Position numbers and translations under genes: made by a program
NCBI GenBank assembly: GCA_017941035.1
Contig: JAGAXG010000030.1
Span: 1-62,409 of the forward strand
Source of the DNA: a bacterium
Lineage (GTDB): Bacteria > Cyanobacteriota > Vampirovibrionia > Gastranaerophilales > Gastranaerophilaceae
DNA: 62,409 nucleotides
Reading direction: 5' to 3'
In this document: piece after piece, positions 1 through 62,409 of the stretch
How the letters are laid out: every line of letters starts with the position of its first letter
How positions within the stretch are numbered: the stretch's first letter is position 1
The notes under the pieces: model-generated
What the model was told of the DNA's origin: nothing
What the model saw: only the letters and a program-made list of their open reading frames with translations
Databases searched by the model: none

Positions 1-147
1 TAATGAAGGCAAAGTTAATGCCGCTACTATCCCGATTACACCTAAGGCTATTAATGTTTCCGCTAAAGTGAAACCGCTTTTCTGCTTGTTAAGGAGATAA
101 GCTAAAAAATCCCCCCAGAAATTGGCTCTGTGTCTGCTCTTTAGCAT
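1..147 (-). CDS. Type IV pilin-like protein, N-terminal part (cut by window edge)
   Basis: Reading the minus strand from the ATG at 145-147 gives 49 codons that run off the window. Residues about 24-44 form a class III prepilin leader and helix: KSGFTLAETLIALGVIG. The peptidase cuts between G and F, and the E at mature position 5 is present. The product should be a type IV pilin or type II secretion pseudopilin anchored in the inner membrane. The start is supported by AGGAG about 8 nt upstream (156-160) and a strong promoter at 196-224. The rest of the gene is outside the window, so its class cannot be decided. Confidence 0.85.
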   Translation of the reverse strand, partial: MLKSRHRANFWGDFLAYLLNKQKSGFTLAETLIALGVIGIVAALTLPSL

Positions 148-195
148 AATTCTATCTCCTTTCAATTTGAATTACTTCCGCGTATTTATATTCTT

Positions 196-224
196 ATTAT
201 AAACTATGTTTTAAGTTTTCGCAA
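196..224 (-). promoter_or_regulatory. Promoter of pilin-like gene (TTGCGA-17-TATAAT)
   Basis: On the minus strand, -35 TTGCGA (219-224), a 17-nt spacer and a perfect -10 TATAAT (196-201) lie about 50 nt before the pilin ATG. Almost the same string, including the spacer, recurs at 45440-45468 in front of another pilin-like gene. Confidence 0.7.
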
Positions 225-247
225 GAAGATATAAACAAAATATTATT

Positions 248-2830
248 TTATTTTGTTACAATAGACAATACATAATTGCTGTCCTTAAAATATTTGTTAG
301 CAACATTTATTATATCAGCCTCAGTAACATCTTTGACAAGCTTTTCGTACTGATTTTTGAAATCATAACCTAAGCCTAAAACCTCATAACCACATAATAG
401 TGAAGCTTTATCAAGATTTGTTTCTTGGTTTAATATATAATTCCCTATCAATTTTTCTTTTGCATCAGAAAGTTCCTTATCGCCAACATATTCTGTTTTT
501 AATTTTTTAATTTCGCTAAACAATCCTTCTTTCGCTTTTTCCAATGTCACAGGATTTGTTCCAATATATAAAACGAAACTTCCTCTCAAAACATGTGCTG
601 AATATCCGGAACCTAATTGATAAGCCAATCCTTCTTTTTCTCTTAAATCTTTAAACAGTCTTGAACTCATACCGCTTCCTAAAAGCGAATCTATAACTTC
701 AAGAGTCGCATATTCTTTAATATTTTCTATACCGTTTGTTTGCCAGCCAAGCATAATCCATGCAGTTTCTGTCATCGGCATATTTTGAATTTTTACGCGC
801 GGATTTGAAGGCTTCGAAATTTTTGAATCGTATTTTGAGTAATTAAAATTTGAAATACCATTCTGTTTATTAAAAATTTCATTTAAATCAGCGATTAATT
901 TTTCTTTATTGACATTACCATTAATAGAAACAACAATATTTTGAGGTTCAAAAATTTTATTATAGTATTCTAGCATATCCTGACGGCTAATATTTGGAAT
1001 ATTTCGCTCTAATACATTTGAAGAAATTGTATAAGGGCTATCTTGAAATATTAATTCTCTATAATCTTCAAGTGCTCTCTGTATAGCACGATCCTTTCCA
1101 CTTTTTATAGCATTAAGTTTATCTGATTTAATTTTGCCGATTTCTACCTCGTCAAAAACAGCAAGATTTACAACTTCATTTAACAATTCTATAGTTTTTT
1201 CATATTCATCTTTAGTTGTTAAAACTGAAATAGAAAAAATATCTGCACCAGAGGATGGAGAAATTTTTATTCCATTATCTTCAAGTTCTTGAGAAAATTC
1301 AAGTGCGGTATAATTTTTAGTACCTTTCATCATCGCTGATGCAACCAGATTTGAAGTTCCTGATATTTTTTCTAATAATTGACCGCCTTTTGCATAAATA
1401 CTTATTGCAATAATATCATTTGAAGTATTCGGAGTATATAATAACACTGAACCGTTTGATAATTGATATTTTTGAGTTTGTGAATTTTCATTCAACAACT
1501 GAGCATTTCCGTTATGCTTTACTTTGTGTGCAACCGGTACATTCTTAGCTTCTTGAGGTAATACTATTGAAACAGCACTTTTACTAACTCCTAAATATTT
1601 TTCTGCAACGCGTTTGACATCATCTTTCGAAACATTTTTTATATTATTTATATAATTATCATAAAATTTTATATCTCCGGTTAAAGCCATTGTATAACCA
1701 ATTTCTGACGAAATATTAGATACCGATTCTCTTGAATAATAAGTATTTCTCTCAATTATATTTTTTGCAAGTTTTAACTGTTCATCCGTAACTCCGTATT
1801 TTTGAATTTTAGATATTTCCTCAAAAATCGCATCCTCTACTAACTTGCATTTTTCAGGCTCAAAATTCGCCATTACATAAAAAATCCCGTCATCACGATA
1901 GGTTGAATTGCCAGCTGAAACTGAAAATGCAATACGCTTTTTCTCTTTTAACACCTGATTTAAAACAGATGAACGCCCTTCTCCAAGTATAGTTGATAAT
2001 ACATCCAATGCATATGCATCTTTATCAGTTATTGAAACACCCCTAAATCCAACTAATATATAACCTGATTGAGTTTGAGTATATTCAACTTTTTTCTTTT
2101 GTTCAGACAGCATTGACTCTTTTGAATAAATACTTTTCTCAGGTTTTTTATATGTAGAATTAAAATTTTCCTTAATTTTTGCTAAAGCGTGGTTTGTATC
2201 AATATCTCCTACTACAAGTGTTACCATATTTGACGGCGCATAATGTGCATTATAAAAACTCAACACTTGATCTCTTGTTATAGTTTCAATAACATCACTT
2301 CGACCTATAACACGTCTTTTATACGGGTGAGACGTATACATCATGGAATCAAGATTCTCCATAAGTAATTTTGTAGGAGAATTAGCATCCTTATTAATTT
2401 CTTCTAATACAACTTTACGTTCTTTTTCCATTTCATTTCGCGGAATCATAGGGTTTGACAACATATCCGCATGAAGTTCCATAGCTAAATCAAAATCTTT
2501 TGAGGGAATAGTTACATAATAATGGGTAAAATCTTTACTTGTTGCCGCATTTGTAACAGCACCTTTTGTTTCAAGAATTTTATCAAATTCGCCTGAAGCA
2601 TGATTTTTTGTTCCTTTAAAGAAAAGATGCTCTAAAAAATGTGCGACTCCGCTATTTTCATCAGTTTCATCAATAGAGCCTGTTTTTATCCAAGTATCAA
2701 TTGTTACTATTGGATTATTCCGAACCTCCTGAATCACAACAGTTTGCCCGTTATCAAGCTTAAAAACATTTGCACAAAAGGCAAATTCCCCACATAATAA
2801 CAAAATAGCAATAAGTATAAATTTCTTCAT
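248..2830 (-). CDS. M16 family zinc peptidase, two-domain, exported
   Basis: An 860-residue protein with two M16 (pitrilysin/insulinase-type) halves. The N-terminal half has the inverted zinc motif HFLEH at residues 64-68, and a VVLEE segment near residue 143 supplies the third ligand. The C-terminal half keeps the family segment SSRLFKDLREKEGLAY but has no HxxEH, as is usual for the non-catalytic half. Residues 1-20 form a signal peptide, so it should act in the periplasm or at the outer membrane. A GTG three codons upstream is in frame, but AAGGG sits correctly for the ATG at 2828-2830, which I chose. It is divergent from the radical SAM gene. A second, motif-less M16 gene lies at 21125. 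Confidence 0.9.
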   Translation of the reverse strand: MKKFILIAILLLCGEFAFCANVFKLDNGQTVVIQEVRNNPIVTIDTWIKTGSIDETDENSGVAHFLEHLFFKGTKNHASGEFDKILETKGAVTNAATSKDFTHYYVTIPSKDFDLAMELHADMLSNPMIPRNEMEKERKVVLEEINKDANSPTKLLMENLDSMMYTSHPYKRRVIGRSDVIETITRDQVLSFYNAHYAPSNMVTLVVGDIDTNHALAKIKENFNSTYKKPEKSIYSKESMLSEQKKKVEYTQTQSGYILVGFRGVSITDKDAYALDVLSTILGEGRSSVLNQVLKEKKRIAFSVSAGNSTYRDDGIFYVMANFEPEKCKLVEDAIFEEISKIQKYGVTDEQLKLAKNIIERNTYYSRESVSNISSEIGYTMALTGDIKFYDNYINNIKNVSKDDVKRVAEKYLGVSKSAVSIVLPQEAKNVPVAHKVKHNGNAQLLNENSQTQKYQLSNGSVLLYTPNTSNDIIAISIYAKGGQLLEKISGTSNLVASAMMKGTKNYTALEFSQELEDNGIKISPSSGADIFSISVLTTKDEYEKTIELLNEVVNLAVFDEVEIGKIKSDKLNAIKSGKDRAIQRALEDYRELIFQDSPYTISSNVLERNIPNISRQDMLEYYNKIFEPQNIVVSINGNVNKEKLIADLNEIFNKQNGISNFNYSKYDSKISKPSNPRVKIQNMPMTETAWIMLGWQTNGIENIKEYATLEVIDSLLGSGMSSRLFKDLREKEGLAYQLGSGYSAHVLRGSFVLYIGTNPVTLEKAKEGLFSEIKKLKTEYVGDKELSDAKEKLIGNYILNQETNLDKASLLCGYEVLGLGYDFKNQYEKLVKDVTEADIINVANKYFKDSNYVLSIVTK

Positions 2831-2965
2831 TATAATCACCCTTTTCTATTAAAAAAATTATATATTAACAAAAAAATTATGTCCATAAGCCGAGTTGTTA
2901 ATTATCTTTATCATTTCCTTGCATGTTTATTATGTCTGTATCATAATGTTGGCAAAGGATATGAC

Positions 2966-3580
2966 ATGTCAAATATATTAGTTTACGAACTTGATAATAA
3001 GATTTACATTAACCTTACAAATAAATGCACAAACGATTGCATTTTCTGCCTTCGGAATGATAAAGACGACGTTAAAGGTCAAGAATTGTGGCTTGATGAC
3101 GAAAATTCAACAGCTCAAGATGTTATTAAACAATTAAAAAATTTTGAACTGTCTGATGAAGTGATTTTTTGCGGTTATGGAGAACCAATGCTTAAATTAG
3201 AAGTATTGAAAGATGTTGCCAAATATCTAAAAGAAAATTATCCTAATATAAAAATCAGAGTTAATACAAACGGGCACGCAAATTATGTATTTAAAAGAAA
3301 TGTTGTACCTGAATTAAAAGGTTTGGTAGATGAATTTTCCGTCAGCCTGAACGGCGTTTCTTCTGAGGAATACGAAAGGTTATCACAACCAAAATTTGAC
3401 GGGGCTTATGAAGAAGTTAAAAAATTTATAAAAGCTTGTTCTGATGAAGGAATATCAGTAGTGGCAAGTGTTGTGGAAGGCTATAAAGGGCAGCATTTAG
3501 ACCTTGAAAAATGTGAGCAGATTTGCGCATCTTTAGGCGCAAAATTCAGAGCAAGAGAATGGATTCAAGGAGGATATTAG
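2966..3580 (+). CDS. Radical SAM protein, TatD-linked family
   Basis: A 204-residue radical SAM enzyme with CTNDCIFC (C21, C25, C28) ligating the 4Fe-4S cluster and a GYGEP segment that corresponds to the SAM-contacting GGE motif. Short length and the opening YELDNKIYINLTNKC match what I recall of the TatD-associated radical SAM family (TIGR04038); its substrate is unknown. No tatD gene is in this window. An in-frame ATG exists at 2879, but the extra 29 residues are not family-like, and AAGGAT precedes the ATG at 2966. The stop codon overlaps the GTG start of the next gene by one base. Confidence 0.8.
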   Translation: MSNILVYELDNKIYINLTNKCTNDCIFCLRNDKDDVKGQELWLDDENSTAQDVIKQLKNFELSDEVIFCGYGEPMLKLEVLKDVAKYLKENYPNIKIRVNTNGHANYVFKRNVVPELKGLVDEFSVSLNGVSSEEYERLSQPKFDGAYEEVKKFIKACSDEGISVVASVVEGYKGQHLDLEKCEQICASLGAKFRAREWIQGGY

Positions 3581-3852
3581 TGCGAATAAGTGCAATTTCA
3601 TTCGGAAATAAACAAACCGCAAAAAATAAAGAAACAATGGAAAATGAAGCGCTGGTAAAACTTTGGAAATATTGGCAAACAACCGGAGATTTCAGACCGG
3701 CCAAAATTGATTTCTATGAAGAACATCCCCCTGTAATAACAATGATCGGAGAAAAAACTAAAACAAAACAGATATTAAAACAAGGTGATTCTGTGAAAAC
3801 ATCATTTTTTCAAAAATTTATAAAAAAAATTTTTAATTTAGTTTTTAAATAA
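3580..3852 (+). CDS. Small hypothetical protein coupled to the radical SAM gene
   Basis: A 90-residue basic protein that I do not recognise. The best start is GTG at 3580, which overlaps the upstream TAG by one base and has a strong AAGGAGG at 3568-3574, so translation is probably coupled to the radical SAM gene. The N-terminus contains RISAISFGNK, a short SFG-type start seen in other small proteins of this window. The middle is polar and the last 20 residues are a hydrophobic/basic helix (FFQKFIKKIFNLVF) that could lie on a membrane. No catalytic motif is visible. Confidence 0.6.
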   Translation: MRISAISFGNKQTAKNKETMENEALVKLWKYWQTTGDFRPAKIDFYEEHPPVITMIGEKTKTKQILKQGDSVKTSFFQKFIKKIFNLVFK

Positions 3853-3958
3853 CAAATCATTATTCAGTATAAAATCTTGAAAATATAACAAAAAAGGTTA
3901 GTTTGTTTAATATTTTTATTATATAATTTAATAACAAGATAAGAAAGGATATAAAAAC

Positions 3959-6121
3959 ATGACAGCAAATTTAGACAAAATTATGAAACCGAAGTCAATT
4001 GCCGTTGTTGGTGCTTCAACAAAAGAACACACAATCGGTTCAGATATTATGAAAAGACTTCAAGAGTACAAATTTAACGGAAAAATTTTCCCTATCAACC
4101 CAAAGGGTGGTATTATTGAAGGTTTACAAGCTTATACTTCTGTTTTAGAAGTTCCAGAAGAAATTGATTTGGCTATCATTGTTGTAAATGCAAAATTTGT
4201 ATTATCAACAATCGATCAATGCCACCAAAAAGGTATTAAAGGTCTTTGTATTATTACTGCAGGCTTTAAAGAAACCGGTGCAGAAGGCGCTGAAGCTGAA
4301 AAACAATTATTGGCAAAAGTTCAAGAATATGGTATGAGATGTGTTGGCCCTAACTGTTTAGGTGTTGTAAACACATTACCTGAAATTTCAATGGACGGAT
4401 GTTTCGCTGAAAGCTTACCTGAAAGAGGACATATTGGCTTTGTTTCTCAGTCAGGGGCTTTAGGCGGCGGTATATTAAATATACTTAAGGACCTTAATTT
4501 AGGTTTTGCTCAGTTCATTTCAATCGGTAATCAGGCTGATGTTAACGCTGAAACAGCTTTAGAATACTGGGAAAACGAAGAAGATGTTGAACAAATTTTA
4601 TTATACATGGAATCAATCCAAAATCCTGCTAATTTCAGAAAATTAGCTTCAAGAATTTCTAAGAAAAAACCAATCTTAGCTTTAAAAGCAGGAAGATCTG
4701 CAGCTGGTGCATCTGCTGCATCTTCTCACACAGGTTCACTTGCAGGTGCTGATAAAGCTGCAAATGCGTTGTTAAACCAATCAGGTGTAATCAGAGAATA
4801 TTCTTTGAAAAACTTATTCTCAACAGCTAAAGTTTTTGCTAACTGTCCTATTCCAAAGGGAGATAGAGTTGCAATTATTACTAACTCAGGCGGTCCCGGT
4901 ATTATGGCAACTGACGCAGTTTGCGAATACGGTATGCAAATGGCTAAAATTACTGATGCTACAAAAGAAAAACTAAGAAGCTTCTTACCATCTGCAGCTT
5001 CAGTTAAAAACCCAATCGATATGATAGCTTCAGCTCCTATCGAACACTACAAGCAAACTTTAGAAACAGTTATAGCTGATGAAAATGTAGATATGATTAT
5101 TTGTATTTACTTACCGTTCTTAGGATTAAAAGATATTGATGTTGCAAAAGCATTGATGGAAATTAAAGCTAAAAATCCTCAAAAACCTGTTATCGGTGTA
5201 TTTATGACAAAATCAGAATTCTTCACAGCATTATCTGATATGGATGTAAATATTCCATTCTTTATGTACGCTGAAGAAGCTGCTGAAGGTTTACACAGAT
5301 TAAATCAACAAAGATTGTGGATTGAAAGACCTGAAGGTAAAATCCCAACATTCAGCAACATTGATAAAGCAAAAGCTGAAAGCATTATTAAACAATCTAT
5401 TGCTGATGGCAGAGAACAATTAACAACAAGAGAATCTATTGATGTATTAGATGCTTACGGAATCAGAGTTTGTAAATCAGGTTTTGCAACAACTGAAGAT
5501 CAGGCTGTTTCAATTGCAGATTCAATCGGATACCCTGTTGTTATGAAAATGACTTCTAAAACAACTTCTCACAAAACAGATGTTGGCGGTGTTAGAGTAA
5601 ATATTCAATCAGCAGAACAATTGAGAGCTGAATATCAAGACCTTATTTCTAAACTTGAAGCAAAAGGCTTATTAGATGGTTTAGAAGGTGTAATCATTCA
5701 AGAAATGGTTAAAGGTAACCGTGAAATGGTTTGTGGTGTAGCTACAGATCCTCAATACGGACACATGATGATGTTCGGTTTAGGCGGTGTATTTATTGAA
5801 GTTATGAAAGACGTAACATTCAGAATTGCACCTTTAACTGACGTTGATGCTAAAGAAATGATTAAATCAGTAAAAGCATACAAATTGTTAGAAGGCGCAA
5901 GAGGTACAACTCCTGCTCAAATGGAACAAATCGAAGAAACAATCTTGAGATTATCTCAATTAGTTTCAGACTTTAACTTCATCACAGAATTAGATATTAA
6001 CCCATTGTTAATCTCTGAAAAAACCGGTGAAGGTATAGCAGTTGACGGCAGAATTAAAGTTAATATGACTGCAGCTAAAGAACAATTCGGCTGCGGAACA
6101 ACTTGCACTTGCTGCCACTAA
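3959..6121 (+). CDS. ADP-forming acetate/acyl-CoA synthetase, fused alpha-beta
   Basis: A 720-residue protein converting acyl-CoA + ADP + Pi to acid + CoA + ATP (reversible), an energy-saving step of fermentative acetate formation. Order: CoA-binding Rossmann domain (about 7-130), succinyl-CoA-ligase-like domains with the phosphorylated His in SSHTGSLAG (H257), then an ATP-grasp domain from about residue 485. The two subunits of archaeal ACD are fused here. AAAGGA precedes the ATG and a strong terminator follows at 6138. The protein ends in an unusual Cys-rich tail, CGTTCTCCH. Codon choice looks more regular than in the neighbours, which suggests high expression. Confidence 0.93.
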   Translation: MTANLDKIMKPKSIAVVGASTKEHTIGSDIMKRLQEYKFNGKIFPINPKGGIIEGLQAYTSVLEVPEEIDLAIIVVNAKFVLSTIDQCHQKGIKGLCIITAGFKETGAEGAEAEKQLLAKVQEYGMRCVGPNCLGVVNTLPEISMDGCFAESLPERGHIGFVSQSGALGGGILNILKDLNLGFAQFISIGNQADVNAETALEYWENEEDVEQILLYMESIQNPANFRKLASRISKKKPILALKAGRSAAGASAASSHTGSLAGADKAANALLNQSGVIREYSLKNLFSTAKVFANCPIPKGDRVAIITNSGGPGIMATDAVCEYGMQMAKITDATKEKLRSFLPSAASVKNPIDMIASAPIEHYKQTLETVIADENVDMIICIYLPFLGLKDIDVAKALMEIKAKNPQKPVIGVFMTKSEFFTALSDMDVNIPFFMYAEEAAEGLHRLNQQRLWIERPEGKIPTFSNIDKAKAESIIKQSIADGREQLTTRESIDVLDAYGIRVCKSGFATTEDQAVSIADSIGYPVVMKMTSKTTSHKTDVGGVRVNIQSAEQLRAEYQDLISKLEAKGLLDGLEGVIIQEMVKGNREMVCGVATDPQYGHMMMFGLGGVFIEVMKDVTFRIAPLTDVDAKEMIKSVKAYKLLEGARGTTPAQMEQIEETILRLSQLVSDFNFITELDINPLLISEKTGEGIAVDGRIKVNMTAAKEQFGCGTTCTCCH

Positions 6122-6137
6122 TAATAAATATATTCAA

Positions 6138-6172
6138 AAAGTGCGGATTGGAAACCAATCCGCACTTTTTTT
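6138..6172 (+). terminator. Rho-independent terminator after acyl-CoA synthetase
   Basis: A 14-bp perfect stem (AAAGTGCGGATTGG / CCAATCCGCACTTT) with a 3-nt loop, followed by T7. An A-run on the other side makes it probably bidirectional, also ending the minus-strand gene at 6175. Confidence 0.9.
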
Positions 6173-6174
6173 GT

Positions 6175-6459
6175 CTAATTGTTTAAATCCGTAAATGAAA
6201 AATCTTTTCCCAACTTCTCTAATAATTCCTTTAATAGCACATCAGGTTCAATATCAAGTCCTTCTGCTATCTTGCAAAAATTTGTCAAATTTATATCTTT
6301 GCTTATCGCAAATTCTATATCTCTCCAAGTTGATCTCGGTACTGAAGATTCTGCAGAAATTACGTATATATTTTTATGTAAATTTTCTCTATGTTCCTTT
6401 ATTAATTTTCCCAACTCTTTTATGAAAATTTTCTTTTTATCTTCAGATTTAACTTGCAT
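6175..6459 (-). CDS. XRE/Cro-CI type helix-turn-helix protein
   Basis: A 94-residue protein with a Cro/CI-like HTH: LGKLIKEHRENL (helix 1), YVISAESSVPRSTWRDIE (helices 2-3, recognition helix in SVPRSTWRDIE), then the conserved NLTNFCKIAEGLDIEPDVLL. It should be a DNA-binding repressor that dimerises through its acidic C-terminal end. It is divergent from the HAD gene at 6544, so the 84-nt gap between them is the likely target. No phage gene is adjacent. The plus-strand ORFs over the same bases lack any family signature. Confidence 0.8.
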   Translation of the reverse strand: MQVKSEDKKKIFIKELGKLIKEHRENLHKNIYVISAESSVPRSTWRDIEFAISKDINLTNFCKIAEGLDIEPDVLLKELLEKLGKDFSFTDLNN

Positions 6460-6543
6460 ATTTTAGATTTTAATGGTAAATATAAAGAATATGTTCGGTA
6501 TGCCGACAATGATATAGGATAATATTTTTAGAGGAAAAAATTA

Positions 6544-6885
6544 GTGAAAAAGACAATTTTAATAGATTTAGACGGAGTTTTGAACCAATATACAGGAAAT
6601 TTTGATGAAAAATTTATCCCGCCGATAAAGGACGGAGCATTTGATTTTGTAAAAGAGCTATCTTCTTCTTATATAATCAAAATTTTTACAACTCGAAATC
6701 TTTTATTAGCTTCTAAATGGGTAATAGAAAACGGTTTAGCTGATTATGTTGATGATGTAACCAAAACAAAAGAACTAAGTTATATATTCATCGATGACAG
6801 ATGCATAAAATTTGACGGAGACTTTACGATTCTAAAAAATCAAATAGAAAACTTTGAGGCTTGGCATGCTACAAATACAAAATAA
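6544..6885 (+). CDS. Small HAD-superfamily protein
   Basis: A 113-residue HAD-fold protein. Motif I is DLDGV (D8, D10), motif II is FTT (T49-T50) and motif IV is FIDD (D84-D85), so all catalytic acid positions are present. It lacks a cap domain and is shorter than typical phosphatases; the layout resembles small HAD proteins related to 5'-nucleotidases. The substrate cannot be read from the sequence. The start is GTG at 6544 with AGAGGA upstream. It runs into a convergent gene whose stop begins at the next base. Confidence 0.7.
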   Translation: MKKTILIDLDGVLNQYTGNFDEKFIPPIKDGAFDFVKELSSSYIIKIFTTRNLLLASKWVIENGLADYVDDVTKTKELSYIFIDDRCIKFDGDFTILKNQIENFEAWHATNTK

Positions 6886-7413
6886 TTACTTCAATATTTT
6901 ACGAGTCATTATCACTTTTCCGTTTTTGTCATAACAATTTTTCCCAATCCAGTGTCCTAATAATTCTCCTTGGGGAGAGAATATAAATGCTTCCCCTTCA
7001 GATACTCTCATTGACATATTTATTAAATCTCCGTCAGGAGTATATTTATAAGTTCGATAAGGATAATTAAGTGAACTTTTTTCTTCAGAATATATCAAAT
7101 TACCGTCATACGCATAATACCAAACATGCAAAGGATCTTTATTATAATTTACTCCATAACTTTTATCAGAAAAAATTGCAAGAGTTCTATCGTTTAATTT
7201 TGTAACTCCATTTAAAAGAGCATCAAGATTTTGCCGTCTATTTTTATCTACATAATTGTTATTCGCAAGAATATAATCAATTCCTGATGGGCGATTATTT
7301 TGCAGCTCAAGTTTTGCATCCTGAGCTGTATACTTGATTCCTCCAGTCAAAACTTCCGCATTAACACCACATGAAACAATTAAAAGACAAATTATTAAAA
7401 TATATTTTTTCAT
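6886..7413 (-). CDS. Secreted hypothetical protein (paralogue of 53597-54256)
   Basis: A 175-residue protein with a signal peptide (MKKYILIICLLIVSCGVNA). The C-terminal 90 residues contain short repeated hairpins of the form Y-x-DG-x-L with aromatic flanks (YAYDGNLIYS, YKYTPDGDLIN, FSPQGELLGHWIG), like MORN/RHS-type beta repeats. The same pattern, ending in Y-x-x-x-GK-x-x-x-TR, is seen in the protein at 53597. Function is unknown; location is periplasm or envelope. I chose the ATG at 7411-7413, because the 12 residues before it are not signal-like. There is no SD; a TATAAT lies 7 nt upstream. Confidence 0.65.
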   Translation of the reverse strand: MKKYILIICLLIVSCGVNAEVLTGGIKYTAQDAKLELQNNRPSGIDYILANNNYVDKNRRQNLDALLNGVTKLNDRTLAIFSDKSYGVNYNKDPLHVWYYAYDGNLIYSEEKSSLNYPYRTYKYTPDGDLINMSMRVSEGEAFIFSPQGELLGHWIGKNCYDKNGKVIMTRKILK

Positions 7414-7420
7414 AATTATT

Positions 7421-7426
7421 ATTATA
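7421..7426 (-). promoter_or_regulatory. -10 box 7 nt before ATG (leaderless type)
   Basis: TATAAT on the minus strand ends 7 nt before the ATG of the secreted protein, with no Shine-Dalgarno sequence between them. Confidence 0.4.
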
Positions 7427-7531
7427 ATGTCATATATACAAAAATCCATCTGTTAAATTTTATTAAATTAAAGCAAAAAAAATTTTTATAAGATTTTATA
7501 GTACAGTAAAATATTAACATGGAGTATTAGT

Positions 7532-7849
7532 ATGAATATAAATTATAAAGCTATTTTGTTATACGGATCATTATTAATTGGCGGCGGCGGAGTATTTGTA
7601 AATAAATTTGCCCAAGCAACAAAAGAAAACGATGCACGAATAAAAGAATTAGTTAAAATAAATAATCCTGAAAAATATAAAACTATAATAACTTCTAAAG
7701 ATAGCACAAATAGTGCTGTTTGGAGAAAAGCTTTGGATGAAATTAATGATTCGCTAAAAAAATTAAATAGTAAAGCGGAATATGCATACTTCAATGCAAA
7801 TCAAAACATTAAAAAACAATCAAGTAATATTATAAAAGTAGTAAAGTAA
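7532..7849 (+). CDS. Small single-pass membrane protein, unknown
   Basis: A 105-residue protein with one N-terminal hydrophobic segment (about residues 6-22, AILLYGSLLIGGGGVFV) and a soluble, charged, mainly helical remainder. GGAG lies about 7 nt before the ATG. No conserved domain is recognised. It begins a run of five small + strand genes (7532-9267), four of them with signal peptides or membrane anchors, which suggests envelope roles. Confidence 0.55.
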   Translation: MNINYKAILLYGSLLIGGGGVFVNKFAQATKENDARIKELVKINNPEKYKTIITSKDSTNSAVWRKALDEINDSLKKLNSKAEYAYFNANQNIKKQSSNIIKVVK

Positions 7850-7900
7850 TTAATATAATTGTATATTATTGAACATTTTGATATAATATAATGTGGAATT

Positions 7901-8164
7901 ATGAAAAAATTTTTAGTTGTATTCTCATTATTTATATTCAGTAGCTGTGCGAATGCAAAAGTCGGTATCGGAACAGATCAAAATGAAATTTTTGAAACTT
8001 TTGGAGAGCCTGATGCTACACTTTACGACGGAGATTTCTACGAAAGTTGGATTTACGATTCGATTAAATATAAAGACTGCGAATTTGGTTCTGATAAAAT
8101 TTTAACAGTCATAATAAAATTTGACGAGAATAAAAAAGTTATAAATTTTTCATATCACAATTAG
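7901..8164 (+). CDS. Small secreted protein, SmpA/BamE-like fold possible
   Basis: An 87-residue protein: signal peptide with a Cys near the cleavage site (FIFSSCANA), then VGIGTDQNEIFETFGEPD, a beta stretch with ESWIYDS, and VIIKFDENKKVINFSY. This arrangement (G-x-x-x-x-E-v-x-x-x-x-G-x-P, then Y, then F-x-x-x-k-v) is that of SmpA/OmlA-type domains, which occur in BamE and in beta-lactamase inhibitor-like proteins. That assignment is inference from pattern only. Overlapping TATAATATAAT motifs lie 8 nt before the start. The next gene follows after 12 nt. Confidence 0.5.
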   Translation: MKKFLVVFSLFIFSSCANAKVGIGTDQNEIFETFGEPDATLYDGDFYESWIYDSIKYKDCEFGSDKILTVIIKFDENKKVINFSYHN

Positions 8165-8176
8165 AAAGAAGGTAAA

Positions 8177-8701
8177 ATGTTAAAAAAACTAATAGCAATT
8201 TTATTTATACTATGCTTTTCACTTCCTGTGATGGCTAAAAAAAGACAATCTGAAGAAATTATCACTCCAATGTCACAACTTGAAAAACGCCAATTCCAAA
8301 CAAGAACATACAATTCTGAAGATAAAGTTTTAATTATGAAAGCAGTACTAAATATATTGCAGGATGAGGGTTTTGTTGTTTATAATACAAATTCTTTACT
8401 TGGATTTATATATGCTCAAAAAGACTATGATCTTTCAAATTCAGGAGAAGATATTGCTAAAGAATTCGGCAAGACAAAATCTCGTTTGAGTTTTAATGGG
8501 GTTAAAGTCGCTTCTATTGAATCTAATTCTAATTTTACAGATTTTGGAGATAAATTGCGCGTTAGAATAAATTTTAAACGTAAGATTTTAAATGAATACG
8601 GGAACGCTCAATTTATTGAAGATATTGAAGATGAAACATATTACGAAGAATTTTTCAATAAACTGGATAAAACAATATTTCTATTAAAACAAAAAGTATG
8701 A
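8177..8701 (+). CDS. Secreted protein, first of a tandem paralogue pair
   Basis: A 174-residue protein with signal peptide (about 1-20, ending VMA). It shares an evident framework with the next gene: R-x-F/Y-x-T..., VM/IMKAVLNILQD-x-x-F, LGF-x-x-A-x-K, then a beta segment with S/TNxx-TdfGDKLRVRINFKRKIL and a final YEEFF. This suggests an old tandem duplication. The fold may be an alpha-beta sandwich, and function is unknown. AAGGTAAA precedes the ATG. It overlaps the next gene by 4 bases (ATGA), so the two are translationally coupled and their products may form a heteromer in the periplasm. Confidence 0.6.
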   Translation: MLKKLIAILFILCFSLPVMAKKRQSEEIITPMSQLEKRQFQTRTYNSEDKVLIMKAVLNILQDEGFVVYNTNSLLGFIYAQKDYDLSNSGEDIAKEFGKTKSRLSFNGVKVASIESNSNFTDFGDKLRVRINFKRKILNEYGNAQFIEDIEDETYYEEFFNKLDKTIFLLKQKV

Positions 8702-9267
8702 TAAAAAAAATTATAGTATCAATATTTATAATAATATTTACGACAACTCAGGCTACAGCAGGATACCTGAAAGATAGGGCTGTTCAGACATATTATTTTG
8801 AAACAAATAACGAAAAACAAGTTATGAATGCAGTGATAAACACTTTGCAAGACAGCGATTTTATAATAGAGGATGTAGACGATAATTTAGGTTTTTTAAG
8901 AGCAAAAAAATACTTTAAAACCCGTCATACAGACAAAAAAAGAGTTGCAGGATGGTCCGGTATGCTTGCTCTAGCTACTGCATATACTGTATTTTCTTAC
9001 GGTTCAACAGCTGCTTCAATGTACAGTCCTGCAAGAAGAATTGTCACTGAAATGAAAGATAAAACTGTGGTTGTAGATACTAATGCGGATATTACGAAAA
9101 TTGGGGATAATATGATAAAAGTCCGTATTATTTTTATAAGAAAAGTTTTGCAAAATGCAGACGGATTTTCATTCGTAAAATCTACTCCTATTGAGGTTTC
9201 TAAAATTACAGATGAAAGAGTATACAATGAGTTTTTTGAACAGACAAAAAATCACATTCCTTTTTAA
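8698..9267 (+). CDS. Secreted protein, second of the tandem paralogue pair
   Basis: A 189-residue protein with a signal peptide (about 1-21). It matches the upstream gene in KQVMNAVINTLQDSDF, LGFLRAKKYF, TKIGDNMIKVRIIFIRKVLQ and YNEFFEQ. Unlike its partner it has an insert at about residues 82-107 with small and aromatic residues (GMLALATAYTVFSYGSTAASM) that could be a transmembrane hairpin or a hydrophobic loop. Function is unknown. The start overlaps the previous stop (ATGA). The end overlaps the stop of a small minus-strand gene by 4 bases. Confidence 0.6.
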   Translation: MIKKIIVSIFIIIFTTTQATAGYLKDRAVQTYYFETNNEKQVMNAVINTLQDSDFIIEDVDDNLGFLRAKKYFKTRHTDKKRVAGWSGMLALATAYTVFSYGSTAASMYSPARRIVTEMKDKTVVVDTNADITKIGDNMIKVRIIFIRKVLQNADGFSFVKSTPIEVSKITDERVYNEFFEQTKNHIPF

Positions 9268-9440
9268 TATGCTTTTCGCATCAATTCTGACAATCTTAGT
9301 TCCTGCGGTTTTTTAGAAGATTTTTTGAGTTTTTGGACAGGTGTTTGAACCTTCTTTTTAAACTCAGACAACCCAACACGAGCATTACAATCTTCTTTTC
9401 CCATAAATATTTGTTGCAATATAGTTATTATATTTTCCAT
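9264..9440 (-). CDS. Small 58-residue basic protein
   Basis: A minus-strand ORF of 59 codons with a good ribosome site (AGGAGA about 8 nt before ATG). The product begins MENIITILQQIFMGKED, continues CNARVGLSEFKKK and has a Lys-rich second half. The first part could form an amphipathic helix. I do not recognise a family. The good SD, the proper stop and the fit into an otherwise empty gap are the reasons for calling it. A TATAAT at 9463-9468 could be its -10. Confidence 0.5.
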   Translation of the reverse strand: MENIITILQQIFMGKEDCNARVGLSEFKKKVQTPVQKLKKSSKKPQELRLSELMRKAY

Positions 9441-9530
9441 AGTGAAATCTCCTACTATATATTATAAATATTTTCGTACAACGGATAACATACATTTAAA
9501 CGATTTTAAGGTAAAAAATCATTATCCTTT

Positions 9531-10283
9531 ATGTTATATTCAAAGAAGAAAACAAAAAGGATATCAAATTTGAATAAATCTTATTATGAAACTTTAGATG
9601 AAAATTTTAAGCAGGCTTTGAATTTATATGAAACTGAATATACTCACGATGAACTTATAAACATGCTTAAAAATGGAAATATTGTGCAAAAACAAATTTC
9701 AACTCTCAAATTAGACACTATCAACTCAAAATTGGAAGCCCAAATATTTGTTTCAAATTTAACAGGACAAGACGGTAAAGTACGAGAAGCTGTTTCGTTT
9801 AAATTGAAAGAATTTATGTCTGATACTAAACTGGCAGGCTATTTTAAAAATGAGGAGAATTACAAAATATTTCTTGATGCTGTTATAGATATTAACGGAA
9901 ATATTTGTAGAAATGTAATAGAAGCTATCACAAATTTAAAAGAAGATGATGAATTTTGCAATATTTTTTGTTCGGGATTAAGTGATTTAACTCTTAGTCT
10001 TATTGATATCATTGAAAAATTCGATTTTCGAGACGGCAAATACAAAATTAATAAAGAAGCTTTTAAGCTATATTGGTGTTTAGAAACTATTTATTACTTT
10101 TATGACAAAATTGATTTTAATAAATTAAAAGAAATAATATCACGTGCCAAAAACATCTCTGAATACACTATAAGAGAAAAATGCGCAAAAATTTTAAGTA
10201 CTCCTATTAAAGACAGACAACTGGATTCTATACGCAATGAATTAAAAAAAGATCCTAATTATTATGTAAGAAGATTTATATGA
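9531..10283 (+). CDS. HEAT-like helical repeat protein
   Basis: A protein of up to 250 residues, almost all helical and without signal peptide, so cytoplasmic. Repeating pairs of amphipathic helices (KLEAQIFVSNLTGQDGKVREAVSFKLKEF, then NICRNVIEAITNLK, then YTIREKCAKILST) resemble HEAT/ARM repeats, which usually form protein-binding surfaces. The start is uncertain: the ATG at 9531 has no SD, while a TTG at 9570 (residue 14) has AAAAAGG about 9 nt upstream. A second HEAT-like protein lies at 14995. Directly downstream is metF, which has its own promoter. Confidence 0.55.
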   Translation: MLYSKKKTKRISNLNKSYYETLDENFKQALNLYETEYTHDELINMLKNGNIVQKQISTLKLDTINSKLEAQIFVSNLTGQDGKVREAVSFKLKEFMSDTKLAGYFKNEENYKIFLDAVIDINGNICRNVIEAITNLKEDDEFCNIFCSGLSDLTLSLIDIIEKFDFRDGKYKINKEAFKLYWCLETIYYFYDKIDFNKLKEIISRAKNISEYTIREKCAKILSTPIKDRQLDSIRNELKKDPNYYVRRFI

Positions 10284-10289
10284 TATAAT
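10284..10289 (+). promoter_or_regulatory. -10 box exactly 6 nt before metF ATG
   Basis: TATAAT at 10284-10289, just after the stop of the previous gene, with 6 nt to the ATG at 10296. With a start site 7 nt after the -10, the transcript would begin at the A of ATG, i.e. be leaderless. No SD is present. Confidence 0.5.
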
Positions 10290-10295
10290 TAAATT

Positions 10296-11156
10296 ATGGA
10301 ACTTTCTGAAATATATTCACAAAATTTTTTTGGCGCAGTTTCAGATTTTTCGCCAAAAATTTCTTTTGAAATTTTTCCACCAAAAGGAAACGATATTTCA
10401 AAACTCTATGAGGAATTAAGAAAATTAAAACGCTTTAAACCGGTTTTAGTTTCATTAACATATGGAGCAAATGGAGGCGCGAATAGATTTTCTAATGAAG
10501 ATTTAAAAAGCATAAGAGATTTAGAATTTAATTTAATGCCTCATTTTACATGTGTTTCAGCATTAAAAGATGAAATCGAAAAGCACATAATTTCAATAGA
10601 AAATTTAGGAATAGAAAATATTTTAGCCTTACGCGGAGACATTCCAAACTATATAAATCCGGAGGAATTAGATTTTAAACATGCAGATGAACTTGTTGAA
10701 TTTATTAAAGAAAAAACAACTCTTTCAATTGGAGTAGCCGGATACCCTGAAGGACATATTGAGTGCGATAATATACATAAAGATATTGAATATTTGAAAC
10801 GAAAAATTGATAAAGGAGCAAGTGCAATATTTACGCAATTATTTTTTGACAACGAAAAATTCTATCATTTTACCGAATGTGTAAGAAAAGCAGGTATTCA
10901 AACACCAATAATTGCAGGTATAATGCCTGTAAGGAACACTGTTCAGATAGAAAAAATGACTTCGATGGCCAGAATTACTATTCCTGAAAAACTAAAAAAA
11001 ATGCTTGTAAAATTTCCTGATGACACAAAAAAAATAGGATCAGAGTTTTCAATATCCCAATGTCTTGATCTTATAGATTATGGAATTGACGGACTTCACT
11101 TTTTTACCTTGAATCATTCTGACCAAGTTTCAGAAATTCTAGAAAATATATTATAA
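10296..11156 (+). CDS. metF: Methylenetetrahydrofolate reductase
   Basis: A 286-residue TIM-barrel flavoenzyme that reduces 5,10-methylene-THF to 5-methyl-THF for methionine synthesis. Family motifs in order: SFEIFPPKG (about 24-32), LVSLTYGANGG, ENILALRGDIP (folate/FAD region), AGYPEGH, FTQLFFD and PIIAGIMPV. Length agrees with bacterial MetF. It starts without SD behind a TATAAT box and is followed 11 nt later by deoC, with which it is probably co-transcribed. FAD and NAD(P)H or ferredoxin dependence cannot be told from the sequence. Confidence 0.93.
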   Translation: MELSEIYSQNFFGAVSDFSPKISFEIFPPKGNDISKLYEELRKLKRFKPVLVSLTYGANGGANRFSNEDLKSIRDLEFNLMPHFTCVSALKDEIEKHIISIENLGIENILALRGDIPNYINPEELDFKHADELVEFIKEKTTLSIGVAGYPEGHIECDNIHKDIEYLKRKIDKGASAIFTQLFFDNEKFYHFTECVRKAGIQTPIIAGIMPVRNTVQIEKMTSMARITIPEKLKKMLVKFPDDTKKIGSEFSISQCLDLIDYGIDGLHFFTLNHSDQVSEILENIL

Positions 11157-11167
11157 AGGAGAGAAAA

Positions 11168-11809
11168 ATGAACAAATACATTGAACATACACTACTAAAA
11201 CAAGATGCTACTGAAAAAGATTTAATAAATCTTTTTAATGAAGCAAAAGAATATAATTTTTTTGGAGTTTGTATAAATCCTTGCTATGTAAAACTGGCAA
11301 AAAAAAATCTTGAAAATTCAGATGTAAAAGTTGTTACAGTTATAGGCTTCCCTTTGGGAGCTAACACAACCGAAGTTAAAGTTTTTGAAACCCAAAAAGC
11401 AATTTTAGACGGTGCTGATGAGATTGATATGGTTATAAATGTTACCAAATTAAAAGACAGAGATGAAAAATTTATTGTAGAAGAAATTAAAAGAATAAAA
11501 AATGCATGTTCCGGGCATAATTTAAAAGTCATTATTGAGACAGATCTTTTAACTAACGAAGAAAAAGTTTTAGCATGTAAATATGCTATTGAGGGCGGAG
11601 CTGATTTTGTAAAAACTTCTACAGGATTTGTTAAAGGCGGAGTCGGAGCAAAAGCTGAAGATGTAGAATTAATGTTCAATACAGTAAAAGATGCCGGCCT
11701 AAGAGTGAAAGCCTCAGGGGGAATACGTGATAAAGAAACAGCTCAATCAATGATAAAAGCAGGAGCCGTTAGACTTGGAACAAGCTCAGGGGTTAAAATA
11801 GTTTCTTAG
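11168..11809 (+). CDS. deoC: Deoxyribose-phosphate aldolase
   Basis: A 213-residue class I aldolase splitting 2-deoxyribose-5-phosphate into glyceraldehyde-3-phosphate and acetaldehyde in deoxynucleoside catabolism. The Schiff-base lysine is K149 in DFVKTSTGF; the second catalytic lysine is K181 in VKASGGIR; the opening IEHTLLKQDAT is typical. AAAGGAGAG precedes the ATG. It follows metF after 11 nt and is convergent with pcrA, 7 nt away. A purine nucleoside phosphorylase at 52785 could act in the same salvage pathway. Confidence 0.95.
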   Translation: MNKYIEHTLLKQDATEKDLINLFNEAKEYNFFGVCINPCYVKLAKKNLENSDVKVVTVIGFPLGANTTEVKVFETQKAILDGADEIDMVINVTKLKDRDEKFIVEEIKRIKNACSGHNLKVIIETDLLTNEEKVLACKYAIEGGADFVKTSTGFVKGGVGAKAEDVELMFNTVKDAGLRVKASGGIRDKETAQSMIKAGAVRLGTSSGVKIVS

Positions 11810-11816
11810 ATTTTTT

Positions 11817-14288
11817 TTAAAACTTTTTCAATTTTGCGTATTCAGCGGCCATTGCTTTTTTGCCATATTTTGAAAATTCGACAACATACATTATGCTTTC
11901 TGAGATTTTGTCAACTTTTTGGATATGACCAATGCCCCATTGTGGGTGGAATACCCTTTGACCTACATCAAAAACATCAGTTACTATCTGAGAAGCTTTA
12001 CGCTCTTCTTCACGTCTTTTCGATTCTTCCTGTTCTTGTGCCAGACGTTTTCGACGTTCTTCTGCCATTCTTTTTATTTTATTGTCTTCGAAAAATGCTT
12101 TTATTTTTTCTTCTTCAAGTTGTTTATTTACAGCAGATTTTATAATAAATGATTTTTTAGGAGTTCTGTTTGAGGACAATCTGCGTTTTTGCGGAGCGAC
12201 AAAATTCGAACCAAAACCTGAACTTGGTCTTACATATCCATCTGCATCCGTACTTATCGAAGATTCTTTAGCTCTTGAAACAGCACTTCTAAATGTAGAA
12301 TAGCTGTCTTCATCACGGCCTTCAGATTCAAATGATTCAATAAGATTTGACGGAATTTCATCTATAAATCTGGACGGATTATAGTATTTGTATTCGCCCC
12401 AAGTTTGACGTCGCTTAGCCGAAACTAAATACAATTTTTCTTTTGCCCTTGTAATCCCCACATACATAAGTCTGCGTTCTTCCTCAACTTCTGAAGGTGT
12501 CATAAGAGTTCTTTGACTTGGGAAAATACCTTCATCCATACCGGCAATAAAAACTGTTGGGAACTCCAAACCTTTTGCAGAATGAAGAGTCATTAAAGTT
12601 ACATTATTTGATTCTTCTTCCAAATTGTCTAAATCAGACACAAGAGCAACCTGTTGCAAAAATTCAGATAGTTGATTTTCAGGATCCTCCGGAACAAATT
12701 CCTCCGCTACATTAACAAGCTCCTGCAAGTTATCTATATCATCCTGATATTGAGGATCTGAAATCGCTTTTGTTTGCAATTCGGCAAGATAACCTGTTTT
12801 TTCAATAACAAGTGTCATATATTCTTTTAAAGAACAGGTATTTTGAGCTTGCTGAAATTTATGAATTAAAGTTGCAAAATCTTTGAGCTTTGAACAAGTT
12901 TTAGCATTAAATTCAGGACATTCATCAGATATTTTTATAGCTTCATACATACTTATACTACGTTGATTTGCAAAATCAGAGAGATTTTTTACTGTAGTCT
13001 CTCCTATTGCACGTTTAGGGATATTTATAACCCTGCGCAAACTCTGTGAATCATCAGTATTATTGATTAACTTCAAATATGCAAGAACTGTTTTAACTTC
13101 AGCTCTATCATAAAATTTTGTATTCCCGTAAATTTTATAGGGAATACTTGATGCCATGCAAGCTTCTTCAAGTTTACGGGATTGATTGTTTGTCCTGTAT
13201 AGAATAGCGAATTGATTATAATTCCCAAAAGAATTTTGTTTTATATTTCTTACTATATAATTGGCTTCATCCGCCTCATCTGATGCGATATAATAACTTA
13301 ATTTTTCACCTTCACCTTTGTTAGAATATAGAACCTTATCAACACGTTCATCATTATTTTCAATAACAGCATTTGCCGCATTCAAAATATTTCCGGTAGA
13401 ACGATAATTCTGTTCAAGCTTTATAAGTTTTACATTCTTGTAATCGTTCTGAAAATTCATAATAATTTTAAAATCAGCACCACGCCAAGAATAAATTGAT
13501 TGGTCAACATCTCCTACCACACATAAAGAACGTTCCAAAGGAATTTCTTGTTTATTGTTTGAATAAAGCATATGAACAAGTTGATACTGTGCAAGATTTG
13601 TATCTTGGTACTCATCGACCATAATATGCTTAAATCTGTCAAAATATTTTTGCCTAACTTCCTCATTTTGCTCTAAAAGTCGAACCGTAATCATGAGCAT
13701 GTCATCAAAATCAATTGCATTATTAGAATTTAAAGCTTTCTCATATTCTAAATAAATTTCCGATATTTTTTGAGATTTATAATCACGTGCAATTGAAGCG
13801 AATTTTGCAGAATCTTCCATTCTGTTTTTTGCATTTGAGATAATTGATTTTACAAGCTTTGTTGCATAAAGTTTTTCATCAAGATTTAATTTTTTTACAA
13901 TTCTTGTGATAATTTGATTCGTATCAGAATCATCGTATATCGTAAAATTTTTGTCTAAATTTTTCCCTGACTCAGTATTATATCTATCAATATTTTCTCT
14001 TAAAATTCTTCCGCAAATACCATGAAAAGTCCCTACCCACATATTTTTAACAACTTCTTCGCCAACAATATTACCAATACGTTCTTTCATTTCTTTAGCT
14101 GCTTTATTTGTAAATGTTACAGCGAGAATATTCCAAGGTTTTACTCCTCTCTCTATCATATAAGCTATACGAGTTGTCAAAACTTTTGTTTTCCCAGAAC
14201 CTGCACCGGCAAGAATCAATAAAGGGCCTTGAACTGATTGTACTGCTTGTATTTGTTCCTTATTAAGATTTTCTAATAGATTTTTCAT
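11817..14288 (-). CDS. pcrA: UvrD/PcrA-type superfamily 1 DNA helicase
   Basis: An 823-residue 3'-5' helicase for repair and replication fork maintenance. Walker A GAGSGKT at residues 28-34, motif II DEYQDT, the QxxR-type motif NYRSTGNI, motif V TLHSAKGLEF and motif VI RRLMYVGITRAK are all visible. The C-terminal 50 residues (VGQRVFHPQWGIGHIQKV...) are the Tudor-like domain of PcrA. An open frame extends 52 codons upstream, but those residues are not helicase-like, and AGAGGG precedes the ATG at 14286-14288. Its leader carries a perfect 10-bp inverted repeat that also lies upstream of the divergent DprA-like gene. Confidence 0.95.
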   Translation of the reverse strand: MKNLLENLNKEQIQAVQSVQGPLLILAGAGSGKTKVLTTRIAYMIERGVKPWNILAVTFTNKAAKEMKERIGNIVGEEVVKNMWVGTFHGICGRILRENIDRYNTESGKNLDKNFTIYDDSDTNQIITRIVKKLNLDEKLYATKLVKSIISNAKNRMEDSAKFASIARDYKSQKISEIYLEYEKALNSNNAIDFDDMLMITVRLLEQNEEVRQKYFDRFKHIMVDEYQDTNLAQYQLVHMLYSNNKQEIPLERSLCVVGDVDQSIYSWRGADFKIIMNFQNDYKNVKLIKLEQNYRSTGNILNAANAVIENNDERVDKVLYSNKGEGEKLSYYIASDEADEANYIVRNIKQNSFGNYNQFAILYRTNNQSRKLEEACMASSIPYKIYGNTKFYDRAEVKTVLAYLKLINNTDDSQSLRRVINIPKRAIGETTVKNLSDFANQRSISMYEAIKISDECPEFNAKTCSKLKDFATLIHKFQQAQNTCSLKEYMTLVIEKTGYLAELQTKAISDPQYQDDIDNLQELVNVAEEFVPEDPENQLSEFLQQVALVSDLDNLEEESNNVTLMTLHSAKGLEFPTVFIAGMDEGIFPSQRTLMTPSEVEEERRLMYVGITRAKEKLYLVSAKRRQTWGEYKYYNPSRFIDEIPSNLIESFESEGRDEDSYSTFRSAVSRAKESSISTDADGYVRPSSGFGSNFVAPQKRRLSSNRTPKKSFIIKSAVNKQLEEEKIKAFFEDNKIKRMAEERRKRLAQEQEESKRREEERKASQIVTDVFDVGQRVFHPQWGIGHIQKVDKISESIMYVVEFSKYGKKAMAAEYAKLKKF

Positions 14289-14304
14289 ACCCTCTTCCCA
14301 AATC

Positions 14305-14334
14305 AAAAAAAATATGCTATACTCATAGCATATT
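14305..14334. promoter_or_regulatory. Perfect palindrome between pcrA and DprA-like gene
   Basis: Arms AATATGCTAT (14311-14320) and ATAGCATATT (14325-14334) with a 4-nt centre. On the minus strand the stem is followed by eight Ts, so it could be an intrinsic terminator/attenuator in the pcrA leader; as DNA it could equally be an operator shared by the two divergent genes. Confidence 0.55.
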
Positions 14335-14378
14335 CGAAAAATACTATTAATGCAATTAAAAAAAAGGTAAAGGGAAAA

Positions 14379-14981
14379 ATGACAGAAGAAAGTGATATGG
14401 AAATTTTGATGAACGCAGACAATAAAAATGAAAATTCTGAGCAATCAATTGTGGTTCCGATTGATGATGATATGGACACTGTAAAATCAGGGAACCCTGA
14501 TACCGTAGACGAACTGGCAATGGAACTTGCTACTATTAAACAATCCGCTAAAAAAATAGCAATCATCGGAAGTCGAAATCTTCCAATCACACATCAGCAA
14601 ATGATTGAAACTCTTGCAACAGCCTTAGTGATGCAAGGTAATACAATAATTACTTCAGGAGGTTCTTCCGGAACAAACGCAGCAGCTATTCGCGGGGCAA
14701 TGAAATCTAATCCTGAAAAATTGCGCGTTGTACTTCCTCAAACCATAGGACAACAACCTAGTGACGTTCAAGATCAATTAATTGGAGTACCTAATATAAT
14801 TGAACATGCCGATAGAGCAATGATGACTTTAGCGGATGCATCAAGAGTTTGCAATAGAGAAATTATAGACGAATGTAATCAATTAATTTGTTTCTTATCA
14901 CATACAAGTAAAACTCTTTATAATGCCGTACAATACGCAGAAGAAGGGCATAAAGTTATTACTGTATTTTACTTAGATTAG
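14379..14981 (+). CDS. DprA/Smf-like Rossmann-fold protein
   Basis: A 200-residue protein. Residues 1-60 are acidic and probably disordered. From about 60 there is a Rossmann core: KIAIIGSRNLPIT, MQGNTIITSGGSSGTNAAAIRGAM, LRVVLPQ, then NREIIDECNQLICF. The GSR and SGG-x-x-G-x-(N/D)-x-x-A motifs match DprA, which loads RecA on incoming single-stranded DNA. It lacks the SAM-like and winged-helix domains of full DprA, and could also be read as a LOG/TIGR00725-like nucleotide-binding protein. AAAGGGA precedes the ATG. The HEAT gene follows after 13 nt. Confidence 0.6.
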   Translation: MTEESDMEILMNADNKNENSEQSIVVPIDDDMDTVKSGNPDTVDELAMELATIKQSAKKIAIIGSRNLPITHQQMIETLATALVMQGNTIITSGGSSGTNAAAIRGAMKSNPEKLRVVLPQTIGQQPSDVQDQLIGVPNIIEHADRAMMTLADASRVCNREIIDECNQLICFLSHTSKTLYNAVQYAEEGHKVITVFYLD

Positions 14982-14994
14982 GTATAAATTTGAA

Positions 14995-16155
14995 ATGAAC
15001 GAAGATTTAAAAAAACTTACAGGCAAAAATCCGCGTGATTTTGAGCCCGTGGCTTATAATCTTATAAATAATGCGGATGTTAATCTTTTTAAAGAGCTTG
15101 TTGAAAAAGAAGATTACTTGTTCGATTTTATTAAACAAAATGTTGCAAATCGTTTGTTAAAGCTATGTAATGCTTCTAATTATACAAATTTATTAAAATT
15201 TTTAAAATTCTATTCCCCATCTTATGAAGAATTTATAATTTCAACATTAGTTAGATATGCAGATGAAGACTTAACTGATAAAATGCTTGAAATTTTTAAA
15301 AATGGAACAGAGGATGAAAAAATTTACTGTGCAAAATTCTTTTCTTATATTCAAGATCCTTTGGCACTTGATTTTTTAAGAGATAATGCACTAAGTGAAA
15401 ACTCTTATCTTAGTTCAAATTGTGTCTCAACTTTAGCAATATTGGGCGACAGAGAAATTTATCAAAATGCAATTAAAAAATTAAACTCTGAAGATGAATT
15501 CGAAAAATTGCAAGCTGTAAAATTGCTTGTATCCTACGGTGATAAACAAGCAGTTGAATATATTATAGACACGATTAAAACGTCTTCTACCGCTGAATAT
15601 ATGGCTGTTGAACTCCCATATTTAATTGATTTAGAAGAACTTGAAGAAAACGACAAGCTTTTTATTTTAAATCTTATTACAGATGCATTAGGTGAAACAG
15701 CAGCTCTATCACAGATTTTTGATTTCCGACTTTACGAACAATATGAGAAACTTTTAAAAAAAGATAAAACATCCAAAAATTCCACTGTTTTAATTAATGC
15801 AAAAAATAAATTCGAAACATTAACCGAAAATGATGAATATTTGTTTGATGAAACAAGAGATGTTAAAGAAGAAATTTTTAATATAAAAAAATTACTTAAT
15901 TTTCCTGATATTCAATCTATTGCAGATGAAGAATTAAAAGAAAACAGTTTATTTGTATATACAGTTCTTGAATATACAAAAAATGTTCAAAAAGTTCGTA
16001 ATTTACTTGAATGCAATAATCAAACAATTATATTAAAAGCAATTGAAGTTTTGAAAAAATTAGGAGAATTATCTTATCAAGACAAAGAAAAAGCTTTGAC
16101 AAAAGTAACCAATTCCAATATTAAAAATATAATAGAAGCTATAAAGGAAAATTAA
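14995..16155 (+). CDS. HEAT-repeat protein
   Basis: A 386-residue cytoplasmic, all-helical protein. Successive helix pairs such as EDEKIYCAKFFSYIQDPLALDFLRDN, LSSNCVSTLAILGDREIYQNAIKKL and FEKLQAVKLLVSYGDKQAVEYII are HEAT/PBS-lyase-type repeats. The family serves as scaffold; no enzyme motif is seen. It sits between the DprA-like gene (13 nt before) and a small EF-hand gene (1 nt after), so the three probably form one operon. No functional link to DNA processing can be proved. A shorter related protein is at 9531. Confidence 0.65.
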   Translation: MNEDLKKLTGKNPRDFEPVAYNLINNADVNLFKELVEKEDYLFDFIKQNVANRLLKLCNASNYTNLLKFLKFYSPSYEEFIISTLVRYADEDLTDKMLEIFKNGTEDEKIYCAKFFSYIQDPLALDFLRDNALSENSYLSSNCVSTLAILGDREIYQNAIKKLNSEDEFEKLQAVKLLVSYGDKQAVEYIIDTIKTSSTAEYMAVELPYLIDLEELEENDKLFILNLITDALGETAALSQIFDFRLYEQYEKLLKKDKTSKNSTVLINAKNKFETLTENDEYLFDETRDVKEEIFNIKKLLNFPDIQSIADEELKENSLFVYTVLEYTKNVQKVRNLLECNNQTIILKAIEVLKKLGELSYQDKEKALTKVTNSNIKNIIEAIKEN

Positions 16156-16156
16156 A

Positions 16157-16474
16157 ATGCTATATTTTACAAAAAAAGATCAACCAATTCCACAAGGATA
16201 CAAAAAAATAAATGATAAAATATTACTGGAAAACTATCTAAATATGGATTTAGATAATAATTTTATAATTTCAAAAAACGAATGGATGATAACTTTTATA
16301 AAAATACTGGCAAATGATATCAAATCTATGGAAAAAGAAGCTCCTGACTCCATATTGGATAGAATAAAAGAATTATCCGATGAATTTGACAGATATGACA
16401 AAGATGGAAATAAGTATTTAGAATTTAAAGAATTTAAAGATATAATATCAAATAATGTATATATTTCAGAGTAA
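16157..16474 (+). CDS. Small EF-hand protein
   Basis: A 105-residue protein with two EF-hand loops. The first, DLDNNFIISKNE, has D, D and N at positions 1, 3, 5 and E at 12. The second, DKDGNKYLEFKE, has D, D, N and E at the same places. Both should bind calcium. There is no signal peptide, so it is probably cytoplasmic. The ATG lies one base after the HEAT gene's stop, with AAGG inside that gene as ribosome site, which suggests translational coupling. A terminator follows at once. Other EF-hand proteins are at 42809 and, degenerate, at 54267. Confidence 0.75.
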   Translation: MLYFTKKDQPIPQGYKKINDKILLENYLNMDLDNNFIISKNEWMITFIKILANDIKSMEKEAPDSILDRIKELSDEFDRYDKDGNKYLEFKEFKDIISNNVYISE

Positions 16475-16508
16475 AAAAAATCCTGACTTTCTCAAGTCAG
16501 GATTTTTT
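16474..16508. terminator. Bidirectional terminator between EF-hand gene and rpsR
   Basis: Stem AAATCCTGACTT / AAGTCAGGATTT with a 4-nt loop, A-run before and T-run after; it can end both the + strand EF-hand operon and the minus-strand rpsF-ssb-rpsR operon. Confidence 0.9.
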
Positions 16509-16520
16509 AATTCTTTACAA

Positions 16521-16748
16521 TTAATCAAATACATAACTGATAATTGCAGCTTCTCTTGCTCTTTTGATTGCTTTTGCAACCATTCTTTGATGCTCTGCAC
16601 AATTACCGGTAATTCTTCTTGGAATAATTTTTCCGGCTTCTGTTAAGTATCTTCTTAATTTCGCTGCATCTTTATAATCTATCTCAGTAACTTTGTCTGC
16701 ACATAGACTACAGTTTTTTTGTTTTCTTTTATCTTCTTGTTTTGCCAT
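16521..16748 (-). CDS. rpsR: 30S ribosomal protein S18
   Basis: A 75-residue S18, which binds 16S rRNA in the platform of the small subunit together with S6. Family segments IDYKDAAKLRRYLTEAGKIIPRRITG and EHQRMVAKAIKRAREAAI are complete. A CSLCADK stretch near residue 13 keeps two Cys of the zinc-binding form. It is the last gene of the classic rpsF-ssb-rpsR operon, separated from ssb by 87 nt, with AAAGGCGAA before its ATG. Confidence 0.97.
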   Translation of the reverse strand: MAKQEDKRKQKNCSLCADKVTEIDYKDAAKLRRYLTEAGKIIPRRITGNCAEHQRMVAKAIKRAREAAIISYVFD

Positions 16749-16835
16749 TTTTAATTCGCCTTTCTAGCCTTATTGTTATACCTTATTTAAATTATCTCAC
16801 AAATGCTTTATTAACTGCATACTGCATTTAAATAT

Positions 16836-17249
16836 TTAGAACGGAATTTCTTCGTCTTCCATAAGCACTTCCGCATTATCAGACTGCTGATCCATTTCGC
16901 CAAAGCTTAAAATATCACCTTCGTCATTATTTGATACTGATGAGGCAACCGAACGTCCTCCAATAACTTCTATTGAAGAAGCATCAATTTCAAAAACTTT
17001 TTTTTCAGTACCATCATCAAGCTTGCTAACTCCTGTTTGAAGTCTGCCTCCAACCAAAACTTTTTGATTTTTAGAAAGACTTTCAACAACATTTGAAAGA
17101 GCTTGTCTTTTTGATATTACTCGGACAAGTAACTCTTCTGTTTCACCAATATTCATAACAAAAGATGAAACCGCAACATTATTCTGCGTAAAACCCGTTT
17201 TAGGTTCTTTGTAAACTATACCTGTCACTGATGCATTTGCTAATGTCAT
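16836..17249 (-). CDS. ssb: Single-stranded DNA-binding protein
   Basis: A 137-residue SSB with an N-terminal OB fold (VTGIVYKEPKTG, FVMNIGETEELLVRVISK, KNQKVLVGGRLQ) and an acidic, Ser/Asp-rich tail ending DEEIPF, the hexapeptide that recruits repair and replication enzymes. It is shorter and more divergent than E. coli SSB, but tail and operon position leave little doubt. It lies between rpsF (12 nt upstream) and rpsR, with GGAGAA before the ATG. Confidence 0.95.
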   Translation of the reverse strand: MTLANASVTGIVYKEPKTGFTQNNVAVSSFVMNIGETEELLVRVISKRQALSNVVESLSKNQKVLVGGRLQTGVSKLDDGTEKKVFEIDASSIEVIGGRSVASSVSNNDEGDILSFGEMDQQSDNAEVLMEDEEIPF

Positions 17250-17261
17250 AAAGATTCTCCG

Positions 17262-17561
17262 TTAAACTGAAGCTTTAGATGATACTTCAAGAAACATTGT
17301 TCTTAGAATATTATCATTTAATCTTAATTGTCTCTTAAATTCAGCAATTTTTTCTGCCGGTAAAGATAATATTGTAGTTGTAAAATATCCGTCTCTAAAA
17401 TTTTGGATATCATAAGCCAATTTTTTTCTACCTGCTTTGTCAACAGATTCAACACTTCCGCCAAAATCTGCAATTACAGAGTTGATTTTTTCAACAACTT
17501 TATCAACTTCTTCAGCATCCAAATTTGGTTTGAAAATGCTCATTAATTCATATTTTTTCAT
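17262..17561 (-). CDS. rpsF: 30S ribosomal protein S6
   Basis: A 99-residue S6, partner of S18 in the 30S platform. It has the ferredoxin-like fold: YELMSIFKPNLD (strand 1), VVEKINSVIADFGG (helix), DKAGRKKLAYDIQNFRDGYF and FKRQLRLNDNILRTMFL. It is the first gene of the rpsF-ssb-rpsR operon, with AAAGGAGAA before the ATG. Confidence 0.97.
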   Translation of the reverse strand: MKKYELMSIFKPNLDAEEVDKVVEKINSVIADFGGSVESVDKAGRKKLAYDIQNFRDGYFTTTILSLPAEKIAEFKRQLRLNDNILRTMFLEVSSKASV

Positions 17562-17617
17562 TATTTTCTCCTTTTATCTTTGAGTATGCGCTAATCATAA
17601 CACAAAAAAATTTTTTA

Positions 17618-18442
17618 TTACAACATGTATTCCGCATTAAAACTGTATTGAGCAGGTCCTATTAAATATACATTCTCATTTCGATTGTCTGAAGAACCTT
17701 GCCATTCAACATTTACGACCCCGCCAGGAAGATTTACCTTTACAATATTTTCTGTTAAGTTATTTAAAACACAAGCAACAACAGAAGCACAAGCACCAGT
17801 TCCGCACGCCAGTGTTATTCCGCATCCTCTTTCATATACACTCATTTCTATTTCGCTTTCTGAAATAATTTTCACAAATTCTACATTTGTTTTTTCTGGG
17901 AAATATTGATGCTTTTCAAGTTTAGGGCCGTAAGTTTGCGCCATATTCATAGTATTTTCATCTGTAAAAATTACACAATGAGGATTTCCCATTGAAATAG
18001 GATTTATTACAAAATTGTCAATTTTACGTTCACCTTTAAACGGAATCCTTTCATCTTCTAATATCGGAGCTCCCATATTAACCTTTATCAGTTCGTTTTC
18101 AATAATTTGAGGTTTTATAATACCTGCACGTGTTTTAACAGCAAAAGATTTTTTATTAACTAAGCCTTTGTCATAAACGTAACGGGCAAAACATCTCATC
18201 CCATTGCCGCACATTTGAGCAGGAGTCCCGTCTGAATTGTAATACTCCCAAGCCAAATCAGCATCTTCTCCATCATAAGGGAAAGGTATTATAAGTCCGT
18301 CCGCACCAATCCCGAAGTGCCGATCACAAACCTTTGAAGAAAGAGATTCCAAACTCATTTTTGTTTTTTGAAATTCGTCATAGTCCATAAAAACAAAATC
18401 ATTTCCGCATCCATGCATTTTTGTTATTTTTATTAATGTCAT
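17618..18442 (-). CDS. dapF: Diaminopimelate epimerase
   Basis: A 274-residue two-base epimerase converting LL- to meso-diaminopimelate for lysine and peptidoglycan. The two catalytic cysteines are C78 in MCGNGMRC and C213 in LACGTGACAS; the N-terminal KMHGCGNDFVFMD motif is intact. AGAGGA precedes the ATG and a TATAAT lies further upstream, so it has its own promoter. Presence of DapF agrees with a Gram-negative type cell wall with meso-DAP. Confidence 0.96.
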   Translation of the reverse strand: MTLIKITKMHGCGNDFVFMDYDEFQKTKMSLESLSSKVCDRHFGIGADGLIIPFPYDGEDADLAWEYYNSDGTPAQMCGNGMRCFARYVYDKGLVNKKSFAVKTRAGIIKPQIIENELIKVNMGAPILEDERIPFKGERKIDNFVINPISMGNPHCVIFTDENTMNMAQTYGPKLEKHQYFPEKTNVEFVKIISESEIEMSVYERGCGITLACGTGACASVVACVLNNLTENIVKVNLPGGVVNVEWQGSSDNRNENVYLIGPAQYSFNAEYML

Positions 18443-18477
18443 AATAATCCTCTTTTTATAAGGATTATAACATAAAA

Positions 18478-19062
18478 CTAAGCTTTATAAGCAATACTTT
18501 GCGGAACAAATTGATACGCAGATAAATTTGCTTTTGCTTTTTCATTTTCTTCTTTTAATTTAGATGCACAAATTGAACCTATTTTATGTCCAACGGTAGA
18601 AGCTCCTATTGAACCGAAAACAAAAGTAATTCCGCGAACTACAGGTATCCATTTTTTGTTTATTGGAAGATGTTGAATATGTTTATCAAGATTTTTAGCC
18701 ATCCATCCTTCCATTGCAAACATGCCTGCAAGGTTACCTGATTCTGCAATTATAGCGGATTGTTTATCATCAGATTTAATGACATTGATACCACTTGAAA
18801 CAACAATTAAAGGATTGACATTCTCACTTGCGAATCTTACAACTTTTGAAACACCTTTAAAAACTTTGTCATCTTTCGCGACTTCATTAAACAAATTAAG
18901 CGCACTTTTAGCTCCCCTAGCGACCATATTATCATATTTTGCAATTTCTTTAAACAAACTGGCACCTTGCGCACCTGCAACAGCAGCTCGACCGTCTTCA
19001 CCATTTTGAGCTCGATTAAAGTTTCTTACACCAAATATCAATGTAGAAATTGCACTAAACAT
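18478..19062 (-). CDS. Hypothetical protein with hydrophobic segments
   Basis: A 194-residue protein that I do not recognise. It begins MFSAISTLIFGVRNF, is rich in Ala, Gly and Lys in the first half, and has moderately hydrophobic stretches at about 86-97 (VNPLIVVSSGIN) and 140-160 (VVRGITFVFGSIGASTVG). It may be peripheral or embedded in the membrane. GAAAGG precedes the ATG. Its general style (Gly/Ala/Lys-rich, few Cys, hydrophobic hairpins) resembles the membrane proteins at 46194-47746 and 60716, but I could not align it with them. Confidence 0.55.
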   Translation of the reverse strand: MFSAISTLIFGVRNFNRAQNGEDGRAAVAGAQGASLFKEIAKYDNMVARGAKSALNLFNEVAKDDKVFKGVSKVVRFASENVNPLIVVSSGINVIKSDDKQSAIIAESGNLAGMFAMEGWMAKNLDKHIQHLPINKKWIPVVRGITFVFGSIGASTVGHKIGSICASKLKEENEKAKANLSAYQFVPQSIAYKA

Positions 19063-19160
19063 TAATATTCAAAACCTTTCACACTACTACTTACATATAT
19101 ATAAAGTAATTTTTACTTTTAAAATTGCAAATAATAATAGATTTGTTACATTTGTTAAAA

Positions 19161-20147
19161 TTAATTATACAAAACTGTTTTAACAATTTTATCAGGAGGA
19201 ATTTTCAAACAATTTAAATCATTACATGACGTATTTCTACGAGCCCACAAACAAGGCTTTAATGGACAATTGTCATTTGCTTTGATAGCGGTAACATTCT
19301 CAGATTGAGGAATTAACACTTTATCATCCGTCGGTCCGAAAATTACATACGTTCTAACTCCTAAAGATACTGATATATGTAATGGTGCGGAATCAGAACA
19401 TAAGAATTTTTCTGATGATGAAATTAGTTCTCCCAAATCTTTCAAATTTTTTGTAGAACCATATAAATTTTCAAAATTATGAGTTCTTACATTTTTTAAA
19501 ATTTCATCTATACATTCTTTGTCATCAGGTCCGCCTGTTAACATAACTTTTTTACCTTCTGCCACAAATAAATCTATCGCTTTTGCCCAAATATCCGGAG
19601 AAACTGTTTTTATGCATCCTTTTTGAATGCTCATTTTACTGACTCCAGGGTGAATCAATATAGAATTTGAAATAACTTCACGTCTTTTAATATTAATTTG
19701 GGGAAGATCAGTATTATAATTTGTAATATCACGAATTAAATCATGGTACATTTTACAAGCGTACTGATTTTTGTTTAAAGGAACAGCATAGGTCAAAAGT
19801 TTTTGGCTCAACTTACCGGTATTATAACCACATCTGACTTTTATACCGGTTAAAAACAATAAAATAGAGATTAATTTATTCCCGCCAGAAGATACTACAA
19901 TATCAAAATCACCTTGACGCGCTGCTAAAAGTAATTTTAACATTTCAAAATACTTATTTTTATTTTTTAAGTCAATAAAAATTAACTGATTAATTACATC
20001 AGTTAAATCAACAATCCCTTTACTTCTTGGTTCAAGAGCCAAAGTAATTTCAGACTCAGGGAATTGTTTTTTTAAAGAAATTAAAGTAGGCAGGAAAAAT
20101 ATTTCGTCCCCTATTCCGCCAAAATTTATCGCAAGTATTCTTTTCAT
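19161..20147 (-). CDS. Glycosyltransferase family 9 (heptosyltransferase-like)
   Basis: A 328-residue GT-B enzyme of the ADP-heptose:LPS heptosyltransferase type. Visible: KRILAINFGGIGDEIFFLPTL (N-terminal GGIGD loop, near 8-12), ILIHPGVS, KKVMLTGGPDDKE (nucleotide site) and SSEKFLCSDSAPLHISVSLGVRTYVIFGPTD, the conserved C-terminal block. It probably adds heptose or another sugar to lipopolysaccharide core or an envelope glycan; acceptor unknown. An in-frame TTG lies 6 codons upstream, but the ATG at 20145-20147 fits the family and sits 6 nt after TATAAT, without SD. Confidence 0.88.
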   Translation of the reverse strand: MKRILAINFGGIGDEIFFLPTLISLKKQFPESEITLALEPRSKGIVDLTDVINQLIFIDLKNKNKYFEMLKLLLAARQGDFDIVVSSGGNKLISILLFLTGIKVRCGYNTGKLSQKLLTYAVPLNKNQYACKMYHDLIRDITNYNTDLPQINIKRREVISNSILIHPGVSKMSIQKGCIKTVSPDIWAKAIDLFVAEGKKVMLTGGPDDKECIDEILKNVRTHNFENLYGSTKNLKDLGELISSSEKFLCSDSAPLHISVSLGVRTYVIFGPTDDKVLIPQSENVTAIKANDNCPLKPCLWARRNTSCNDLNCLKIPPDKIVKTVLYN

Positions 20148-20153
20148 AGTTTT

Positions 20154-20159
20154 ATTATA
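20154..20159 (-). promoter_or_regulatory. -10 box exactly 6 nt before GT9 gene ATG
   Basis: TATAAT on the minus strand, six bases from the ATG and no Shine-Dalgarno sequence: leaderless geometry. Confidence 0.5.
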
Positions 20160-20303
20160 ACTCAAAAGCTTTTGATAGCATGATTTTTATAATTACACTA
20201 CATGTATTAGAAAAACTTTAACTTTTTCACACTCTTTTCATCTTTTTAAATGATGTTAATAATTCCCGATAATATAAAATAAAAATGTAAGAAGGACGGG
20301 TTG

Positions 20304-21128
20304 ATGGAACAGGAATTTAATTTCTCTTCATACAGCAATATAAAAAGACTTTCGGAGGACGAAATAACAGATTTGTGGAACAAATATTTATCCGATAAAT
20401 CTGACAAAGAATACCGAGATAGAATTATTGTTCAATACATTTATCTTGTAAGATATATTGTAGGACGTGTAAAAGGGTCATTACCGGATACTATTTCTAT
20501 TGAAGATATCGCAGGATATGGTGTTGAAGGCTTAATAAACGCTGTAGAACGCTTTTCACCGCAAAAAAATTCCAGATTCGAAACTTATGCACTTATAAGA
20601 ATTCGCGGTTCAATTTTAGATAAAATCCGTTCTCAAGATTTCTTACCAAGAAGCGTAAGAAAGAAAATAAAAGACGTCAAACATGCTATCGAAGTTCTCA
20701 AACAAAAATTCGGGCGAATGCCTACTACTGAAGAAATAGCTTCATATCTTGATATTGAACCGACAAAAGTTGTTCAAATAATGTCAGAAGATGTCACTAT
20801 TACATCAATATACGAAAAACGCGGAACTTCCGATGAAAGCATGGAAATAATTGACACAATAGAAGATACAAATAAATTAACTCCTCACGAAATAGCAGAG
20901 GAAAATAATGTTAAAACAGACTTGCAGAGGGCGCTTATGAGATTACCAGAAAGAGAAAGAGTTTTGATGGTGCTTTACTATCAAGAGAATATGACAATGA
21001 AAGAAATAGGACAAACCTTAAACATGTCTGAATCAAGAGTTTGTCAGCTTCATGCTCAAGGGCTTATGAAACTTAAAAATATACTTAATGAAAATCGTTC
21101 TTCTCGAATGCAAAAGTCTATTGTTTAA
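20304..21128 (+). CDS. RNA polymerase sigma factor, FliA/WhiG family
   Basis: A 274-residue group 3 sigma factor. Region 2 is at about 40-115 ([59 protein letters not shown]-like), region 3 at 120-165 ([16 protein letters not shown]) and region 4 at 210-262 ([37 protein letters not shown]). The [20 protein letters not shown] block is typical for FliA/sigma-28. No flagellar gene or anti-sigma factor lies near it, so it may serve pili, envelope or stress genes. AAGGA supports the ATG at 20304; a TTG one codon earlier is less likely. Confidence 0.92.
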   Translation: [274 protein letters not shown]

Positions 21129-22339
21129 GGTTTAATTATTGAAAGAACATATTTTTCATCATCAAAATATTTTTTTGCACAATTTAAAATATCTTCAGCC
21201 GTGACAGATTGAACCAGTGCTTTTATATTTTCGGAATAATTAAATCCCAATCCTAAAACATCATACTTGGCAAAGGCACATGCTTGCTGAATATTTGTTT
21301 CTTCTAAAAATTCATATTTTCCTATAATATTTGTTTTTGCATTCTCAAGTTCTTCGTCTGAAACAAAAGAGGTCTTTATTTTTTCTATTTCCTCATCAAA
21401 ACCTTTTAATGAAACTTCAATATTTTTTGGTTCTGTTGCAATATAAATCATAAAATTCCCTGCCAGTTTATAAGTTTCGTAAGAACTTCTTACAACGTAA
21501 GCTAAACCTCTTTTATCACGAAGTTCTAAAAACAATCTTGAAGATAAACCGCAAGCTCCGAGAATTATATTCAAAAGAACAATTGCAGGATAATCAGGTT
21601 CACCGTATGTTGGAACAAGCCACCCTTTTATAATATGAGCTTGATTTAAATCAGACTTTATATTTTCAACTATCTTTGTTTCATTTAACACTGGATGTTT
21701 GATAAGTAAATTATTATTTGTCGCAAGCGGTAACCTGCCGACAGTTTCTTGAATTTGAGGGAGTATATCTTCAAGTTCAAGGGTTCCGACAATTGCAAGA
21801 CTTTTTTTACTGTTATTTAGAATATATTTGTATGCTTCAACGACATCTTCTTTTGTAATATTTGAAAGATTTTCCAAAATTTTAACAACAGTATTTCCAT
21901 AAGGATGATCTTCAAACATTTTTCTATAATACGCATCCATAGCTCTTGCTCTCGGAGAATCAAGTTCTGCGGAAATTTCACCTGCCAATTTGATTTTTTC
22001 TTTTTCAAATTCCTCAAAAGTAGAATTTTTTAGAATATCATCCATTAATTCTAGTGCTTTTGAAAAATCTTCATTTAAGCAAACAAATTTTATTCTCAAA
22101 TAATTAGGAAATAATTCACTAGAGAAATCTATTGCTAATTTTTCAAATTCATTGGCAAGTTGTTCAGAATTATATTTTTTCGTTCCTTGTAATAAAAGCC
22201 TAGCCATTAACGAATAGATTCCTGCACCTTTTTCAGGCTGATTTATTGAAAAATTTAAACACAATGCCATTCTTGGAGTATTTTTATTTTTCTTATATAT
22301 ATAATCAACATTATTATTTAGCTTTGAAATTTTTACCAT
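21125..22339 (-). CDS. M16-family protein without zinc motif (degenerate peptidase)
   Basis: A 404-residue cytoplasmic protein with the two-lobe M16 unit: strand-helix start, EISAELDSPRARAMDAYYRKMFEDHPYGN, and SSRLFLELRDKRGLAYVVRSSYE near 260-285. Where active members have HxxEH, this one reads GIYSLMARLLLQGTKKY, so zinc binding is lost. Such proteins act as partners of an active subunit, as in mitochondrial processing peptidase or ymxG/ymfF-like pairs. The active two-domain M16 at 248 is not linked and is exported, so it is not an obvious partner. Its end overlaps the sigma factor gene by 4 bases (convergent). Confidence 0.8.
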   Translation of the reverse strand: MVKISKLNNNVDYIYKKNKNTPRMALCLNFSINQPEKGAGIYSLMARLLLQGTKKYNSEQLANEFEKLAIDFSSELFPNYLRIKFVCLNEDFSKALELMDDILKNSTFEEFEKEKIKLAGEISAELDSPRARAMDAYYRKMFEDHPYGNTVVKILENLSNITKEDVVEAYKYILNNSKKSLAIVGTLELEDILPQIQETVGRLPLATNNNLLIKHPVLNETKIVENIKSDLNQAHIIKGWLVPTYGEPDYPAIVLLNIILGACGLSSRLFLELRDKRGLAYVVRSSYETYKLAGNFMIYIATEPKNIEVSLKGFDEEIEKIKTSFVSDEELENAKTNIIGKYEFLEETNIQQACAFAKYDVLGLGFNYSENIKALVQSVTAEDILNCAKKYFDDEKYVLSIIKP

Positions 22340-22421
22340 AATTAAGTATATCCCTCTTTTAAAAGAATTCTATCACACGAAAATATAAAAAACAAACATC
22401 CAATATATAAAATTTAAAACA

Positions 22422-23531
22422 CTAGAAAAGTTCTTTTGTTTTTATACGTATTTCATTATCAATTTCAAAAATTTCATCTATTGAAGGATTTTGAATTATA
22501 TTATGTGACTCCATCATTTTTGAAATTACTTCATAAATATCATAAAGTTTTATTACTCCACGCAAAAATGCGAATACAGCTTCTTCATTTGCACTATTAA
22601 AACAAACAGTAGCGCTCCCGCCAAGTTTTCCTGCCTCATAAGCCATTTTTAATCCTAAAAACTTGTTCAAATCAGGTTTTTCAAAATCCAATCTCGCGAT
22701 TTCTGAAAAACTAAAACTTTTTGATTTTATTCCTTCGAATCTTTCTGGATAAGAAATAGCATATTGAATAGGGATATGCATACTCGGAAGTCCGATTTGA
22801 GCTATAACACTTCCATCTTTATACTCAATAGCGGAATGAACAATACTTTGGGGATGTACAACCACTTCTATATCGTCATAATCCATACCAAAAAGATGAT
22901 GAGCTTCAATAACTTCAAGTCCTTTATTTACAAGAGTTGCGCTATCAATAGTAATTTTTTTACCCATTTTCCATTTCGGATGCATTAAGGCCTGCTCAAT
23001 GGTAGAATTTTTCATATCTTCAACTGTTTTCCTCAGAAAAGGGCCACCACTTGCTGTTATAATAAGTTTATCAACTTTTGAAATATCTTTTATACATTGA
23101 TGCAGCGCACAATGTTCACTATCAACAGGAATAATATTCACACCGGAATTCTTGGCTTTTTTCATGACAATATCTCCTGCCATAACAAGAGTTTCTTTAT
23201 TCGCAAGAGCAATATCAATTCCATTTTCAATCGCAGTAAGTGTAGGCCGCAATCCGGTCTTTCCGGATACAGCAACTAATATTATATCATTTTCTTTATC
23301 GGAACAGATTTCATTTATATCATTTATTGTTTTAAAACCGGGAATTTTCCCTTTTATACAACATACATATTTTGGCTTAAATTTTTCAGCTTGTTTTTGC
23401 AATAGCTCAGTATTATTTCCGCCAGCCAACGCAATTATTTCAAACTTATCCTGAAGTTTTTCAATAACTTCAAGAGCTTGCGTCCCGATTGAACCTGTTG
23501 AACCTAATATACTTATTCTACGTTTTACCAT
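22422..23531 (-). CDS. dxr: 1-deoxy-D-xylulose-5-phosphate reductoisomerase
   Basis: A 369-residue enzyme of the MEP isoprenoid pathway, forming 2-C-methyl-D-erythritol-4-phosphate with NADPH. Motifs: GSTGSIGTQALEVI at the N-terminus (NADPH site), ANKETLVMAG, VDSEHCALHQC (metal and substrate), TASGGPF, and WKMGKKITIDSATLVNKGLEVIEAHHLF. It begins only 2 nt after the stop of the histidine kinase gene, and no SD is seen, so it is probably expressed by read-through from that gene. Confidence 0.96.
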   Translation of the reverse strand: MVKRRISILGSTGSIGTQALEVIEKLQDKFEIIALAGGNNTELLQKQAEKFKPKYVCCIKGKIPGFKTINDINEICSDKENDIILVAVSGKTGLRPTLTAIENGIDIALANKETLVMAGDIVMKKAKNSGVNIIPVDSEHCALHQCIKDISKVDKLIITASGGPFLRKTVEDMKNSTIEQALMHPKWKMGKKITIDSATLVNKGLEVIEAHHLFGMDYDDIEVVVHPQSIVHSAIEYKDGSVIAQIGLPSMHIPIQYAISYPERFEGIKSKSFSFSEIARLDFEKPDLNKFLGLKMAYEAGKLGGSATVCFNSANEEAVFAFLRGVIKLYDIYEVISKMMESHNIIQNPSIDEIFEIDNEIRIKTKELF

Positions 23532-23533
23532 AA

Positions 23534-25240
23534 TTATATCAATTCTTTTTGTATTGTTTTACACTCTGTATTCTCAGCACATACAGGAATTGCGAATTTA
23601 AAGCTAGACCCCTTTTCTTCTTCACTGTCACACCATATTGCACCTTTATGCGCTTTAATTAATTGTTTTGCAATTGGTAAACCTAACCCTGTTCCACCAA
23701 CTTTACGAGTAAGCGAATTCTCTATTTGAGTAAATTTATCAAAAGCTTTAGTAATATTTTCCTTTTTCATACCTATTCCTTCATCCGTAACGCTTACTAT
23801 AACATAATTTCCATTCAAAGATTTTAATTCGTCTTTGAAATATGGATTATCCTCTATTTCATTTGCATTCTTTAACTCTGATTTTATGGTGATACTTTTA
23901 CCGTTAGGGGTAAATTTTATTGCATTTGAAACAAGATTTGTAAGGATTTGTTCAAGTCTTTGAGAATCAGCATATATATCAGGAAGATTATCCTGTTCAT
24001 ATGCATTAAAATTAATTTCATGTTCCTTTGCTACACAGTCAAAATTATTTTTAACATTATCAATAACAGTATGAATATTCATTATTTTATAATTGAAATC
24101 CATTTTACCGGCTTCAATTTTATTTATGTCAAGTATATCATTAATAATACTTGTAAGATTATTTACATTCCTTTTAGCCATATTAATAAAATTTGAAGCA
24201 GTTTCGGACAAATCACCACATCGTCCGCTTGATAAAATAGAAAGAGCGTTTTTTATAGGTGTTAAAGGAGTTCTCAATTCGTGAGAAACTATTGATATAA
24301 AATCAGATTTAATTTGTTCAAGTTTTTCTAGTTCTCTATTTTTTTCAATAATTTCTTTATATAAACCTGCACTTTTTAAAGGCAAAGAAACTTGCCTAAC
24401 TATAGTTTGAAAATATGCAGCATCATCACTGGTAAAAGGCTTTTCCCTAAATATCTCTATACATCCGAAGAATTGATCCCCTAAATCAATTGGAGCAAAC
24501 ATATTATCATATTGAAAAATTGAAAATGTGAATTTTTCATTCGGATTTTTCACAATTTTAATTACTTTAAGATTGATATCATCAATTTCAAAAGGTATTT
24601 TTTTATTATCAAAGAGAGATTTATAATTTAAAATAGCTCTTAATTTTAAAGCATTTATGAGTTCTTCAGATACATCATATAAAGAATTTATAATTAAAAC
24701 CGGTTCATTTTCGAACCCAAAAGAAATCGTACAGGTCAAATCAAAACTCAAGGATTTATCAAGACCTTCCGTCATATATGTCAATAATTTTTTAATATCC
24801 AGAGTCCCTGCGAATTGAGAACTTGTATTATATAAAACATTTAGTCTGTATAAACTTTCTGCCATATCACTATTTCTTACAGAAAGTTTATCGAGAAGAG
24901 ATTTCGTTCTAATATTAGCTTCTAAAATAGATATTACTAAATTATCAGACATTGTATTTAAAATAAATCCATTTACTAATTTTTCAATATTTTTTCCAAT
25001 TTTATCAGAAGTTATCAGCAATATTCTTACATTTTCAAGTTTCGCTCTAATTTTTTTTATTATTAGAGCAATATCAAAAAACTGAACATCTTCATCTATT
25101 AAAATAATATCTGGCGCATCTGCTTCAACATTATCGAATAATGCAGACTCTGTAAAGCACGCGGCAAAATTATAATATTTACACAAATGTTTGTATTTAT
25201 TTGTTAATTCGTTACTATCTGATACCAATAATATCCCCAT
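23534..25240 (-). CDS. Soluble hybrid: receiver-like + GAF + histidine kinase
   Basis: A 568-residue protein without transmembrane segments. Residues 1-125 look like a response-regulator receiver (MGILLVSDSN, IILIDED with D49 as phospho-acceptor candidate). A GAF-like sensor spans about 140-290. HisKA has H320 in SHELRTPLTPIK, and HATPase_c has N439 (NLVSNAIKF), DEGIG near 486 and GTGLGL near 516. It should autophosphorylate in response to a cytoplasmic signal. The reversed order (receiver first) is found in cyanobacterial-type hybrids. A TAAAAT lies 6 nt before the ATG. It shares an operon with dxr (2-nt gap); no partner regulator is next to it. Confidence 0.87.
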   Translation of the reverse strand: MGILLVSDSNELTNKYKHLCKYYNFAACFTESALFDNVEADAPDIILIDEDVQFFDIALIIKKIRAKLENVRILLITSDKIGKNIEKLVNGFILNTMSDNLVISILEANIRTKSLLDKLSVRNSDMAESLYRLNVLYNTSSQFAGTLDIKKLLTYMTEGLDKSLSFDLTCTISFGFENEPVLIINSLYDVSEELINALKLRAILNYKSLFDNKKIPFEIDDINLKVIKIVKNPNEKFTFSIFQYDNMFAPIDLGDQFFGCIEIFREKPFTSDDAAYFQTIVRQVSLPLKSAGLYKEIIEKNRELEKLEQIKSDFISIVSHELRTPLTPIKNALSILSSGRCGDLSETASNFINMAKRNVNNLTSIINDILDINKIEAGKMDFNYKIMNIHTVIDNVKNNFDCVAKEHEINFNAYEQDNLPDIYADSQRLEQILTNLVSNAIKFTPNGKSITIKSELKNANEIEDNPYFKDELKSLNGNYVIVSVTDEGIGMKKENITKAFDKFTQIENSLTRKVGGTGLGLPIAKQLIKAHKGAIWCDSEEEKGSSFKFAIPVCAENTECKTIQKELI

Positions 25241-25539
25241 ATTTATATTTTAGAATAGTCATTAATTTTGGCAAGTAAGTAAAATTATTTAAAAATTTTT
25301 TCAATTTTAAATTAGAAATTTTATAGTTTTTAATAGTAAAAAAAGCTTCCTCTCTGAATTTCACCATTTGGGTATCTACTAAATAGTATATACATTTTTC
25401 CCGACTTTTCTTTTTTTTTAAAGTAGTTATACTAAGAAAGTAATCGGTTAAGGCTCACGCTCGGAGGCAAAAAAAGTCTCTAAAGATTAAAAATCTTTTG
25501 AAAGTAAAGTTGTTTATCGATTAAAAGGGAAGGTTTTCT
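25241..25539 (+). other. Intergenic leader upstream of the phage-derived module
   Basis: This A/T-rich gap holds a candidate -10 TATACT at 25428-25433, a GGAGG (25463-25467) that has no start codon at proper distance, and a small hairpin, AAAGATT-AAA-AATCTTT, at 25482-25498. If transcription starts near 25440, the gene at 25540 has a leader of about 100 nt. I cannot match the leader to a known riboswitch class. Confidence 0.35.
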
Positions 25540-25902
25540 ATGGGATATATTCATTGCTGTGGAGGGCTTCGAAAAACTAAAAGTTTTGTATTGGCTCCTT
25601 CAGAGAACTTTATTATGTGCGAAATTGATTATCTCGGGAAATGTCCAATTTGCGGGCATACTGTAGTTCAACTTACAAGAATTGATGAGAAAAATGAAAT
25701 TACGTCCATAAGATACACTAATAAACAAGCTCGAAAATTTTTTGAGAAATTAAAACCAAAAATATTATACGAAAGAAAATACTATGATTACTCAAAAATA
25801 TATAAAGGGACTTTTTATCTTTATTATAACGAGTTCGGTATAAAAAAAAGATGCTACTCAAATATTTCTAACCTGAAAATTGGATTAAAAACTAATTTAT
25901 AA
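25540..25902 (+). CDS. Zinc-ribbon protein, probably phage-related
   Basis: A 120-residue basic protein. Cysteines at the N-terminus (HCCGG) and a CPICGH knuckle near residue 38 suggest a treble-clef or zinc-ribbon fold, as seen in small phage regulators. The second half is Lys/Tyr-rich (KFFEKLKPKILYERKYYDYSKIYKG) and could bind nucleic acid. GGAAGG precedes the ATG. It opens the phage-derived block and has its own terminator at 25943, so it is transcribed apart from the capsid operon; a role as regulator of the block is possible but unproven. Confidence 0.55.
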   Translation: MGYIHCCGGLRKTKSFVLAPSENFIMCEIDYLGKCPICGHTVVQLTRIDEKNEITSIRYTNKQARKFFEKLKPKILYERKYYDYSKIYKGTFYLYYNEFGIKKRCYSNISNLKIGLKTNL

Positions 25903-25942
25903 ACCCCTATCATCATACATTCATTCCATTTACTCTATGTCT

Positions 25943-25969
25943 ATAAGGGGCTATGCCCCTTTTTATTTT
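25943..25969 (+). terminator. Terminator after zinc-ribbon gene
   Basis: Stem AAGGGG / CCCCTT with loop CTATG, followed by TTTATTTT. Confidence 0.75.
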
Positions 25970-26044
25970 GAATGGAAATATTATTAAACGAAATAAATTT
26001 TATTGATTTAATATACAATCAACAAATTAGAATCAGAGGGAAGC

Positions 26045-26269
26045 ATGAAGTTATCACCTAAAGAACAAGATGTGTTAACTCTCATTGCATGCGGATTTAC
26101 AGATAAAGAAATTGGAATTAAGTTAAAAATTTCAAAAGGTACGGTACATACACACGTAGAAAATATATTTGATAAATTACGTGCAAAAACAAGAGGACAC
26201 GCGGTAAGTTTATATATCAATCTAAATCCAAAATGGAAAAGAGAAGAAAGGTATTTAAAAACTGTATGA
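26045..26269 (+). CDS. LuxR/GerE-type HTH regulator, stand-alone
   Basis: A 74-residue protein consisting of a GerE-type HTH: LSPKEQDVLTLIACGFTDKEIGIKLKISKGTVHTHVENIFDKLRAKTRGHAV. All family landmarks are present (L-x-x-x-E-x-x-V/L at the start, G-x-x-x-K-E-I, the T-V-x-x-H-x-x-x-I recognition helix). It has no receiver or ligand domain. GAGGG precedes the ATG. Its stop overlaps the amidase start (ATGA), so it heads the capsid/packaging operon and may switch it on. A phage terminase-type HTH is an alternative, but the GerE signature is clear. Confidence 0.82.
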   Translation: MKLSPKEQDVLTLIACGFTDKEIGIKLKISKGTVHTHVENIFDKLRAKTRGHAVSLYINLNPKWKREERYLKTV

Positions 26270-26772
26270 AAAGAATAATTATACATTGGACCGCAGGAAG
26301 GTATTATCCAACATTATATGAAAAGCAATTCTATCACTATTTAATTGATAAGGAAGGAAAAATTTACAACGGGATATACAATCCTGAGGCTAATTTAGAC
26401 TGTAATGACGGTAAATATGCTGCACACACTGGCGGAGGGAATACAGGATCTATTGGAATTGCAATGTGTGCAATGTCAGGATTTAAATCAGCGTCAGAAT
26501 GCGGATCTTATCCTATAACTCGCATACAATTTGAATCTTGCATGGAAGTTTGTGCAAGACTTTGCAAAAAATACGATCTTAAAATTAATCCTTCGACAGT
26601 TATGACACATTATGAATTTGGGCAGCTTCACCCCAAAACCACAAGCTACGGTAAAATAGATATTATATACCTGCCTCCGTTTCCTTGGGTATCAAAAAAT
26701 GACATCGGGAGTTTTATTCGTTCAAAAATTCGTTGGTACAAAGCAAGAAAGGATCAATTATATGGAAATTAA
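26266..26772 (+). CDS. N-acetylmuramoyl-L-alanine amidase (phage endolysin type)
   Basis: A 168-residue amidase_2/PGRP-like domain that cleaves the bond between muramic acid and the stem peptide. Zinc ligands by position: H7 (IIIHWTAG), H115 (VMTHYEFG) and D132 (GKID); NTGSIGIAMC is the central strand. There is no signal peptide, so it would depend on a holin for export, as usual for phage endolysins. The ATG overlaps the stop of the HTH gene; an earlier in-frame ATG at 26233 is less likely. It overlaps the next gene by 11 bases. Confidence 0.85.
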   Translation: MKRIIIHWTAGRYYPTLYEKQFYHYLIDKEGKIYNGIYNPEANLDCNDGKYAAHTGGGNTGSIGIAMCAMSGFKSASECGSYPITRIQFESCMEVCARLCKKYDLKINPSTVMTHYEFGQLHPKTTSYGKIDIIYLPPFPWVSKNDIGSFIRSKIRWYKARKDQLYGN

Positions 26773-28279
26773 TTATTTTGATTTGTCCGGAGGTATTAAT
26801 CAATCTTCGACAAAAACTGAACTTGGTGTAAATACAAAGCCTGTTTATTGGTCAGATGCTCAAAATATAGAAATCTTAAACAACAAGGGAATTATCAAAC
26901 AAAAAGGAAATTCTATTTTTGCACAAATACCTGAATCTGAAGAAATTACAGGTATGCATGAAATGGAATTTGATAATATATTTAATTTAATTGTCACAAC
27001 TATTTCAGGTAAAATTTATATATATTCTCCTTTAACAGGGTTATTTACTTTAGTTGACAAAACCTTGCACGGGATTAAAGTAAAATTTGTACCTTTTTTA
27101 AGAGGGATATTAGTAGCCAGTGAATCAGATCCTATGTTTTATATAAAGAATCAGGATTATGAAGTTGTTAATTGTAATTTAAAAGATACAAATAATGTTG
27201 ATATTATTCCCAATAATATTGCAGTATACAAAGGAAGAGTGTTCTGTTCTTCCGGGGCGACATTATATTATTCAGCTCTTGGAACTTATGATGATTTTGG
27301 AACCGAAAATGATGCCGGATATATAAATGAATTTCACACTGACACTTCAGATATAACAGGAATCCATGCATACAAAGATTATTTAGCAATTTATAAAAAA
27401 GAACGTATATATTTACTTGCAGGCACTACACCAACAGATTTCGCAGTTTATCCTTTTGCTGATAAAGGGACAAAAGCGAAAAATTCTATTTTAAATGTAG
27501 ATAACAAACAATATTTTTTAAGCAATGGCATTTATGCTCTTGAACAAGTAGGAGAATTAAATCAAATAAGACTAGGATCAGAAATTTCTCTAAACATTAA
27601 AAACACTATTGAAAATTTAGATAATTCAAGAATTTCGGAAACATTTGCTCTCCACTATCACAATAAACATCAAATGTGGTTCTTTTTCCCTATAAAAAAT
27701 AACTTGCGATATAATATAATTTGGATAAATGATTATTTAAACAAAGCTTGGTATAAAAGAGTTCTTCCACAAAAAATTACTTGTGCATGTTCCTACAATT
27801 CATACATTTTAACTGCAGATGAAGAAGGTAATATATATAGAGAAGATTTTGGAGAAAGTTTCAACGGTTCACCTATAAATTTTTATTGGAAATCTTCTTT
27901 TTTCTCTCTAAATAATGTCCATCACAGAAAAATTATAGATGAATTTTATTTTATTCTTGACGGAGAATACAACAATAATTTTAATTTTTCAGTATACAAA
28001 GATTACGATGTAAACAATCCTGAAGATAATGAACTAATATATTCAAGTCACTATAATCAACTCGTTTGGGCTGATGACGAAGAAGAAGCTAATAATAATA
28101 ATTGCTGGGCATTAGAAAATGCTATTGCTCCGGTATGGGCAATAAATGCAGATACTATTGAAAAAGCAGAAATTTGCGGCAGCTGTTTTTCTGTTCAATT
28201 GTGCATTGACGGAAAAAATTCAAATAATGATGCCGCAATTATAGGATTACAATTTAGAGAAATTTATAATGACGATTAA
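26762..28279 (+). CDS. Packaged-DNA stabilisation / tail hub protein, P22 gp10-like
   Basis: A 505-residue beta-rich protein. The start (F-DLSGGINQSST, YWSDAQNIEILNNKGIIKQKGN) and the many short strands with Gly/Tyr/Trp turns are like the gp10-type stabilisation proteins of short-tailed phages, which form the hub below the portal and hold packaged DNA. This is fold-level similarity judged by eye. I took the ATG at 26762 with AAAGGA; the frame is open to 26699, inside the amidase gene. The major capsid gene follows after a 65-nt gap. Confidence 0.6.
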   Translation: MEINYFDLSGGINQSSTKTELGVNTKPVYWSDAQNIEILNNKGIIKQKGNSIFAQIPESEEITGMHEMEFDNIFNLIVTTISGKIYIYSPLTGLFTLVDKTLHGIKVKFVPFLRGILVASESDPMFYIKNQDYEVVNCNLKDTNNVDIIPNNIAVYKGRVFCSSGATLYYSALGTYDDFGTENDAGYINEFHTDTSDITGIHAYKDYLAIYKKERIYLLAGTTPTDFAVYPFADKGTKAKNSILNVDNKQYFLSNGIYALEQVGELNQIRLGSEISLNIKNTIENLDNSRISETFALHYHNKHQMWFFFPIKNNLRYNIIWINDYLNKAWYKRVLPQKITCACSYNSYILTADEEGNIYREDFGESFNGSPINFYWKSSFFSLNNVHHRKIIDEFYFILDGEYNNNFNFSVYKDYDVNNPEDNELIYSSHYNQLVWADDEEEANNNNCWALENAIAPVWAINADTIEKAEICGSCFSVQLCIDGKNSNNDAAIIGLQFREIYNDD

Positions 28280-28344
28280 TAATTTATAAAATCCCCGCTC
28301 ATATATGTATGTAGTTATTTTTGAAAAATGAAAGGAAAATGAAA

Positions 28345-29202
28345 ATGACAGATTTTTCAACAACTTACTCTGCTTTTATTCCGCAAATTTGGAGTCAAAA
28401 GCTTAACACAATGCTTGAAAAAAATTGTGTAATGTTACAATGCGTAAACAGAAATTGGGAAGGTGAAATAAAACAGCAGGGCGATACTGTTAAAATCATC
28501 ACTCCTGCAGATGTTTCTGTTTCTACTTTAACAACTGATAATATTACATATTCTTCTCTTACTCCAACATCCATGGATTTAGAAATTGATCAAAAGAAAT
28601 TTTTTGCATTTAAAATTGATGATGTCGCGAAAGCTCAATCAAATGTTGATATTATGGAAGCACATTTAAAAAATGCAAAGAAAGCTATTGAAGAAGTTCA
28701 AGACAGCTATTTATTAGGCTTACATACAGATGTAACTTCAGCAAATACAGTAGGCACAGATGCTTCTCCAATTTCTCTTGATAAGACAACAATTTATTCT
28801 AATTTTGTAAAACTAGCTAAAGCATTAAAAAATTCAAATGCCGTATATTCAGGTGTTAAACCATGGGTAGTTATTAATCCGGAAATTGAATCTTATTTAC
28901 TGCAAAGTTCTGAATTTATCAGCGCACATAATGTTGCAGATACAACTTTAAGAGAAGGTTCTATCGGAAGAATAGCCGGAATGGATGTACTTGTTAGTAC
29001 AAATCTTACAGCAGTAAATAGTAAATATTATGTTTTAGCGGGTACAAATGATGCTATAACATTCGCTTCTCAACTTGCCAAAATTGAAAGCTTAAGGGAT
29101 AAAGACAGTTTCTCAGATTTGGTTAGAGGATTGTATTTGTACGGTGCTAAAACAGTTCAACCAAAAGCATTGGCAAAAATGATTGTTTCTGTTCCAGCTT
29201 AG
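28345..29202 (+). CDS. Major capsid protein (HK97-fold, P22-coat-like)
   Basis: A 285-residue protein. N-terminal FIPQIWSQKLNTMLEKNCVMLQCVNRNWEGEI, then QGDTVKIITPADVSV and EIDQKKFFAFKIDDV (the E-loop/P-domain pattern of P22-type coat proteins), VIMEAHLKNAKKAIEEVQD helix, WVVINPEIESYLL and GMDVLVSTNL in the A-domain. These blocks are typical of capsid proteins of short- and long-tailed phages. AAAGGA lies 8 nt before the ATG at 28345. A hairpin follows the stop, which may set capsid mRNA ends. Confidence 0.85.
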   Translation: MTDFSTTYSAFIPQIWSQKLNTMLEKNCVMLQCVNRNWEGEIKQQGDTVKIITPADVSVSTLTTDNITYSSLTPTSMDLEIDQKKFFAFKIDDVAKAQSNVDIMEAHLKNAKKAIEEVQDSYLLGLHTDVTSANTVGTDASPISLDKTTIYSNFVKLAKALKNSNAVYSGVKPWVVINPEIESYLLQSSEFISAHNVADTTLREGSIGRIAGMDVLVSTNLTAVNSKYYVLAGTNDAITFASQLAKIESLRDKDSFSDLVRGLYLYGAKTVQPKALAKMIVSVPA

Positions 29203-29210
29203 TTGAACTT

Positions 29211-29254
29211 TAAGTGTACTCTTTTTTGTTTGTTTTGGGAAAGAGTACACTTTA
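29211..29254 (+). terminator. Long hairpin after capsid gene
   Basis: Arms TAAGTGTACTCTTT and AAAGAGTACACTTTA with a 15-nt loop. It is followed by CCCCTT and not by a T-run, so it may be a processing or stability signal and not a true terminator. Confidence 0.5.
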
Positions 29255-29279
29255 CCCCTTAATCAAAGGAGAAAAAATA

Positions 29280-29528
29280 ATGTTTGAAAATTTAAAAAAA
29301 GTAATAAAAAAATTGGCAATGAACGCCGTGCTTGTCGCAGAATCAGAACTTGGTTCAAACAAAGGGCAAGAAAAAAAACAACTGGCTATTAACTATATAG
29401 TTGAGCATTTACCTGTATCAGAATTAATAAAATACTTTATTTCGTTAATTTTATCAAAATTTATAGATGATGCAATTGAAATAGCAGTAGAGAGCATGAA
29501 TTCATTGCCTGAAAAAATAGGAGAATAA
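29280..29528 (+). CDS. Holin-like small protein (LLH-type C-terminal region)
   Basis: An 82-residue helical protein. The middle AVLVAESELGSNKGQEKKQLAINYIVEHLP and the end KFIDDAIEIAVESMNSL follow the pattern of the C-terminal part of LLH-type phage holins (A-x-x-x-E-x-x-x-G-x-G-x-x-K-K...V...L...). One hydrophobic stretch (LIKYFISLILSKFI) could enter the membrane. The usual N-terminal transmembrane helix is missing, so a holin role is not certain. GGAG precedes the ATG at 29280; upstream in-frame ATGs lie in the hairpin. Confidence 0.5.
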   Translation: MFENLKKVIKKLAMNAVLVAESELGSNKGQEKKQLAINYIVEHLPVSELIKYFISLILSKFIDDAIEIAVESMNSLPEKIGE

Positions 29529-29534
29529 AAAGAT

Positions 29535-30173
29535 ATGCAAAATCAGATATTTAATGGTATTTCATCATCTGCCGTGAAGCCACAAACAAATTATACAGAT
29601 GTTATTCAAATACTGGAAGAGGCAATTCAGGCTGACATGCAAAAAGTACAAATGCTTGTACAACAAGGAACAATTACACCACAACAAGGATCTTATCTTA
29701 TTAACATGCTGGGTAATAAAGCGCAAGAAATTTCCATGTACAAGCAAACTGCACCAATGCGTGAAAAGCAAAATTTCTCTTCAGAACCGGTTACTATAGA
29801 AGAAAAACCGATTGATATTTTCCAAAAAGAAAACCCTGATTTTTTTGGAGATGAAAAACGTTCTGAGCTTTTGAATTACATCAGAAATTTGGATTTGGAT
29901 AAAGATGAAATTTCCAAAATAGCTCAACTCGCACAAAATTTAGAAAATTCTGCGGTTGAAAATTATTTAAAACAATCTGCCCACGACAAATCAATGAATG
30001 ACGAGAACTCAGTTGCTAAGAGCAAATTGACATCATATGCTCAAAATGCTTCTTCAGACAAAAATTTAGAAAGGATTTTCACTCGTGAGGATATCGGCAA
30101 AATGAGCGGAGATGAATTTCTCAGAAACGAAAAATTGATAATGGAACAGGTAAAACAAGGCCTTATCAAGTAG
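29535..30173 (+). CDS. Capsid scaffolding-like protein
   Basis: A 212-residue polar, Gln/Glu/Lys-rich, helical protein with likely coiled coils. The C-terminus FTREDIGKMSGDEFLRNEKLIMEQVKQGLIK is a pattern I associate with scaffolding proteins of phages with HK97-type capsids, whose basic C-terminal helix-turn-helix contacts the coat. Position next to the capsid gene supports this. There is no protease motif. It starts 6 nt after the holin-like gene and ends before a strong hairpin. Confidence 0.6.
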   Translation: MQNQIFNGISSSAVKPQTNYTDVIQILEEAIQADMQKVQMLVQQGTITPQQGSYLINMLGNKAQEISMYKQTAPMREKQNFSSEPVTIEEKPIDIFQKENPDFFGDEKRSELLNYIRNLDLDKDEISKIAQLAQNLENSAVENYLKQSAHDKSMNDENSVAKSKLTSYAQNASSDKNLERIFTREDIGKMSGDEFLRNEKLIMEQVKQGLIK

Positions 30174-30190
30174 TTTTTGACAAATTTCAA

Positions 30191-30234
30191 AAAAAGTTCG
30201 GACAGGAATTATAAAAATCCCTGTTCGAACTTTT
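30191..30234 (+). terminator. Hairpin terminator after scaffold gene
   Basis: Stem AAAGTTCGgACAGG / CCTGTtCGAACTTT (one G-T pair), 12-nt loop, followed by TTTT C. It would allow more capsid/scaffold mRNA than downstream packaging mRNA. Confidence 0.65.
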
Positions 30235-30256
30235 CAAAAATTATAAGGAGATATTA

Positions 30257-30895
30257 ATGAACTTTTTAGAAATTATAAATAAATGTTTACTCGAACTAAA
30301 TTATAAACCGGTTAATACATTCGGTGAATTAATAAAAAATGACCATAAAAAAATTAAAACTATTTTAAATATTATTAATAAAGAAATTTGTAATATTGAA
30401 TTGTGGGATTTTTTACTTCGCAGGACTAATTTAACAATTCCGGCTAATACTCAAGAAATCGAAAATCCAATAAATGGAAGGATTCTATATCTTTTCATTG
30501 ACGGTGAAAAATATAAATTTCAGCAAGATATTGAAGAATTTTTAACAGGACAAGCCTCAGGTAAAAAATATTCAATGTTGAATAATAAATTGTTATTTCC
30601 TAAATTCAAACAAATAAAGACTGCCGATATAGTTTATTATACAAAAAATTGCGTAATAAATTCTAATAATGAAGAGCAAGAAGAATTTATATCCGAAGAT
30701 GATGCATCTCTTATTCCGATGCCATTTGCAGAGCAATTACTTGTATATGGGACATGCTTAAGATTAAAAGCGAATCCTTCTTATATAAGATTTAGCTATT
30801 GGATGAGCATGTACAAAGATGCTCTTTTGAACCTAAAATCAAAAACATCCATAGATGCAAATAATTCGCCTATTGTAAAGTTACACAGGATTTAG
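30257..30895 (+). CDS. Head-tail adaptor, P22 gp4-like
   Basis: A 212-residue protein. Helical start FLEIINKCLLELNYKPVNTFGEL, then IINKEICNIELWDFLLRRTNLTIPANTQEI, a short beta domain (RILYLFIDGEKYKF) and a C-terminal helix block PFAEQLLVYGTCLRLKANPSYIRFSYWMSMYKDALLNL. Head-tail adaptors of short-tailed phages (P22 gp4, T7 gp11 type) have this layout. AAGGAG precedes the ATG. The gene stands alone between two hairpins. Confidence 0.6.
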   Translation: MNFLEIINKCLLELNYKPVNTFGELIKNDHKKIKTILNIINKEICNIELWDFLLRRTNLTIPANTQEIENPINGRILYLFIDGEKYKFQQDIEEFLTGQASGKKYSMLNNKLLFPKFKQIKTADIVYYTKNCVINSNNEEQEEFISEDDASLIPMPFAEQLLVYGTCLRLKANPSYIRFSYWMSMYKDALLNLKSKTSIDANNSPIVKLHRI

Positions 30896-31021
30896 ACAAA
30901 AAAAACAGGAAGTCGTTTTCATTCCCCCCTGTTAAGATTTACACTAGCCGAAATATAAATAGCATGTTCATTATACAAACTATTTAGAAAAAACACAAAT
31001 AATTATAAGAAATGTAACAAG

Positions 31022-31462
31022 ATGAAACAATTAACAAATCAACAAAAAAAATTTGTCCTTGAATATATAAAATCACTTGATGGTGAAAAAGCTGTAAAAT
31101 CAGCAGGCTACAAAGTTTCAAATCCGAAAAATTTCTCTATCGAGCTATTATCTAAAGATTTAATTGTTAATGAAATAAAAAATCAATTGAAGCATGAAAT
31201 TGACACTTTAAATGTACCAAGAGGTTATGTAATTCAAAAACTTTTACAAATCGCTGAATTTTCACTTGAGCAGGAAGATATTTTGGATAAAGAAGGAAAT
31301 TATACAGGGAAGAAAAAATTAAGAGACTCTTCTGCCGGATTAAAAGCATTAGAAAGCCTTTGCAAATATCTGGGCTTTACGTCATCTTCAAATGATATTA
31401 ATAATGAATATAAAGAGGCAAAAATTATTACAATATCAAACTTAGATGATAACAAAATTTAA
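31022..31462 (+). CDS. Terminase small subunit
   Basis: A 146-residue protein. LTNQQKKFVLEYIKSLDGEKAVKSAGYK is the N-terminal HTH of TerS proteins (terminase_2 type), which recognises the packaging site; the next helices SIELLSKDLIVNEIKNQLKHEI and VPRGYVIQKLLQIAEFSL build the oligomer ring. The final third resembles the C-terminal part that contacts the large subunit. No SD is clear before the ATG. It lies 6.3 kb away from the large subunit gene, separated by the portal and an insert. Confidence 0.82.
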   Translation: MKQLTNQQKKFVLEYIKSLDGEKAVKSAGYKVSNPKNFSIELLSKDLIVNEIKNQLKHEIDTLNVPRGYVIQKLLQIAEFSLEQEDILDKEGNYTGKKKLRDSSAGLKALESLCKYLGFTSSSNDINNEYKEAKIITISNLDDNKI

Positions 31463-31480
31463 TTAACGAAAGGTTTAAAA

Positions 31481-31834
31481 ATGAAAGAAGATAAAAATAA
31501 ACAAATTGAACAAATTTTACTTAATGATAAAAATTATGAAAACTTTATTAATTCAAAAACAGAAAAAGAATTTGAAGATATTTTAAATTCGAAAACAGAA
31601 AAAGAAACTGTTATCACAAATATAAAAGAAGTTCCAAGAGAACTTTTACTCTCGAAACATGCTGTTTATATGGTTATAAACAAACAAAGCAAAACAAAAT
31701 CTTATATAAACGGGATTCAAGCAGACGGTTACCTTGGAAATCAAAGTATAACAAGAGAAAAGCTTTTATCTTATTTGAGTGATTCTTTTGTAAGCGGGAA
31801 TAACTTTATCAAATTCTATCAAATTAAATTTTAA
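31481..31834 (+). CDS. Hypothetical protein of the packaging block
   Basis: A 117-residue protein that I do not recognise. It starts with a charged helical region that contains a short internal duplication (NSKTEKEFEDILNSKTEKET, about 25-44), followed by a small alpha/beta region (AVYMVINKQSKTKSYINGIQADGYLG). GAAAGG precedes the ATG. It sits 18 nt after the small terminase gene and 5 nt before the GNAT gene, so it belongs to the same transcript. No function can be assigned. Confidence 0.5.
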   Translation: MKEDKNKQIEQILLNDKNYENFINSKTEKEFEDILNSKTEKETVITNIKEVPRELLLSKHAVYMVINKQSKTKSYINGIQADGYLGNQSITREKLLSYLSDSFVSGNNFIKFYQIKF

Positions 31835-31839
31835 TAACC

Positions 31840-32373
31840 ATGTGCAAATTTATTCAAATTAAGTGTAATCTTTTAAACAATACTTTTACCAATTTGCGCT
31901 ATATACCTAAAATTCAAAAATGTTTCTGCAAATATTCCAAGTATCTTGTCGATGATTACTCCAAATCAGGTTCTTACCCCTTTCTCCCTTCGGCACAAAG
32001 ATATTTGTGGGCTATTCTGGATTATTATAATAATTTTATGGGTTTTGTTTATTTAGACAATTTTGTCGGAAATGGAATTCAAAATTATAGTGCAGAATTG
32101 ACAACGTGTTTTGAAAAAAAGGCTTGGGGCAATTTTACTCGATATAGCGCAAAACTTTTTTTAAAAAAAGTTTTTGATGATTTTGGATTATACAAAATTA
32201 GAGCATTAATTTATCCAGATAATTTCCGAGTTGCTTCGCTTTTAAAATCTTCCGGATTTAAATACGAAACTACAATACCTAAAGAAACTTTTAGGAACGG
32301 GAAACCACAGGATATAGATTTGTACGGAATTTACAGGACATACTATTACAAAGACGAGGTGAAAAATGATTAA
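31840..32373 (+). CDS. GNAT-like acetyltransferase inside the packaging block
   Basis: A 177-residue protein with a GNAT pattern: MGFVYLDNFVGN, YSAELTTCFEKKAWGNFTRYSAKLFLKKVFDDFGLYKIRALIYPDN and RVASLLKSSGFKYETTI. This is the RimJ/RimL-like order of strands 4-7, with the acetyl-CoA loop at KKAWGNF (weakly conserved). The N-terminal 60 residues are Cys-rich and unlike typical GNATs. It might modify a structural or host protein. It overlaps the portal gene by 8 bases, which is unusual for a cargo gene and suggests that it belongs to the module. Confidence 0.65.
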   Translation: MCKFIQIKCNLLNNTFTNLRYIPKIQKCFCKYSKYLVDDYSKSGSYPFLPSAQRYLWAILDYYNNFMGFVYLDNFVGNGIQNYSAELTTCFEKKAWGNFTRYSAKLFLKKVFDDFGLYKIRALIYPDNFRVASLLKSSGFKYETTIPKETFRNGKPQDIDLYGIYRTYYYKDEVKND

Positions 32374-34018
32374 TACATTAAAAAACGAAGGTTTCACGCC
32401 TGATTATTATAATGAGCAGGCACTAACACACAGTATTGTAGAAAAATATGATTATTTTGATAATCAAAGAAATCAACAACGCTCAGATAACAGATTAATA
32501 GCACACGCTATTTACAATTCTGATATTCCTGTTGTTAATGACTGGAATTGTAAAATTCAAATGCCAGAGATATATGAGCTCTCACAAACATTGAAATCCC
32601 ACATTATTCAAAATTTATATTCACATCCTGACGGAATGTTTGACGTCTCAGGAAGAGATTTAAAATCTCAAAAAACAGCAAATACCCAAAAGGCAATGCT
32701 TGTAAATGTTTTTGAAAATATGAAAATAGAAAATGAAATGGAAAAAATTGTTGACTCAGTTGTTGAAACTGGAGAAGTTACACTTTTTATCGGGTGGGAA
32801 ACAAAGACTCGTAAAGTCAGACGTGCTTTGAGTCTACAAGAACAAATTAAATTGGGAGTCAAAGATACTTTTATAATTGAGGATAAAATTGTTTATGATA
32901 ACGCTAAAGTAAAATTTATAGGATATGAAGATTTTGTTTTCGATACAACTTGCGCAGATAATTGGGATTCATGCCCTAAAATTTACAGAACATACAAAAC
33001 ACTTGACGAGATTAAAGCAAATTACGCGAATAATATGTTAAATGATGAGAAACTGGAAATTTTGAAAGGAGTGGTGGCAAATAAAAAAGGAAGGAAAGAA
33101 GGGAAATATTCAATCCCACAAGTGGAAGTTTTAGAATATTGGGGAGATATTGAACTCCCGTCAGGTGAAATTTTAAAAAATCAGCTTATATCTGTTGCCG
33201 GAAGAAGTGTTCTTATAAGATTTGAAGAAAATCCTTTTATAATAAATCCGTTTATTCACGCAAATATTATTGAAAGTCCATCAACAGGACGCGGGATTTC
33301 TCCTTTACGCGTCGCATTGATATTAAATAATATATCCTCAACAATTTTAAATAAACAACTTGATGCATTAGCTCTAATGATGAATCCTCCATATCTAGCG
33401 CCAAAAGGATGTTTTAGAGGAACACAAGATGTCAGCCCTGGGAAAATTATAGAATACGATGCATCACTAATGACTTCTGTACCGACCCCATTATCATTTG
33501 ACAAAGCAATGACAGGCTGGGATTTTTTAAATTATTTCAAAACAACAACAGAAAGTGCTACGGGAATATTTAAAAATATGGCAGGGAATATTCAATCCCA
33601 AGACAGAACAGCCACAGAAATTAATTATTCTGTAAACGGGCAAGAAGCAAGATTAAATATGATATTAGAATCTATAAATCGAAAAATTATAGTCCCAATG
33701 GTTGAAAAAACAGCTGAATTGATCTCTAACTTCAAAATCGGCACTGAAAGTATTCTCGTAAACAATCACGGAGAAACAGAGTTTTTAGATATAGATGATA
33801 ACATCAGAAATTCAAATTATGTATACCGCTATGGAGACAGAAAAGCGACTTTTGAAAAGAAATCAAGATTTAAAGAATTGTTTGATGTTATAAGCGCATT
33901 TGTACAAATCCCTACGGTTAATGAAAAAATAAATTGGCTCGAATGCTTCAAGTTTGCATTGGAGCAGTATGGAGTTGAAAACGCAAATAATTTTTTAACA
34001 GAAGGTAAAGAAAAATAA
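32366..34018 (+). CDS. Portal protein
   Basis: A 550-residue portal, the dodecameric channel through which DNA is packaged. Characteristic parts: SDIPVVNDWNCKIQMPEIYELSQTLKSHI (N-terminal wing), VETGEVTLFIGWET, KVKFIGYEDFVFDTTC, GRGISPLRVALILNNISSTILNKQLD (stem/crown helix) and TTTESATGIFKNMAGNIQSQDRTATEI (clip/tunnel loop), then long helices. Length and layout agree with P22-type portals. The large terminase, normally adjacent, lies 3.8 kb downstream beyond an insert. A small palindrome CGAATATTGTAATATTCG follows the stop. Confidence 0.8.
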   Translation: MINTLKNEGFTPDYYNEQALTHSIVEKYDYFDNQRNQQRSDNRLIAHAIYNSDIPVVNDWNCKIQMPEIYELSQTLKSHIIQNLYSHPDGMFDVSGRDLKSQKTANTQKAMLVNVFENMKIENEMEKIVDSVVETGEVTLFIGWETKTRKVRRALSLQEQIKLGVKDTFIIEDKIVYDNAKVKFIGYEDFVFDTTCADNWDSCPKIYRTYKTLDEIKANYANNMLNDEKLEILKGVVANKKGRKEGKYSIPQVEVLEYWGDIELPSGEILKNQLISVAGRSVLIRFEENPFIINPFIHANIIESPSTGRGISPLRVALILNNISSTILNKQLDALALMMNPPYLAPKGCFRGTQDVSPGKIIEYDASLMTSVPTPLSFDKAMTGWDFLNYFKTTTESATGIFKNMAGNIQSQDRTATEINYSVNGQEARLNMILESINRKIIVPMVEKTAELISNFKIGTESILVNNHGETEFLDIDDNIRNSNYVYRYGDRKATFEKKSRFKELFDVISAFVQIPTVNEKINWLECFKFALEQYGVENANNFLTEGKEK

Positions 34019-34143
34019 CGAATATTGTAATATTCGAGTGGGGGGGGCGGCAGGGAATAACTTTATACAAAATATTTTGCACAATTATAAAAAAGGGAAA
34101 AATAAATAATTTCTTAAATAAAAATAGGCCAAATACAAAAGAA

Positions 34144-34650
34144 ATGGCGAATATATTTTTAGCAAAACCACAAAATATACCGTTAAGTAAAGAATACAGT
34201 TACATTCCTAAGGGTAATGCTAATATATTAAATTACAAATATAACTTATTTGGAACAAATAAAGAAATCCCTCAAAACTGGGAAGGTATTGTATTTAATC
34301 AATACAGTTCATTGTCTAAAAATATTTCTAATTCTATCGAAATGCAAAATGAAATCAAAAGACAATTCAACATTATGCGTGTTGATACACTTAATGACAA
34401 ATTAGAAGTTGATTTCTCAAAGGATTCAAATTTACATTTGTCAATAGGTCATGCAACAGTACTTGAACCATATATTGATTCTGATGGATATTTCCATGGC
34501 ATTCTTTTTGATAAATATGATTTTGATTGGTTATATAAAATGGCATATAAAAAACCATTTACATACATTATAAATAATTATTTTGCACTTATTCAGTTAT
34601 TAAACGGTCATAACTATTATATTCTTGCACCAATAATATTTAAATGGTAA
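34144..34650 (+). CDS. Hypothetical protein in the insert
   Basis: A 168-residue protein that I do not recognise. No signal peptide or clear transmembrane segment. The middle is polar; the C-terminal 65 residues contain GHATVLEPYIDSDGYFHGILFDKYDFDWLY and an aromatic-rich end. A papain-like or toxin-type fold (Gly-His-Ala near strands) is conceivable but not supported by a second catalytic motif. The ATG has only a weak upstream purine stretch. First gene of the non-phage insert; it may be co-transcribed with the membrane protein that follows after 10 nt. Confidence 0.5.
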   Translation: MANIFLAKPQNIPLSKEYSYIPKGNANILNYKYNLFGTNKEIPQNWEGIVFNQYSSLSKNISNSIEMQNEIKRQFNIMRVDTLNDKLEVDFSKDSNLHLSIGHATVLEPYIDSDGYFHGILFDKYDFDWLYKMAYKKPFTYIINNYFALIQLLNGHNYYILAPIIFKW

Positions 34651-34660
34651 TATTACCCAT

Positions 34661-35185
34661 ATGATAGATTTTTACAAAATGAATAAAGACATAATATACA
34701 TAATAGGCATACATATTCTTATGCCTATTGCGTACTGTTTTATTTTTATATCTACACTAATAGTACCCCTTTTATTATTCTTAAATGAATTCTCGCAAGG
34801 TATAGAAAATCCTTTAGGATTAAATATTAAAACTTTTGTGTTTATATTCTTTTGTATATTTATTATGCTTCTTTTTATATTACGAATACTTATACTCCCT
34901 TTTTTGTATGGATATTTTGAGAAAAAAACTTGTAATATACGTTTGAAAAATTTTATTCATAATTTAAAGCACAATTATCTATATAGATTACTTATACTAA
35001 TTATTGTTGAAATCCCATTTTTGCTATTAGTATTGAGAGCAAATACTGTTCATTATCCGCCTTATTTGGAGCGTATTGAGCTGCATGCATTATTAACTTG
35101 TACATGTGATTTATTAGGCTGCTATCTTGCATTATTTTTATGGTGGGATATACAAAAATTAATTAAAAAAATCAAGCCTATATAA
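34661..35185 (+). CDS. Four-helix integral membrane protein in the insert
   Basis: A 174-residue protein with hydrophobic helices at about 10-35, 52-78, 105-127 and 140-165 and basic ends (LIKKIKPI). The topology (two helical pairs) is similar to the protein at 35278, and both end in a short Lys/Ile tail, so they may be distant paralogues. No transport or enzyme signature is visible. It follows the 168-residue gene after 10 nt. Confidence 0.55.
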   Translation: MIDFYKMNKDIIYIIGIHILMPIAYCFIFISTLIVPLLLFLNEFSQGIENPLGLNIKTFVFIFFCIFIMLLFILRILILPFLYGYFEKKTCNIRLKNFIHNLKHNYLYRLLILIIVEIPFLLLVLRANTVHYPPYLERIELHALLTCTCDLLGCYLALFLWWDIQKLIKKIKPI

Positions 35186-35277
35186 TTAATTGGGGGTATT
35201 CAATGCAAGAAAAAGGTTTACTTGAAAATCAATTTAATATATACATAATTTTTGAAAAATTGTGGTAATATATTTAT

Positions 35278-35742
35278 ATGCAAAATGACGATTTTAAAGG
35301 ATTTTTTAAATATTTATTTGCAATAGTGGTAGAAATGATGCTGCCACTATTGTGGTTTGCATTGTTTATCATATGTTTAGGGCTTGGGGCAAATGGTTTA
35401 GATATCCCAAATTTTATTGCGATTGTTGCTGTTATTTTGTTGCTTATAACACCTATCATATATTTTTTATTACCAATTATTGTAACAATATTGGCAATAA
35501 AAAATCACTGGAGCAGTTATTTAGACAGGTTTTTTAATAAATTCAAATTGCCTACGATTATATTAGGTATTGTTATGTTTATAATAATAATATATGAAAA
35601 ATATCATATAATGATAGATTTTAGTTACAGTCGCTTTTGGGTATGGTTTTATTATGCCATAGTTCCTCCATATTGCTTAATTTATCTTGTAATTTTAGTG
35701 CATAATATAATAAAAAAAATTAAGGCAATAAATAATGAATAA
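35278..35742 (+). CDS. Second multi-helix membrane protein in the insert
   Basis: A 154-residue protein with four strongly hydrophobic segments (about 10-35, 42-70, 90-108 and 118-142) and a basic C-terminus (IIKKIKAINNE). Function is unknown. A TATATTTATATG-like stretch directly before the ATG, and no good SD, suggest its own weak promoter. Two bases after its stop the first copy of a 100-bp direct repeat begins, so the end of this gene marks the left edge of the repeat-flanked unit. Confidence 0.55.
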   Translation: MQNDDFKGFFKYLFAIVVEMMLPLLWFALFIICLGLGANGLDIPNFIAIVAVILLLITPIIYFLLPIIVTILAIKNHWSSYLDRFFNKFKLPTIILGIVMFIIIIYEKYHIMIDFSYSRFWVWFYYAIVPPYCLIYLVILVHNIIKKIKAINNE

Positions 35743-35743
35743 A

Positions 35744-35843
35744 GCGTGTAGGTTGGGTGAAACCCAACAATAACTTCTTTAGTGCACAAAATTGATATCA
35801 TATAATATATTAAATCGTGCATTATAATGTACGATACTTACTA
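35744..35843 (+). repeat. 100-bp direct repeat, copy 1
   Basis: About 94% identical to 37316-37415. It holds a perfect 7-bp stem (GTTGGGT-GAA-ACCCAAC), a spacer with TATAAT, and a second stem (CGTGCAT-TATA-ATGTACG). The two copies have the same orientation and bracket the M48 protease gene. GTTGGGTGAAACCCAAC-type repeats are known as dispersed palindromes in several bacterial groups including Cyanobacteria (memory, not searched). Confidence 0.9.
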
Positions 35844-35940
35844 ACCTTTATTCTATTGTCCGTTTTAAGGACTGCACTTCAAAATATAAAAATTTTACTG
35901 TGAATGAGATAAAATTAATAATTTTGCCTACCAAATAATA

Positions 35941-37236
35941 TTATAAATTTACATTATCATACTGTTCTTTGATATATTTATTTTTATTATCAAGACGATA
36001 TGCCTTATTTATGTAATCTTTTGATTTTTGGAGATATGATTTATTTTTAGTTAATACATATATTGCATCTGCATTATAAGATGCATACAAATATGCAAAA
36101 GGGTTAGAACCGTTCAAATCAAAATATTTGTTAAAATATTCATCGGATTTTCTGAATTCTCTATTTATATAATATTTATAAGCAAATCTTAAATACAGAT
36201 CTTCCATTGTTTCAGGTCTATAATAAGACTCTGAAGGAGAATTGCCTAAAGAATTTATTACAATAGACTTTCGATCCGAAGATAATTTCACCGGAAGAAC
36301 TGCTGAGTTATATATATTAAATTCTCCAATATCCTTCCACTGATCTTCTATAAAATATTTTCTGTTATCATAAAAATTTTCCAAACGATGCCTTGCATTG
36401 GGGTGATCAACTCTACGCTCTACATACTGTGGTAAAGTATTTAAAAACGAGATGACTTCAACTCCTTTATCAAGATCATAACCTGCTTTGGCTGCAAGTT
36501 TTGCTCCTTCTATATCCGCAGCATATTCCATATTTTTTGAATCAATCAAATATTTTCTTTTTGTTGCAGCATAAGTTAAAGAGGCAATAGAATTCCCTGC
36601 AAGAGCAAGTTGTCTGTACTTTTCCAGATTATTCAGTGTTGTAGTACTTCTTTGCTGATGCCCTAAAAGTGCATGACCCATTTCATGACCGATTAACATT
36701 GCCAAAGCATCATCATTATTAGAAAATGTATCATAAGCTGATGTTGCTATTGCTATATAATTCATCCCTGTAGAATATGCATTAAAATTTTCCGTATCTC
36801 TATATATACCAATTCGCCAATTCAAGTAATCCAATTTATTTGATCTTATTATTCGTTCTGCAATGCGGTATATTTTGTAATAATCTTCCCCTTTTGCCTG
36901 TGCATCATAATTATCTATGGTTCTCTTACATAAAGATTTATGTATTTGTGAATAGACAACTTCGTCCTCAGTAATTTTCTTCTTTAAATCTAAAGAATTA
37001 ATCTTTTCATAGCTATCCAGTTTTAATAATTTAGGGTCCTTTATTTCAAAATTAATATTAACAGGTAATTCTTTGTTAACTTTATTACTTATATTTTCAT
37101 TCTCAAAGTATTTATTTGTAGTTCCATATTTCTGAGCATGTTTCATCTCTTTTTCTTGCAATTTTGCATAATCACGAGCAAAAACAGCATTTACAGATAA
37201 AATTCCAACAAATAATAAAATCCAAAAATTCTTCAT
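35941..37236 (-). CDS. M48 family metalloprotease with C-terminal TPR-like region, exported
   Basis: A 431-residue BepA/YfgC-like protease. Signal peptide 1-20 (ends VFA), zinc motif HEMGH at 184-188 (H184, E185, H188), third ligand in EYAADIEGA some 50 residues later, and a helical repeat region in the last 120 residues (ADAIYVLTKNKSYLQKSKDYINKAYRLD) like TPR. Such enzymes handle misassembled outer-membrane proteins. It is the only gene of the region on the minus strand and lies exactly between the two 100-bp repeats. The ATG at 37234-37236 was taken because the signal peptide starts there. Confidence 0.87.
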   Translation of the reverse strand: MKNFWILLFVGILSVNAVFARDYAKLQEKEMKHAQKYGTTNKYFENENISNKVNKELPVNINFEIKDPKLLKLDSYEKINSLDLKKKITEDEVVYSQIHKSLCKRTIDNYDAQAKGEDYYKIYRIAERIIRSNKLDYLNWRIGIYRDTENFNAYSTGMNYIAIATSAYDTFSNNDDALAMLIGHEMGHALLGHQQRSTTTLNNLEKYRQLALAGNSIASLTYAATKRKYLIDSKNMEYAADIEGAKLAAKAGYDLDKGVEVISFLNTLPQYVERRVDHPNARHRLENFYDNRKYFIEDQWKDIGEFNIYNSAVLPVKLSSDRKSIVINSLGNSPSESYYRPETMEDLYLRFAYKYYINREFRKSDEYFNKYFDLNGSNPFAYLYASYNADAIYVLTKNKSYLQKSKDYINKAYRLDNKNKYIKEQYDNVNL

Positions 37237-37315
37237 AACAATACCACAACTTTCCAAACTTAGTATAGCACATTGCATACTTTTTTACAAATTTTTATAC
37301 CCAAATGGGGGGGTA

Positions 37316-37415
37316 GCGTATAGGTTGGGTGAAACCCAACAATAACTTCTTTAGTACACAAAATTGATATCATATAATATTTTAAATCGTGCATAACAAT
37401 GCACGATACTTACTA
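37316..37415 (+). repeat. 100-bp direct repeat, copy 2
   Basis: Second copy of the repeat at 35744-35843, same direction. Differences are single bases, two of them in the second stem (CGTGCAT-AACA-ATGCACG), where the change C/G is matched on the other arm, so the stem itself seems to be kept. Confidence 0.9.
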
Positions 37416-37440
37416 GCAAAAAATATTTTTTAGGGGGGTT

Positions 37441-37590
37441 ATGCTAGTAGGCAGAAGTTTAAATAATAATTACAATCCACATTTCAATGCTAAATTCGAA
37501 GTAAAAGGCTGCACTGATTCAATACTCAAAGGATTTACAAAAGATTTTAAAAAAGCTATACTAAAATTTATTAACGGTTTAAAGAAGTAA
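37441..37590 (+). CDS. Small 49-residue protein in the insert
   Basis: A 50-codon ORF with AGGGGGG 2 nt before the ATG. The product is basic, with NPHFNAKFEVKGCTDSILKG and a helical end KDFKKAILKFINGLKK. No family is recognised. The very short spacing makes the SD doubtful, but the G-run is unusual in this A/T-rich DNA. It begins 25 nt after the second repeat copy. Confidence 0.4.
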   Translation: MLVGRSLNNNYNPHFNAKFEVKGCTDSILKGFTKDFKKAILKFINGLKK

Positions 37591-37699
37591 ATATTTTTGT
37601 ATAATAAATAAATTAGAATTGTATGGCACGTGTATACGCACTTTATAATGTTTAATAATAATTTTGGGGCGAAGAATTGCACCCTACATAACTTTACCT

Positions 37700-37735
37700 G
37701 TCGTGTCGGGCAAAATTGTCCGACACGACTTTCTT
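37700..37735 (+). terminator. Strong hairpin upstream of large terminase
   Basis: Perfect 10-bp stem GTCGTGTCGG / CCGACACGAC with a 10-nt loop and TTTCTT behind it. It would separate transcripts of the insert from the large terminase gene, whose ATG is at 37781. Confidence 0.7.
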
Positions 37736-37780
37736 ATTGCGAATTTATTGAGATTATTTTTATATAACGAGGTATTTATT

Positions 37781-39070
37781 ATGAAATATAATTTATTAGA
37801 TGCTCAACGACAATTTTTGGAAATTCCGCACGAATATTCGCTTGACGTTGCAGTCTATCAAGGGGGGTACGGTTCCGGCAAAACTTTTGCCGGTTCCTTA
37901 CTCGGGATTTTACTTGCTTTCAAATTCCCTGGGATTCGAGGGCTTGTAGGAGCTCAAACTTATACTCTTGTTAGAGATACAACTCTACAGTCATACTTTG
38001 AACATCTTGATTCAATGAAGCTTACTGAAGGTATTGATTACAAGTGGTATTCTTCTGAACAAAAATTGTTATTTCACAACGGTTCAGAAATTCTTTTCAG
38101 ACATTTCGATGAACCAAACAAATTAAAATCTTTAAATTTGGGTTTTGTTGAGATTGAAGAAATGTCAGATATTCCATATGACACTTTTAAAATGCTTCTC
38201 GCACGAATGAGGCAAAAAATTAATCCTAAATGGATAAATTTTAAATATAGAATTTTTGGGCATACTAATCCGGAAATTAATAAGGGCTGGATTTATAAAA
38301 CTTTTTTCGAATCTCCCGCCCCTAATTACCGAGTTATTTGTGCTCCAACAACACAAAATATTTATTTGCCGAAAGGATTTTGTGATGAACTAAAAAAACT
38401 TTATGATGAAAGTTATTACGAAACTTTTGTTATGGGCAAAACAGGAAACTATAATACAAACCTTGTAGTTAAAGATTTTTCAGATGAAAACGTTCGAGAA
38501 ATTCAATACAGAGATGATTTCGATATTCACATAAGTTGTGATTTTAACGTAGATCCGATGGCATGGGTTATAGCACACAAAACAGATGAAAAAGTTTTTT
38601 ACTTTGATGAACTTGTTTTGGAAAACACTACAACCTCAAAAACTTGTGATGAATTTTATAGAAGATACCCGAATCATAAAGGCAAAATTATAATAAATGG
38701 GGATGCCTCAGGAGATAATAGAAGCTGTACAAGTGAATACACCAACTACGTTATTATCAAAAGAAAAATGGAATCATTTGGTTATGAAACAGATATTAAA
38801 ATTAAAGCATTCAATCCACCCATAAAAAACAGAATAGCTTCTTTTAATGCAAAAGTACGAAATGCAAATAATGATATCGGATTGTATATTTCTCCAAAAT
38901 GTGAAAAGCTTTTATACAATATTTATAACTTAAAATATATAGAAGGATCTTCCAAAATTGACATACCAAGTTTCACTCAAATTAAGCAAAATAAAGAATT
39001 GAAATTTTTATCACATCCATTTGACGCCGCAAGTTATCTTGTAGATTTTTATTGGCCTATTGTTTTATAA
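37781..39070 (+). CDS. Terminase large subunit
   Basis: A 429-residue packaging motor. ATPase: Walker A GGYGSGKT (28-35), Walker B FVEIEE (123-128). RNase H-like nuclease: D255 in SCDFNVDP, D309 in INGDAS, D415 in HPFDAASY, so all three metal-binding acids are kept and the enzyme appears active. GAGG precedes the ATG at 37781; the frame is open 39 codons upstream, but that part contains the hairpin at 37700. It stands apart from the portal and the small subunit because of the 3.8-kb insert. Confidence 0.9.
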   Translation: MKYNLLDAQRQFLEIPHEYSLDVAVYQGGYGSGKTFAGSLLGILLAFKFPGIRGLVGAQTYTLVRDTTLQSYFEHLDSMKLTEGIDYKWYSSEQKLLFHNGSEILFRHFDEPNKLKSLNLGFVEIEEMSDIPYDTFKMLLARMRQKINPKWINFKYRIFGHTNPEINKGWIYKTFFESPAPNYRVICAPTTQNIYLPKGFCDELKKLYDESYYETFVMGKTGNYNTNLVVKDFSDENVREIQYRDDFDIHISCDFNVDPMAWVIAHKTDEKVFYFDELVLENTTTSKTCDEFYRRYPNHKGKIIINGDASGDNRSCTSEYTNYVIIKRKMESFGYETDIKIKAFNPPIKNRIASFNAKVRNANNDIGLYISPKCEKLLYNIYNLKYIEGSSKIDIPSFTQIKQNKELKFLSHPFDAASYLVDFYWPIVL

Positions 39071-39085
39071 AAGAGGAGGAATTTT

Positions 39086-39316
39086 ATGGATACTATAATA
39101 AATTATTCACCTGTAATAGTCGTAATTCTTGTATTTTTAATACAGCAAAGAATTGTAGTTACACCAGAAGAATTAGAGAAAAAACACAGAGAAATTTTAA
39201 ACGATATTGAAAAAAGATTTGTAACAAAAAATAGTTACGAAGACTTGAAATCACAATTTTCCGAAATTAAAGAAAAAATTGATAAAATTTACGATTGTCT
39301 GATAATATCAAAATAA
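39086..39316 (+). CDS. Small membrane-anchored coiled-coil protein
   Basis: A 76-residue protein: one N-terminal transmembrane helix (about 5-20, SPVIVVILVFLIQ) and a charged coiled coil (ELEKKHREILNDIEKRF...EDLKSQFSEIKEKIDKIYDCL). This layout is seen in phage holins/antiholins or spanin-like proteins near lysis genes. GAGGAGG precedes the ATG. It is the last gene of the phage-derived block, 15 nt after the large terminase and convergent with a host gene. Confidence 0.6.
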   Translation: MDTIINYSPVIVVILVFLIQQRIVVTPEELEKKHREILNDIEKRFVTKNSYEDLKSQFSEIKEKIDKIYDCLIISK

Positions 39317-39324
39317 TTCTATAA

Positions 39325-40482
39325 CTAAAAGTCTAATTCTATAATATCATCGGCTTTTTTATAATTCTTTTTAGCTCGTGAATTTCTCACTTTTGAATTT
39401 TTCTTTTTTGATTTATCAGGAATATTTTTATAAGCGTTATCAAGTGAGACTTTAGTTATCACATCTCCTGTTCGTCTATCATAAAATGTCAGCCAAAATT
39501 TTCGTCCTATGTTGTCGACAGAAAAAGATACATTCTCTATGAGCTTATCTCCCGGTTTAATTTGTTTAAACATCAATTTTGTATCACCAAAAATTGATGG
39601 GCTGAATTTTGCATTATAATCATTCACAAGCGCCATATCAAATCCCGATAAAGTTTTATCGGACATATTTGAAATTAATACAGTTAGAGTTAAAGTATTT
39701 TGATGCCCAAATGGATCTTTACCCTCTTTAATATCATTAATTTTTATTGTCAAACCTTTATATAAAATCTCTTCCTGCTTTAAAGCTTCTTCTTTATAAA
39801 CCGGCAAATCAACGCTTGTTTGAATTTTAACTTTTATTTCATCTCCCGGAGCGATTAATACATCATGACCTTTTCTAATTAAAGCCATTCCTAAACCAAC
39901 TGCGCCTCCCACTGCCGCACCTCCGGCGACTGTATACCCATGAGATGCAATGGCTGCTTCTATTCCAAGCCAATTTAATGCCAAAAAACCACCGACAGCC
40001 CCACCCGCAACAGTATAACCTACATCCTGAGCTACAATCTTGCCTGCTTCAACCATAGGGTGAAGTTTTGTGGTCATACTCCCTTCTATAGGGATTTCAC
40101 GACCATCAGGAGTAACAAGATAATCAAAGGATAAATCCAAAGTTGCAGGGCGGCCGAGACGTTTTGAAGCATTAATCGAAACCAATTTCCCATGTGCAAT
40201 TGTTCCTTTTGGTATAATAATTCCTTTATCACCATATACATCAGCCGTAACTTCCGCAAAAAATTCATCACCCTCCATTGATACAGAAGAATCTAATACT
40301 TGCGAAACAGTCATATTGATAATATCTTTTCGATCTAATGTTTCAACTTTTCCTGTGAAAATTTGATTTTCAAATTGACGAAATTCATCATTTTCAGTAA
40401 CAGAACCCTTTAAAGGTTCAAGTGCAAAAACAACATTTGAAAACATCAGAATTATTAGTATAAAGCTCAATAACTTTTTCAT
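39325..40482 (-). CDS. Large secreted protein, partly TrbI/VirB10-like
   Basis: A 385-residue protein with signal peptide (1-20). The segment EVTADVYGDKGIIIPKGTIAHGKLVSINASKRLGRPATLDLSF...TPDGREIPIEG resembles the OB-like strands of TrbI/VirB10, where a polar channel is built. It is followed by a Gly-rich hydrophobic stretch (about 170-212, two near-repeats of GYTVAGGA), an Ig-like beta domain (about 245-345), and a very basic tail. No other type IV secretion gene is nearby, so this is only a fold hint. The ATG at 40480-40482 lies 6 nt after TATAAT. Confidence 0.6.
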   Translation of the reverse strand: MKKLLSFILIILMFSNVVFALEPLKGSVTENDEFRQFENQIFTGKVETLDRKDIINMTVSQVLDSSVSMEGDEFFAEVTADVYGDKGIIIPKGTIAHGKLVSINASKRLGRPATLDLSFDYLVTPDGREIPIEGSMTTKLHPMVEAGKIVAQDVGYTVAGGAVGGFLALNWLGIEAAIASHGYTVAGGAAVGGAVGLGMALIRKGHDVLIAPGDEIKVKIQTSVDLPVYKEEALKQEEILYKGLTIKINDIKEGKDPFGHQNTLTLTVLISNMSDKTLSGFDMALVNDYNAKFSPSIFGDTKLMFKQIKPGDKLIENVSFSVDNIGRKFWLTFYDRRTGDVITKVSLDNAYKNIPDKSKKKNSKVRNSRAKKNYKKADDIIELDF

Positions 40483-40488
40483 ACTCAA

Positions 40489-40494
40489 ATTATA
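40489..40494 (-). promoter_or_regulatory. -10 box exactly 6 nt before ATG of secreted protein
   Basis: TATAAT on the minus strand, six bases (TTGAGT) before the ATG at 40482, no SD: leaderless geometry. Confidence 0.5.
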
Positions 40495-40519
40495 CACTCC
40501 AATTACAATAAGGCAAATA

Positions 40520-42085
40520 TTAACCTTTTTGATTTTCTACTTCAAGAGCCAATTCTTCAATAATACTTTTTATCGCTGAAGGTTCAAAACAAGAACAAGA
40601 ATTCCAAATTAAAGTAGGTCTTGGTTCAGACAACAATGGACTAGGATAATCATTGTGGCATTGCCCTTTTAGCATATTTGCCGTACCATCAGCTTTAGAT
40701 GTAAATTTTGAACAACAGCTGCATATTTTAAGAGTCAAACCATAATCATCCATTTTTGATTTCAACTGCTGTAGCGCATCAATCATTCTTAAGTGAGACT
40801 CTGTTGAATATTTTTTATTTTTATAAATAAATCTAATTTTTGCAAGTCCGGATTCTGTAGAAATAAATTCTAATTTACAAGGTCTATCACCATGTTTTGT
40901 TATAACTATGACATCAATTGCCAATTTATCTGCATCTTTATCGGAATTTGCACCCATTTTTTTTAACAAATACCGAATTGGCGGGAAATTTTTTATTATA
41001 TGACAAATAGAATATAACGGATGAAGCATCAATAATCCAATTTCGCATTTTGTCAATTTTGAATTAACAAGACTCAGCAAAAATACAACAAATAATACAA
41101 TTGCACTAAATACAACAGTTTTACATTCTACCGGGAATGTATAATGATATGAATAATATACCAATAATGCATACCCTATAGTTAAAAACCAAAAATTTGG
41201 ATTTAACAACGAAAATACATGTTCAATAAAAGAGAACTTTGTAATTTTTAATTCTTTTAAGGAATCTTTAATTAGCGAAAGTCTTTTTGTTAATTTTGGA
41301 TTTTTAAATAAACAATCCTGCCCAAAAATATAAGATTGTATATTTGGATTATAAACACATTTATGACCTGTTTGAGATAACAAAAAACTAAATTCTAATT
41401 CAGAATTGATATCTTTAAAATCAATCTCATTTAATTCATCTAACACATATTTTTTAATAATGAACAAGCCTGAATCAATGGTTGTAGCAAGCCCGCAAAG
41501 AGTTCTGGCCTGTTTAAAGAAATTTGCTATATATTTTTTATAAACTGCTTTAATTTTATCAACTATATCAAGGTTTTCACGATTAATAATAATTTCACCG
41601 GTTACGGCATCATTTTTATGCATTACAGCATTTGCCAATGTTAAAAAATTAGTATCAATCATCCTTGTACCATCGATAAAAATATATGCATCAATTGAAG
41701 CGTCGTGTTTTAAAGTTTCCAAAAGCATAGATACAGCTTGAGTTTTACCTAAAGTTCCTACATCTTGAATATTTAAAACATGCAAAAATCTATCATTTTC
41801 AAATATTTTTTCAGAACCATCATTACAATTATCTAAAACTCCATAAACTTTAAATTTCGCAAGCGGATAATCCTGCATTTTCAATTGATTTACTAGATTT
41901 TCTAAGTTTTCTTTATTATTGTGAGAATATATTATAACAGCAAAATTATTCTTATAATCATCATATTTTGAATATTTTTTTTCAATTAAAAACGGTTTAT
42001 CCTTTAAATTGCGCAAAGCCAAAATTAACATATAAAAGGTATATATGCCAAAATAAAGATATAAAAGAGATAATATAACTGTCAT
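40520..42085 (-). CDS. Glycosyltransferase family 2, membrane-bound, with Cys-rich tail
   Basis: A 521-residue protein: N-terminal transmembrane helix (3-24), GT2 domain (about 48-290: AVIIYSHNNKENLENLV, LDNCNDGS, YIFIDGTRMID in place of the usual DxD), two or three transmembrane helices (about 298-350), then a soluble tail. The tail holds a cysteine set CSCCSKF...KGQCHNDYP...WNSCSCFEP (about 440-500), likely a metal-binding module I have not seen on GT2 enzymes. Substrate unknown. The gene lies between the secreted protein and tsaC. Confidence 0.75.
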   Translation of the reverse strand: MTVILSLLYLYFGIYTFYMLILALRNLKDKPFLIEKKYSKYDDYKNNFAVIIYSHNNKENLENLVNQLKMQDYPLAKFKVYGVLDNCNDGSEKIFENDRFLHVLNIQDVGTLGKTQAVSMLLETLKHDASIDAYIFIDGTRMIDTNFLTLANAVMHKNDAVTGEIIINRENLDIVDKIKAVYKKYIANFFKQARTLCGLATTIDSGLFIIKKYVLDELNEIDFKDINSELEFSFLLSQTGHKCVYNPNIQSYIFGQDCLFKNPKLTKRLSLIKDSLKELKITKFSFIEHVFSLLNPNFWFLTIGYALLVYYSYHYTFPVECKTVVFSAIVLFVVFLLSLVNSKLTKCEIGLLMLHPLYSICHIIKNFPPIRYLLKKMGANSDKDADKLAIDVIVITKHGDRPCKLEFISTESGLAKIRFIYKNKKYSTESHLRMIDALQQLKSKMDDYGLTLKICSCCSKFTSKADGTANMLKGQCHNDYPSPLLSEPRPTLIWNSCSCFEPSAIKSIIEELALEVENQKG

Positions 42086-42142
42086 AAATTTTCCTCGATT
42101 TATTTTATATTTTATAAAAAAAACAATTAAATTACAAATCCA

Positions 42143-42727
42143 CTAAATTTCGATCAAAATTTCACCCTGTCTAAAGATTCTCAATTGATTATTCATAATC
42201 CCAACCACAGTAGATTCAAGACCTTTTGCGCAGTAACCGTAATCAGGGATAATTAAATCCGCAAGTCCTGTCATATTTTCTAAAGCCTGCTCATAAGTTT
42301 TTGCAGAAGGTTGATGAGAAAGATTTGCACTCGTTGTAGCAAGGACATGGTTTGGAATTATTTCGCAAATTTTTCTAAAGATGTGATTATTAGGAACTCT
42401 AATTCCTACAGTTTCCATCCCAGAAGTAATATAATAAGGGGTTTTGTCACTTTTATCAGTAACAATTGTCAATGCACCCGGAAAATATTTTTTTATAAGC
42501 TGCTGTCCTATTTTTGGGATAGGTCTTACGTAATCTAAGAGGTTATAAGTCTCATTTGACATTAAAATAAGAGGTTTTTGAGCTTCGCGTTTTTTTATAT
42601 CGTATATTTTTTTTACGGCAGTTTCATTATCAGGCAAACAGCCAAGCCCCCAAACGGTATCCGTAACATAAGCGATAACTCCGCCATCAGACAAAACTTT
42701 TGCAATCTTTTCTGAATTTTCAATCAT
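42143..42727 (-). CDS. tsaC: Threonylcarbamoyl-AMP synthase (Sua5/YrdC/TsaC family)
   Basis: A 194-residue enzyme making threonylcarbamoyl-AMP from Thr, bicarbonate and ATP for the t6A37 modification of ANN-reading tRNAs. Visible: GGVIAYVTDTVWGLGC, KKREAQKPLILM (lysine for ATP/bicarbonate), KYFPGALTIVTD, GIRVPNNHIF, ATTSANLSHQPS. The C-terminal Sua5 extension is absent. The ATG at 42725-42727 fits the family; it lies 6 nt after TATAAT. It is divergent from the EF-hand gene. mnmE, another tRNA-modification gene, is 0.7 kb away. Confidence 0.92.
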   Translation of the reverse strand: MIENSEKIAKVLSDGGVIAYVTDTVWGLGCLPDNETAVKKIYDIKKREAQKPLILMSNETYNLLDYVRPIPKIGQQLIKKYFPGALTIVTDKSDKTPYYITSGMETVGIRVPNNHIFRKICEIIPNHVLATTSANLSHQPSAKTYEQALENMTGLADLIIPDYGYCAKGLESTVVGIMNNQLRIFRQGEILIEI

Positions 42728-42733
42728 GAGAAC

Positions 42734-42739
42734 ATTATA
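42734..42739 (-). promoter_or_regulatory. -10 box exactly 6 nt before tsaC ATG
   Basis: TATAAT on the minus strand with spacer GTTCTC to the ATG; TTTCAA 17 nt upstream could be the -35. No SD: leaderless geometry. Confidence 0.5.
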
Positions 42740-42747
42740 GCATAATA

Positions 42748-42775
42748 TTGACTTTTTTGAAAAAAACATTATTAT
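42748..42775 (+). promoter_or_regulatory. Promoter of EF-hand gene (TTGACT-16-TATTAT)
   Basis: -35 TTGACT (42748-42753), 16-nt spacer, -10 TATTAT (42770-42775), then AAGGA before the ATG at 42809. It overlaps the -35 region of the divergent tsaC promoter. Confidence 0.55.
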
Positions 42776-42808
42776 CAATATAAAGGTAGAAAGTATAAGG
42801 ATTTTTTT

Positions 42809-43360
42809 ATGGGTAACAGTACAGGATCATCAATTATTACAAGTTTAACTTCAGGTTTAACAAACACTCACGCATATCTTGCGTCTTTATATCCGCAAGA
42901 TGGTGTTACAATTCAAAATATTACAAAAGCTCGAAATGATCAAACAAATTATTTAACATTAAACCAATCTTTTGCATCATATCTTCAAAATAATTTTAAT
43001 ACTTTTGATAAAGATCATGACGGAAAGATAAGCGAAGAAGAAATGAATAAATTTGCTCAAACTCTGTCTAAATCAGGAGTGTCAAAACAAGAACTTACTC
43101 AACTTGCGTCAAGCGGAGCTTATTCAAGTTCAACAATTTCAAAAATTCTTGATAATTTTGATGAAATAGATACAAATCATGACGGAAGAGTTACAAATGC
43201 GGAAATTTCAGCATACACTTGCGGATGCAGTAAGCAAGAAAAAATGGATGAATACAATTACCGCAAAGCGACTTCTGATATGTCTGTGTTTTATGGTTCT
43301 GAAACAGAATCTACACCTGATTCATACAGTATATTAAGCTACAGATATAAAAATAAGTAA
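42809..43360 (+). CDS. EF-hand calcium-binding protein
   Basis: A 183-residue protein with two canonical EF-hand loops, DKDHDGKISEEE (about 71-82) and DTNHDGRVTNAE (about 117-128), each with Asp at 1 and Glu at 12. Between them is a Ser-rich linker. There is no signal peptide at the N-terminus. A CGCSK motif follows the second hand. Probably a calcium sensor; partner unknown. AAGGA precedes the ATG. It is convergent with mnmE, ending 2 nt before that gene's stop. Confidence 0.85.
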   Translation: MGNSTGSSIITSLTSGLTNTHAYLASLYPQDGVTIQNITKARNDQTNYLTLNQSFASYLQNNFNTFDKDHDGKISEEEMNKFAQTLSKSGVSKQELTQLASSGAYSSSTISKILDNFDEIDTNHDGRVTNAEISAYTCGCSKQEKMDEYNYRKATSDMSVFYGSETESTPDSYSILSYRYKNK

Positions 43361-43362
43361 CC

Positions 43363-44697
43363 CTATTTCCCTATACAAAAATGTGAAAATATATTATCTA
43401 AAATTTCGTCTGTAATAATTTCACCAGTAATTTCATCCAGAGAAGTCAGGGCTGATTTTAAATCTATATAAATCATATCCTGCAATTCTCTGTTTTTAGA
43501 AGCAGTTAAAGCTCTTTGCAAACTTTCACGACTTTTTAATAAACATCCCTGCTGGCGCTTATTCGTTATAAATTCTGTGTTATCCACAGAAAATTCCCCA
43601 ACAGCTAATTTAATTTTTTCTTTTAATTCTTCAAGCCCTTGTTTTGTATAAGTAGAAATACAGTAAGCTTGTGTATTATTCATTTTTGCAATATCAGATT
43701 TATTTCCGACAATAATATGTTTTTTATTTTTTATAATTTCAAAAATTTCTTTATCTTTATCGGTCATTCCAACACTTAAATCGAATAAAAACAGAACTAA
43801 ATCCGCTTCTTTAGCAGATTGTTTTGAATATTCAATTCCTATTTCTTCAACCTTGCCAATTTCATCATCTTCACGAATTCCGGCAGTATCAATCAACGTA
43901 ACTGCAACTCCTAAATCTAAATTTTCTTTAATTACATCCCTTGTAGTTCCTGCAATATCAGTTACAATTGCTCGTTCAATATTTAATAAGGCATTAAAAA
44001 GAGAGGATTTTCCTACATTTGGGCGTCCTACAATTGCAACTTTTATCCCTTGACGCAAAATATCCGACGATTTCGCGCAACTTAGAATTTTATCTATTTC
44101 TTTAATTTCTTTTTCAAAATTCTCAGTCAAATACGAATATTCAGGCTCTGCAACATCTTCAGGAAAATCAATGCCGGCTACTATTCTTGATGCAACTTCA
44201 AAAATATCAGATCGTATCTGTTTAATTTTTTGTGCCAAAACTCCTGACAAATTCTTTACTGATTGGCGTGCAAAATTTGATGTTTTAGCATGAATTAAAT
44301 CATCAACAGCTTCAGCCTGAGATAGATCTATTCTTTTGTTCAAAAATGCACGTTTAGTAAATTCCCCGCGTTCAGCAGGTCTTGCACCGTTTTTTATAAC
44401 TACATCAAGAATATTTTGAACAACATGAATTCCTCCATGGCATTGAATTTCTACAACATCTTCACCTGTATAGCTTTTTGGTGATTTAAACGGAAGAATA
44501 ATTACCTCATCAATTTTTATATCACCATCATAAACCCATCCATGATATATAATTCCGGCATTAAGTTCCTTTTTGTGAGTAATATTTTTTACAATATCAA
44601 AACTTTTTTCTCCGGAAACACGGATAACACCAACCCCTCCTGTTCCTAAAGGAGTTGATATAGCACATATAGTTTCAAATTCCTGAGATATATTCAT
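43363..44697 (-). CDS. mnmE: tRNA uridine-5-carboxymethylaminomethyl modification GTPase
   Basis: A 444-residue MnmE (TrmE). With MnmG it modifies U34 of tRNAs reading split codon boxes. N-terminal folate-binding domain (ICAISTPLGTGGVGVIRVSG), helical domain, G domain with GRPNVGKSS (224-232), TDIAGTTRD, DTAGI and GNKSD, and the C-terminal FCIGK whose Cys is essential. An open frame begins 5 codons earlier, but the ATG at 44695-44697 agrees with the family and lies 6 nt after TATAAT without SD. Confidence 0.96.
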   Translation of the reverse strand: MNISQEFETICAISTPLGTGGVGVIRVSGEKSFDIVKNITHKKELNAGIIYHGWVYDGDIKIDEVIILPFKSPKSYTGEDVVEIQCHGGIHVVQNILDVVIKNGARPAERGEFTKRAFLNKRIDLSQAEAVDDLIHAKTSNFARQSVKNLSGVLAQKIKQIRSDIFEVASRIVAGIDFPEDVAEPEYSYLTENFEKEIKEIDKILSCAKSSDILRQGIKVAIVGRPNVGKSSLFNALLNIERAIVTDIAGTTRDVIKENLDLGVAVTLIDTAGIREDDEIGKVEEIGIEYSKQSAKEADLVLFLFDLSVGMTDKDKEIFEIIKNKKHIIVGNKSDIAKMNNTQAYCISTYTKQGLEELKEKIKLAVGEFSVDNTEFITNKRQQGCLLKSRESLQRALTASKNRELQDMIYIDLKSALTSLDEITGEIITDEILDNIFSHFCIGK

Positions 44698-44703
44698 AGA
44701 ATA

Positions 44704-44709
44704 ATTATA
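44704..44709 (-). promoter_or_regulatory. -10 box exactly 6 nt before mnmE ATG
   Basis: TATAAT on the minus strand, spacer TATTCT, then ATG; no SD: leaderless geometry. Confidence 0.5.
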
Positions 44710-44727
44710 CACGAAATAAATTAAAAA

Positions 44728-45399
44728 CTAATCACTTATACATATAACACCTAATTGATTAATACCAGATTCTTTCTTGGTAACATTTTCTTGATAATAT
44801 GAACTAGTATTCTCGTAACATCTTCTGCCTGCATATGTAGCGTTATTTTCTACAGATGACCAAATGCAAAAACCAAAACTTCTTCCGGACCAATTAATAT
44901 ATTCAGAGATATTAAGAGTTTTCATCCTTTCTTCAAGTACTTTTCTACTATAATTCGGAGTCCTATAAATATCATTGGATAATTCTTGCAAATCACTTAC
45001 ACTTGCCATTTTTGATTTTCCACCACATGCACGAACAGCTCCTGCCCAATAATCTGTTGATAAACCGCAATAGTTTTTATTATTTCCATAACCACTATTT
45101 GCCATTGCTATACACTCTTCTTTTGTTGCAGGCTTAAACTCATTTGGAGGTAATATTAAGCATTTATTCTTACTTGTTTTAAACAAGCATCCATCACCTT
45201 TTCCATTGGCTATAACTCCGTTTGCTCCAAATTTTATTATGTCTTTATTAACCTTATTAGGGCCTCTAAATCCGTTTAAGTCTACTATACCCTTCATACA
45301 ATCATAAGTATTACCATCTGTATTATTTGATACCACATCAGGATCACTTAAAGGACAATTCTTGTTCCAAGAGAAAATCATTGGAGTCCCATCTCCCAA
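44728..45399 (-). pseudogene. Type IV pilin-like gene, 5'-truncated
   Basis: The frame encodes 223 residues of a pilin-like C-terminal globular part: GDGTPMIFSW, NGFRGPNKVNKDIIKFGANG, several Cys, and a C-terminal LGVICISD. The leader and hydrophobic helix expected in this family (GFTLAE..., as at 1-147) are missing. The frame stays open for 14 codons upstream without ATG; the only start is TTG at 45399, without SD. Yet a pilin-type promoter (45440-45468) and an AGAGGA lie just upstream. This looks like an internal deletion that joined the promoter to the middle of the gene. It is either dead, or a silent cassette without its own N-terminus. Confidence 0.6.
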
Positions 45400-45439
45400 T
45401 ACTATTCCCGCTATATCTGTATAATTCCTCTGTATTCTT

Positions 45440-45468
45440 TTTATAAACTATGTTTTAAGTTTTCGCAA
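45440..45468 (-). promoter_or_regulatory. Pilin-type promoter (TTGCGA-17-TATAAA)
   Basis: On the minus strand TTGCGA (45463-45468), 17-nt spacer and TATAAA (45440-45445). Spacer and -35 are identical to those at 196-224, a 27-base match; only the end of the -10 differs. Confidence 0.65.
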
Positions 45469-45476
45469 GGGAATAA

Positions 45477-45506
45477 AAAAAAGCTACGTACCTTCGGTGC
45501 ATAGCT
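45477..45506 (-). terminator. Terminator on minus strand upstream of the pilin-type promoter
   Basis: Imperfect stem AGCTATGCACC / GGTACGTAGCT, loop GAA, followed by T8 on the minus strand. No annotated minus-strand gene ends here (the nearest ends at 46194, behind its own terminator), so it may end an unannotated short transcript starting around 45560-45600. Confidence 0.6.
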
Positions 45507-45681
45507 GTTGATTAGGGATATGTGTATCTTAGTCTCTAAGGAGTATATTGTTATATTAACACTTTGTTTTATTTTGTAATCATACAAACTAATGAGATTT
45601 TTATTAAAATTTTAAAAAATTTGTAATTTTTGCCATTTATGAATAAATCCTGTATAATATCTACAAATCGGAGAAATTATA

Positions 45682-46158
45682 ATGAAAAAAATTATAACAA
45701 TTTTATTAATCGGGATTATGAGTATTAGCATTGTTTCTTCTGCTGAACAGAATAAGTTTTCAAAAGCATTTATCAAAAATTTTAAAGTTTGTGAGAATTA
45801 TTCAGAATCACTAACTTCAGACTTTGAGGGTAGTAGTTTTTCTATAAAAAGAAATATTCTCGGCTGGAGCAATGGGCAGTGCAGATACCAAGAAACTATT
45901 TCTTCTTCTCGCGGGAAGTATCAATTGGACTGCTATTTTAATGAAATTATTACTGATGAACTATACTCCGCAATGAAGGATAAATCCAAAGAGCAAGAAA
46001 TTCAAAATATTGATATTTTCGAAGAAAAAGTTAATCGGGCCGGAGAAAAAAACTATGTTAAAACAGGCTCTACTTCAGTAAAAGGGAGTAAAGCATATGT
46101 AACATGGGCAAAATTCCTTAATAACCCTTATTTCTGTGTCCCCAAAAAAATAGACTAA
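45682..46158 (+). CDS. Secreted hypothetical protein
   Basis: A 158-residue protein with signal peptide (about 1-21, ends VSSA). The mature part has four cysteines (VCENYS, GQCRYQ, LDCYF, YFCVP), likely two disulfides, and a beta-rich middle around SSRGKYQLDCYFNEI. It shows no resemblance to known enzymes. GGAG precedes the ATG, a TATAAT lies further upstream, and a good terminator follows at once, so it is a single-gene unit. Location is the periplasm. Confidence 0.65.
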   Translation: MKKIITILLIGIMSISIVSSAEQNKFSKAFIKNFKVCENYSESLTSDFEGSSFSIKRNILGWSNGQCRYQETISSSRGKYQLDCYFNEIITDELYSAMKDKSKEQEIQNIDIFEEKVNRAGEKNYVKTGSTSVKGSKAYVTWAKFLNNPYFCVPKKID

Positions 46159-46192
46159 AAAAAATCCTCCGAAATAATCGGAGGATTTTTTA
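46157..46192. terminator. Bidirectional terminator
   Basis: Stem AAATCCTCCGA / TCGGAGGATTT with loop AATAA, A-run before and T-run after; ends the secreted protein gene and the minus-strand membrane-protein pair. Confidence 0.9.
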
Positions 46193-46193
46193 A

Positions 46194-46928
46194 TTATGCT
46201 TGTTTTTGTTTCACATCTTGGTTTTTGTAAATAAATTCGTTTCCTATCCAGTTTGCAATAGGTGTTACTGCAACAGGAGATATAAACCTGTAAATTGTAC
46301 CGAATACAAGAAGTTTTTTCAAGATTCCCATACCCTTTAAAAGATTTGCAAGTTCAGGATCTTTTAAAACTTTTTCCGCATAATCTGCAACAACATTAGG
46401 CTTAAACTTCAAATGAGGATCAAGTTCTCCTGATGCGATTTTTTGATTAAATAATTTTTCATTTTCTATATTCCAATTCGCAATCTTTTTATTTAAAGAT
46501 TCAAGAGTTTCTTTTTTGTCTTCAGGAAGTTTTTTCAAAGTATATCTTCTTGTCAAATCTTCCCATTTATCATCCAATTTCTTATCTATTGTATATGACA
46601 GTATTGTTGATGCGAGAAATGTTAAAAACTGATTTACGGCAAGAGTTTTCTTCTTCTGCGGATCTAAATCTTCATTTCTTAAAGTCAAGCCCATATACAT
46701 GCCCGTTACAATAATAGATCCCAAAACCTGCATATGATCAACTATACTATTTAATTTTTCAGTATTTTTTACCAAAAATTTTGAAACACATGAACTGTAC
46801 AATGGAGCAGTATAATGTTTAAGAATAAAATCTGTCGCTCCGTTAAAAGAAGGTTGTTGACTACTCTTTTTGTTATTTCTTAAATAATTTTGAGAAGTAA
46901 ATCTGTTTGTATTAAAAGTTACGTTCAT
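46194..46928 (-). CDS. Membrane protein, C-terminal half of a two-part family
   Basis: A 244-residue protein. The N-terminus is polar and includes QQPSFNGATDF; hydrophobic segments are at about 65-82 (HMQVLGSIIVTGMYMGLTL), 100-115 (FLTFLASTILSYTI) and 205-230 (LKKLLVFGTIYRFISPVAV). The last two segments correspond to the C-terminal part of the single protein at 60716 (IISTVITLIGGYGADS; ILRPALIFAGIYYGILPIL). It starts inside the stop of the previous gene (TAATG), so it is translationally coupled to it. Function unknown. Confidence 0.65.
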   Translation of the reverse strand: MNVTFNTNRFTSQNYLRNNKKSSQQPSFNGATDFILKHYTAPLYSSCVSKFLVKNTEKLNSIVDHMQVLGSIIVTGMYMGLTLRNEDLDPQKKKTLAVNQFLTFLASTILSYTIDKKLDDKWEDLTRRYTLKKLPEDKKETLESLNKKIANWNIENEKLFNQKIASGELDPHLKFKPNVVADYAEKVLKDPELANLLKGMGILKKLLVFGTIYRFISPVAVTPIANWIGNEFIYKNQDVKQKQA

Positions 46929-47746
46929 TATTTTTCACCTCCCAAAAATTTCGCCATTTGAGGTCTGCCGGTCATCTGCGTATTTGGAGAAATCGGTGCA
47001 GGAGCAGGGGCTTTGGATTTCTCTACTCCAAATACATATTTCAAAATCGGAGGAATCAATGCAATTGTTAAAGCTGCTTTTGCAATACCTAATCCAAATG
47101 TATCAACAGACATTTCCAAAAAACCTGTTGCTTTTTCTAATGCTCTTCTGTTTAATTTTACTAATTCACCATTTTTATTGAATTCACCAAATATATCAAG
47201 GAATTTTTCCCCTAAAATTTCAGCATCCTTCAGCGCTTCTTTTTTAGTAAGCCTTTTTGGTATTTCCAATCCTTTTTCTTTTGCTTCTTTTATTTTTGCA
47301 TCATAATCTTCAAGTCTCTGTTTAACCATCTCAGCTTTTTTCATCCATTTTTTAGATGCAGAGTCTAATGGAGACATAATTACTGAAGAAACGCCAAATC
47401 CTATCAATCCGGATGCTATCGAATGACCTGAAGCATAAATTTTATCATCTTTGTTCTTTTTACCAGGCAATGATATTATTGCAAGAGGTCTAAATAAAAC
47501 TGCAAGAACCAAAGCCACAACATTCTGTGCTATCGATTTATGCTCTTTGCATAATTTATTAACCTTGTCTAAAATAGTAGTGGCAGTCTTCTCTTTCCCA
47601 GTGAAGCTGCCACTATATCCTCTATTTACACCCTTTTTCTCACAATCATATGTCCCAACCGCATCTGCATAATTGTCATAATTTGACATACGCTTCAATT
47701 TGGGATCATAAACCGATGAGTAATCTGTAATTTGACTAATCTTCAT
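46928..47746 (-). CDS. Membrane protein, N-terminal half of a two-part family
   Basis: A 272-residue protein. Polar N-terminus with GYSGSFTGKEK, hydrophobic segments near 75-94 (VVALVLAVLFRPLAIISLPG), 108-125 (SIASGLIGFGVSSVIMSP) and 225-240 (AALTIALIPPILKYVFG). The block V-L-x-x-x-x-RPL-x-I-x-S...YA-x-x-x-SI-x-SGL-x-x-FG...P-x-x-SA-x-KK is shared with the N-terminal part of the protein at 60716. A Pro/Ala linker precedes the C-terminus. The function is unknown; membrane location is clear. It is coupled to the downstream partner by TAATG overlap. Confidence 0.65.
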   Translation of the reverse strand: MKISQITDYSSVYDPKLKRMSNYDNYADAVGTYDCEKKGVNRGYSGSFTGKEKTATTILDKVNKLCKEHKSIAQNVVALVLAVLFRPLAIISLPGKKNKDDKIYASGHSIASGLIGFGVSSVIMSPLDSASKKWMKKAEMVKQRLEDYDAKIKEAKEKGLEIPKRLTKKEALKDAEILGEKFLDIFGEFNKNGELVKLNRRALEKATGFLEMSVDTFGLGIAKAALTIALIPPILKYVFGVEKSKAPAPAPISPNTQMTGRPQMAKFLGGEK

Positions 47747-47809
47747 TTCACACCATTCTTTAATAATTAGTAATTGATACGTTAATTATAAAACAAATAA
47801 AAAAAATTA

Positions 47810-47838
47810 TTGTTAGATTTCAATGAAAATGTTACAAT
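47810..47838 (+). promoter_or_regulatory. Promoter of queC operon (TTGTTA-17-TACAAT)
   Basis: -35 TTGTTA (47810-47815), 17-nt spacer, -10 TACAAT (47833-47838); TTTGGAG and the ATG at 47865 follow. Confidence 0.6.
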
Positions 47839-47864
47839 AAATTTACAAGAATTTGGAGATTAAA

Positions 47865-48539
47865 ATGACAAAATCAATTATATTACTATCCGGAGGCTTA
47901 GATTCACTTGTCAGCCTTGGTTTAAAAAAGGATGAACTCAATGTAGAATTGGCTATCACTTTTGACTACGGACAAAAATCCGGATTAAAAGAAATTGAAT
48001 CATCTAAAAGAATTTGTAAATATTACAATATTGAACATAAAATAATACGACTTGATTTTTTAAACGAAATAACAAAAACTTCTCTTGTCAGTGAGAAAGA
48101 AATTCCCTCAAACATACGTTTTTCACAAGAAAGCGCCAATTCCGTTTGGGTCCCAAATCGAAACGGATTATTCTTGAATATTGCAGGCTCTATTGCAGAT
48201 AGTAATAACTATAGTTATATACTTATAGGAGCAAACAAAGAAGAAGGAGAAACTTTTACTGATAACACTCAAGAATTTATAGAAAGTATTAATAATGAAT
48301 TTAAATACTCTACAATGGTAAAACCACAGGTAATTGCCCCCTTGATAAATTATAATAAAAATGATATAGTCATGTTGGCTTTGAAAAACAATGTTCCTTT
48401 AGAACTTGTTATGAGTTGTTATCAAAGTTGTAAGGGACATTGCGGGATATGCGAATCATGCACAAGGTTAAAGCATGCTCTTGAATATAATCATGCTCAC
48501 AAATATATAGAACAAATTTTTGGTTTACAAAAAAAATGA
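47865..48539 (+). CDS. queC: 7-cyano-7-deazaguanine synthase
   Basis: A 224-residue PP-loop enzyme that converts 7-carboxy-7-deazaguanine to preQ0 with ATP and ammonia. PP-loop SGGLDS (9-14), and a C-terminal zinc site SCYQSCKGHCGICESC with four Cys. GGAG supports the ATG at 47865 and not the TTG 4 codons earlier. It overlaps the DUF366 gene by 4 bases (ATGA). No queD, queE, queF, folE or tgt is in the window, so whether preQ0 goes to queuosine or to another 7-deazaguanine product cannot be said. Confidence 0.94.
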   Translation: MTKSIILLSGGLDSLVSLGLKKDELNVELAITFDYGQKSGLKEIESSKRICKYYNIEHKIIRLDFLNEITKTSLVSEKEIPSNIRFSQESANSVWVPNRNGLFLNIAGSIADSNNYSYILIGANKEEGETFTDNTQEFIESINNEFKYSTMVKPQVIAPLINYNKNDIVMLALKNNVPLELVMSCYQSCKGHCGICESCTRLKHALEYNHAHKYIEQIFGLQKK

Positions 48540-49090
48540 AGACGTTATTTATTGATGATGAAGTTAAGTATATAGGTTCTCAATTAGCACCTCACTGGAT
48601 TTATAAAAATTTTAAAATACAGGGAGATGCAATTGTTGCTTTCATAGGAGAATGTGATGTAAAACTCTCTGAAATGGTTGATATTGAAGATGTCATAAAT
48701 AATGAACCTATTTATAGTAAATCCATGCTTAGCTTTATTACAGAGCAATTTAATATTCAACTTGTTGAAGGTGTTTTTCGCCAAAGACTTTTAATCTGTT
48801 GCATAAAAGAAGCTCTTGAAAACAGAGGTTTTAAAATTGAACGAAGCGGAGATGATTTGTTTGTAAACAACAAAAAATTATCCGTATCAATCGCAACAAA
48901 ATCATTAACTTCAGTTTTAATCCATACAGGCATAAATATTTTGTCCGAAGAAGCTCCTATTCCCGTTTCTGCACTTGAAAACGATTTGGGAATCAAAGAC
49001 GTGAAAGCATTTGCTATTGAAATTATGAAACGATACAGTGAGGAAATTGATGATATAATCCTTGCCAGCACAAAGGTTCGAGGAGTTTAA
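48536..49090 (+). CDS. DUF366 family protein coupled to queC
   Basis: A 184-residue cytoplasmic protein that I recognise as DUF366 by the start (DDEVKYIGSQLAPHWIYKNFKIQGDAIVAFIGEC) and by FRQRLLICCIKEALENRG and SVSIATKSLTSVLIHTGINI. The function of this family is not established to my knowledge. The fold is alpha/beta, with conserved H, D and E that could bind metal. The ATG overlaps the queC stop (ATGA), which means coupled translation and suggests a role in deazaguanine metabolism. The next gene starts 1 nt after its stop. Confidence 0.8.
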   Translation: MKTLFIDDEVKYIGSQLAPHWIYKNFKIQGDAIVAFIGECDVKLSEMVDIEDVINNEPIYSKSMLSFITEQFNIQLVEGVFRQRLLICCIKEALENRGFKIERSGDDLFVNNKKLSVSIATKSLTSVLIHTGINILSEEAPIPVSALENDLGIKDVKAFAIEIMKRYSEEIDDIILASTKVRGV

Positions 49091-49091
49091 A

Positions 49092-49799
49092 ATGATAGAT
49101 AAATATAAAAATAATACTACTCATATTTCTTATAGTGAATACAAAAAAAACATGAAAAAGAAATCCAACAAAGATGCAACTGTATTCATTTCTGTTTTTA
49201 TTATTGGAGTATTAATAATACTTGGATTTGCTAAAATATTATCCCCAAATGTAGATGTAGGAATAGCAGATGACGATGAATATTCACAAATTGAAGAAGA
49301 AAATTATGATAATGATACAAATCAAAATAATGTAGATGCAAGATTGAAAATGCTCCAAATGGAAGATGCCGGAAAAAGTGAAGATGACGAAGAAATGTTT
49401 TCGCCTAATTTGGATGAAAAAGTTGTTCTTCCTTCAAGATTAAAAAAGACTGTCGGTCAAATGGAAGCAGAAATGCTTAATACAAAAACTCAAAAAGCAG
49501 AAGAACCAATTATTATAAATAATTCCGTTCAAAAAGAATCTAAACAATTAGAACAAACTCCTGCTCCGTCACAAATAATTAATGCAAAAGTTGTTGTAGG
49601 ATACTATGCAACCGATAAGCAAGCAGAAGTAGCTAAATCCATATTACAAGAAGCAGGTATCGGTTTAAACCCTATCGTAAAAAATATGAACGGATATTAT
49701 ACTTTACAAGTCGGTTCTTATTCCACAAAAGAAAAAGCTCAACAGGCTGCAAATAATCTTTTAAAAAGCAACTTCCCTGCAAGGGTAATATTAGAATAG
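49092..49799 (+). CDS. Membrane-anchored SPOR-domain protein
   Basis: A 235-residue protein: basic cytoplasmic start (about 1-28), one transmembrane helix (about 31-50, ATVFISVFIIGVLIILGFAKIL), an acidic disordered linker, and a C-terminal SPOR domain (about 165-235: VVVGYYATDKQAEVAKSILQEAG, YYTLQVGSYSTKEKAQQAANNLL). SPOR domains bind peptidoglycan without stem peptides, usually at the septum, so a role in cell division or wall remodelling is likely. GAGGAG in the end of the DUF366 gene supports the ATG at 49092. Confidence 0.85.
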   Translation: MIDKYKNNTTHISYSEYKKNMKKKSNKDATVFISVFIIGVLIILGFAKILSPNVDVGIADDDEYSQIEEENYDNDTNQNNVDARLKMLQMEDAGKSEDDEEMFSPNLDEKVVLPSRLKKTVGQMEAEMLNTKTQKAEEPIIINNSVQKESKQLEQTPAPSQIINAKVVVGYYATDKQAEVAKSILQEAGIGLNPIVKNMNGYYTLQVGSYSTKEKAQQAANNLLKSNFPARVILE

Positions 49800-49807
49800 T
49801 AATAATA

Positions 49808-49845
49808 AAAAAAAGAAGAAGCTTAAACTTCTTCTTTTTATTTAT
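49808..49845 (+). terminator. Terminator after SPOR gene
   Basis: Stem AAAGAAGAAG / CTTCTTCTTT with loop CTTAAA, followed by TTATTTAT. Confidence 0.8.
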
Positions 49846-49858
49846 AAAACTAAATTAA

Positions 49859-50230
49859 TTAATAATATGATTTAGTACCTTTTCCGCCTGGATTCCAATA
49901 TGAGTTTCCTTGGCTTCTTTGCTTAGTTTGAATTCTAACACGCGGTTCTTGTCTGACAGGAACAGGTTCTCCTTTTGCGGCAGCATTTTGAGGTATCATA
50001 CCTTCAGCCAATTGAGATGATGGAGTATATTTTGCTTCATAAACGCCACCGCCAATTGGTGATTTTTCCGCAGGCACTGTAGTTGTTACATCATAATTTG
50101 ATGGAGAACTTGACAACACAGTTGTCTGTAACGGAGGTAATATCAACGGTTCATTTGTTTGAACAGCCTGAGCAAAAACAGATCCAGTTGAAATTAAAAT
50201 CATTGCTAAAAATAATACTGATCTTTTCAT
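49859..50230 (-). CDS. Secreted hypothetical protein, Pro/Thr/Ser-rich
   Basis: A 123-residue protein with signal peptide (about 1-21, ends VFAQA). The rest is low-complexity and probably disordered: Pro/Thr/Ser-rich in the middle and basic at the end (RVRIQTKQRSQGNSYWNPGGKGTKSYY). No domain recognised. A role as an envelope linker is possible, but nothing in the sequence proves it. Convergent with the SPOR gene, divergent from lipA. Confidence 0.55.
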   Translation of the reverse strand: MKRSVLFLAMILISTGSVFAQAVQTNEPLILPPLQTTVLSSSPSNYDVTTTVPAEKSPIGGGVYEAKYTPSSQLAEGMIPQNAAAKGEPVPVRQEPRVRIQTKQRSQGNSYWNPGGKGTKSYY

Positions 50231-50346
50231 TTTATCGACTCCTATATATTTTATTTATTCTATATTACAATTTATACTTATATTATAACATAAAACCAAA
50301 GAAAATAAAATTTGTTATATAATTAAAAAAAATATGGAGAAAAAAA

Positions 50347-51192
50347 TTGACAGAAAGATTACCCGATTATTTAAAAAGACCAATAATAGATACCGATAAA
50401 ACTCGCGAAGTCAGGAAAATTTTAAAAAATAATTGTTTAAATACTGTATGCGAAAATGCGAGATGCCCTAATAAAAACGAATGCTATACGAATAAAACAG
50501 CTACTTTTTTAATAATGGGAAATGTTTGTACAAGGAATTGCAAATACTGTAATATTTCTTGTGAAAAACCTGCTCCGCTTGATATAGAAGAGCCATTACA
50601 TGTCGCAAAAGCTATTAAAGATCTTAATTTAAAATATGCCGTAATCACTTCAGTCACAAGAGATGATTTGGAAGATGGAGGAGCACTACACTTTGCCAAC
50701 TGTATTAAAGAAATTCGAAAAATTGCGCCAGAAACAAAAATAGAAATTTTGACTCCTGATTTTAAAAACAAAAAAGAATCTTTAGATATTATAATTAATG
50801 CTCGTCCTGATGTATTCAATCACAACATAGAAACAGTAAAAGAAATCTTTAAAACTGCACGCCCGCAAGGGAATTATGAAAATTCATTAGCAGTTTTAAA
50901 TTATATAAAAAATAACTCTAATATTAAAACGAAATCAGGGTTGATGATTGGTCTTGGAGAAACATTTGACCAAATAAAACAAACCCTGATTGATTTAAAA
51001 AAAGTTGATTGCGATATAATTACAATAGGACAATATATTCAACCGTCAAAAAAACATTTACCGGTCGCAAAATATTACACAATGGAAGAATATAAAAAAT
51101 TAACTGAACTGGTTACTTCTATTGGGTTTAAAGACCATCAGATAGGACCTTTAGTCAGAAGTTCATATAATGCTTCGAAATTATTTACTTAA
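50347..51192 (+). CDS. lipA: Lipoyl synthase
   Basis: A 281-residue radical SAM enzyme inserting two sulfurs into protein-bound octanoyl groups. Auxiliary cluster: C35, C40, C46 (VCENARCPNKNEC). Radical SAM cluster: C61, C65, C68 (CTRNCKYC). The C-terminal RSSY serine that ligates the auxiliary cluster is present. It starts with TTG at 50347, supported by GGAGA 6 nt upstream and the fit to LipA length. It overlaps the convergent OmpH-like gene by 8 bases. No lipB or lipoylated dehydrogenase gene is nearby. Confidence 0.95.
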   Translation: MTERLPDYLKRPIIDTDKTREVRKILKNNCLNTVCENARCPNKNECYTNKTATFLIMGNVCTRNCKYCNISCEKPAPLDIEEPLHVAKAIKDLNLKYAVITSVTRDDLEDGGALHFANCIKEIRKIAPETKIEILTPDFKNKKESLDIIINARPDVFNHNIETVKEIFKTARPQGNYENSLAVLNYIKNNSNIKTKSGLMIGLGETFDQIKQTLIDLKKVDCDIITIGQYIQPSKKHLPVAKYYTMEEYKKLTELVTSIGFKDHQIGPLVRSSYNASKLFT

Positions 51193-51646
51193 CAGCACTT
51201 ATAACATTCTGAGTAATATCTTCTCCGCCTGAAATCACCATGCCTGTAGGTAAAACAAGATTATAATCGGATTTTTTTGCTTCTTTAGAAATTAATGTTT
51301 TTACTTCACTTGTTATTTTATTTACTTTAGTTTCGTATTCCTTATCCATAGCAGAGCGTTTTTGTTCTATTTGCTGACGATAATTTTCTTCAAGTTCTAT
51401 GGCTTTATTTCTATCTTGAACATTTGCAATTTCATTTTGAGCTTTTGAAACAAGTGTATTTAATTCTTTCATTTGTTTTTCCTGAGAAATTTTCAAAGAT
51501 TGAAGCTCTGAAGATTTTGAAAGAATTTGAGAAATATCAACTACTGCGACTTTATACCTAGGAAATGATATCGCTGAATCATTAATGTTGTAACCTACAA
51601 TAAAAAATAACGCACATATAGCTAAAAACCAAATACTATTTTTCAC
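51185..51646 (-). CDS. OmpH/Skp-like periplasmic chaperone
   Basis: A 153-residue protein with an N-terminal signal or anchor (about 5-22), a short beta segment KVAVVDISQILSKSSE, a long coiled coil (about 50-120) and a final strand NLVLPTGMVISGGEDITQNVISAV. This is the Skp/OmpH layout (trimeric jellyfish with helical tentacles) that escorts outer-membrane proteins. Presence fits a diderm envelope. AAGGAGG-like purines lie before the ATG. Convergent overlap with lipA. Confidence 0.82.
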   Translation of the reverse strand: MKNSIWFLAICALFFIVGYNINDSAISFPRYKVAVVDISQILSKSSELQSLKISQEKQMKELNTLVSKAQNEIANVQDRNKAIELEENYRQQIEQKRSAMDKEYETKVNKITSEVKTLISKEAKKSDYNLVLPTGMVISGGEDITQNVISAVK

Positions 51647-51723
51647 TTTATTATCCTCCTTCTTCTGATTAACATCAAAATATTAAAAAAAATAATAGAA
51701 AATTTTAATTCACCATTTGTACA

Positions 51724-51754
51724 AAAAAATATCTCCTAATTAAGGAGATATTTT
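51724..51754 (-). terminator. Terminator of the 175-residue protein gene
   Basis: Stem AAAATATCTCC / GGAGATATTTT with an AT-rich loop; on the minus strand T7 follows. Confidence 0.75.
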
Positions 51755-51793
51755 ATACACTTTACTCGTAAACACTAAGACGCACATTGAGGA

Positions 51794-52321
51794 TTATGCG
51801 AAAATACTTTTCAATGAATCCTTTTCAGGTTCTTCTTTTTTTTCAGAGTTCTTCATTAATAATTCACCGTTATAAAAAGGATTTGACCCATTTTTATCTT
51901 TTGCAGATTCTGATACAAATATACTCATATATTGTGATTTATTAGTTTGAGCGGTCTGCTGAGATTCTGTAACAACAGCATTAACTGCAGGCATATATTT
52001 ACCGTCTATTTTGCTTGAAATAGCTGCTTGAGAATTTAAAAATTGAATAGATTTCAAAGTTTCTACATTCAATTGGAATTGCAATGAATTATTTATTGCA
52101 ATTTGTTTTTGAACTTGTGTATCAAGTTTTCCGTTGTATAAATCAAGACCTAATTCAACAGGTTTCGCGACAGATTTAACTTGTAAAGAAGCAGGAACGC
52201 CTTGCGTATATTGGGAATTTTTCTGAGCTGCACGGTTTAAAATTTCCTGAGATACTTCTTTTAACATGGAAGTATCAATACCGTTCTTGTATAGAGATGT
52301 ATAATTTACATTTAGACTCAT
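51794..52321 (-). CDS. Hypothetical protein
   Basis: A 175-residue protein without signal peptide or membrane segment. Gln/Ser/Asn-rich and helical (QKQIAINNSLQFQLNVETLKSIQFLNSQAAISS), with a polar acidic tail (NSEKKEEPEKDSLKSIF). The N-terminus MSLNVNYTSLYKNGIDTSMLKEVSQEI is a type of start seen in structural or secreted-substrate proteins. I cannot name a family. It is a single-gene unit with its own terminator. Confidence 0.5.
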   Translation of the reverse strand: MSLNVNYTSLYKNGIDTSMLKEVSQEILNRAAQKNSQYTQGVPASLQVKSVAKPVELGLDLYNGKLDTQVQKQIAINNSLQFQLNVETLKSIQFLNSQAAISSKIDGKYMPAVNAVVTESQQTAQTNKSQYMSIFVSESAKDKNGSNPFYNGELLMKNSEKKEEPEKDSLKSIFA

Positions 52322-52420
52322 ATCTTATCCCTTGGTTTCCTTACATATTTATAATCGGCAATTTTTTATAAAACTTTAAAATTTTAAATAAAATATTAAG
52401 ATATTGTAATATTTTTCTGC

Positions 52421-52449
52421 TTGATAAATATTTTTGTGTATATTATGAT
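52421..52449 (+). promoter_or_regulatory. Promoter TTGATA-17-TATGAT
   Basis: -35 TTGATA (52421-52426), 17-nt spacer, -10 TATGAT (52444-52449), then GCGAGG before the ATG at 52481. Confidence 0.6.
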
Positions 52450-52480
52450 AGATTTATACGAAAAAAGCGAGGTTTTATAA

Positions 52481-52720
52481 ATGAATCAAATAATTAAAGT
52501 AGCATGGGATTTAAACGAAAACACTGATAACAGATACAAATTAGTATATGAAATTGCGGAACTTGCTAAGAAATTAGTTGATGAAAATCAAGCAAGAAAA
52601 GCCCGCGAAGGATTTGGCTTTGAAGACAATTACGAATCAAGCTATACAAGAGAAAATCCTGTTGAACATGCTTTAATGGTTAAAGCATCTGAAGCAGATG
52701 ACAACAGATTAGTAGGTTAA
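52481..52720 (+). CDS. Probable RNA polymerase omega subunit
   Basis: A 79-residue protein. NRYKLVYEIAELAKKLVDE (about 17-35) corresponds to the NRyxLv-x-x-A-x-x-A-(R/K) helix of RpoZ, and NPVEHALMVKASE near the end to the second conserved helix with the invariant K/E region. Length fits omega. Omega assists assembly of the beta-prime subunit. Sequence identity is low, so this is a family-pattern call. It has a good promoter and its own terminator. Confidence 0.55.
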   Translation: MNQIIKVAWDLNENTDNRYKLVYEIAELAKKLVDENQARKAREGFGFEDNYESSYTRENPVEHALMVKASEADDNRLVG

Positions 52721-52729
52721 TATGATACA

Positions 52730-52763
52730 AAAATGCACAAAATTATAAAGTTTTGTGCATTTT
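52730..52763 (+). terminator. Terminator after probable rpoZ
   Basis: Perfect stem AAATGCACAAAA / TTTTGTGCATTT with loop TTATAAAG, followed by TTG. Confidence 0.85.
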
Positions 52764-52784
52764 TGTAATTTTAGGGGTTTATTT

Positions 52785-53591
52785 ATGCTTAAAGATACAG
52801 TTGAATTTATAAACAATTTTACAAAAAATTTTAAACCTGAAATAGGTATTGTTTTGGGCTCCGGTTTAGGAGAACTTGCTGATAAATATTGCAGATGCAA
52901 AATTCCTTATTCAAGAATACCTGATTTTCCGAGTTCAAGAATCAAAGGACATAAAGGTCAACTTGTTTTTGCAACTATTGAAGGCCGCCGAGTGGTAATG
53001 ATGCAAGGAAGAAGCCATTTTTACGAAGGTTATTCTATGAGTAAAATTACTTATCCGATAAAAGTAATGAAAGAACTGGGAGTAAAAACTGTAATTTTAA
53101 CAAATGCTGCAGGAGCAGTAAACAAGAGTTTTCGTCCAGGAGATTTAATGATCATAACAGATCATATAAACTTTATGGGAAGTAATCCGCTAATAGGACC
53201 TAATGATGAAAAATTAGGACCAAGATTTCCTGATATGTCAGAGATATATGATAAAAAATTAATAAAAATTGCTGATGCTGCAGGAAGGATTTTAGGAATT
53301 ACTCTTAGACACGGTGTTTATTTTGCATCCACAGGTCCAAGTTACGAAACTCCGGCAGAGATTAATATGATGAGAACATTAGGTGCAGATGCTGTTGGAA
53401 TGTCTACTGTTCCGGAAGCGATTGTCGCGAACTACTGCGGAATGAAAGTTATAGGCATAAGTTGTTTAACTAATTATGCTGCAGGAGTTTCTACAAAAAA
53501 ACTTGAACATGAAGAAGTTATCGAAACAGCTAATAATGTAAAAGAAAATTTTGTCAAACTTATTTTATTACTACTAAAGAATGTAAAATAA
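52785..53591 (+). CDS. Purine nucleoside phosphorylase (trimeric type)
   Basis: A 268-residue enzyme splitting purine (deoxy)nucleosides with phosphate into base and (deoxy)ribose-1-phosphate. Motifs: GIVLGSGLGEL (phosphate loop), GRSHFYEGY, LTNAAGAVN, EINMMRTLGADAVGMSTVPEAIVA and CLTNYAAG. AGGGG precedes the ATG at 52785; an in-frame ATG 10 codons earlier lies in the terminator stem. The product of deoxynucleoside cleavage could enter the DeoC route (11168) after mutase action. Confidence 0.93.
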   Translation: MLKDTVEFINNFTKNFKPEIGIVLGSGLGELADKYCRCKIPYSRIPDFPSSRIKGHKGQLVFATIEGRRVVMMQGRSHFYEGYSMSKITYPIKVMKELGVKTVILTNAAGAVNKSFRPGDLMIITDHINFMGSNPLIGPNDEKLGPRFPDMSEIYDKKLIKIADAAGRILGITLRHGVYFASTGPSYETPAEINMMRTLGADAVGMSTVPEAIVANYCGMKVIGISCLTNYAAGVSTKKLEHEEVIETANNVKENFVKLILLLLKNVK

Positions 53592-53596
53592 CTCTT

Positions 53597-54256
53597 TTAC
53601 CAATTTGAACGTGTAAGTGTTTGTTTACCACTTGCGTTATACATTTTGTCTTTATACCAAATACCTTGGAATTCTTTATTTGGTCCATACATATATTGTA
53701 TATCTTTTGATACAAAATAGATAGCACTTTTTAATTGGCCTTTTCTATTGTACTGCATAGAATAATATGGGAAATTCGGATAATCATTTGACGTAATATC
53801 CACATAATAAAGCTTACCAAATGCAGTATAATAAAATGCGTTATGAGGATTTGTTTTGTATTGGATTGCATACATCACAAGAGTACCTTTTTTATAATAA
53901 AATGCACAATATTTCGCATCTTCATCTTCTGTTACTCCATTATTGGTCATCATATAGTGATGTTTGTACTCTTTGTCTTTTCTGAATGATGAAAATTTTC
54001 TGTTAAATTCATCTTTTGTCAAATATATTTTATCTTTATCTATAGAAAATAATAGATTTTTATATCTGTCAATTTGCTCCTGCCTTTGAGCTTGAGAAAT
54101 ATCTAACCAGTCAAAATTAACTTCTGCTTGTAATACTTTAGGTTGTTCGACCTGAGTAGTCACAGGGGGTTCTTCCTCCACAACAATATTTTCAAATGCC
54201 ATAGAACTATTGCAAAAAGCTAAAGTTAAAATCAGTAAAAATAATATTTTTTTCAT
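53597..54256 (-). CDS. Secreted hypothetical protein (paralogue of 6886-7413)
   Basis: A 219-residue protein with signal peptide (1-20). The middle is charged and helical; the C-terminal 100 residues show Y-x-x-x-G-x-L hairpins (YYTAFGKLYYVDI, QYNRKGQLKSAIYF, YGPNKEFQGIWYK) and end Y-x-x-x-GKQTLTR. This agrees step by step with the end of the protein at 6886. A MORN/RHS-like beta meander in the envelope is likely. It ends 5 nt from the convergent phosphorylase gene and begins 10 nt after the gene at 54267, so the activase, the 219-residue protein and this gene may be one operon. Confidence 0.65.
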   Translation of the reverse strand: MKKILFLLILTLAFCNSSMAFENIVVEEEPPVTTQVEQPKVLQAEVNFDWLDISQAQRQEQIDRYKNLLFSIDKDKIYLTKDEFNRKFSSFRKDKEYKHHYMMTNNGVTEDEDAKYCAFYYKKGTLVMYAIQYKTNPHNAFYYTAFGKLYYVDITSNDYPNFPYYSMQYNRKGQLKSAIYFVSKDIQYMYGPNKEFQGIWYKDKMYNASGKQTLTRSNW

Positions 54257-54266
54257 AATACCCTCA

Positions 54267-54926
54267 CTATAATAAATTATTTAAAACTTTGTACGCCGTT
54301 TTAAGTTTTATTGTAAACAGATTTTCTTCTTTGTCAAAAAGCATATTTTCACTCACCGCATATTCTTCCGGAGTTATTATACCATTTATAACAAAGCCTT
54401 TAAAATTCCCATTATCATCACGTTTTGATTTCGTAGACAAAGCATATAAGAATGAAGCCATATCATATTTGTCTATTAAATTGTCACCAGAATCCTCTCC
54501 GTGAGAAGAAATTTTGTTAAAAGCATTTTTTATTTGTTCTTTTACTTTGTTTAAATATTCAGGTTTATTCATAATATCATAACGACCAAACCTATATTTT
54601 AATAAATAAGATTCATACTGCTGATAATCAATTTTACCGGTTGTATTTTTTGTTTCTCTAGCCATAAAAAGCAAATATGACTCTGCTATTTCAAAAATAG
54701 CATCTTTATAATCTTGGTCTAATTTTTTAATATCTTCAAGAGTTTTGTCCTGCTTATCAGCAAGATTTCTCCAAGATTTAGGAACGAATTCAAAAGACTC
54801 TGCTTTTGGGTTGGTAATTCCGGATTGAACAACCATATCATTCAAAATCATAGCAAAAGCTTCTCCAAGTTCTGCATTACCATTGCTTAATTCAGAAAGA
54901 ATATTTGATTTACCGAAATTCTGCAT
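54267..54926 (-). CDS. Hypothetical protein with a degenerate EF-hand
   Basis: A 219-residue, mostly helical, soluble protein. The region EDSGDNLIDKYD (about 160-171) has EF-hand spacing with Ser at 3, Asp at 5 and Ile at 8, but Glu at 1 and Asp at 12, so calcium binding is doubtful. Other parts are charged helices (IKKLDQDYKDAIFEIAESYLLFMARE). It starts 4 nt after the activase stop, so it is in the same transcript. No function can be given. Confidence 0.55.
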   Translation of the reverse strand: MQNFGKSNILSELSNGNAELGEAFAMILNDMVVQSGITNPKAESFEFVPKSWRNLADKQDKTLEDIKKLDQDYKDAIFEIAESYLLFMARETKNTTGKIDYQQYESYLLKYRFGRYDIMNKPEYLNKVKEQIKNAFNKISSHGEDSGDNLIDKYDMASFLYALSTKSKRDDNGNFKGFVINGIITPEEYAVSENMLFDKEENLFTIKLKTAYKVLNNLL

Positions 54927-54930
54927 AAGA

Positions 54931-55935
54931 TTAACCTATATCCCAACGTCCGCAAGTTCCGCCCCATCTGGCAATAATATTTCCTTTTACATCCTTAATT
55001 TTTTCAACATGTTGAACCTCATCAACACCTTCAACAATTGTTATAACTTCGCAATTATTTGAACAACCATTGCACGCGCAAGTAATTGAAGAAAAATGCA
55101 TATCAGCGACATTCCAGCCTTTGAATTTTGTTTGCGCTTCAGTGTACTGATGATTTTCTAGCGCAAGCATTGCAGCACCTATTGCACCCATTGTTTGATG
55201 ATGTTCAGGAACTATAACTTTAGAATTTAACGCTTCTTCAAAAGCTTTAACCATGCCTGTATTACTTGCGACTCCTCCTTGGAACGAAAATGTAGGAAGT
55301 AATTCCTTGCCTAAAGCCAAATTACTTAAATAATTTCTCACTAAAGCTTGGCAAAGCCCATAAAGCAAATCTTCAACAGGGTATCCTAATTGTTGTTTAT
55401 GGATCAAATCACTTTCAGCGAAGACACCACATCTTCCGGCAATTCTGGCAGGATTAGAAGAAGTTAATGCAGTTGGTCCGAACTTTTCAATTGGTACACC
55501 TAATCTTTGAGCTTGGTGATCCAAAAATGAGCCTGTACCTGCAGCACAAACAGTATTCATTGCGAAATCAGTAACAATACCCTCACGCATAATAATAATT
55601 TTACTATCCTGACCGCCAATTTCCAAAATAGTCTGAACCCCAGGTACGGTAACACTAGCTGCAACAGCATGAGCTGTGATTTCATTTTTTACAACATCAG
55701 CGCCGACTAAAGATCCTGCTAATGCACGCCCTGAACCTGTTGTACCAACACCCTTTACATCATATTCGGTTATTCTCTTTTCATAAAGCTGACGCATTCC
55801 GTTTTGAACAGCGCTTACAGGTGTTCCGGCAGTTTTTAACATTATACTATCGACATACTTACCTGTTTCATCTATCAAAGCCAGCTTTGTCGTAACTGAT
55901 CCAACATCTATCCCTAAATATACTGTTAAACTCAT
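54931..55935 (-). CDS. CoA-substrate enzyme activase (HgdC/BadF-BcrA type ATPase)
   Basis: A 334-residue ASKHA-fold ATPase of the 2-hydroxyacyl-CoA dehydratase/benzoyl-CoA reductase activase family. GIDVGSVTTKLALIDE (phosphate 1), EIGGQDSKII, TVCAAGTGSFLDHQAQRLG (4Fe-4S cluster Cys between subunits) and GRCGVFAESDLIH (second Cys) are intact, as is FQGGVASNTG (adenosine). The C-terminus has an additional Cys group (ITCACNGCSNNCEV). It should deliver an electron at low potential to a partner. No dehydratase subunit lies within the window. AGGAA supports the second ATG of two. Confidence 0.88.
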   Translation of the reverse strand: MSLTVYLGIDVGSVTTKLALIDETGKYVDSIMLKTAGTPVSAVQNGMRQLYEKRITEYDVKGVGTTGSGRALAGSLVGADVVKNEITAHAVAASVTVPGVQTILEIGGQDSKIIIMREGIVTDFAMNTVCAAGTGSFLDHQAQRLGVPIEKFGPTALTSSNPARIAGRCGVFAESDLIHKQQLGYPVEDLLYGLCQALVRNYLSNLALGKELLPTFSFQGGVASNTGMVKAFEEALNSKVIVPEHHQTMGAIGAAMLALENHQYTEAQTKFKGWNVADMHFSSITCACNGCSNNCEVITIVEGVDEVQHVEKIKDVKGNIIARWGGTCGRWDIG

Positions 55936-55991
55936 CATAAATTCCTTTTTTTTAACAGTAATATTCTAGCATGAAAAAATGAAAAAATAAA

Positions 55992-56162
55992 TTAAAGTAT
56001 AATATCAGTTTTATTTAAATTGCCTAAATATTTTATAGCATCATCACCGCGATAAGATTCAAACATTTTTGACAATAAATTTTCAATATTTGTTATCTTA
56101 AATTCTGACACCCACATAAACAATTTATCATCTATATTACAAGAATTCATCGCAACATCCAT
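55992..56162 (-). CDS. Small hypothetical protein
   Basis: A 56-residue ORF on the minus strand, MDVAMNSCNIDDKLFMWVSEFKITN then a helical, charged end (YRGDDAIKYLGNLNKTDIIL). GGAGG lies 11 nt before the ATG at 56162; a TTG nearer to it is an alternative. The gene fills the gap between the activase and a divergent secreted protein. No family recognised, and chance ORF cannot be excluded. Confidence 0.4.
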   Translation of the reverse strand: MDVAMNSCNIDDKLFMWVSEFKITNIENLLSKMFESYRGDDAIKYLGNLNKTDIIL

Positions 56163-56272
56163 AATAACCAAAACCTCCAAAATAGCAGTATAAAAATATT
56201 AAACCCTTTTTTTTAATTAAAATAACATATTTTTAAGAAATGTAACCTCTTTATTTTTTTTGAATTTTAGAA

Positions 56273-56278
56273 TATAAT
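56273..56278 (+). promoter_or_regulatory. -10 box 7 nt before ATG
   Basis: TATAAT, seven bases from the ATG at 56286, no SD: leaderless-type geometry. Confidence 0.45.
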
Positions 56279-56285
56279 ATCAATT

Positions 56286-57185
56286 ATGAAAAAGATTTTA
56301 TTATTCTTGATTTTTACAGTTTTATTTATGGGTATTTCAGTTCAGATTGCCGAGGCTTCGTTTATTTCTGACAAAATATACAGATATGAACAATCTAGAA
56401 TATATAAAAAAGAATATAAACAAATAAAAAAATTTTTTGAAGTTCACAATTCTTTCGCAAATAAACATGATATTAATAGTTTAAAACCTTTATATTCAGA
56501 TAATTATTTAAACAATGACGGATTTAACAAAGAAATTTATTTTAAGAACGTAGAAGAAACTTGGGAAGAATGTCCTGATATTACATACAAAACCAAGATT
56601 ATTTCTTTAAATCTAAACGGGGATTATGCTTCTGTTAATGTCGAAGAAACTGCCATAGGAACGGTATTTGAGACAATAGAAACATATGCGGTTGCTGGGG
56701 AAATTCATTCTAAATCAACAGGGATTTATCATTTAAAAAAAATTAATGATAAATGGTTAATTTTAGGCGAAACAGTATTAACTGACGAATCTTCTCTTGT
56801 TTATGGGGATGCAAGATTTATGAATATAGATCTGGAATCTCCTTCACAAGTTGCATCAGGTGCAGACTACACAACAAGCGTAAAAGTTGATGCAGATCCA
56901 AATACATTCATTATTGCATCTATTGAGCACGATCCTATCAAATATCCTTCGCAAATACCAAACGGACCTTTAAGAGCAATGCCTCAAAGTATGATTTTAG
57001 AAAGGATTTTGAAAGCTAATACTGATAATTTAAATGAATATACAATAGCTTCTCTTGCGATTTCAAAAACTAAAGATTTAGGTTTTGGCGATTATAAAAT
57101 ATATATGACAGGGCTTGCATGTATTATGAAAAGAGTAAATGTAATTCCTAAGAATAATTTTGCAAAAATTGAGGAGAAAGAATGA
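56286..57185 (+). CDS. Secreted protein with NTF2-like domain
   Basis: A 299-residue protein with signal peptide (about 1-24, ends AEA). Residues about 45-165 look like an NTF2/SnoaL cone: FFEVHNSFANKHDINSLKPLYSDNYLNND, then strands TYKTKIISLNLNGDYASVNVEETA and GIYHLKKINDKWLILGET. A C-terminal beta domain (about 190-285, YTTSVKVDADPNTFIIASI) follows. Its role is unknown. It overlaps lspA by 4 bases (ATGA), so it heads a transcript with lspA, the RluD-family gene and the lapA-like gene. Confidence 0.65.
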   Translation: MKKILLFLIFTVLFMGISVQIAEASFISDKIYRYEQSRIYKKEYKQIKKFFEVHNSFANKHDINSLKPLYSDNYLNNDGFNKEIYFKNVEETWEECPDITYKTKIISLNLNGDYASVNVEETAIGTVFETIETYAVAGEIHSKSTGIYHLKKINDKWLILGETVLTDESSLVYGDARFMNIDLESPSQVASGADYTTSVKVDADPNTFIIASIEHDPIKYPSQIPNGPLRAMPQSMILERILKANTDNLNEYTIASLAISKTKDLGFGDYKIYMTGLACIMKRVNVIPKNNFAKIEEKE

Positions 57186-57640
57186 AGGATTCTGCACTAA
57201 AATATCTATTTTTTATTTTATGTTTTGCTTTTTGGTTATTTTTGGCATTATTTTCGTCTAAATTAATTGTGGATAATGTCACTTCAGGGCATCATTATTC
57301 AAATGCTGTTTTTAGCTTAACTTACTTAAAAAACAGTGGAGCTGCATTCAGTCTCTTAGAAAATGCAAGAGAATTTTTGATAATTCTTTCAATTGTTGCA
57401 TCTACTTTACTGTTTTTATATGTTCACAATAATAAAGGAATACATTTAATTTCTGTATCATTTATTGCTCTTTTAACAGCCGGAATTATGGCAAATTGCC
57501 ACGAAAGAATTGTACTTGGATATGTTCGTGATTATATTCATTTGAATTTTGTAAACTTTCCGATTTTTAATATGGCAGATATTTTTATAACTATAGGTGT
57601 TATAGCTTTAATCGGGATTTTGATGGTTTATAAGAGGTAA
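57182..57640 (+). CDS. lspA: Lipoprotein signal peptidase (signal peptidase II)
   Basis: A 152-residue inner-membrane aspartic protease removing lipoprotein signal peptides. Four transmembrane helices; catalytic D117 (GYVRDYIHL) and D133 (FNMADIFI); the box YLKNSGAAFSLL near 48-59. The usual N-x-x-DR before the first Asp reads NCHER here, a conservative change. Its presence fits the Cys-containing signal peptides in the window. AGGAGA precedes the ATG inside the upstream gene. Four bases separate it from the next gene. Confidence 0.93.
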   Translation: MKDSALKYLFFILCFAFWLFLALFSSKLIVDNVTSGHHYSNAVFSLTYLKNSGAAFSLLENAREFLIILSIVASTLLFLYVHNNKGIHLISVSFIALLTAGIMANCHERIVLGYVRDYIHLNFVNFPIFNMADIFITIGVIALIGILMVYKR

Positions 57641-57643
57641 ATA

Positions 57644-58561
57644 ATGCTTCTTATTGCAGATGAAAATAATTTAAACACAAGACTTGATATATTTTTATCA
57701 GAAATTTATGAAGAGATATCTCGCTCTAAAATACAAAATGCCATTAAATCAGGGAAAGTTACAGTCAATTCCGAGCACAAAAAATCTTCCTATATTTTAA
57801 AAATTGATGACAGAATTGAATTTGAAAATCTCTCGGAAGAAAAAATTATAAAACTTGAGCCTGAAAATATTCCATTGGAAATTGTATGGGAAGATGAGAA
57901 TATGGCAGTTGTAAATAAACCGTCTGGGATGCTAACTCATCCAACATTAATAGAAACCTCAGGGACGCTGGTCAACGCCTTGCTATACAAATACGGAGAA
58001 AATCTATCCGATACTAACGGAGAATTTCGAAGAGGAATAGTCCATCGTTTAGATAGAAATACCTCAGGACTTTTAATGATTGCAAAAAACAATAAAACAC
58101 ACGAATATCTTGCGAATTTAATAAAAGAACACAATCTTACAAAAAAGTATCATGCTATTTTAAAAGGTTATTTCCCAGATGAAATAAATATTATTTCTGA
58201 ACCAATAGGCCGTAACAACCTAAATCCTAAAAAAATGGCAGTGCGCGCTGACGGCAGACCAAGTCTCACTAAAATTAAAGTTTTAGAACACTTTGGGAAC
58301 GAAGCCACTTACGTTGAATTAAATCTTATAACTGGAAGAACGCATCAAATAAGAGTTCATACCAGTTTTAAACATCATCCGGTTTATAATGATACATTGT
58401 ACGGAGCAGGAGAAGGAAAAGTTAAAACTCAAGAGCAGGTGTTACAATCATTCTATTTGAAATTTGCAAAACCATTTTCATCGGAGATAATTGAATTAGA
58501 AATTGAACCTGACGAAAAATTATTAAAAGTTTTGTCATATTTTAGAAACAGGAGAGTTTAA
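57644..58561 (+). CDS. RluA/RluD-family pseudouridine synthase
   Basis: A 305-residue enzyme that isomerises uridines in 23S rRNA (or tRNA). N-terminal S4 RNA-binding domain (about 10-70: LDIFLSEIYEEISRSKIQNAIKSGKVTVN), catalytic HRLDRNTSG with the nucleophilic Asp near 131, and C-terminal GRTHQIRVH. Length and the RxxxxRxL-like opening fit RluD, but RluC cannot be excluded. It follows lspA as in many bacteria. It ends 3 nt before the lapA-like gene. Confidence 0.92.
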   Translation: MLLIADENNLNTRLDIFLSEIYEEISRSKIQNAIKSGKVTVNSEHKKSSYILKIDDRIEFENLSEEKIIKLEPENIPLEIVWEDENMAVVNKPSGMLTHPTLIETSGTLVNALLYKYGENLSDTNGEFRRGIVHRLDRNTSGLLMIAKNNKTHEYLANLIKEHNLTKKYHAILKGYFPDEINIISEPIGRNNLNPKKMAVRADGRPSLTKIKVLEHFGNEATYVELNLITGRTHQIRVHTSFKHHPVYNDTLYGAGEGKVKTQEQVLQSFYLKFAKPFSSEIIELEIEPDEKLLKVLSYFRNRRV

Positions 58562-58564
58562 ATA

Positions 58565-59005
58565 ATGAAAAAACTATTTTTCTTTTTAAGTATATTAGTA
58601 ATTTTAGCCGTTGTATATTTGATACTAATGAATACTGCAAATCCTATTGATGTCCATTATTTAAAGGGTTATGTTTATACTCTTAATCCTGAAAATATAT
58701 ATGTATCAAAAAATATGTATTTAGGTTACTACACCTTAGGAATTCTAATTGCAGGCATTTTTTCAGGGGCAGGAGTAGTCGGATTATTTTTGGGAATACA
58801 AAAGGATAAAATAAAAGCATACAAACGTGAACTTGAAAAAAGTTCTGTCTCGAAAGAAACAAATGCCTCCAAAGTAGAAGTTTTGGAAGCGAAAATTAAC
58901 ACTTTAGAAAAAGCTTTCACTTCTGTTGTTGATGAAAGAACAAAACTTGAAGTTCAAATCAAAGCATTAAATGCTGAAATAGATGCTTTAAATAAGAGAA
59001 AATAA
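58565..59005 (+). CDS. LapA-like membrane protein with coiled coil
   Basis: A 146-residue protein: transmembrane helix 1 (about 5-22), short periplasmic loop with NPIDVHYLKGYVYTLN, transmembrane helix 2 (about 55-80, TLGILIAGIFSGAGVVGLFLG), then a cytoplasmic coiled coil (about 95-145). This is the LapA-domain (YciS-type) layout; in E. coli LapA/LapB control LPS synthesis. AGGAG precedes the ATG. It is the last gene of the operon, with a terminator 13 nt behind. Confidence 0.72.
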   Translation: MKKLFFFLSILVILAVVYLILMNTANPIDVHYLKGYVYTLNPENIYVSKNMYLGYYTLGILIAGIFSGAGVVGLFLGIQKDKIKAYKRELEKSSVSKETNASKVEVLEAKINTLEKAFTSVVDERTKLEVQIKALNAEIDALNKRK

Positions 59006-59017
59006 TTTTTATAATAA

Positions 59018-59056
59018 ATAGTCGTGCATAAATAATAAATGCACGACTATTTGTTT
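59018..59056 (+). terminator. Terminator after lapA-like gene
   Basis: Perfect 12-bp stem ATAGTCGTGCAT / ATGCACGACTAT, loop AAATAATAA, followed by TTGTTTATT. Confidence 0.85.
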
Positions 59057-59219
59057 ATTCATAAATACACAATACTTTTACGTTAGTTTGTCTTGTTATT
59101 TGACCTCCATTTTTTACACCTGGTTCATAAGAATTATAATAAGCTGTATTATGATCAGAGCCTTCAACTGCACCCCAAATGTAGATCCGTGATACAGGTC
59201 CAAATCCTAAAGAAATCAT
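59055..59219 (-). pseudogene. 3' remnant of a pilin-like gene, fused behind tolC-like gene
   Basis: On the minus strand 54 codons read WGAVEGSDHNTAYYNSYEPG, then GGQITRQTNVKVLCIYE and a stop. This resembles the C-terminal end of the pilin-like proteins of this kind of genome (compare LGVICISD at 44728). There is no leader, helix or promoter. The frame's ATG (59217-59219) overlaps the stop of the tolC-like gene (ATGA), so it could be translated by coupling. It is most likely a leftover of a recombined or deleted pilin gene. Confidence 0.6.
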
Positions 59220-60694
59220 TTTTTCTTTGATTTTTTTATTTCTTTTTGATCACAATCTAAAACTTTATTTAAATGCTCTAACAACTCATCTGAGTGATAA
59301 TGAACGGCATGCTCTGATTTGTGGTGAATATCGACTAAATGGTAATGCATTGCCATTTCTACTTGAATTAGTGCAATATTGTAATTATAAACACTCTCAA
59401 TATAACTGTCTAATGCTCTTATGTAGTTTTTTCTCGCATCCTGAAGTGCTATATAATTAAGTTCATCTGAAATATATTTTTCTTCAACAAGAGAAAGGTT
59501 ATTTAACGCTTGTTGTACTTCAATTTTTGCAGTTGGAACTTGTTTTTTAGCACGTTCGACATTATTAAATGCACGTAAAAGCTCGTAATATAAATCTTTT
59601 TTAAATAATAAAACTTCGTTATCTGCAATACTCAACTGAGCATCCGCTCCCTTAATCGAATGCTTCAGTTCCATTAAATTAACAGAAGATGAAAGATTTA
59701 CTCCAACTTGCAAGCTATTATTGTGAGTGAAATTAGTATTATTATACCTGTACCCCGCACCAGCACTAAGTTCAGGTAAATAAGTGCGTTTTACATATTT
59801 TAATGACTGCTCCATAGCCTTTTTAGTATTTATTAAAACTTGCAAATCAGGACTGTTTTCATAAGCTATATCAATTGCCTTATCCATCTTAAAAGGGAAA
59901 ACAAAAGGTTCAAAAGGTGCTGATTCCACCAATCTTGATCCATACGCATAATCATTATTATAAGTAAAAGTCGGAGTACTTTTGATATCATAAATAGGTT
60001 GAAAATCCAAATACATTGCATTACTTAAATTATATTTAGCATTATTTAAAGTATTCTCAGCCTCAATAAATTTTATTTTTGATTCACTCAAATTTAACTG
60101 CGCTGTTGTAATATCAGGTTTGTTCTTTTTTTGAGAAATTGATAAGAATTTTTCATTAATTTCAACATTGTTTTTTGCAACATTATAAAGTGCCTTCGCC
60201 TTTAAAAGATTATAATATTTTGCTTTTATATCAAATAATGTATAACAAAGACTATCCATAAACTCATATTCTGCACCAATTTTATAAAATTCTTCCATCT
60301 TTATATAAGAAGTAGACTTTCCAAAATCATAAATCAATTGATTTACAGTAACTCCAACTACCGGAAGATCTCTATATCTTTTGTCATAGTAAATAGTGTC
60401 AGAATTTCTCTCATAATTAAATCCTACACCTGCACCAATTACAGGGAAGAATCTCGATTTTGCAATACCTAAATTACTTTTTGCGACATCTAACTCATAC
60501 TTTGCACGACGAATTTTCGGACTATTTTTAAATGCAAGAGCAACACAATCAATAACACTTAATAACATCCCATTATGTACTTCAACAGGATTAAATAAAT
60601 CATCATGATTGTGCTCTTCTATTGCTAATACTATATTTCCGGCAAGTAATATTGAAATAACTATAACCGAACATAATAACTTCTTTATGTTCAT
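59216..60694 (-). CDS. TolC-family outer membrane efflux protein
   Basis: A 492-residue protein with signal peptide (about 1-24). Two OEP repeats: the first with SVIDCVALAFKNSPKIRRAKYELDVAKSNLGIAKSRFFPVIGAG (about 50-95), the second with MDKAIDIAYENSPDLQVLINTKKAMEQSLKYVKRTYLPELSAGAGY (about 265-315). These form the trimeric beta-barrel and alpha-helical tunnel. A His-rich stretch near the N-terminus (EEHNHDD) and near the C-terminus (HYHLVDIHHKSEHAVHYHSDE) suggests metal, perhaps as part of a metal efflux system (CusC/CzcC-like); no pump gene is in the window. ATG lies 6 nt after TATAAT. Confidence 0.85.
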   Translation of the reverse strand: MNIKKLLCSVIVISILLAGNIVLAIEEHNHDDLFNPVEVHNGMLLSVIDCVALAFKNSPKIRRAKYELDVAKSNLGIAKSRFFPVIGAGVGFNYERNSDTIYYDKRYRDLPVVGVTVNQLIYDFGKSTSYIKMEEFYKIGAEYEFMDSLCYTLFDIKAKYYNLLKAKALYNVAKNNVEINEKFLSISQKKNKPDITTAQLNLSESKIKFIEAENTLNNAKYNLSNAMYLDFQPIYDIKSTPTFTYNNDYAYGSRLVESAPFEPFVFPFKMDKAIDIAYENSPDLQVLINTKKAMEQSLKYVKRTYLPELSAGAGYRYNNTNFTHNNSLQVGVNLSSSVNLMELKHSIKGADAQLSIADNEVLLFKKDLYYELLRAFNNVERAKKQVPTAKIEVQQALNNLSLVEEKYISDELNYIALQDARKNYIRALDSYIESVYNYNIALIQVEMAMHYHLVDIHHKSEHAVHYHSDELLEHLNKVLDCDQKEIKKSKKK

Positions 60695-60700
60695 AATATT

Positions 60701-60706
60701 ATTATA
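60701..60706 (-). promoter_or_regulatory. -10 box exactly 6 nt before tolC-like ATG
   Basis: TATAAT on the minus strand, spacer AATATT, then ATG; no SD: leaderless geometry. Confidence 0.5.
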
Positions 60707-60715
60707 CCATGACTG

Positions 60716-61675
60716 TCAAGAGGACATATTTATTTGTGACTTTTTATCCATTTTTTCAGCCAAAAATGTTGATAATATTGGCAAAATTCCATAATATATT
60801 CCGGCAAATATTAACGCAGGACGTAATATATTTATTCCTTCTATGTATTTTGAAAGCTTAGGATTCCCTGCATTAACGTCTTTGAATTTATCCAAAAACA
60901 TTCCTGTTTTATTTTTTATAATACTATCAGCTCCATATCCCCCAATAAGAGTTATTACCGTCGAAATAATATTATTATAAATCAATGCACGTTTACGATT
61001 TTCTTTTATATCGTTACTTTTGTTAATTCTAATGGCAGCAACAGAAGTCAACAAGACATCTGTCACGGCAGTAATATGTTTTGCGACATCTTTGTCATGA
61101 TTTTTATATTTTTCTGCCAGATTTTGAATTGATTTATTGTCTATGATTTTTGCAATTCCGTTTGACAATCCTCCTGTAAAATTCCCTCTGAAAGTATCTT
61201 TATCCGGCATTTTTGACATTTTATTATTTTTATTCACAAAAATTTTATCCATTATAACAGGAATTAACGCAACAGTGAGCATTGATTTAGGTATTGCAGT
61301 TAAAAAGCCTATTCCTAATTTCATTGTTTGAGTAATAAATTTATATGCACGAGGGCTTAAATTTTTAACAGTATCCGAATTTAAATATTTTTGTGGATTT
61401 TTATCAATCTTTTTTATAGCACTTTCAATTGGCAATGCAACTGCTTCAATTATACCAAATTTCATCAACCCTGAACAAATTGAATTTGACATTGCATATT
61501 GCCTATTTTCTTTCTCTACATTAGGAGTAGAATTTATTGACAACGGGCGTAAAGTCAGAGAGAGAACAAGCGATGTTCCTGCTATAAAAGATGTTCCGTG
61601 CTCAGAAATTTTTTCTAAACCTGAAAGTAAAGTTTTATTTTTAAATATGTTTGTCGTAACTTTATTAATATTCAT
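60716..61675 (-). CDS. Membrane protein, fused form of the 46194/46928 pair
   Basis: A 319-residue protein. The first half, SLVLSLTLRPLSINSTPN...YAMSNSICSGLMKFGIIEAVALPIESAIKKID and AIPKSMLTVALIPVIMDKIF, corresponds to the protein at 46928; the second half (RALIYNNIISTVITLIGGYGADSIIKNK; ILRPALIFAGIYYGILPILSTFLAE) to the one at 46194. The two parts are linked by DTFRGNFTGGLSNG, again an SFxG-like motif. Several hydrophobic segments make it integral to the membrane. Function is unknown. TAGGG stands directly before the ATG. Divergent from pnuC. Confidence 0.65.
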   Translation of the reverse strand: MNINKVTTNIFKNKTLLSGLEKISEHGTSFIAGTSLVLSLTLRPLSINSTPNVEKENRQYAMSNSICSGLMKFGIIEAVALPIESAIKKIDKNPQKYLNSDTVKNLSPRAYKFITQTMKLGIGFLTAIPKSMLTVALIPVIMDKIFVNKNNKMSKMPDKDTFRGNFTGGLSNGIAKIIDNKSIQNLAEKYKNHDKDVAKHITAVTDVLLTSVAAIRINKSNDIKENRKRALIYNNIISTVITLIGGYGADSIIKNKTGMFLDKFKDVNAGNPKLSKYIEGINILRPALIFAGIYYGILPILSTFLAEKMDKKSQINMSS

Positions 61676-61703
61676 CCCTAATTTGATTATATAACGAGGA
61701 AAA

Positions 61704-62387
61704 ATGAAAATAACTAGTTTTATAAAAAAAGAATTTTACGGATGGGGTAAATATGAACGATTTATCCTACCTTTAATCATTTTACTTATTATATCAATTT
61801 CAGTTTATATGAAAGACAGACCAACAGCTTTAATTCATGCTATTTGCGGTGTTTGTGCGACAATTTTGGCCGGTAAAGGTAAAATTTCATGCTATTTTTT
61901 TGGAATGATTGCAAATATTTGTTATGCTTATATTTCATTTAAAAATGCTTTTTGGGGCAATTTAATACTAAACATGCTTTATTATTTTCCTATGCAGTTT
62001 GTAGGAATTGCGAAATGGAAAAATCATTTAAAAAAAGACACGCAAGAAATTTATAAAACTTCTTTATCTGCAAAAGAGCGTCTCTTTTATTTATTAATAG
62101 CAATATTATTTTCAATTTTTGGATATATTATTCTAAAACAACTTAACGACTTAAACCCTTCAATAGATTCTATTACAACTGTTTTGTCAATAATAGCATT
62201 TCTATTAACCGTCAAACGATGTATCGAACAATGGTATATTTGGACAATTGTTAATGCGTTATCTGTAATAATGTGGATAATTGCATACCTTAACGGGTCT
62301 CAATGCTTTGCAACTATTTTGATGTGGGGAACTTATTTTGCTCTTGGTTTGTATTTTCTTAAGAATTGGGATAAAGAAATAATATAA
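61704..62387 (+). CDS. pnuC: PnuC-type nicotinamide (riboside) transporter
   Basis: A 227-residue inner-membrane protein with seven hydrophobic helices. AICGVCATILAGKGKISCYFFGMIANICYAYISFKNAFWGNLILNMLYYFPMQFVGIAKWKNHL (about 47-110) is the conserved PnuC block; the C-terminal WYIWTIVNALSVIMW corresponds to the substrate-binding helix. It imports nicotinamide riboside for NAD synthesis, or a related vitamin. CGAGGA precedes the ATG. No NAD riboswitch was noticed in the 28-nt gap to the divergent gene. The window ends 22 nt after its stop. Confidence 0.88.
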   Translation: MKITSFIKKEFYGWGKYERFILPLIILLIISISVYMKDRPTALIHAICGVCATILAGKGKISCYFFGMIANICYAYISFKNAFWGNLILNMLYYFPMQFVGIAKWKNHLKKDTQEIYKTSLSAKERLFYLLIAILFSIFGYIILKQLNDLNPSIDSITTVLSIIAFLLTVKRCIEQWYIWTIVNALSVIMWIIAYLNGSQCFATILMWGTYFALGLYFLKNWDKEII

Positions 62388-62409
62388 AATCGGGATGACA
62401 GGATTTGAA

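Follow-up and report, generated by a model that had tools for sequence, protein, structure and literature searches.

Direct repeats around an M48 peptidase gene

How did a single peptidase gene come to lie between two copies of a structured repeat inside a cluster of phage structural genes, and what kind of repeat is it? Both questions are raised by the window analysed here, a 62,409-nt stretch that makes up one contig of a 1.8-Mb, 48-contig draft genome. A repeat search of the region returned one direct-repeat pair, at positions 35743-35843 and 37315-37415 of the plus strand. The copies are 101 nt long, 94% identical and spaced by 1572 bp; a match of this length is not a product of chance. 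The gene between them encodes a Peptidase_M48 protein (PF01435, E 1.9e-14). The original prediction, direct repeats with two stems each bracketing an M48 protease gene, was thus borne out on both counts, as the same pair of hairpins forms in each copy (z = -2.25 for copy 1 and -4.93 for copy 2, folded as single-stranded DNA).

Copy 1 starts at the base following the stop codon of the open reading frame (ORF) at 35278-35742. Its first hairpin (35752-35768), a perfect 7-bp stem closed by a GAA loop, is directly preceded by the tetranucleotide GTAG (35748-35751), the two together forming the element at 35748-35768. In the corresponding element of copy 2 (37320-37340), the hairpin (37324-37340) is intact and the tag reads ATAG (37320-37323). 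The second hairpin has a 9-bp stem, with one G.T pair in copy 1 (35814-35835) and perfect in copy 2 (37386-37407). A search of Rfam gave no match above threshold, and a scan of the whole window for strict hairpins tagged by GTAG found one, with no excess over control tags.

The two copies differ at six positions (copy 1/copy 2): 35748/37320 (G/A), 35784/37356 (G/A), 35809/37381 (A/T), 35823/37395 (T/A), 35825/37397 (T/C) and 35830/37402 (T/C). Only the last of these falls in a stem. In the original prediction, a changed base on one arm of the second stem was matched on the other arm; this proved incorrect, since the partner of 35830/37402 is a G in both copies and the change merely turns a G.T pair into G-C. 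Being one-sided, it is silent on selection for structure, and conservation of the stem by covariation was discarded.

The repeat begins with a GTAG-tagged REP

Sequence comparisons support the identification of stem 1, contained in the first 26 bp of the unit, as a GTAG-tagged REP hairpin. Searched with up to one mismatch, the core GGTTGGGTGAAACCCAAC has 117 occurrences across 21 of the 46 genomes of the genus, against none for the reversed control; four to five copies are in the window's own genome. The 115 copies fetched define the consensus A/G-G-NNN-GTAG-GTTGGGT-GAA-ACCCAAC-A, in which the residues of the tag are conserved at 93% (G), 93% (T), 97% (A) and 98% (G). Forty-six of 112 copies lie within 60 nt after an ORF of the same strand.

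Association with RAYT transposase genes, which the original prediction had proposed to look for, was found in a congener: contig C46 of genome G008 carries a RAYT gene (PF01797) between two inverted copies of exactly this REP, with GTAG on the outside, which by its arrangement is the usual REPtron layout. Most other RAYT genes inspected in the genus are flanked, on one side or both, by REPs with a sequence of their own. Two RAYTs, sharing 48% and 55% identity with the G008 protein, are encoded in the window's own genome, both with other REPs: one is preceded by GTAGGTTGGGCATACCTGCCCAAC, while the other is bracketed by REPs of the GTCGGGTT...AACCCGAC type and broken by an in-frame TGA. A cognate RAYT is therefore missing from this genome today. 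In several RAYT genes elsewhere (L119, L229 and L227), or directly beside them, REP-like blocks are repeated in frame, VETPTYKYLNNDEKG in the case of L119; these look as if REPs had inserted into the transposase gene itself. In the window, two more palindromes precede terL at 37656-37729, an inverted GTAGGGTGCAAT-type REP-like sequence and GTCGTGTCGGGCAAAATTGTCCGACACGAC; sequences of the GTAGGGTGCAAT type are found on both sides of the RAYT gene of L231.

Like the GTAG-tagged REPs and REPtrons described previously (Nunvar et al. 2010, PMC2817692; Di Nocera et al. 2013, PMC3733652), the family has GTAG directly before a short perfect hairpin (in the window, in copy 1), is dispersed and extragenic, lies near the 3' ends of ORFs and brackets a RAYT gene. 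It differs in its low copy number, in the long shared tails of several kinds that its copies carry and in the fact that the host's own RAYTs are accompanied by other REPs. The group 3 REP of Stenotrophomonas (PMC8266576) is comparable in having a perfect stem (8 bp, versus 7 bp here), a 3-nt loop beginning with G and a GTAG tag; here, a CT dinucleotide near the REP is present in only part of the copies.

With its REP at one end, a spacer, a second hairpin and a length of about 100 bp, the unit also resembles REPINs (Bertels and Rainey 2011, PMC3116915). REPINs, rather than REPs, are the mobile unit, and clusters repeated in tandem together with their flanks have been described (PMC3116915); spacers of head-to-head REP dimers are conserved (PMC3733652). 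A REPIN, however, has two inverted REPs some 100 bp apart, whereas in this unit the second hairpin (ATCGTGCAT/ATGCACGAT) bears no relation to the REP and lacks an outer CTAC. The unit is therefore not a canonical REPIN.

A MITE with terminal inverted repeats was also considered and found unsupported, as the two ends, AGCGTG... and ...ACTTACTA, do not complement each other; the four borders of the two units show no duplicated flank indicative of a target site. An integron attC cassette (a 55-140-nt site starting with RYYYAAC and ending with GTTRRRY) was dismissed because the motifs stand as GTTGGGT-GAA-ACCCAAC, in the wrong order and only 3 nt apart. Of the "REP/MITE-type palindromes" originally suggested, the REP part holds for stem 1, on the strength of its tag, its genus-wide occurrence and its position around a RAYT gene in the congener, and the MITE part finds no support. 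Judged by these comparisons, the window repeat is a member of a known bacterial class, REP with RAYT, and would place this class in gut (non-photosynthetic) cyanobacteria; our literature search found no report of REPs from these organisms.

The suggestion that the repeats are dispersed likewise applies to the 26-bp REP head alone. A search of the window's own genome and of the genus found the other 75 bp, including stem 2, nowhere besides these two copies, and comparison of this tail with the sequences beside RAYT genes gave matches of chance length only. The full 101-bp unit was accordingly rejected as a dispersed element.

REP copies share homology on one side

To delimit the repeated unit in the family as a whole, each of the 6555 pairs among the 115 copies was aligned, starting at the REP and extending outward. 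The null extension score reached a maximum of 7 in 3000 trials, and a cut-off of 20 was used. Ninety-seven pairs share the 3' flank only, two the 5' flank only and two share both; they form 22 tail clusters as against two clusters confined to the 5' side, counts that include related genomes and are not fully independent. Tail scores range from 18 to 298. Homology continues for 25-300 bp past the hairpin and, on the other side, ends about 8 bp before it; the 5' extent in pairs that share only the 3' flank is mostly 3-9 nt, which is the REP consensus itself. On the evidence of these alignments, the repeated unit is headed by the REP as a fixed end and is open at the other. This one-sidedness among 115 copies provides a testable rule for the mobile unit.

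Tails differ among clusters. Several end in a further hairpin or in a terminator-like run of T residues, and most have no clear second REP of the same family; one tail family ends in TTCTCAAACCGACTGTTATTTTAC, the sequence that follows the RAYT gene of contig C7 in the window's own genome.

Among REP copies less than 6 kb apart, five of the 12 same-strand pairs share tails of 75-176 bp, as opposed to none of the eight pairs on opposite strands. Besides the window (75 bp), the five comprise G008:C76 (78 bp), G030:C12 (105 bp), G012:C44 (171 bp) and G008:C44 (176 bp). One gene lies between the copies in G008:C76 and in G008:C44, two in G030:C12 and about three in G012:C44. The window pair is thus one case of a recurring pattern in these sequences, with a tail that is private to it.

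An insertion between the portal and terL genes

The repeats sit inside a phage structural module (25.5-39.1 kb) with genes for an amidase, capsid, terS, portal and terL. By name, the relatives of TerL come from Candidatus Gastranaerophilales/Melainabacteria genomes of animal guts. The portal and terL genes are 40-136 bp apart in 15 of the 17 genomes of the genus with a comparable locus, versus 3763 bp in the window and 2826 and 3457 bp in two others. The whole stretch that contains the repeats is therefore an insert, and most relatives have neither insert nor repeat at this position.

The insert begins with a toxin-like fragment (34144-34650, plus strand) equal to the C-terminal residues 287-469 of a protein of 469 aa encoded after the portal gene in relatives; full-length homologues are found there in G016 and G012. 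The next gene (34661-35185, plus strand) encodes a small membrane protein which, by gene order, would be the immunity-like partner of the fragment. Beyond what is left of a second toxin-like 3' end (35187-35277) comes another small, immunity-like membrane protein (35278-35742, plus strand), whose homologues directly follow toxin-like genes in relatives, and then unit 1, the M48 gene and unit 2. The order of the genes, the small membrane partner and the exchangeable C-terminus are the grounds on which the labels toxin-like and immunity-like are inferred; none of the family models matched these proteins, and running PADLOC on the island proteins produced a single weak JetA match, to a relative. 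Structure prediction for the toxin-like fragment gave a mean pLDDT of 44 and was not used.

The gap between portal and terL (34018-37780 in the window; also L208, L214, L279 and L276) is an insertion site for such toxin/immunity-like modules, with 469-aa proteins beginning MQKQIHVNSYVKRDGTQVKEHFR, exchangeable C-termini and small membrane partners. Direct repeats are present in the inserts of L208 and L214 too (303 bp, 83%; 176 and 125 bp, 93%).

The cluster itself (25540-39070, including amidase, capsid, terS, portal and terL) occurs in 45 of the 46 genomes of the genus, judged by terL. Its order is constant, beside dxr and a histidine-kinase gene, in 16 of 17 loci; the 17th contig ends short of the flanks. 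In G016, G039 and G004 (L219-L221), terL is apart from the rest of the cluster, and in G016 the portal and toxin-like genes are on contig C22 and terL on C1. Six genes checked had no internal stops, dN/dS for terL, portal, capsid and terS (0.05-0.10) is like that of dxr and the kinase, and their distances correlate with those of these two flanking genes (r 0.42-0.87). The cluster looks vertically inherited and under purifying selection, and it resembles a gene transfer agent or another domesticated phage.

The M48 gene

The peptidase gene (35941-37278, minus strand) encodes a protein with a signal-peptide-like N-terminus; its true start, judged by eye, is likely at 37236 (MKNFWILL...). Homologues exist in 20 of the 46 genomes, one per species (the window's own and 19 others), the closest being 55-62% identical. 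None of the 19 other genomes has the gene next to terL. The six closest homologues have no such repeats and no GTAG hairpin nearby, and neither the M48 gene nor the REP was found on viral contigs. By these comparisons, M48 is an accessory gene private to this site among the genomes compared, and it is cargo, not part of the element. The idea of M48 as a mobile gene carrying the repeats, in the manner of a composite transposon or gene cassette, was abandoned in view of the bare flanks of its six closest homologues. The repeats give no indication of travelling with M48 or of having brought the gene to the site.

Origin of the repeat pair

The original prediction had allowed that a local duplication would be enough if only these two copies existed and always accompanied this gene. 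That applies to the whole 101-bp unit, though not to its REP head, and local duplication is therefore the leading reading. In the form we consider probable, a single REP-headed unit of about 100 bp, with its 75-bp tail ending in the second hairpin, was copied once beside itself in the same direction, either through the action of a RAYT on single-stranded DNA, beginning at the REP end, or by ordinary duplication. Such copying would leave the accessory M48 gene with a direct repeat on either side. Recombination of the RecA type between these repeats could then delete 1572 bp including M48 and leave one unit, so that gain or loss of the gene by recombination, as originally proposed, is plausible. 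No relative with one unit copy and no M48 was found among the genus genomes, one per species. Weak transcription termination is a possible role of stem 2, and copy 2, with its ATAG tag, may no longer be used by a RAYT.

With just two occurrences, 1.5 kb from each other, the unit shows no sign of transposing by itself, and a plain segmental duplication fits this observation equally well. In that account, replication slippage or unequal exchange duplicated, with no transposase, a 101-bp stretch that happened to begin at a REP; the common strand of the two copies, 1572 bp apart, and the direct orientation in all five near pairs with shared tails agree with it. However, the 5' limit of homology lies at the REP in nearly every pair of the genus, near or dispersed and in different genomes. 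A blind duplication would not pick the REP as its 5' limit, so we regard it as the less likely course. An artefact of assembly at a short repeat is conceivable in a metagenome draft of 48 contigs; yet the copies differ at six positions and have different unique sequence on all four sides. With the longest exact stretch common to both only 35 nt, a misjoin is unlikely, and we consider such an artefact highly improbable.

A further alternative concerns genes at REP edges. At one conserved locus unrelated to this one, G016, G004, G002 and G037 are 90-98% identical for at least 0.7-1.5 kb after the REP and have different genes before it; in G040, which has no REP there, the two conserved neighbours are about 60 bp apart. 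At two other loci, identity of 98-99% stops at -8/-9. A REP immediately follows the end of the window ORF at 35278 and of each of the two immunity-like genes of G013:C1, and REPs of the family occur within 3 kb of toxin-like genes at five loci, compared with 0.67 expected, an excess partly explained by the general position of REPs near ORF ends. From such cases, the REP 5' edge in this genus could be an active breakpoint for insertion, exchange or deletion of single genes, possibly through one-ended HUH action of a RAYT, with REP-headed units bordering one-gene slots (toxin, immunity or other accessory genes) of which M48 would be one. We think this unlikely; if correct, it would link REPs to accessory-gene turnover and bear on what RAYTs do.

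Applied to the window, the same idea would have M48 arriving as a REP-bordered unit beside a resident REP. The four genomes with different genes before the same REP and 90-98% identity over at least 1.4 kb after it speak for such insertions, as do the REP-less genome and the abrupt ends of identity and of ORFs just described. On the other hand, REPs adjoin gene ends anyway (46/112), and the genes before them may simply be variable. G037 retains the gene start ATGAAAATGCAAGT and lacks the remainder as far as the REP, a pattern that resembles, and also fits, a deletion to the REP edge. M48 is opposite in orientation to the REPs, unlike the other cases, and no recombinase or circular form was seen. 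We consider arrival of M48 by this route quite unlikely.

Many of the variable genes beside REPs (L345-L348, L304, L273 and others) encode proteins that start with MQVQRVQNNNYNTNFG or a similar sequence, a common N-terminal motif; the start of a short ORF at 37442-37591 in the window is related to it.
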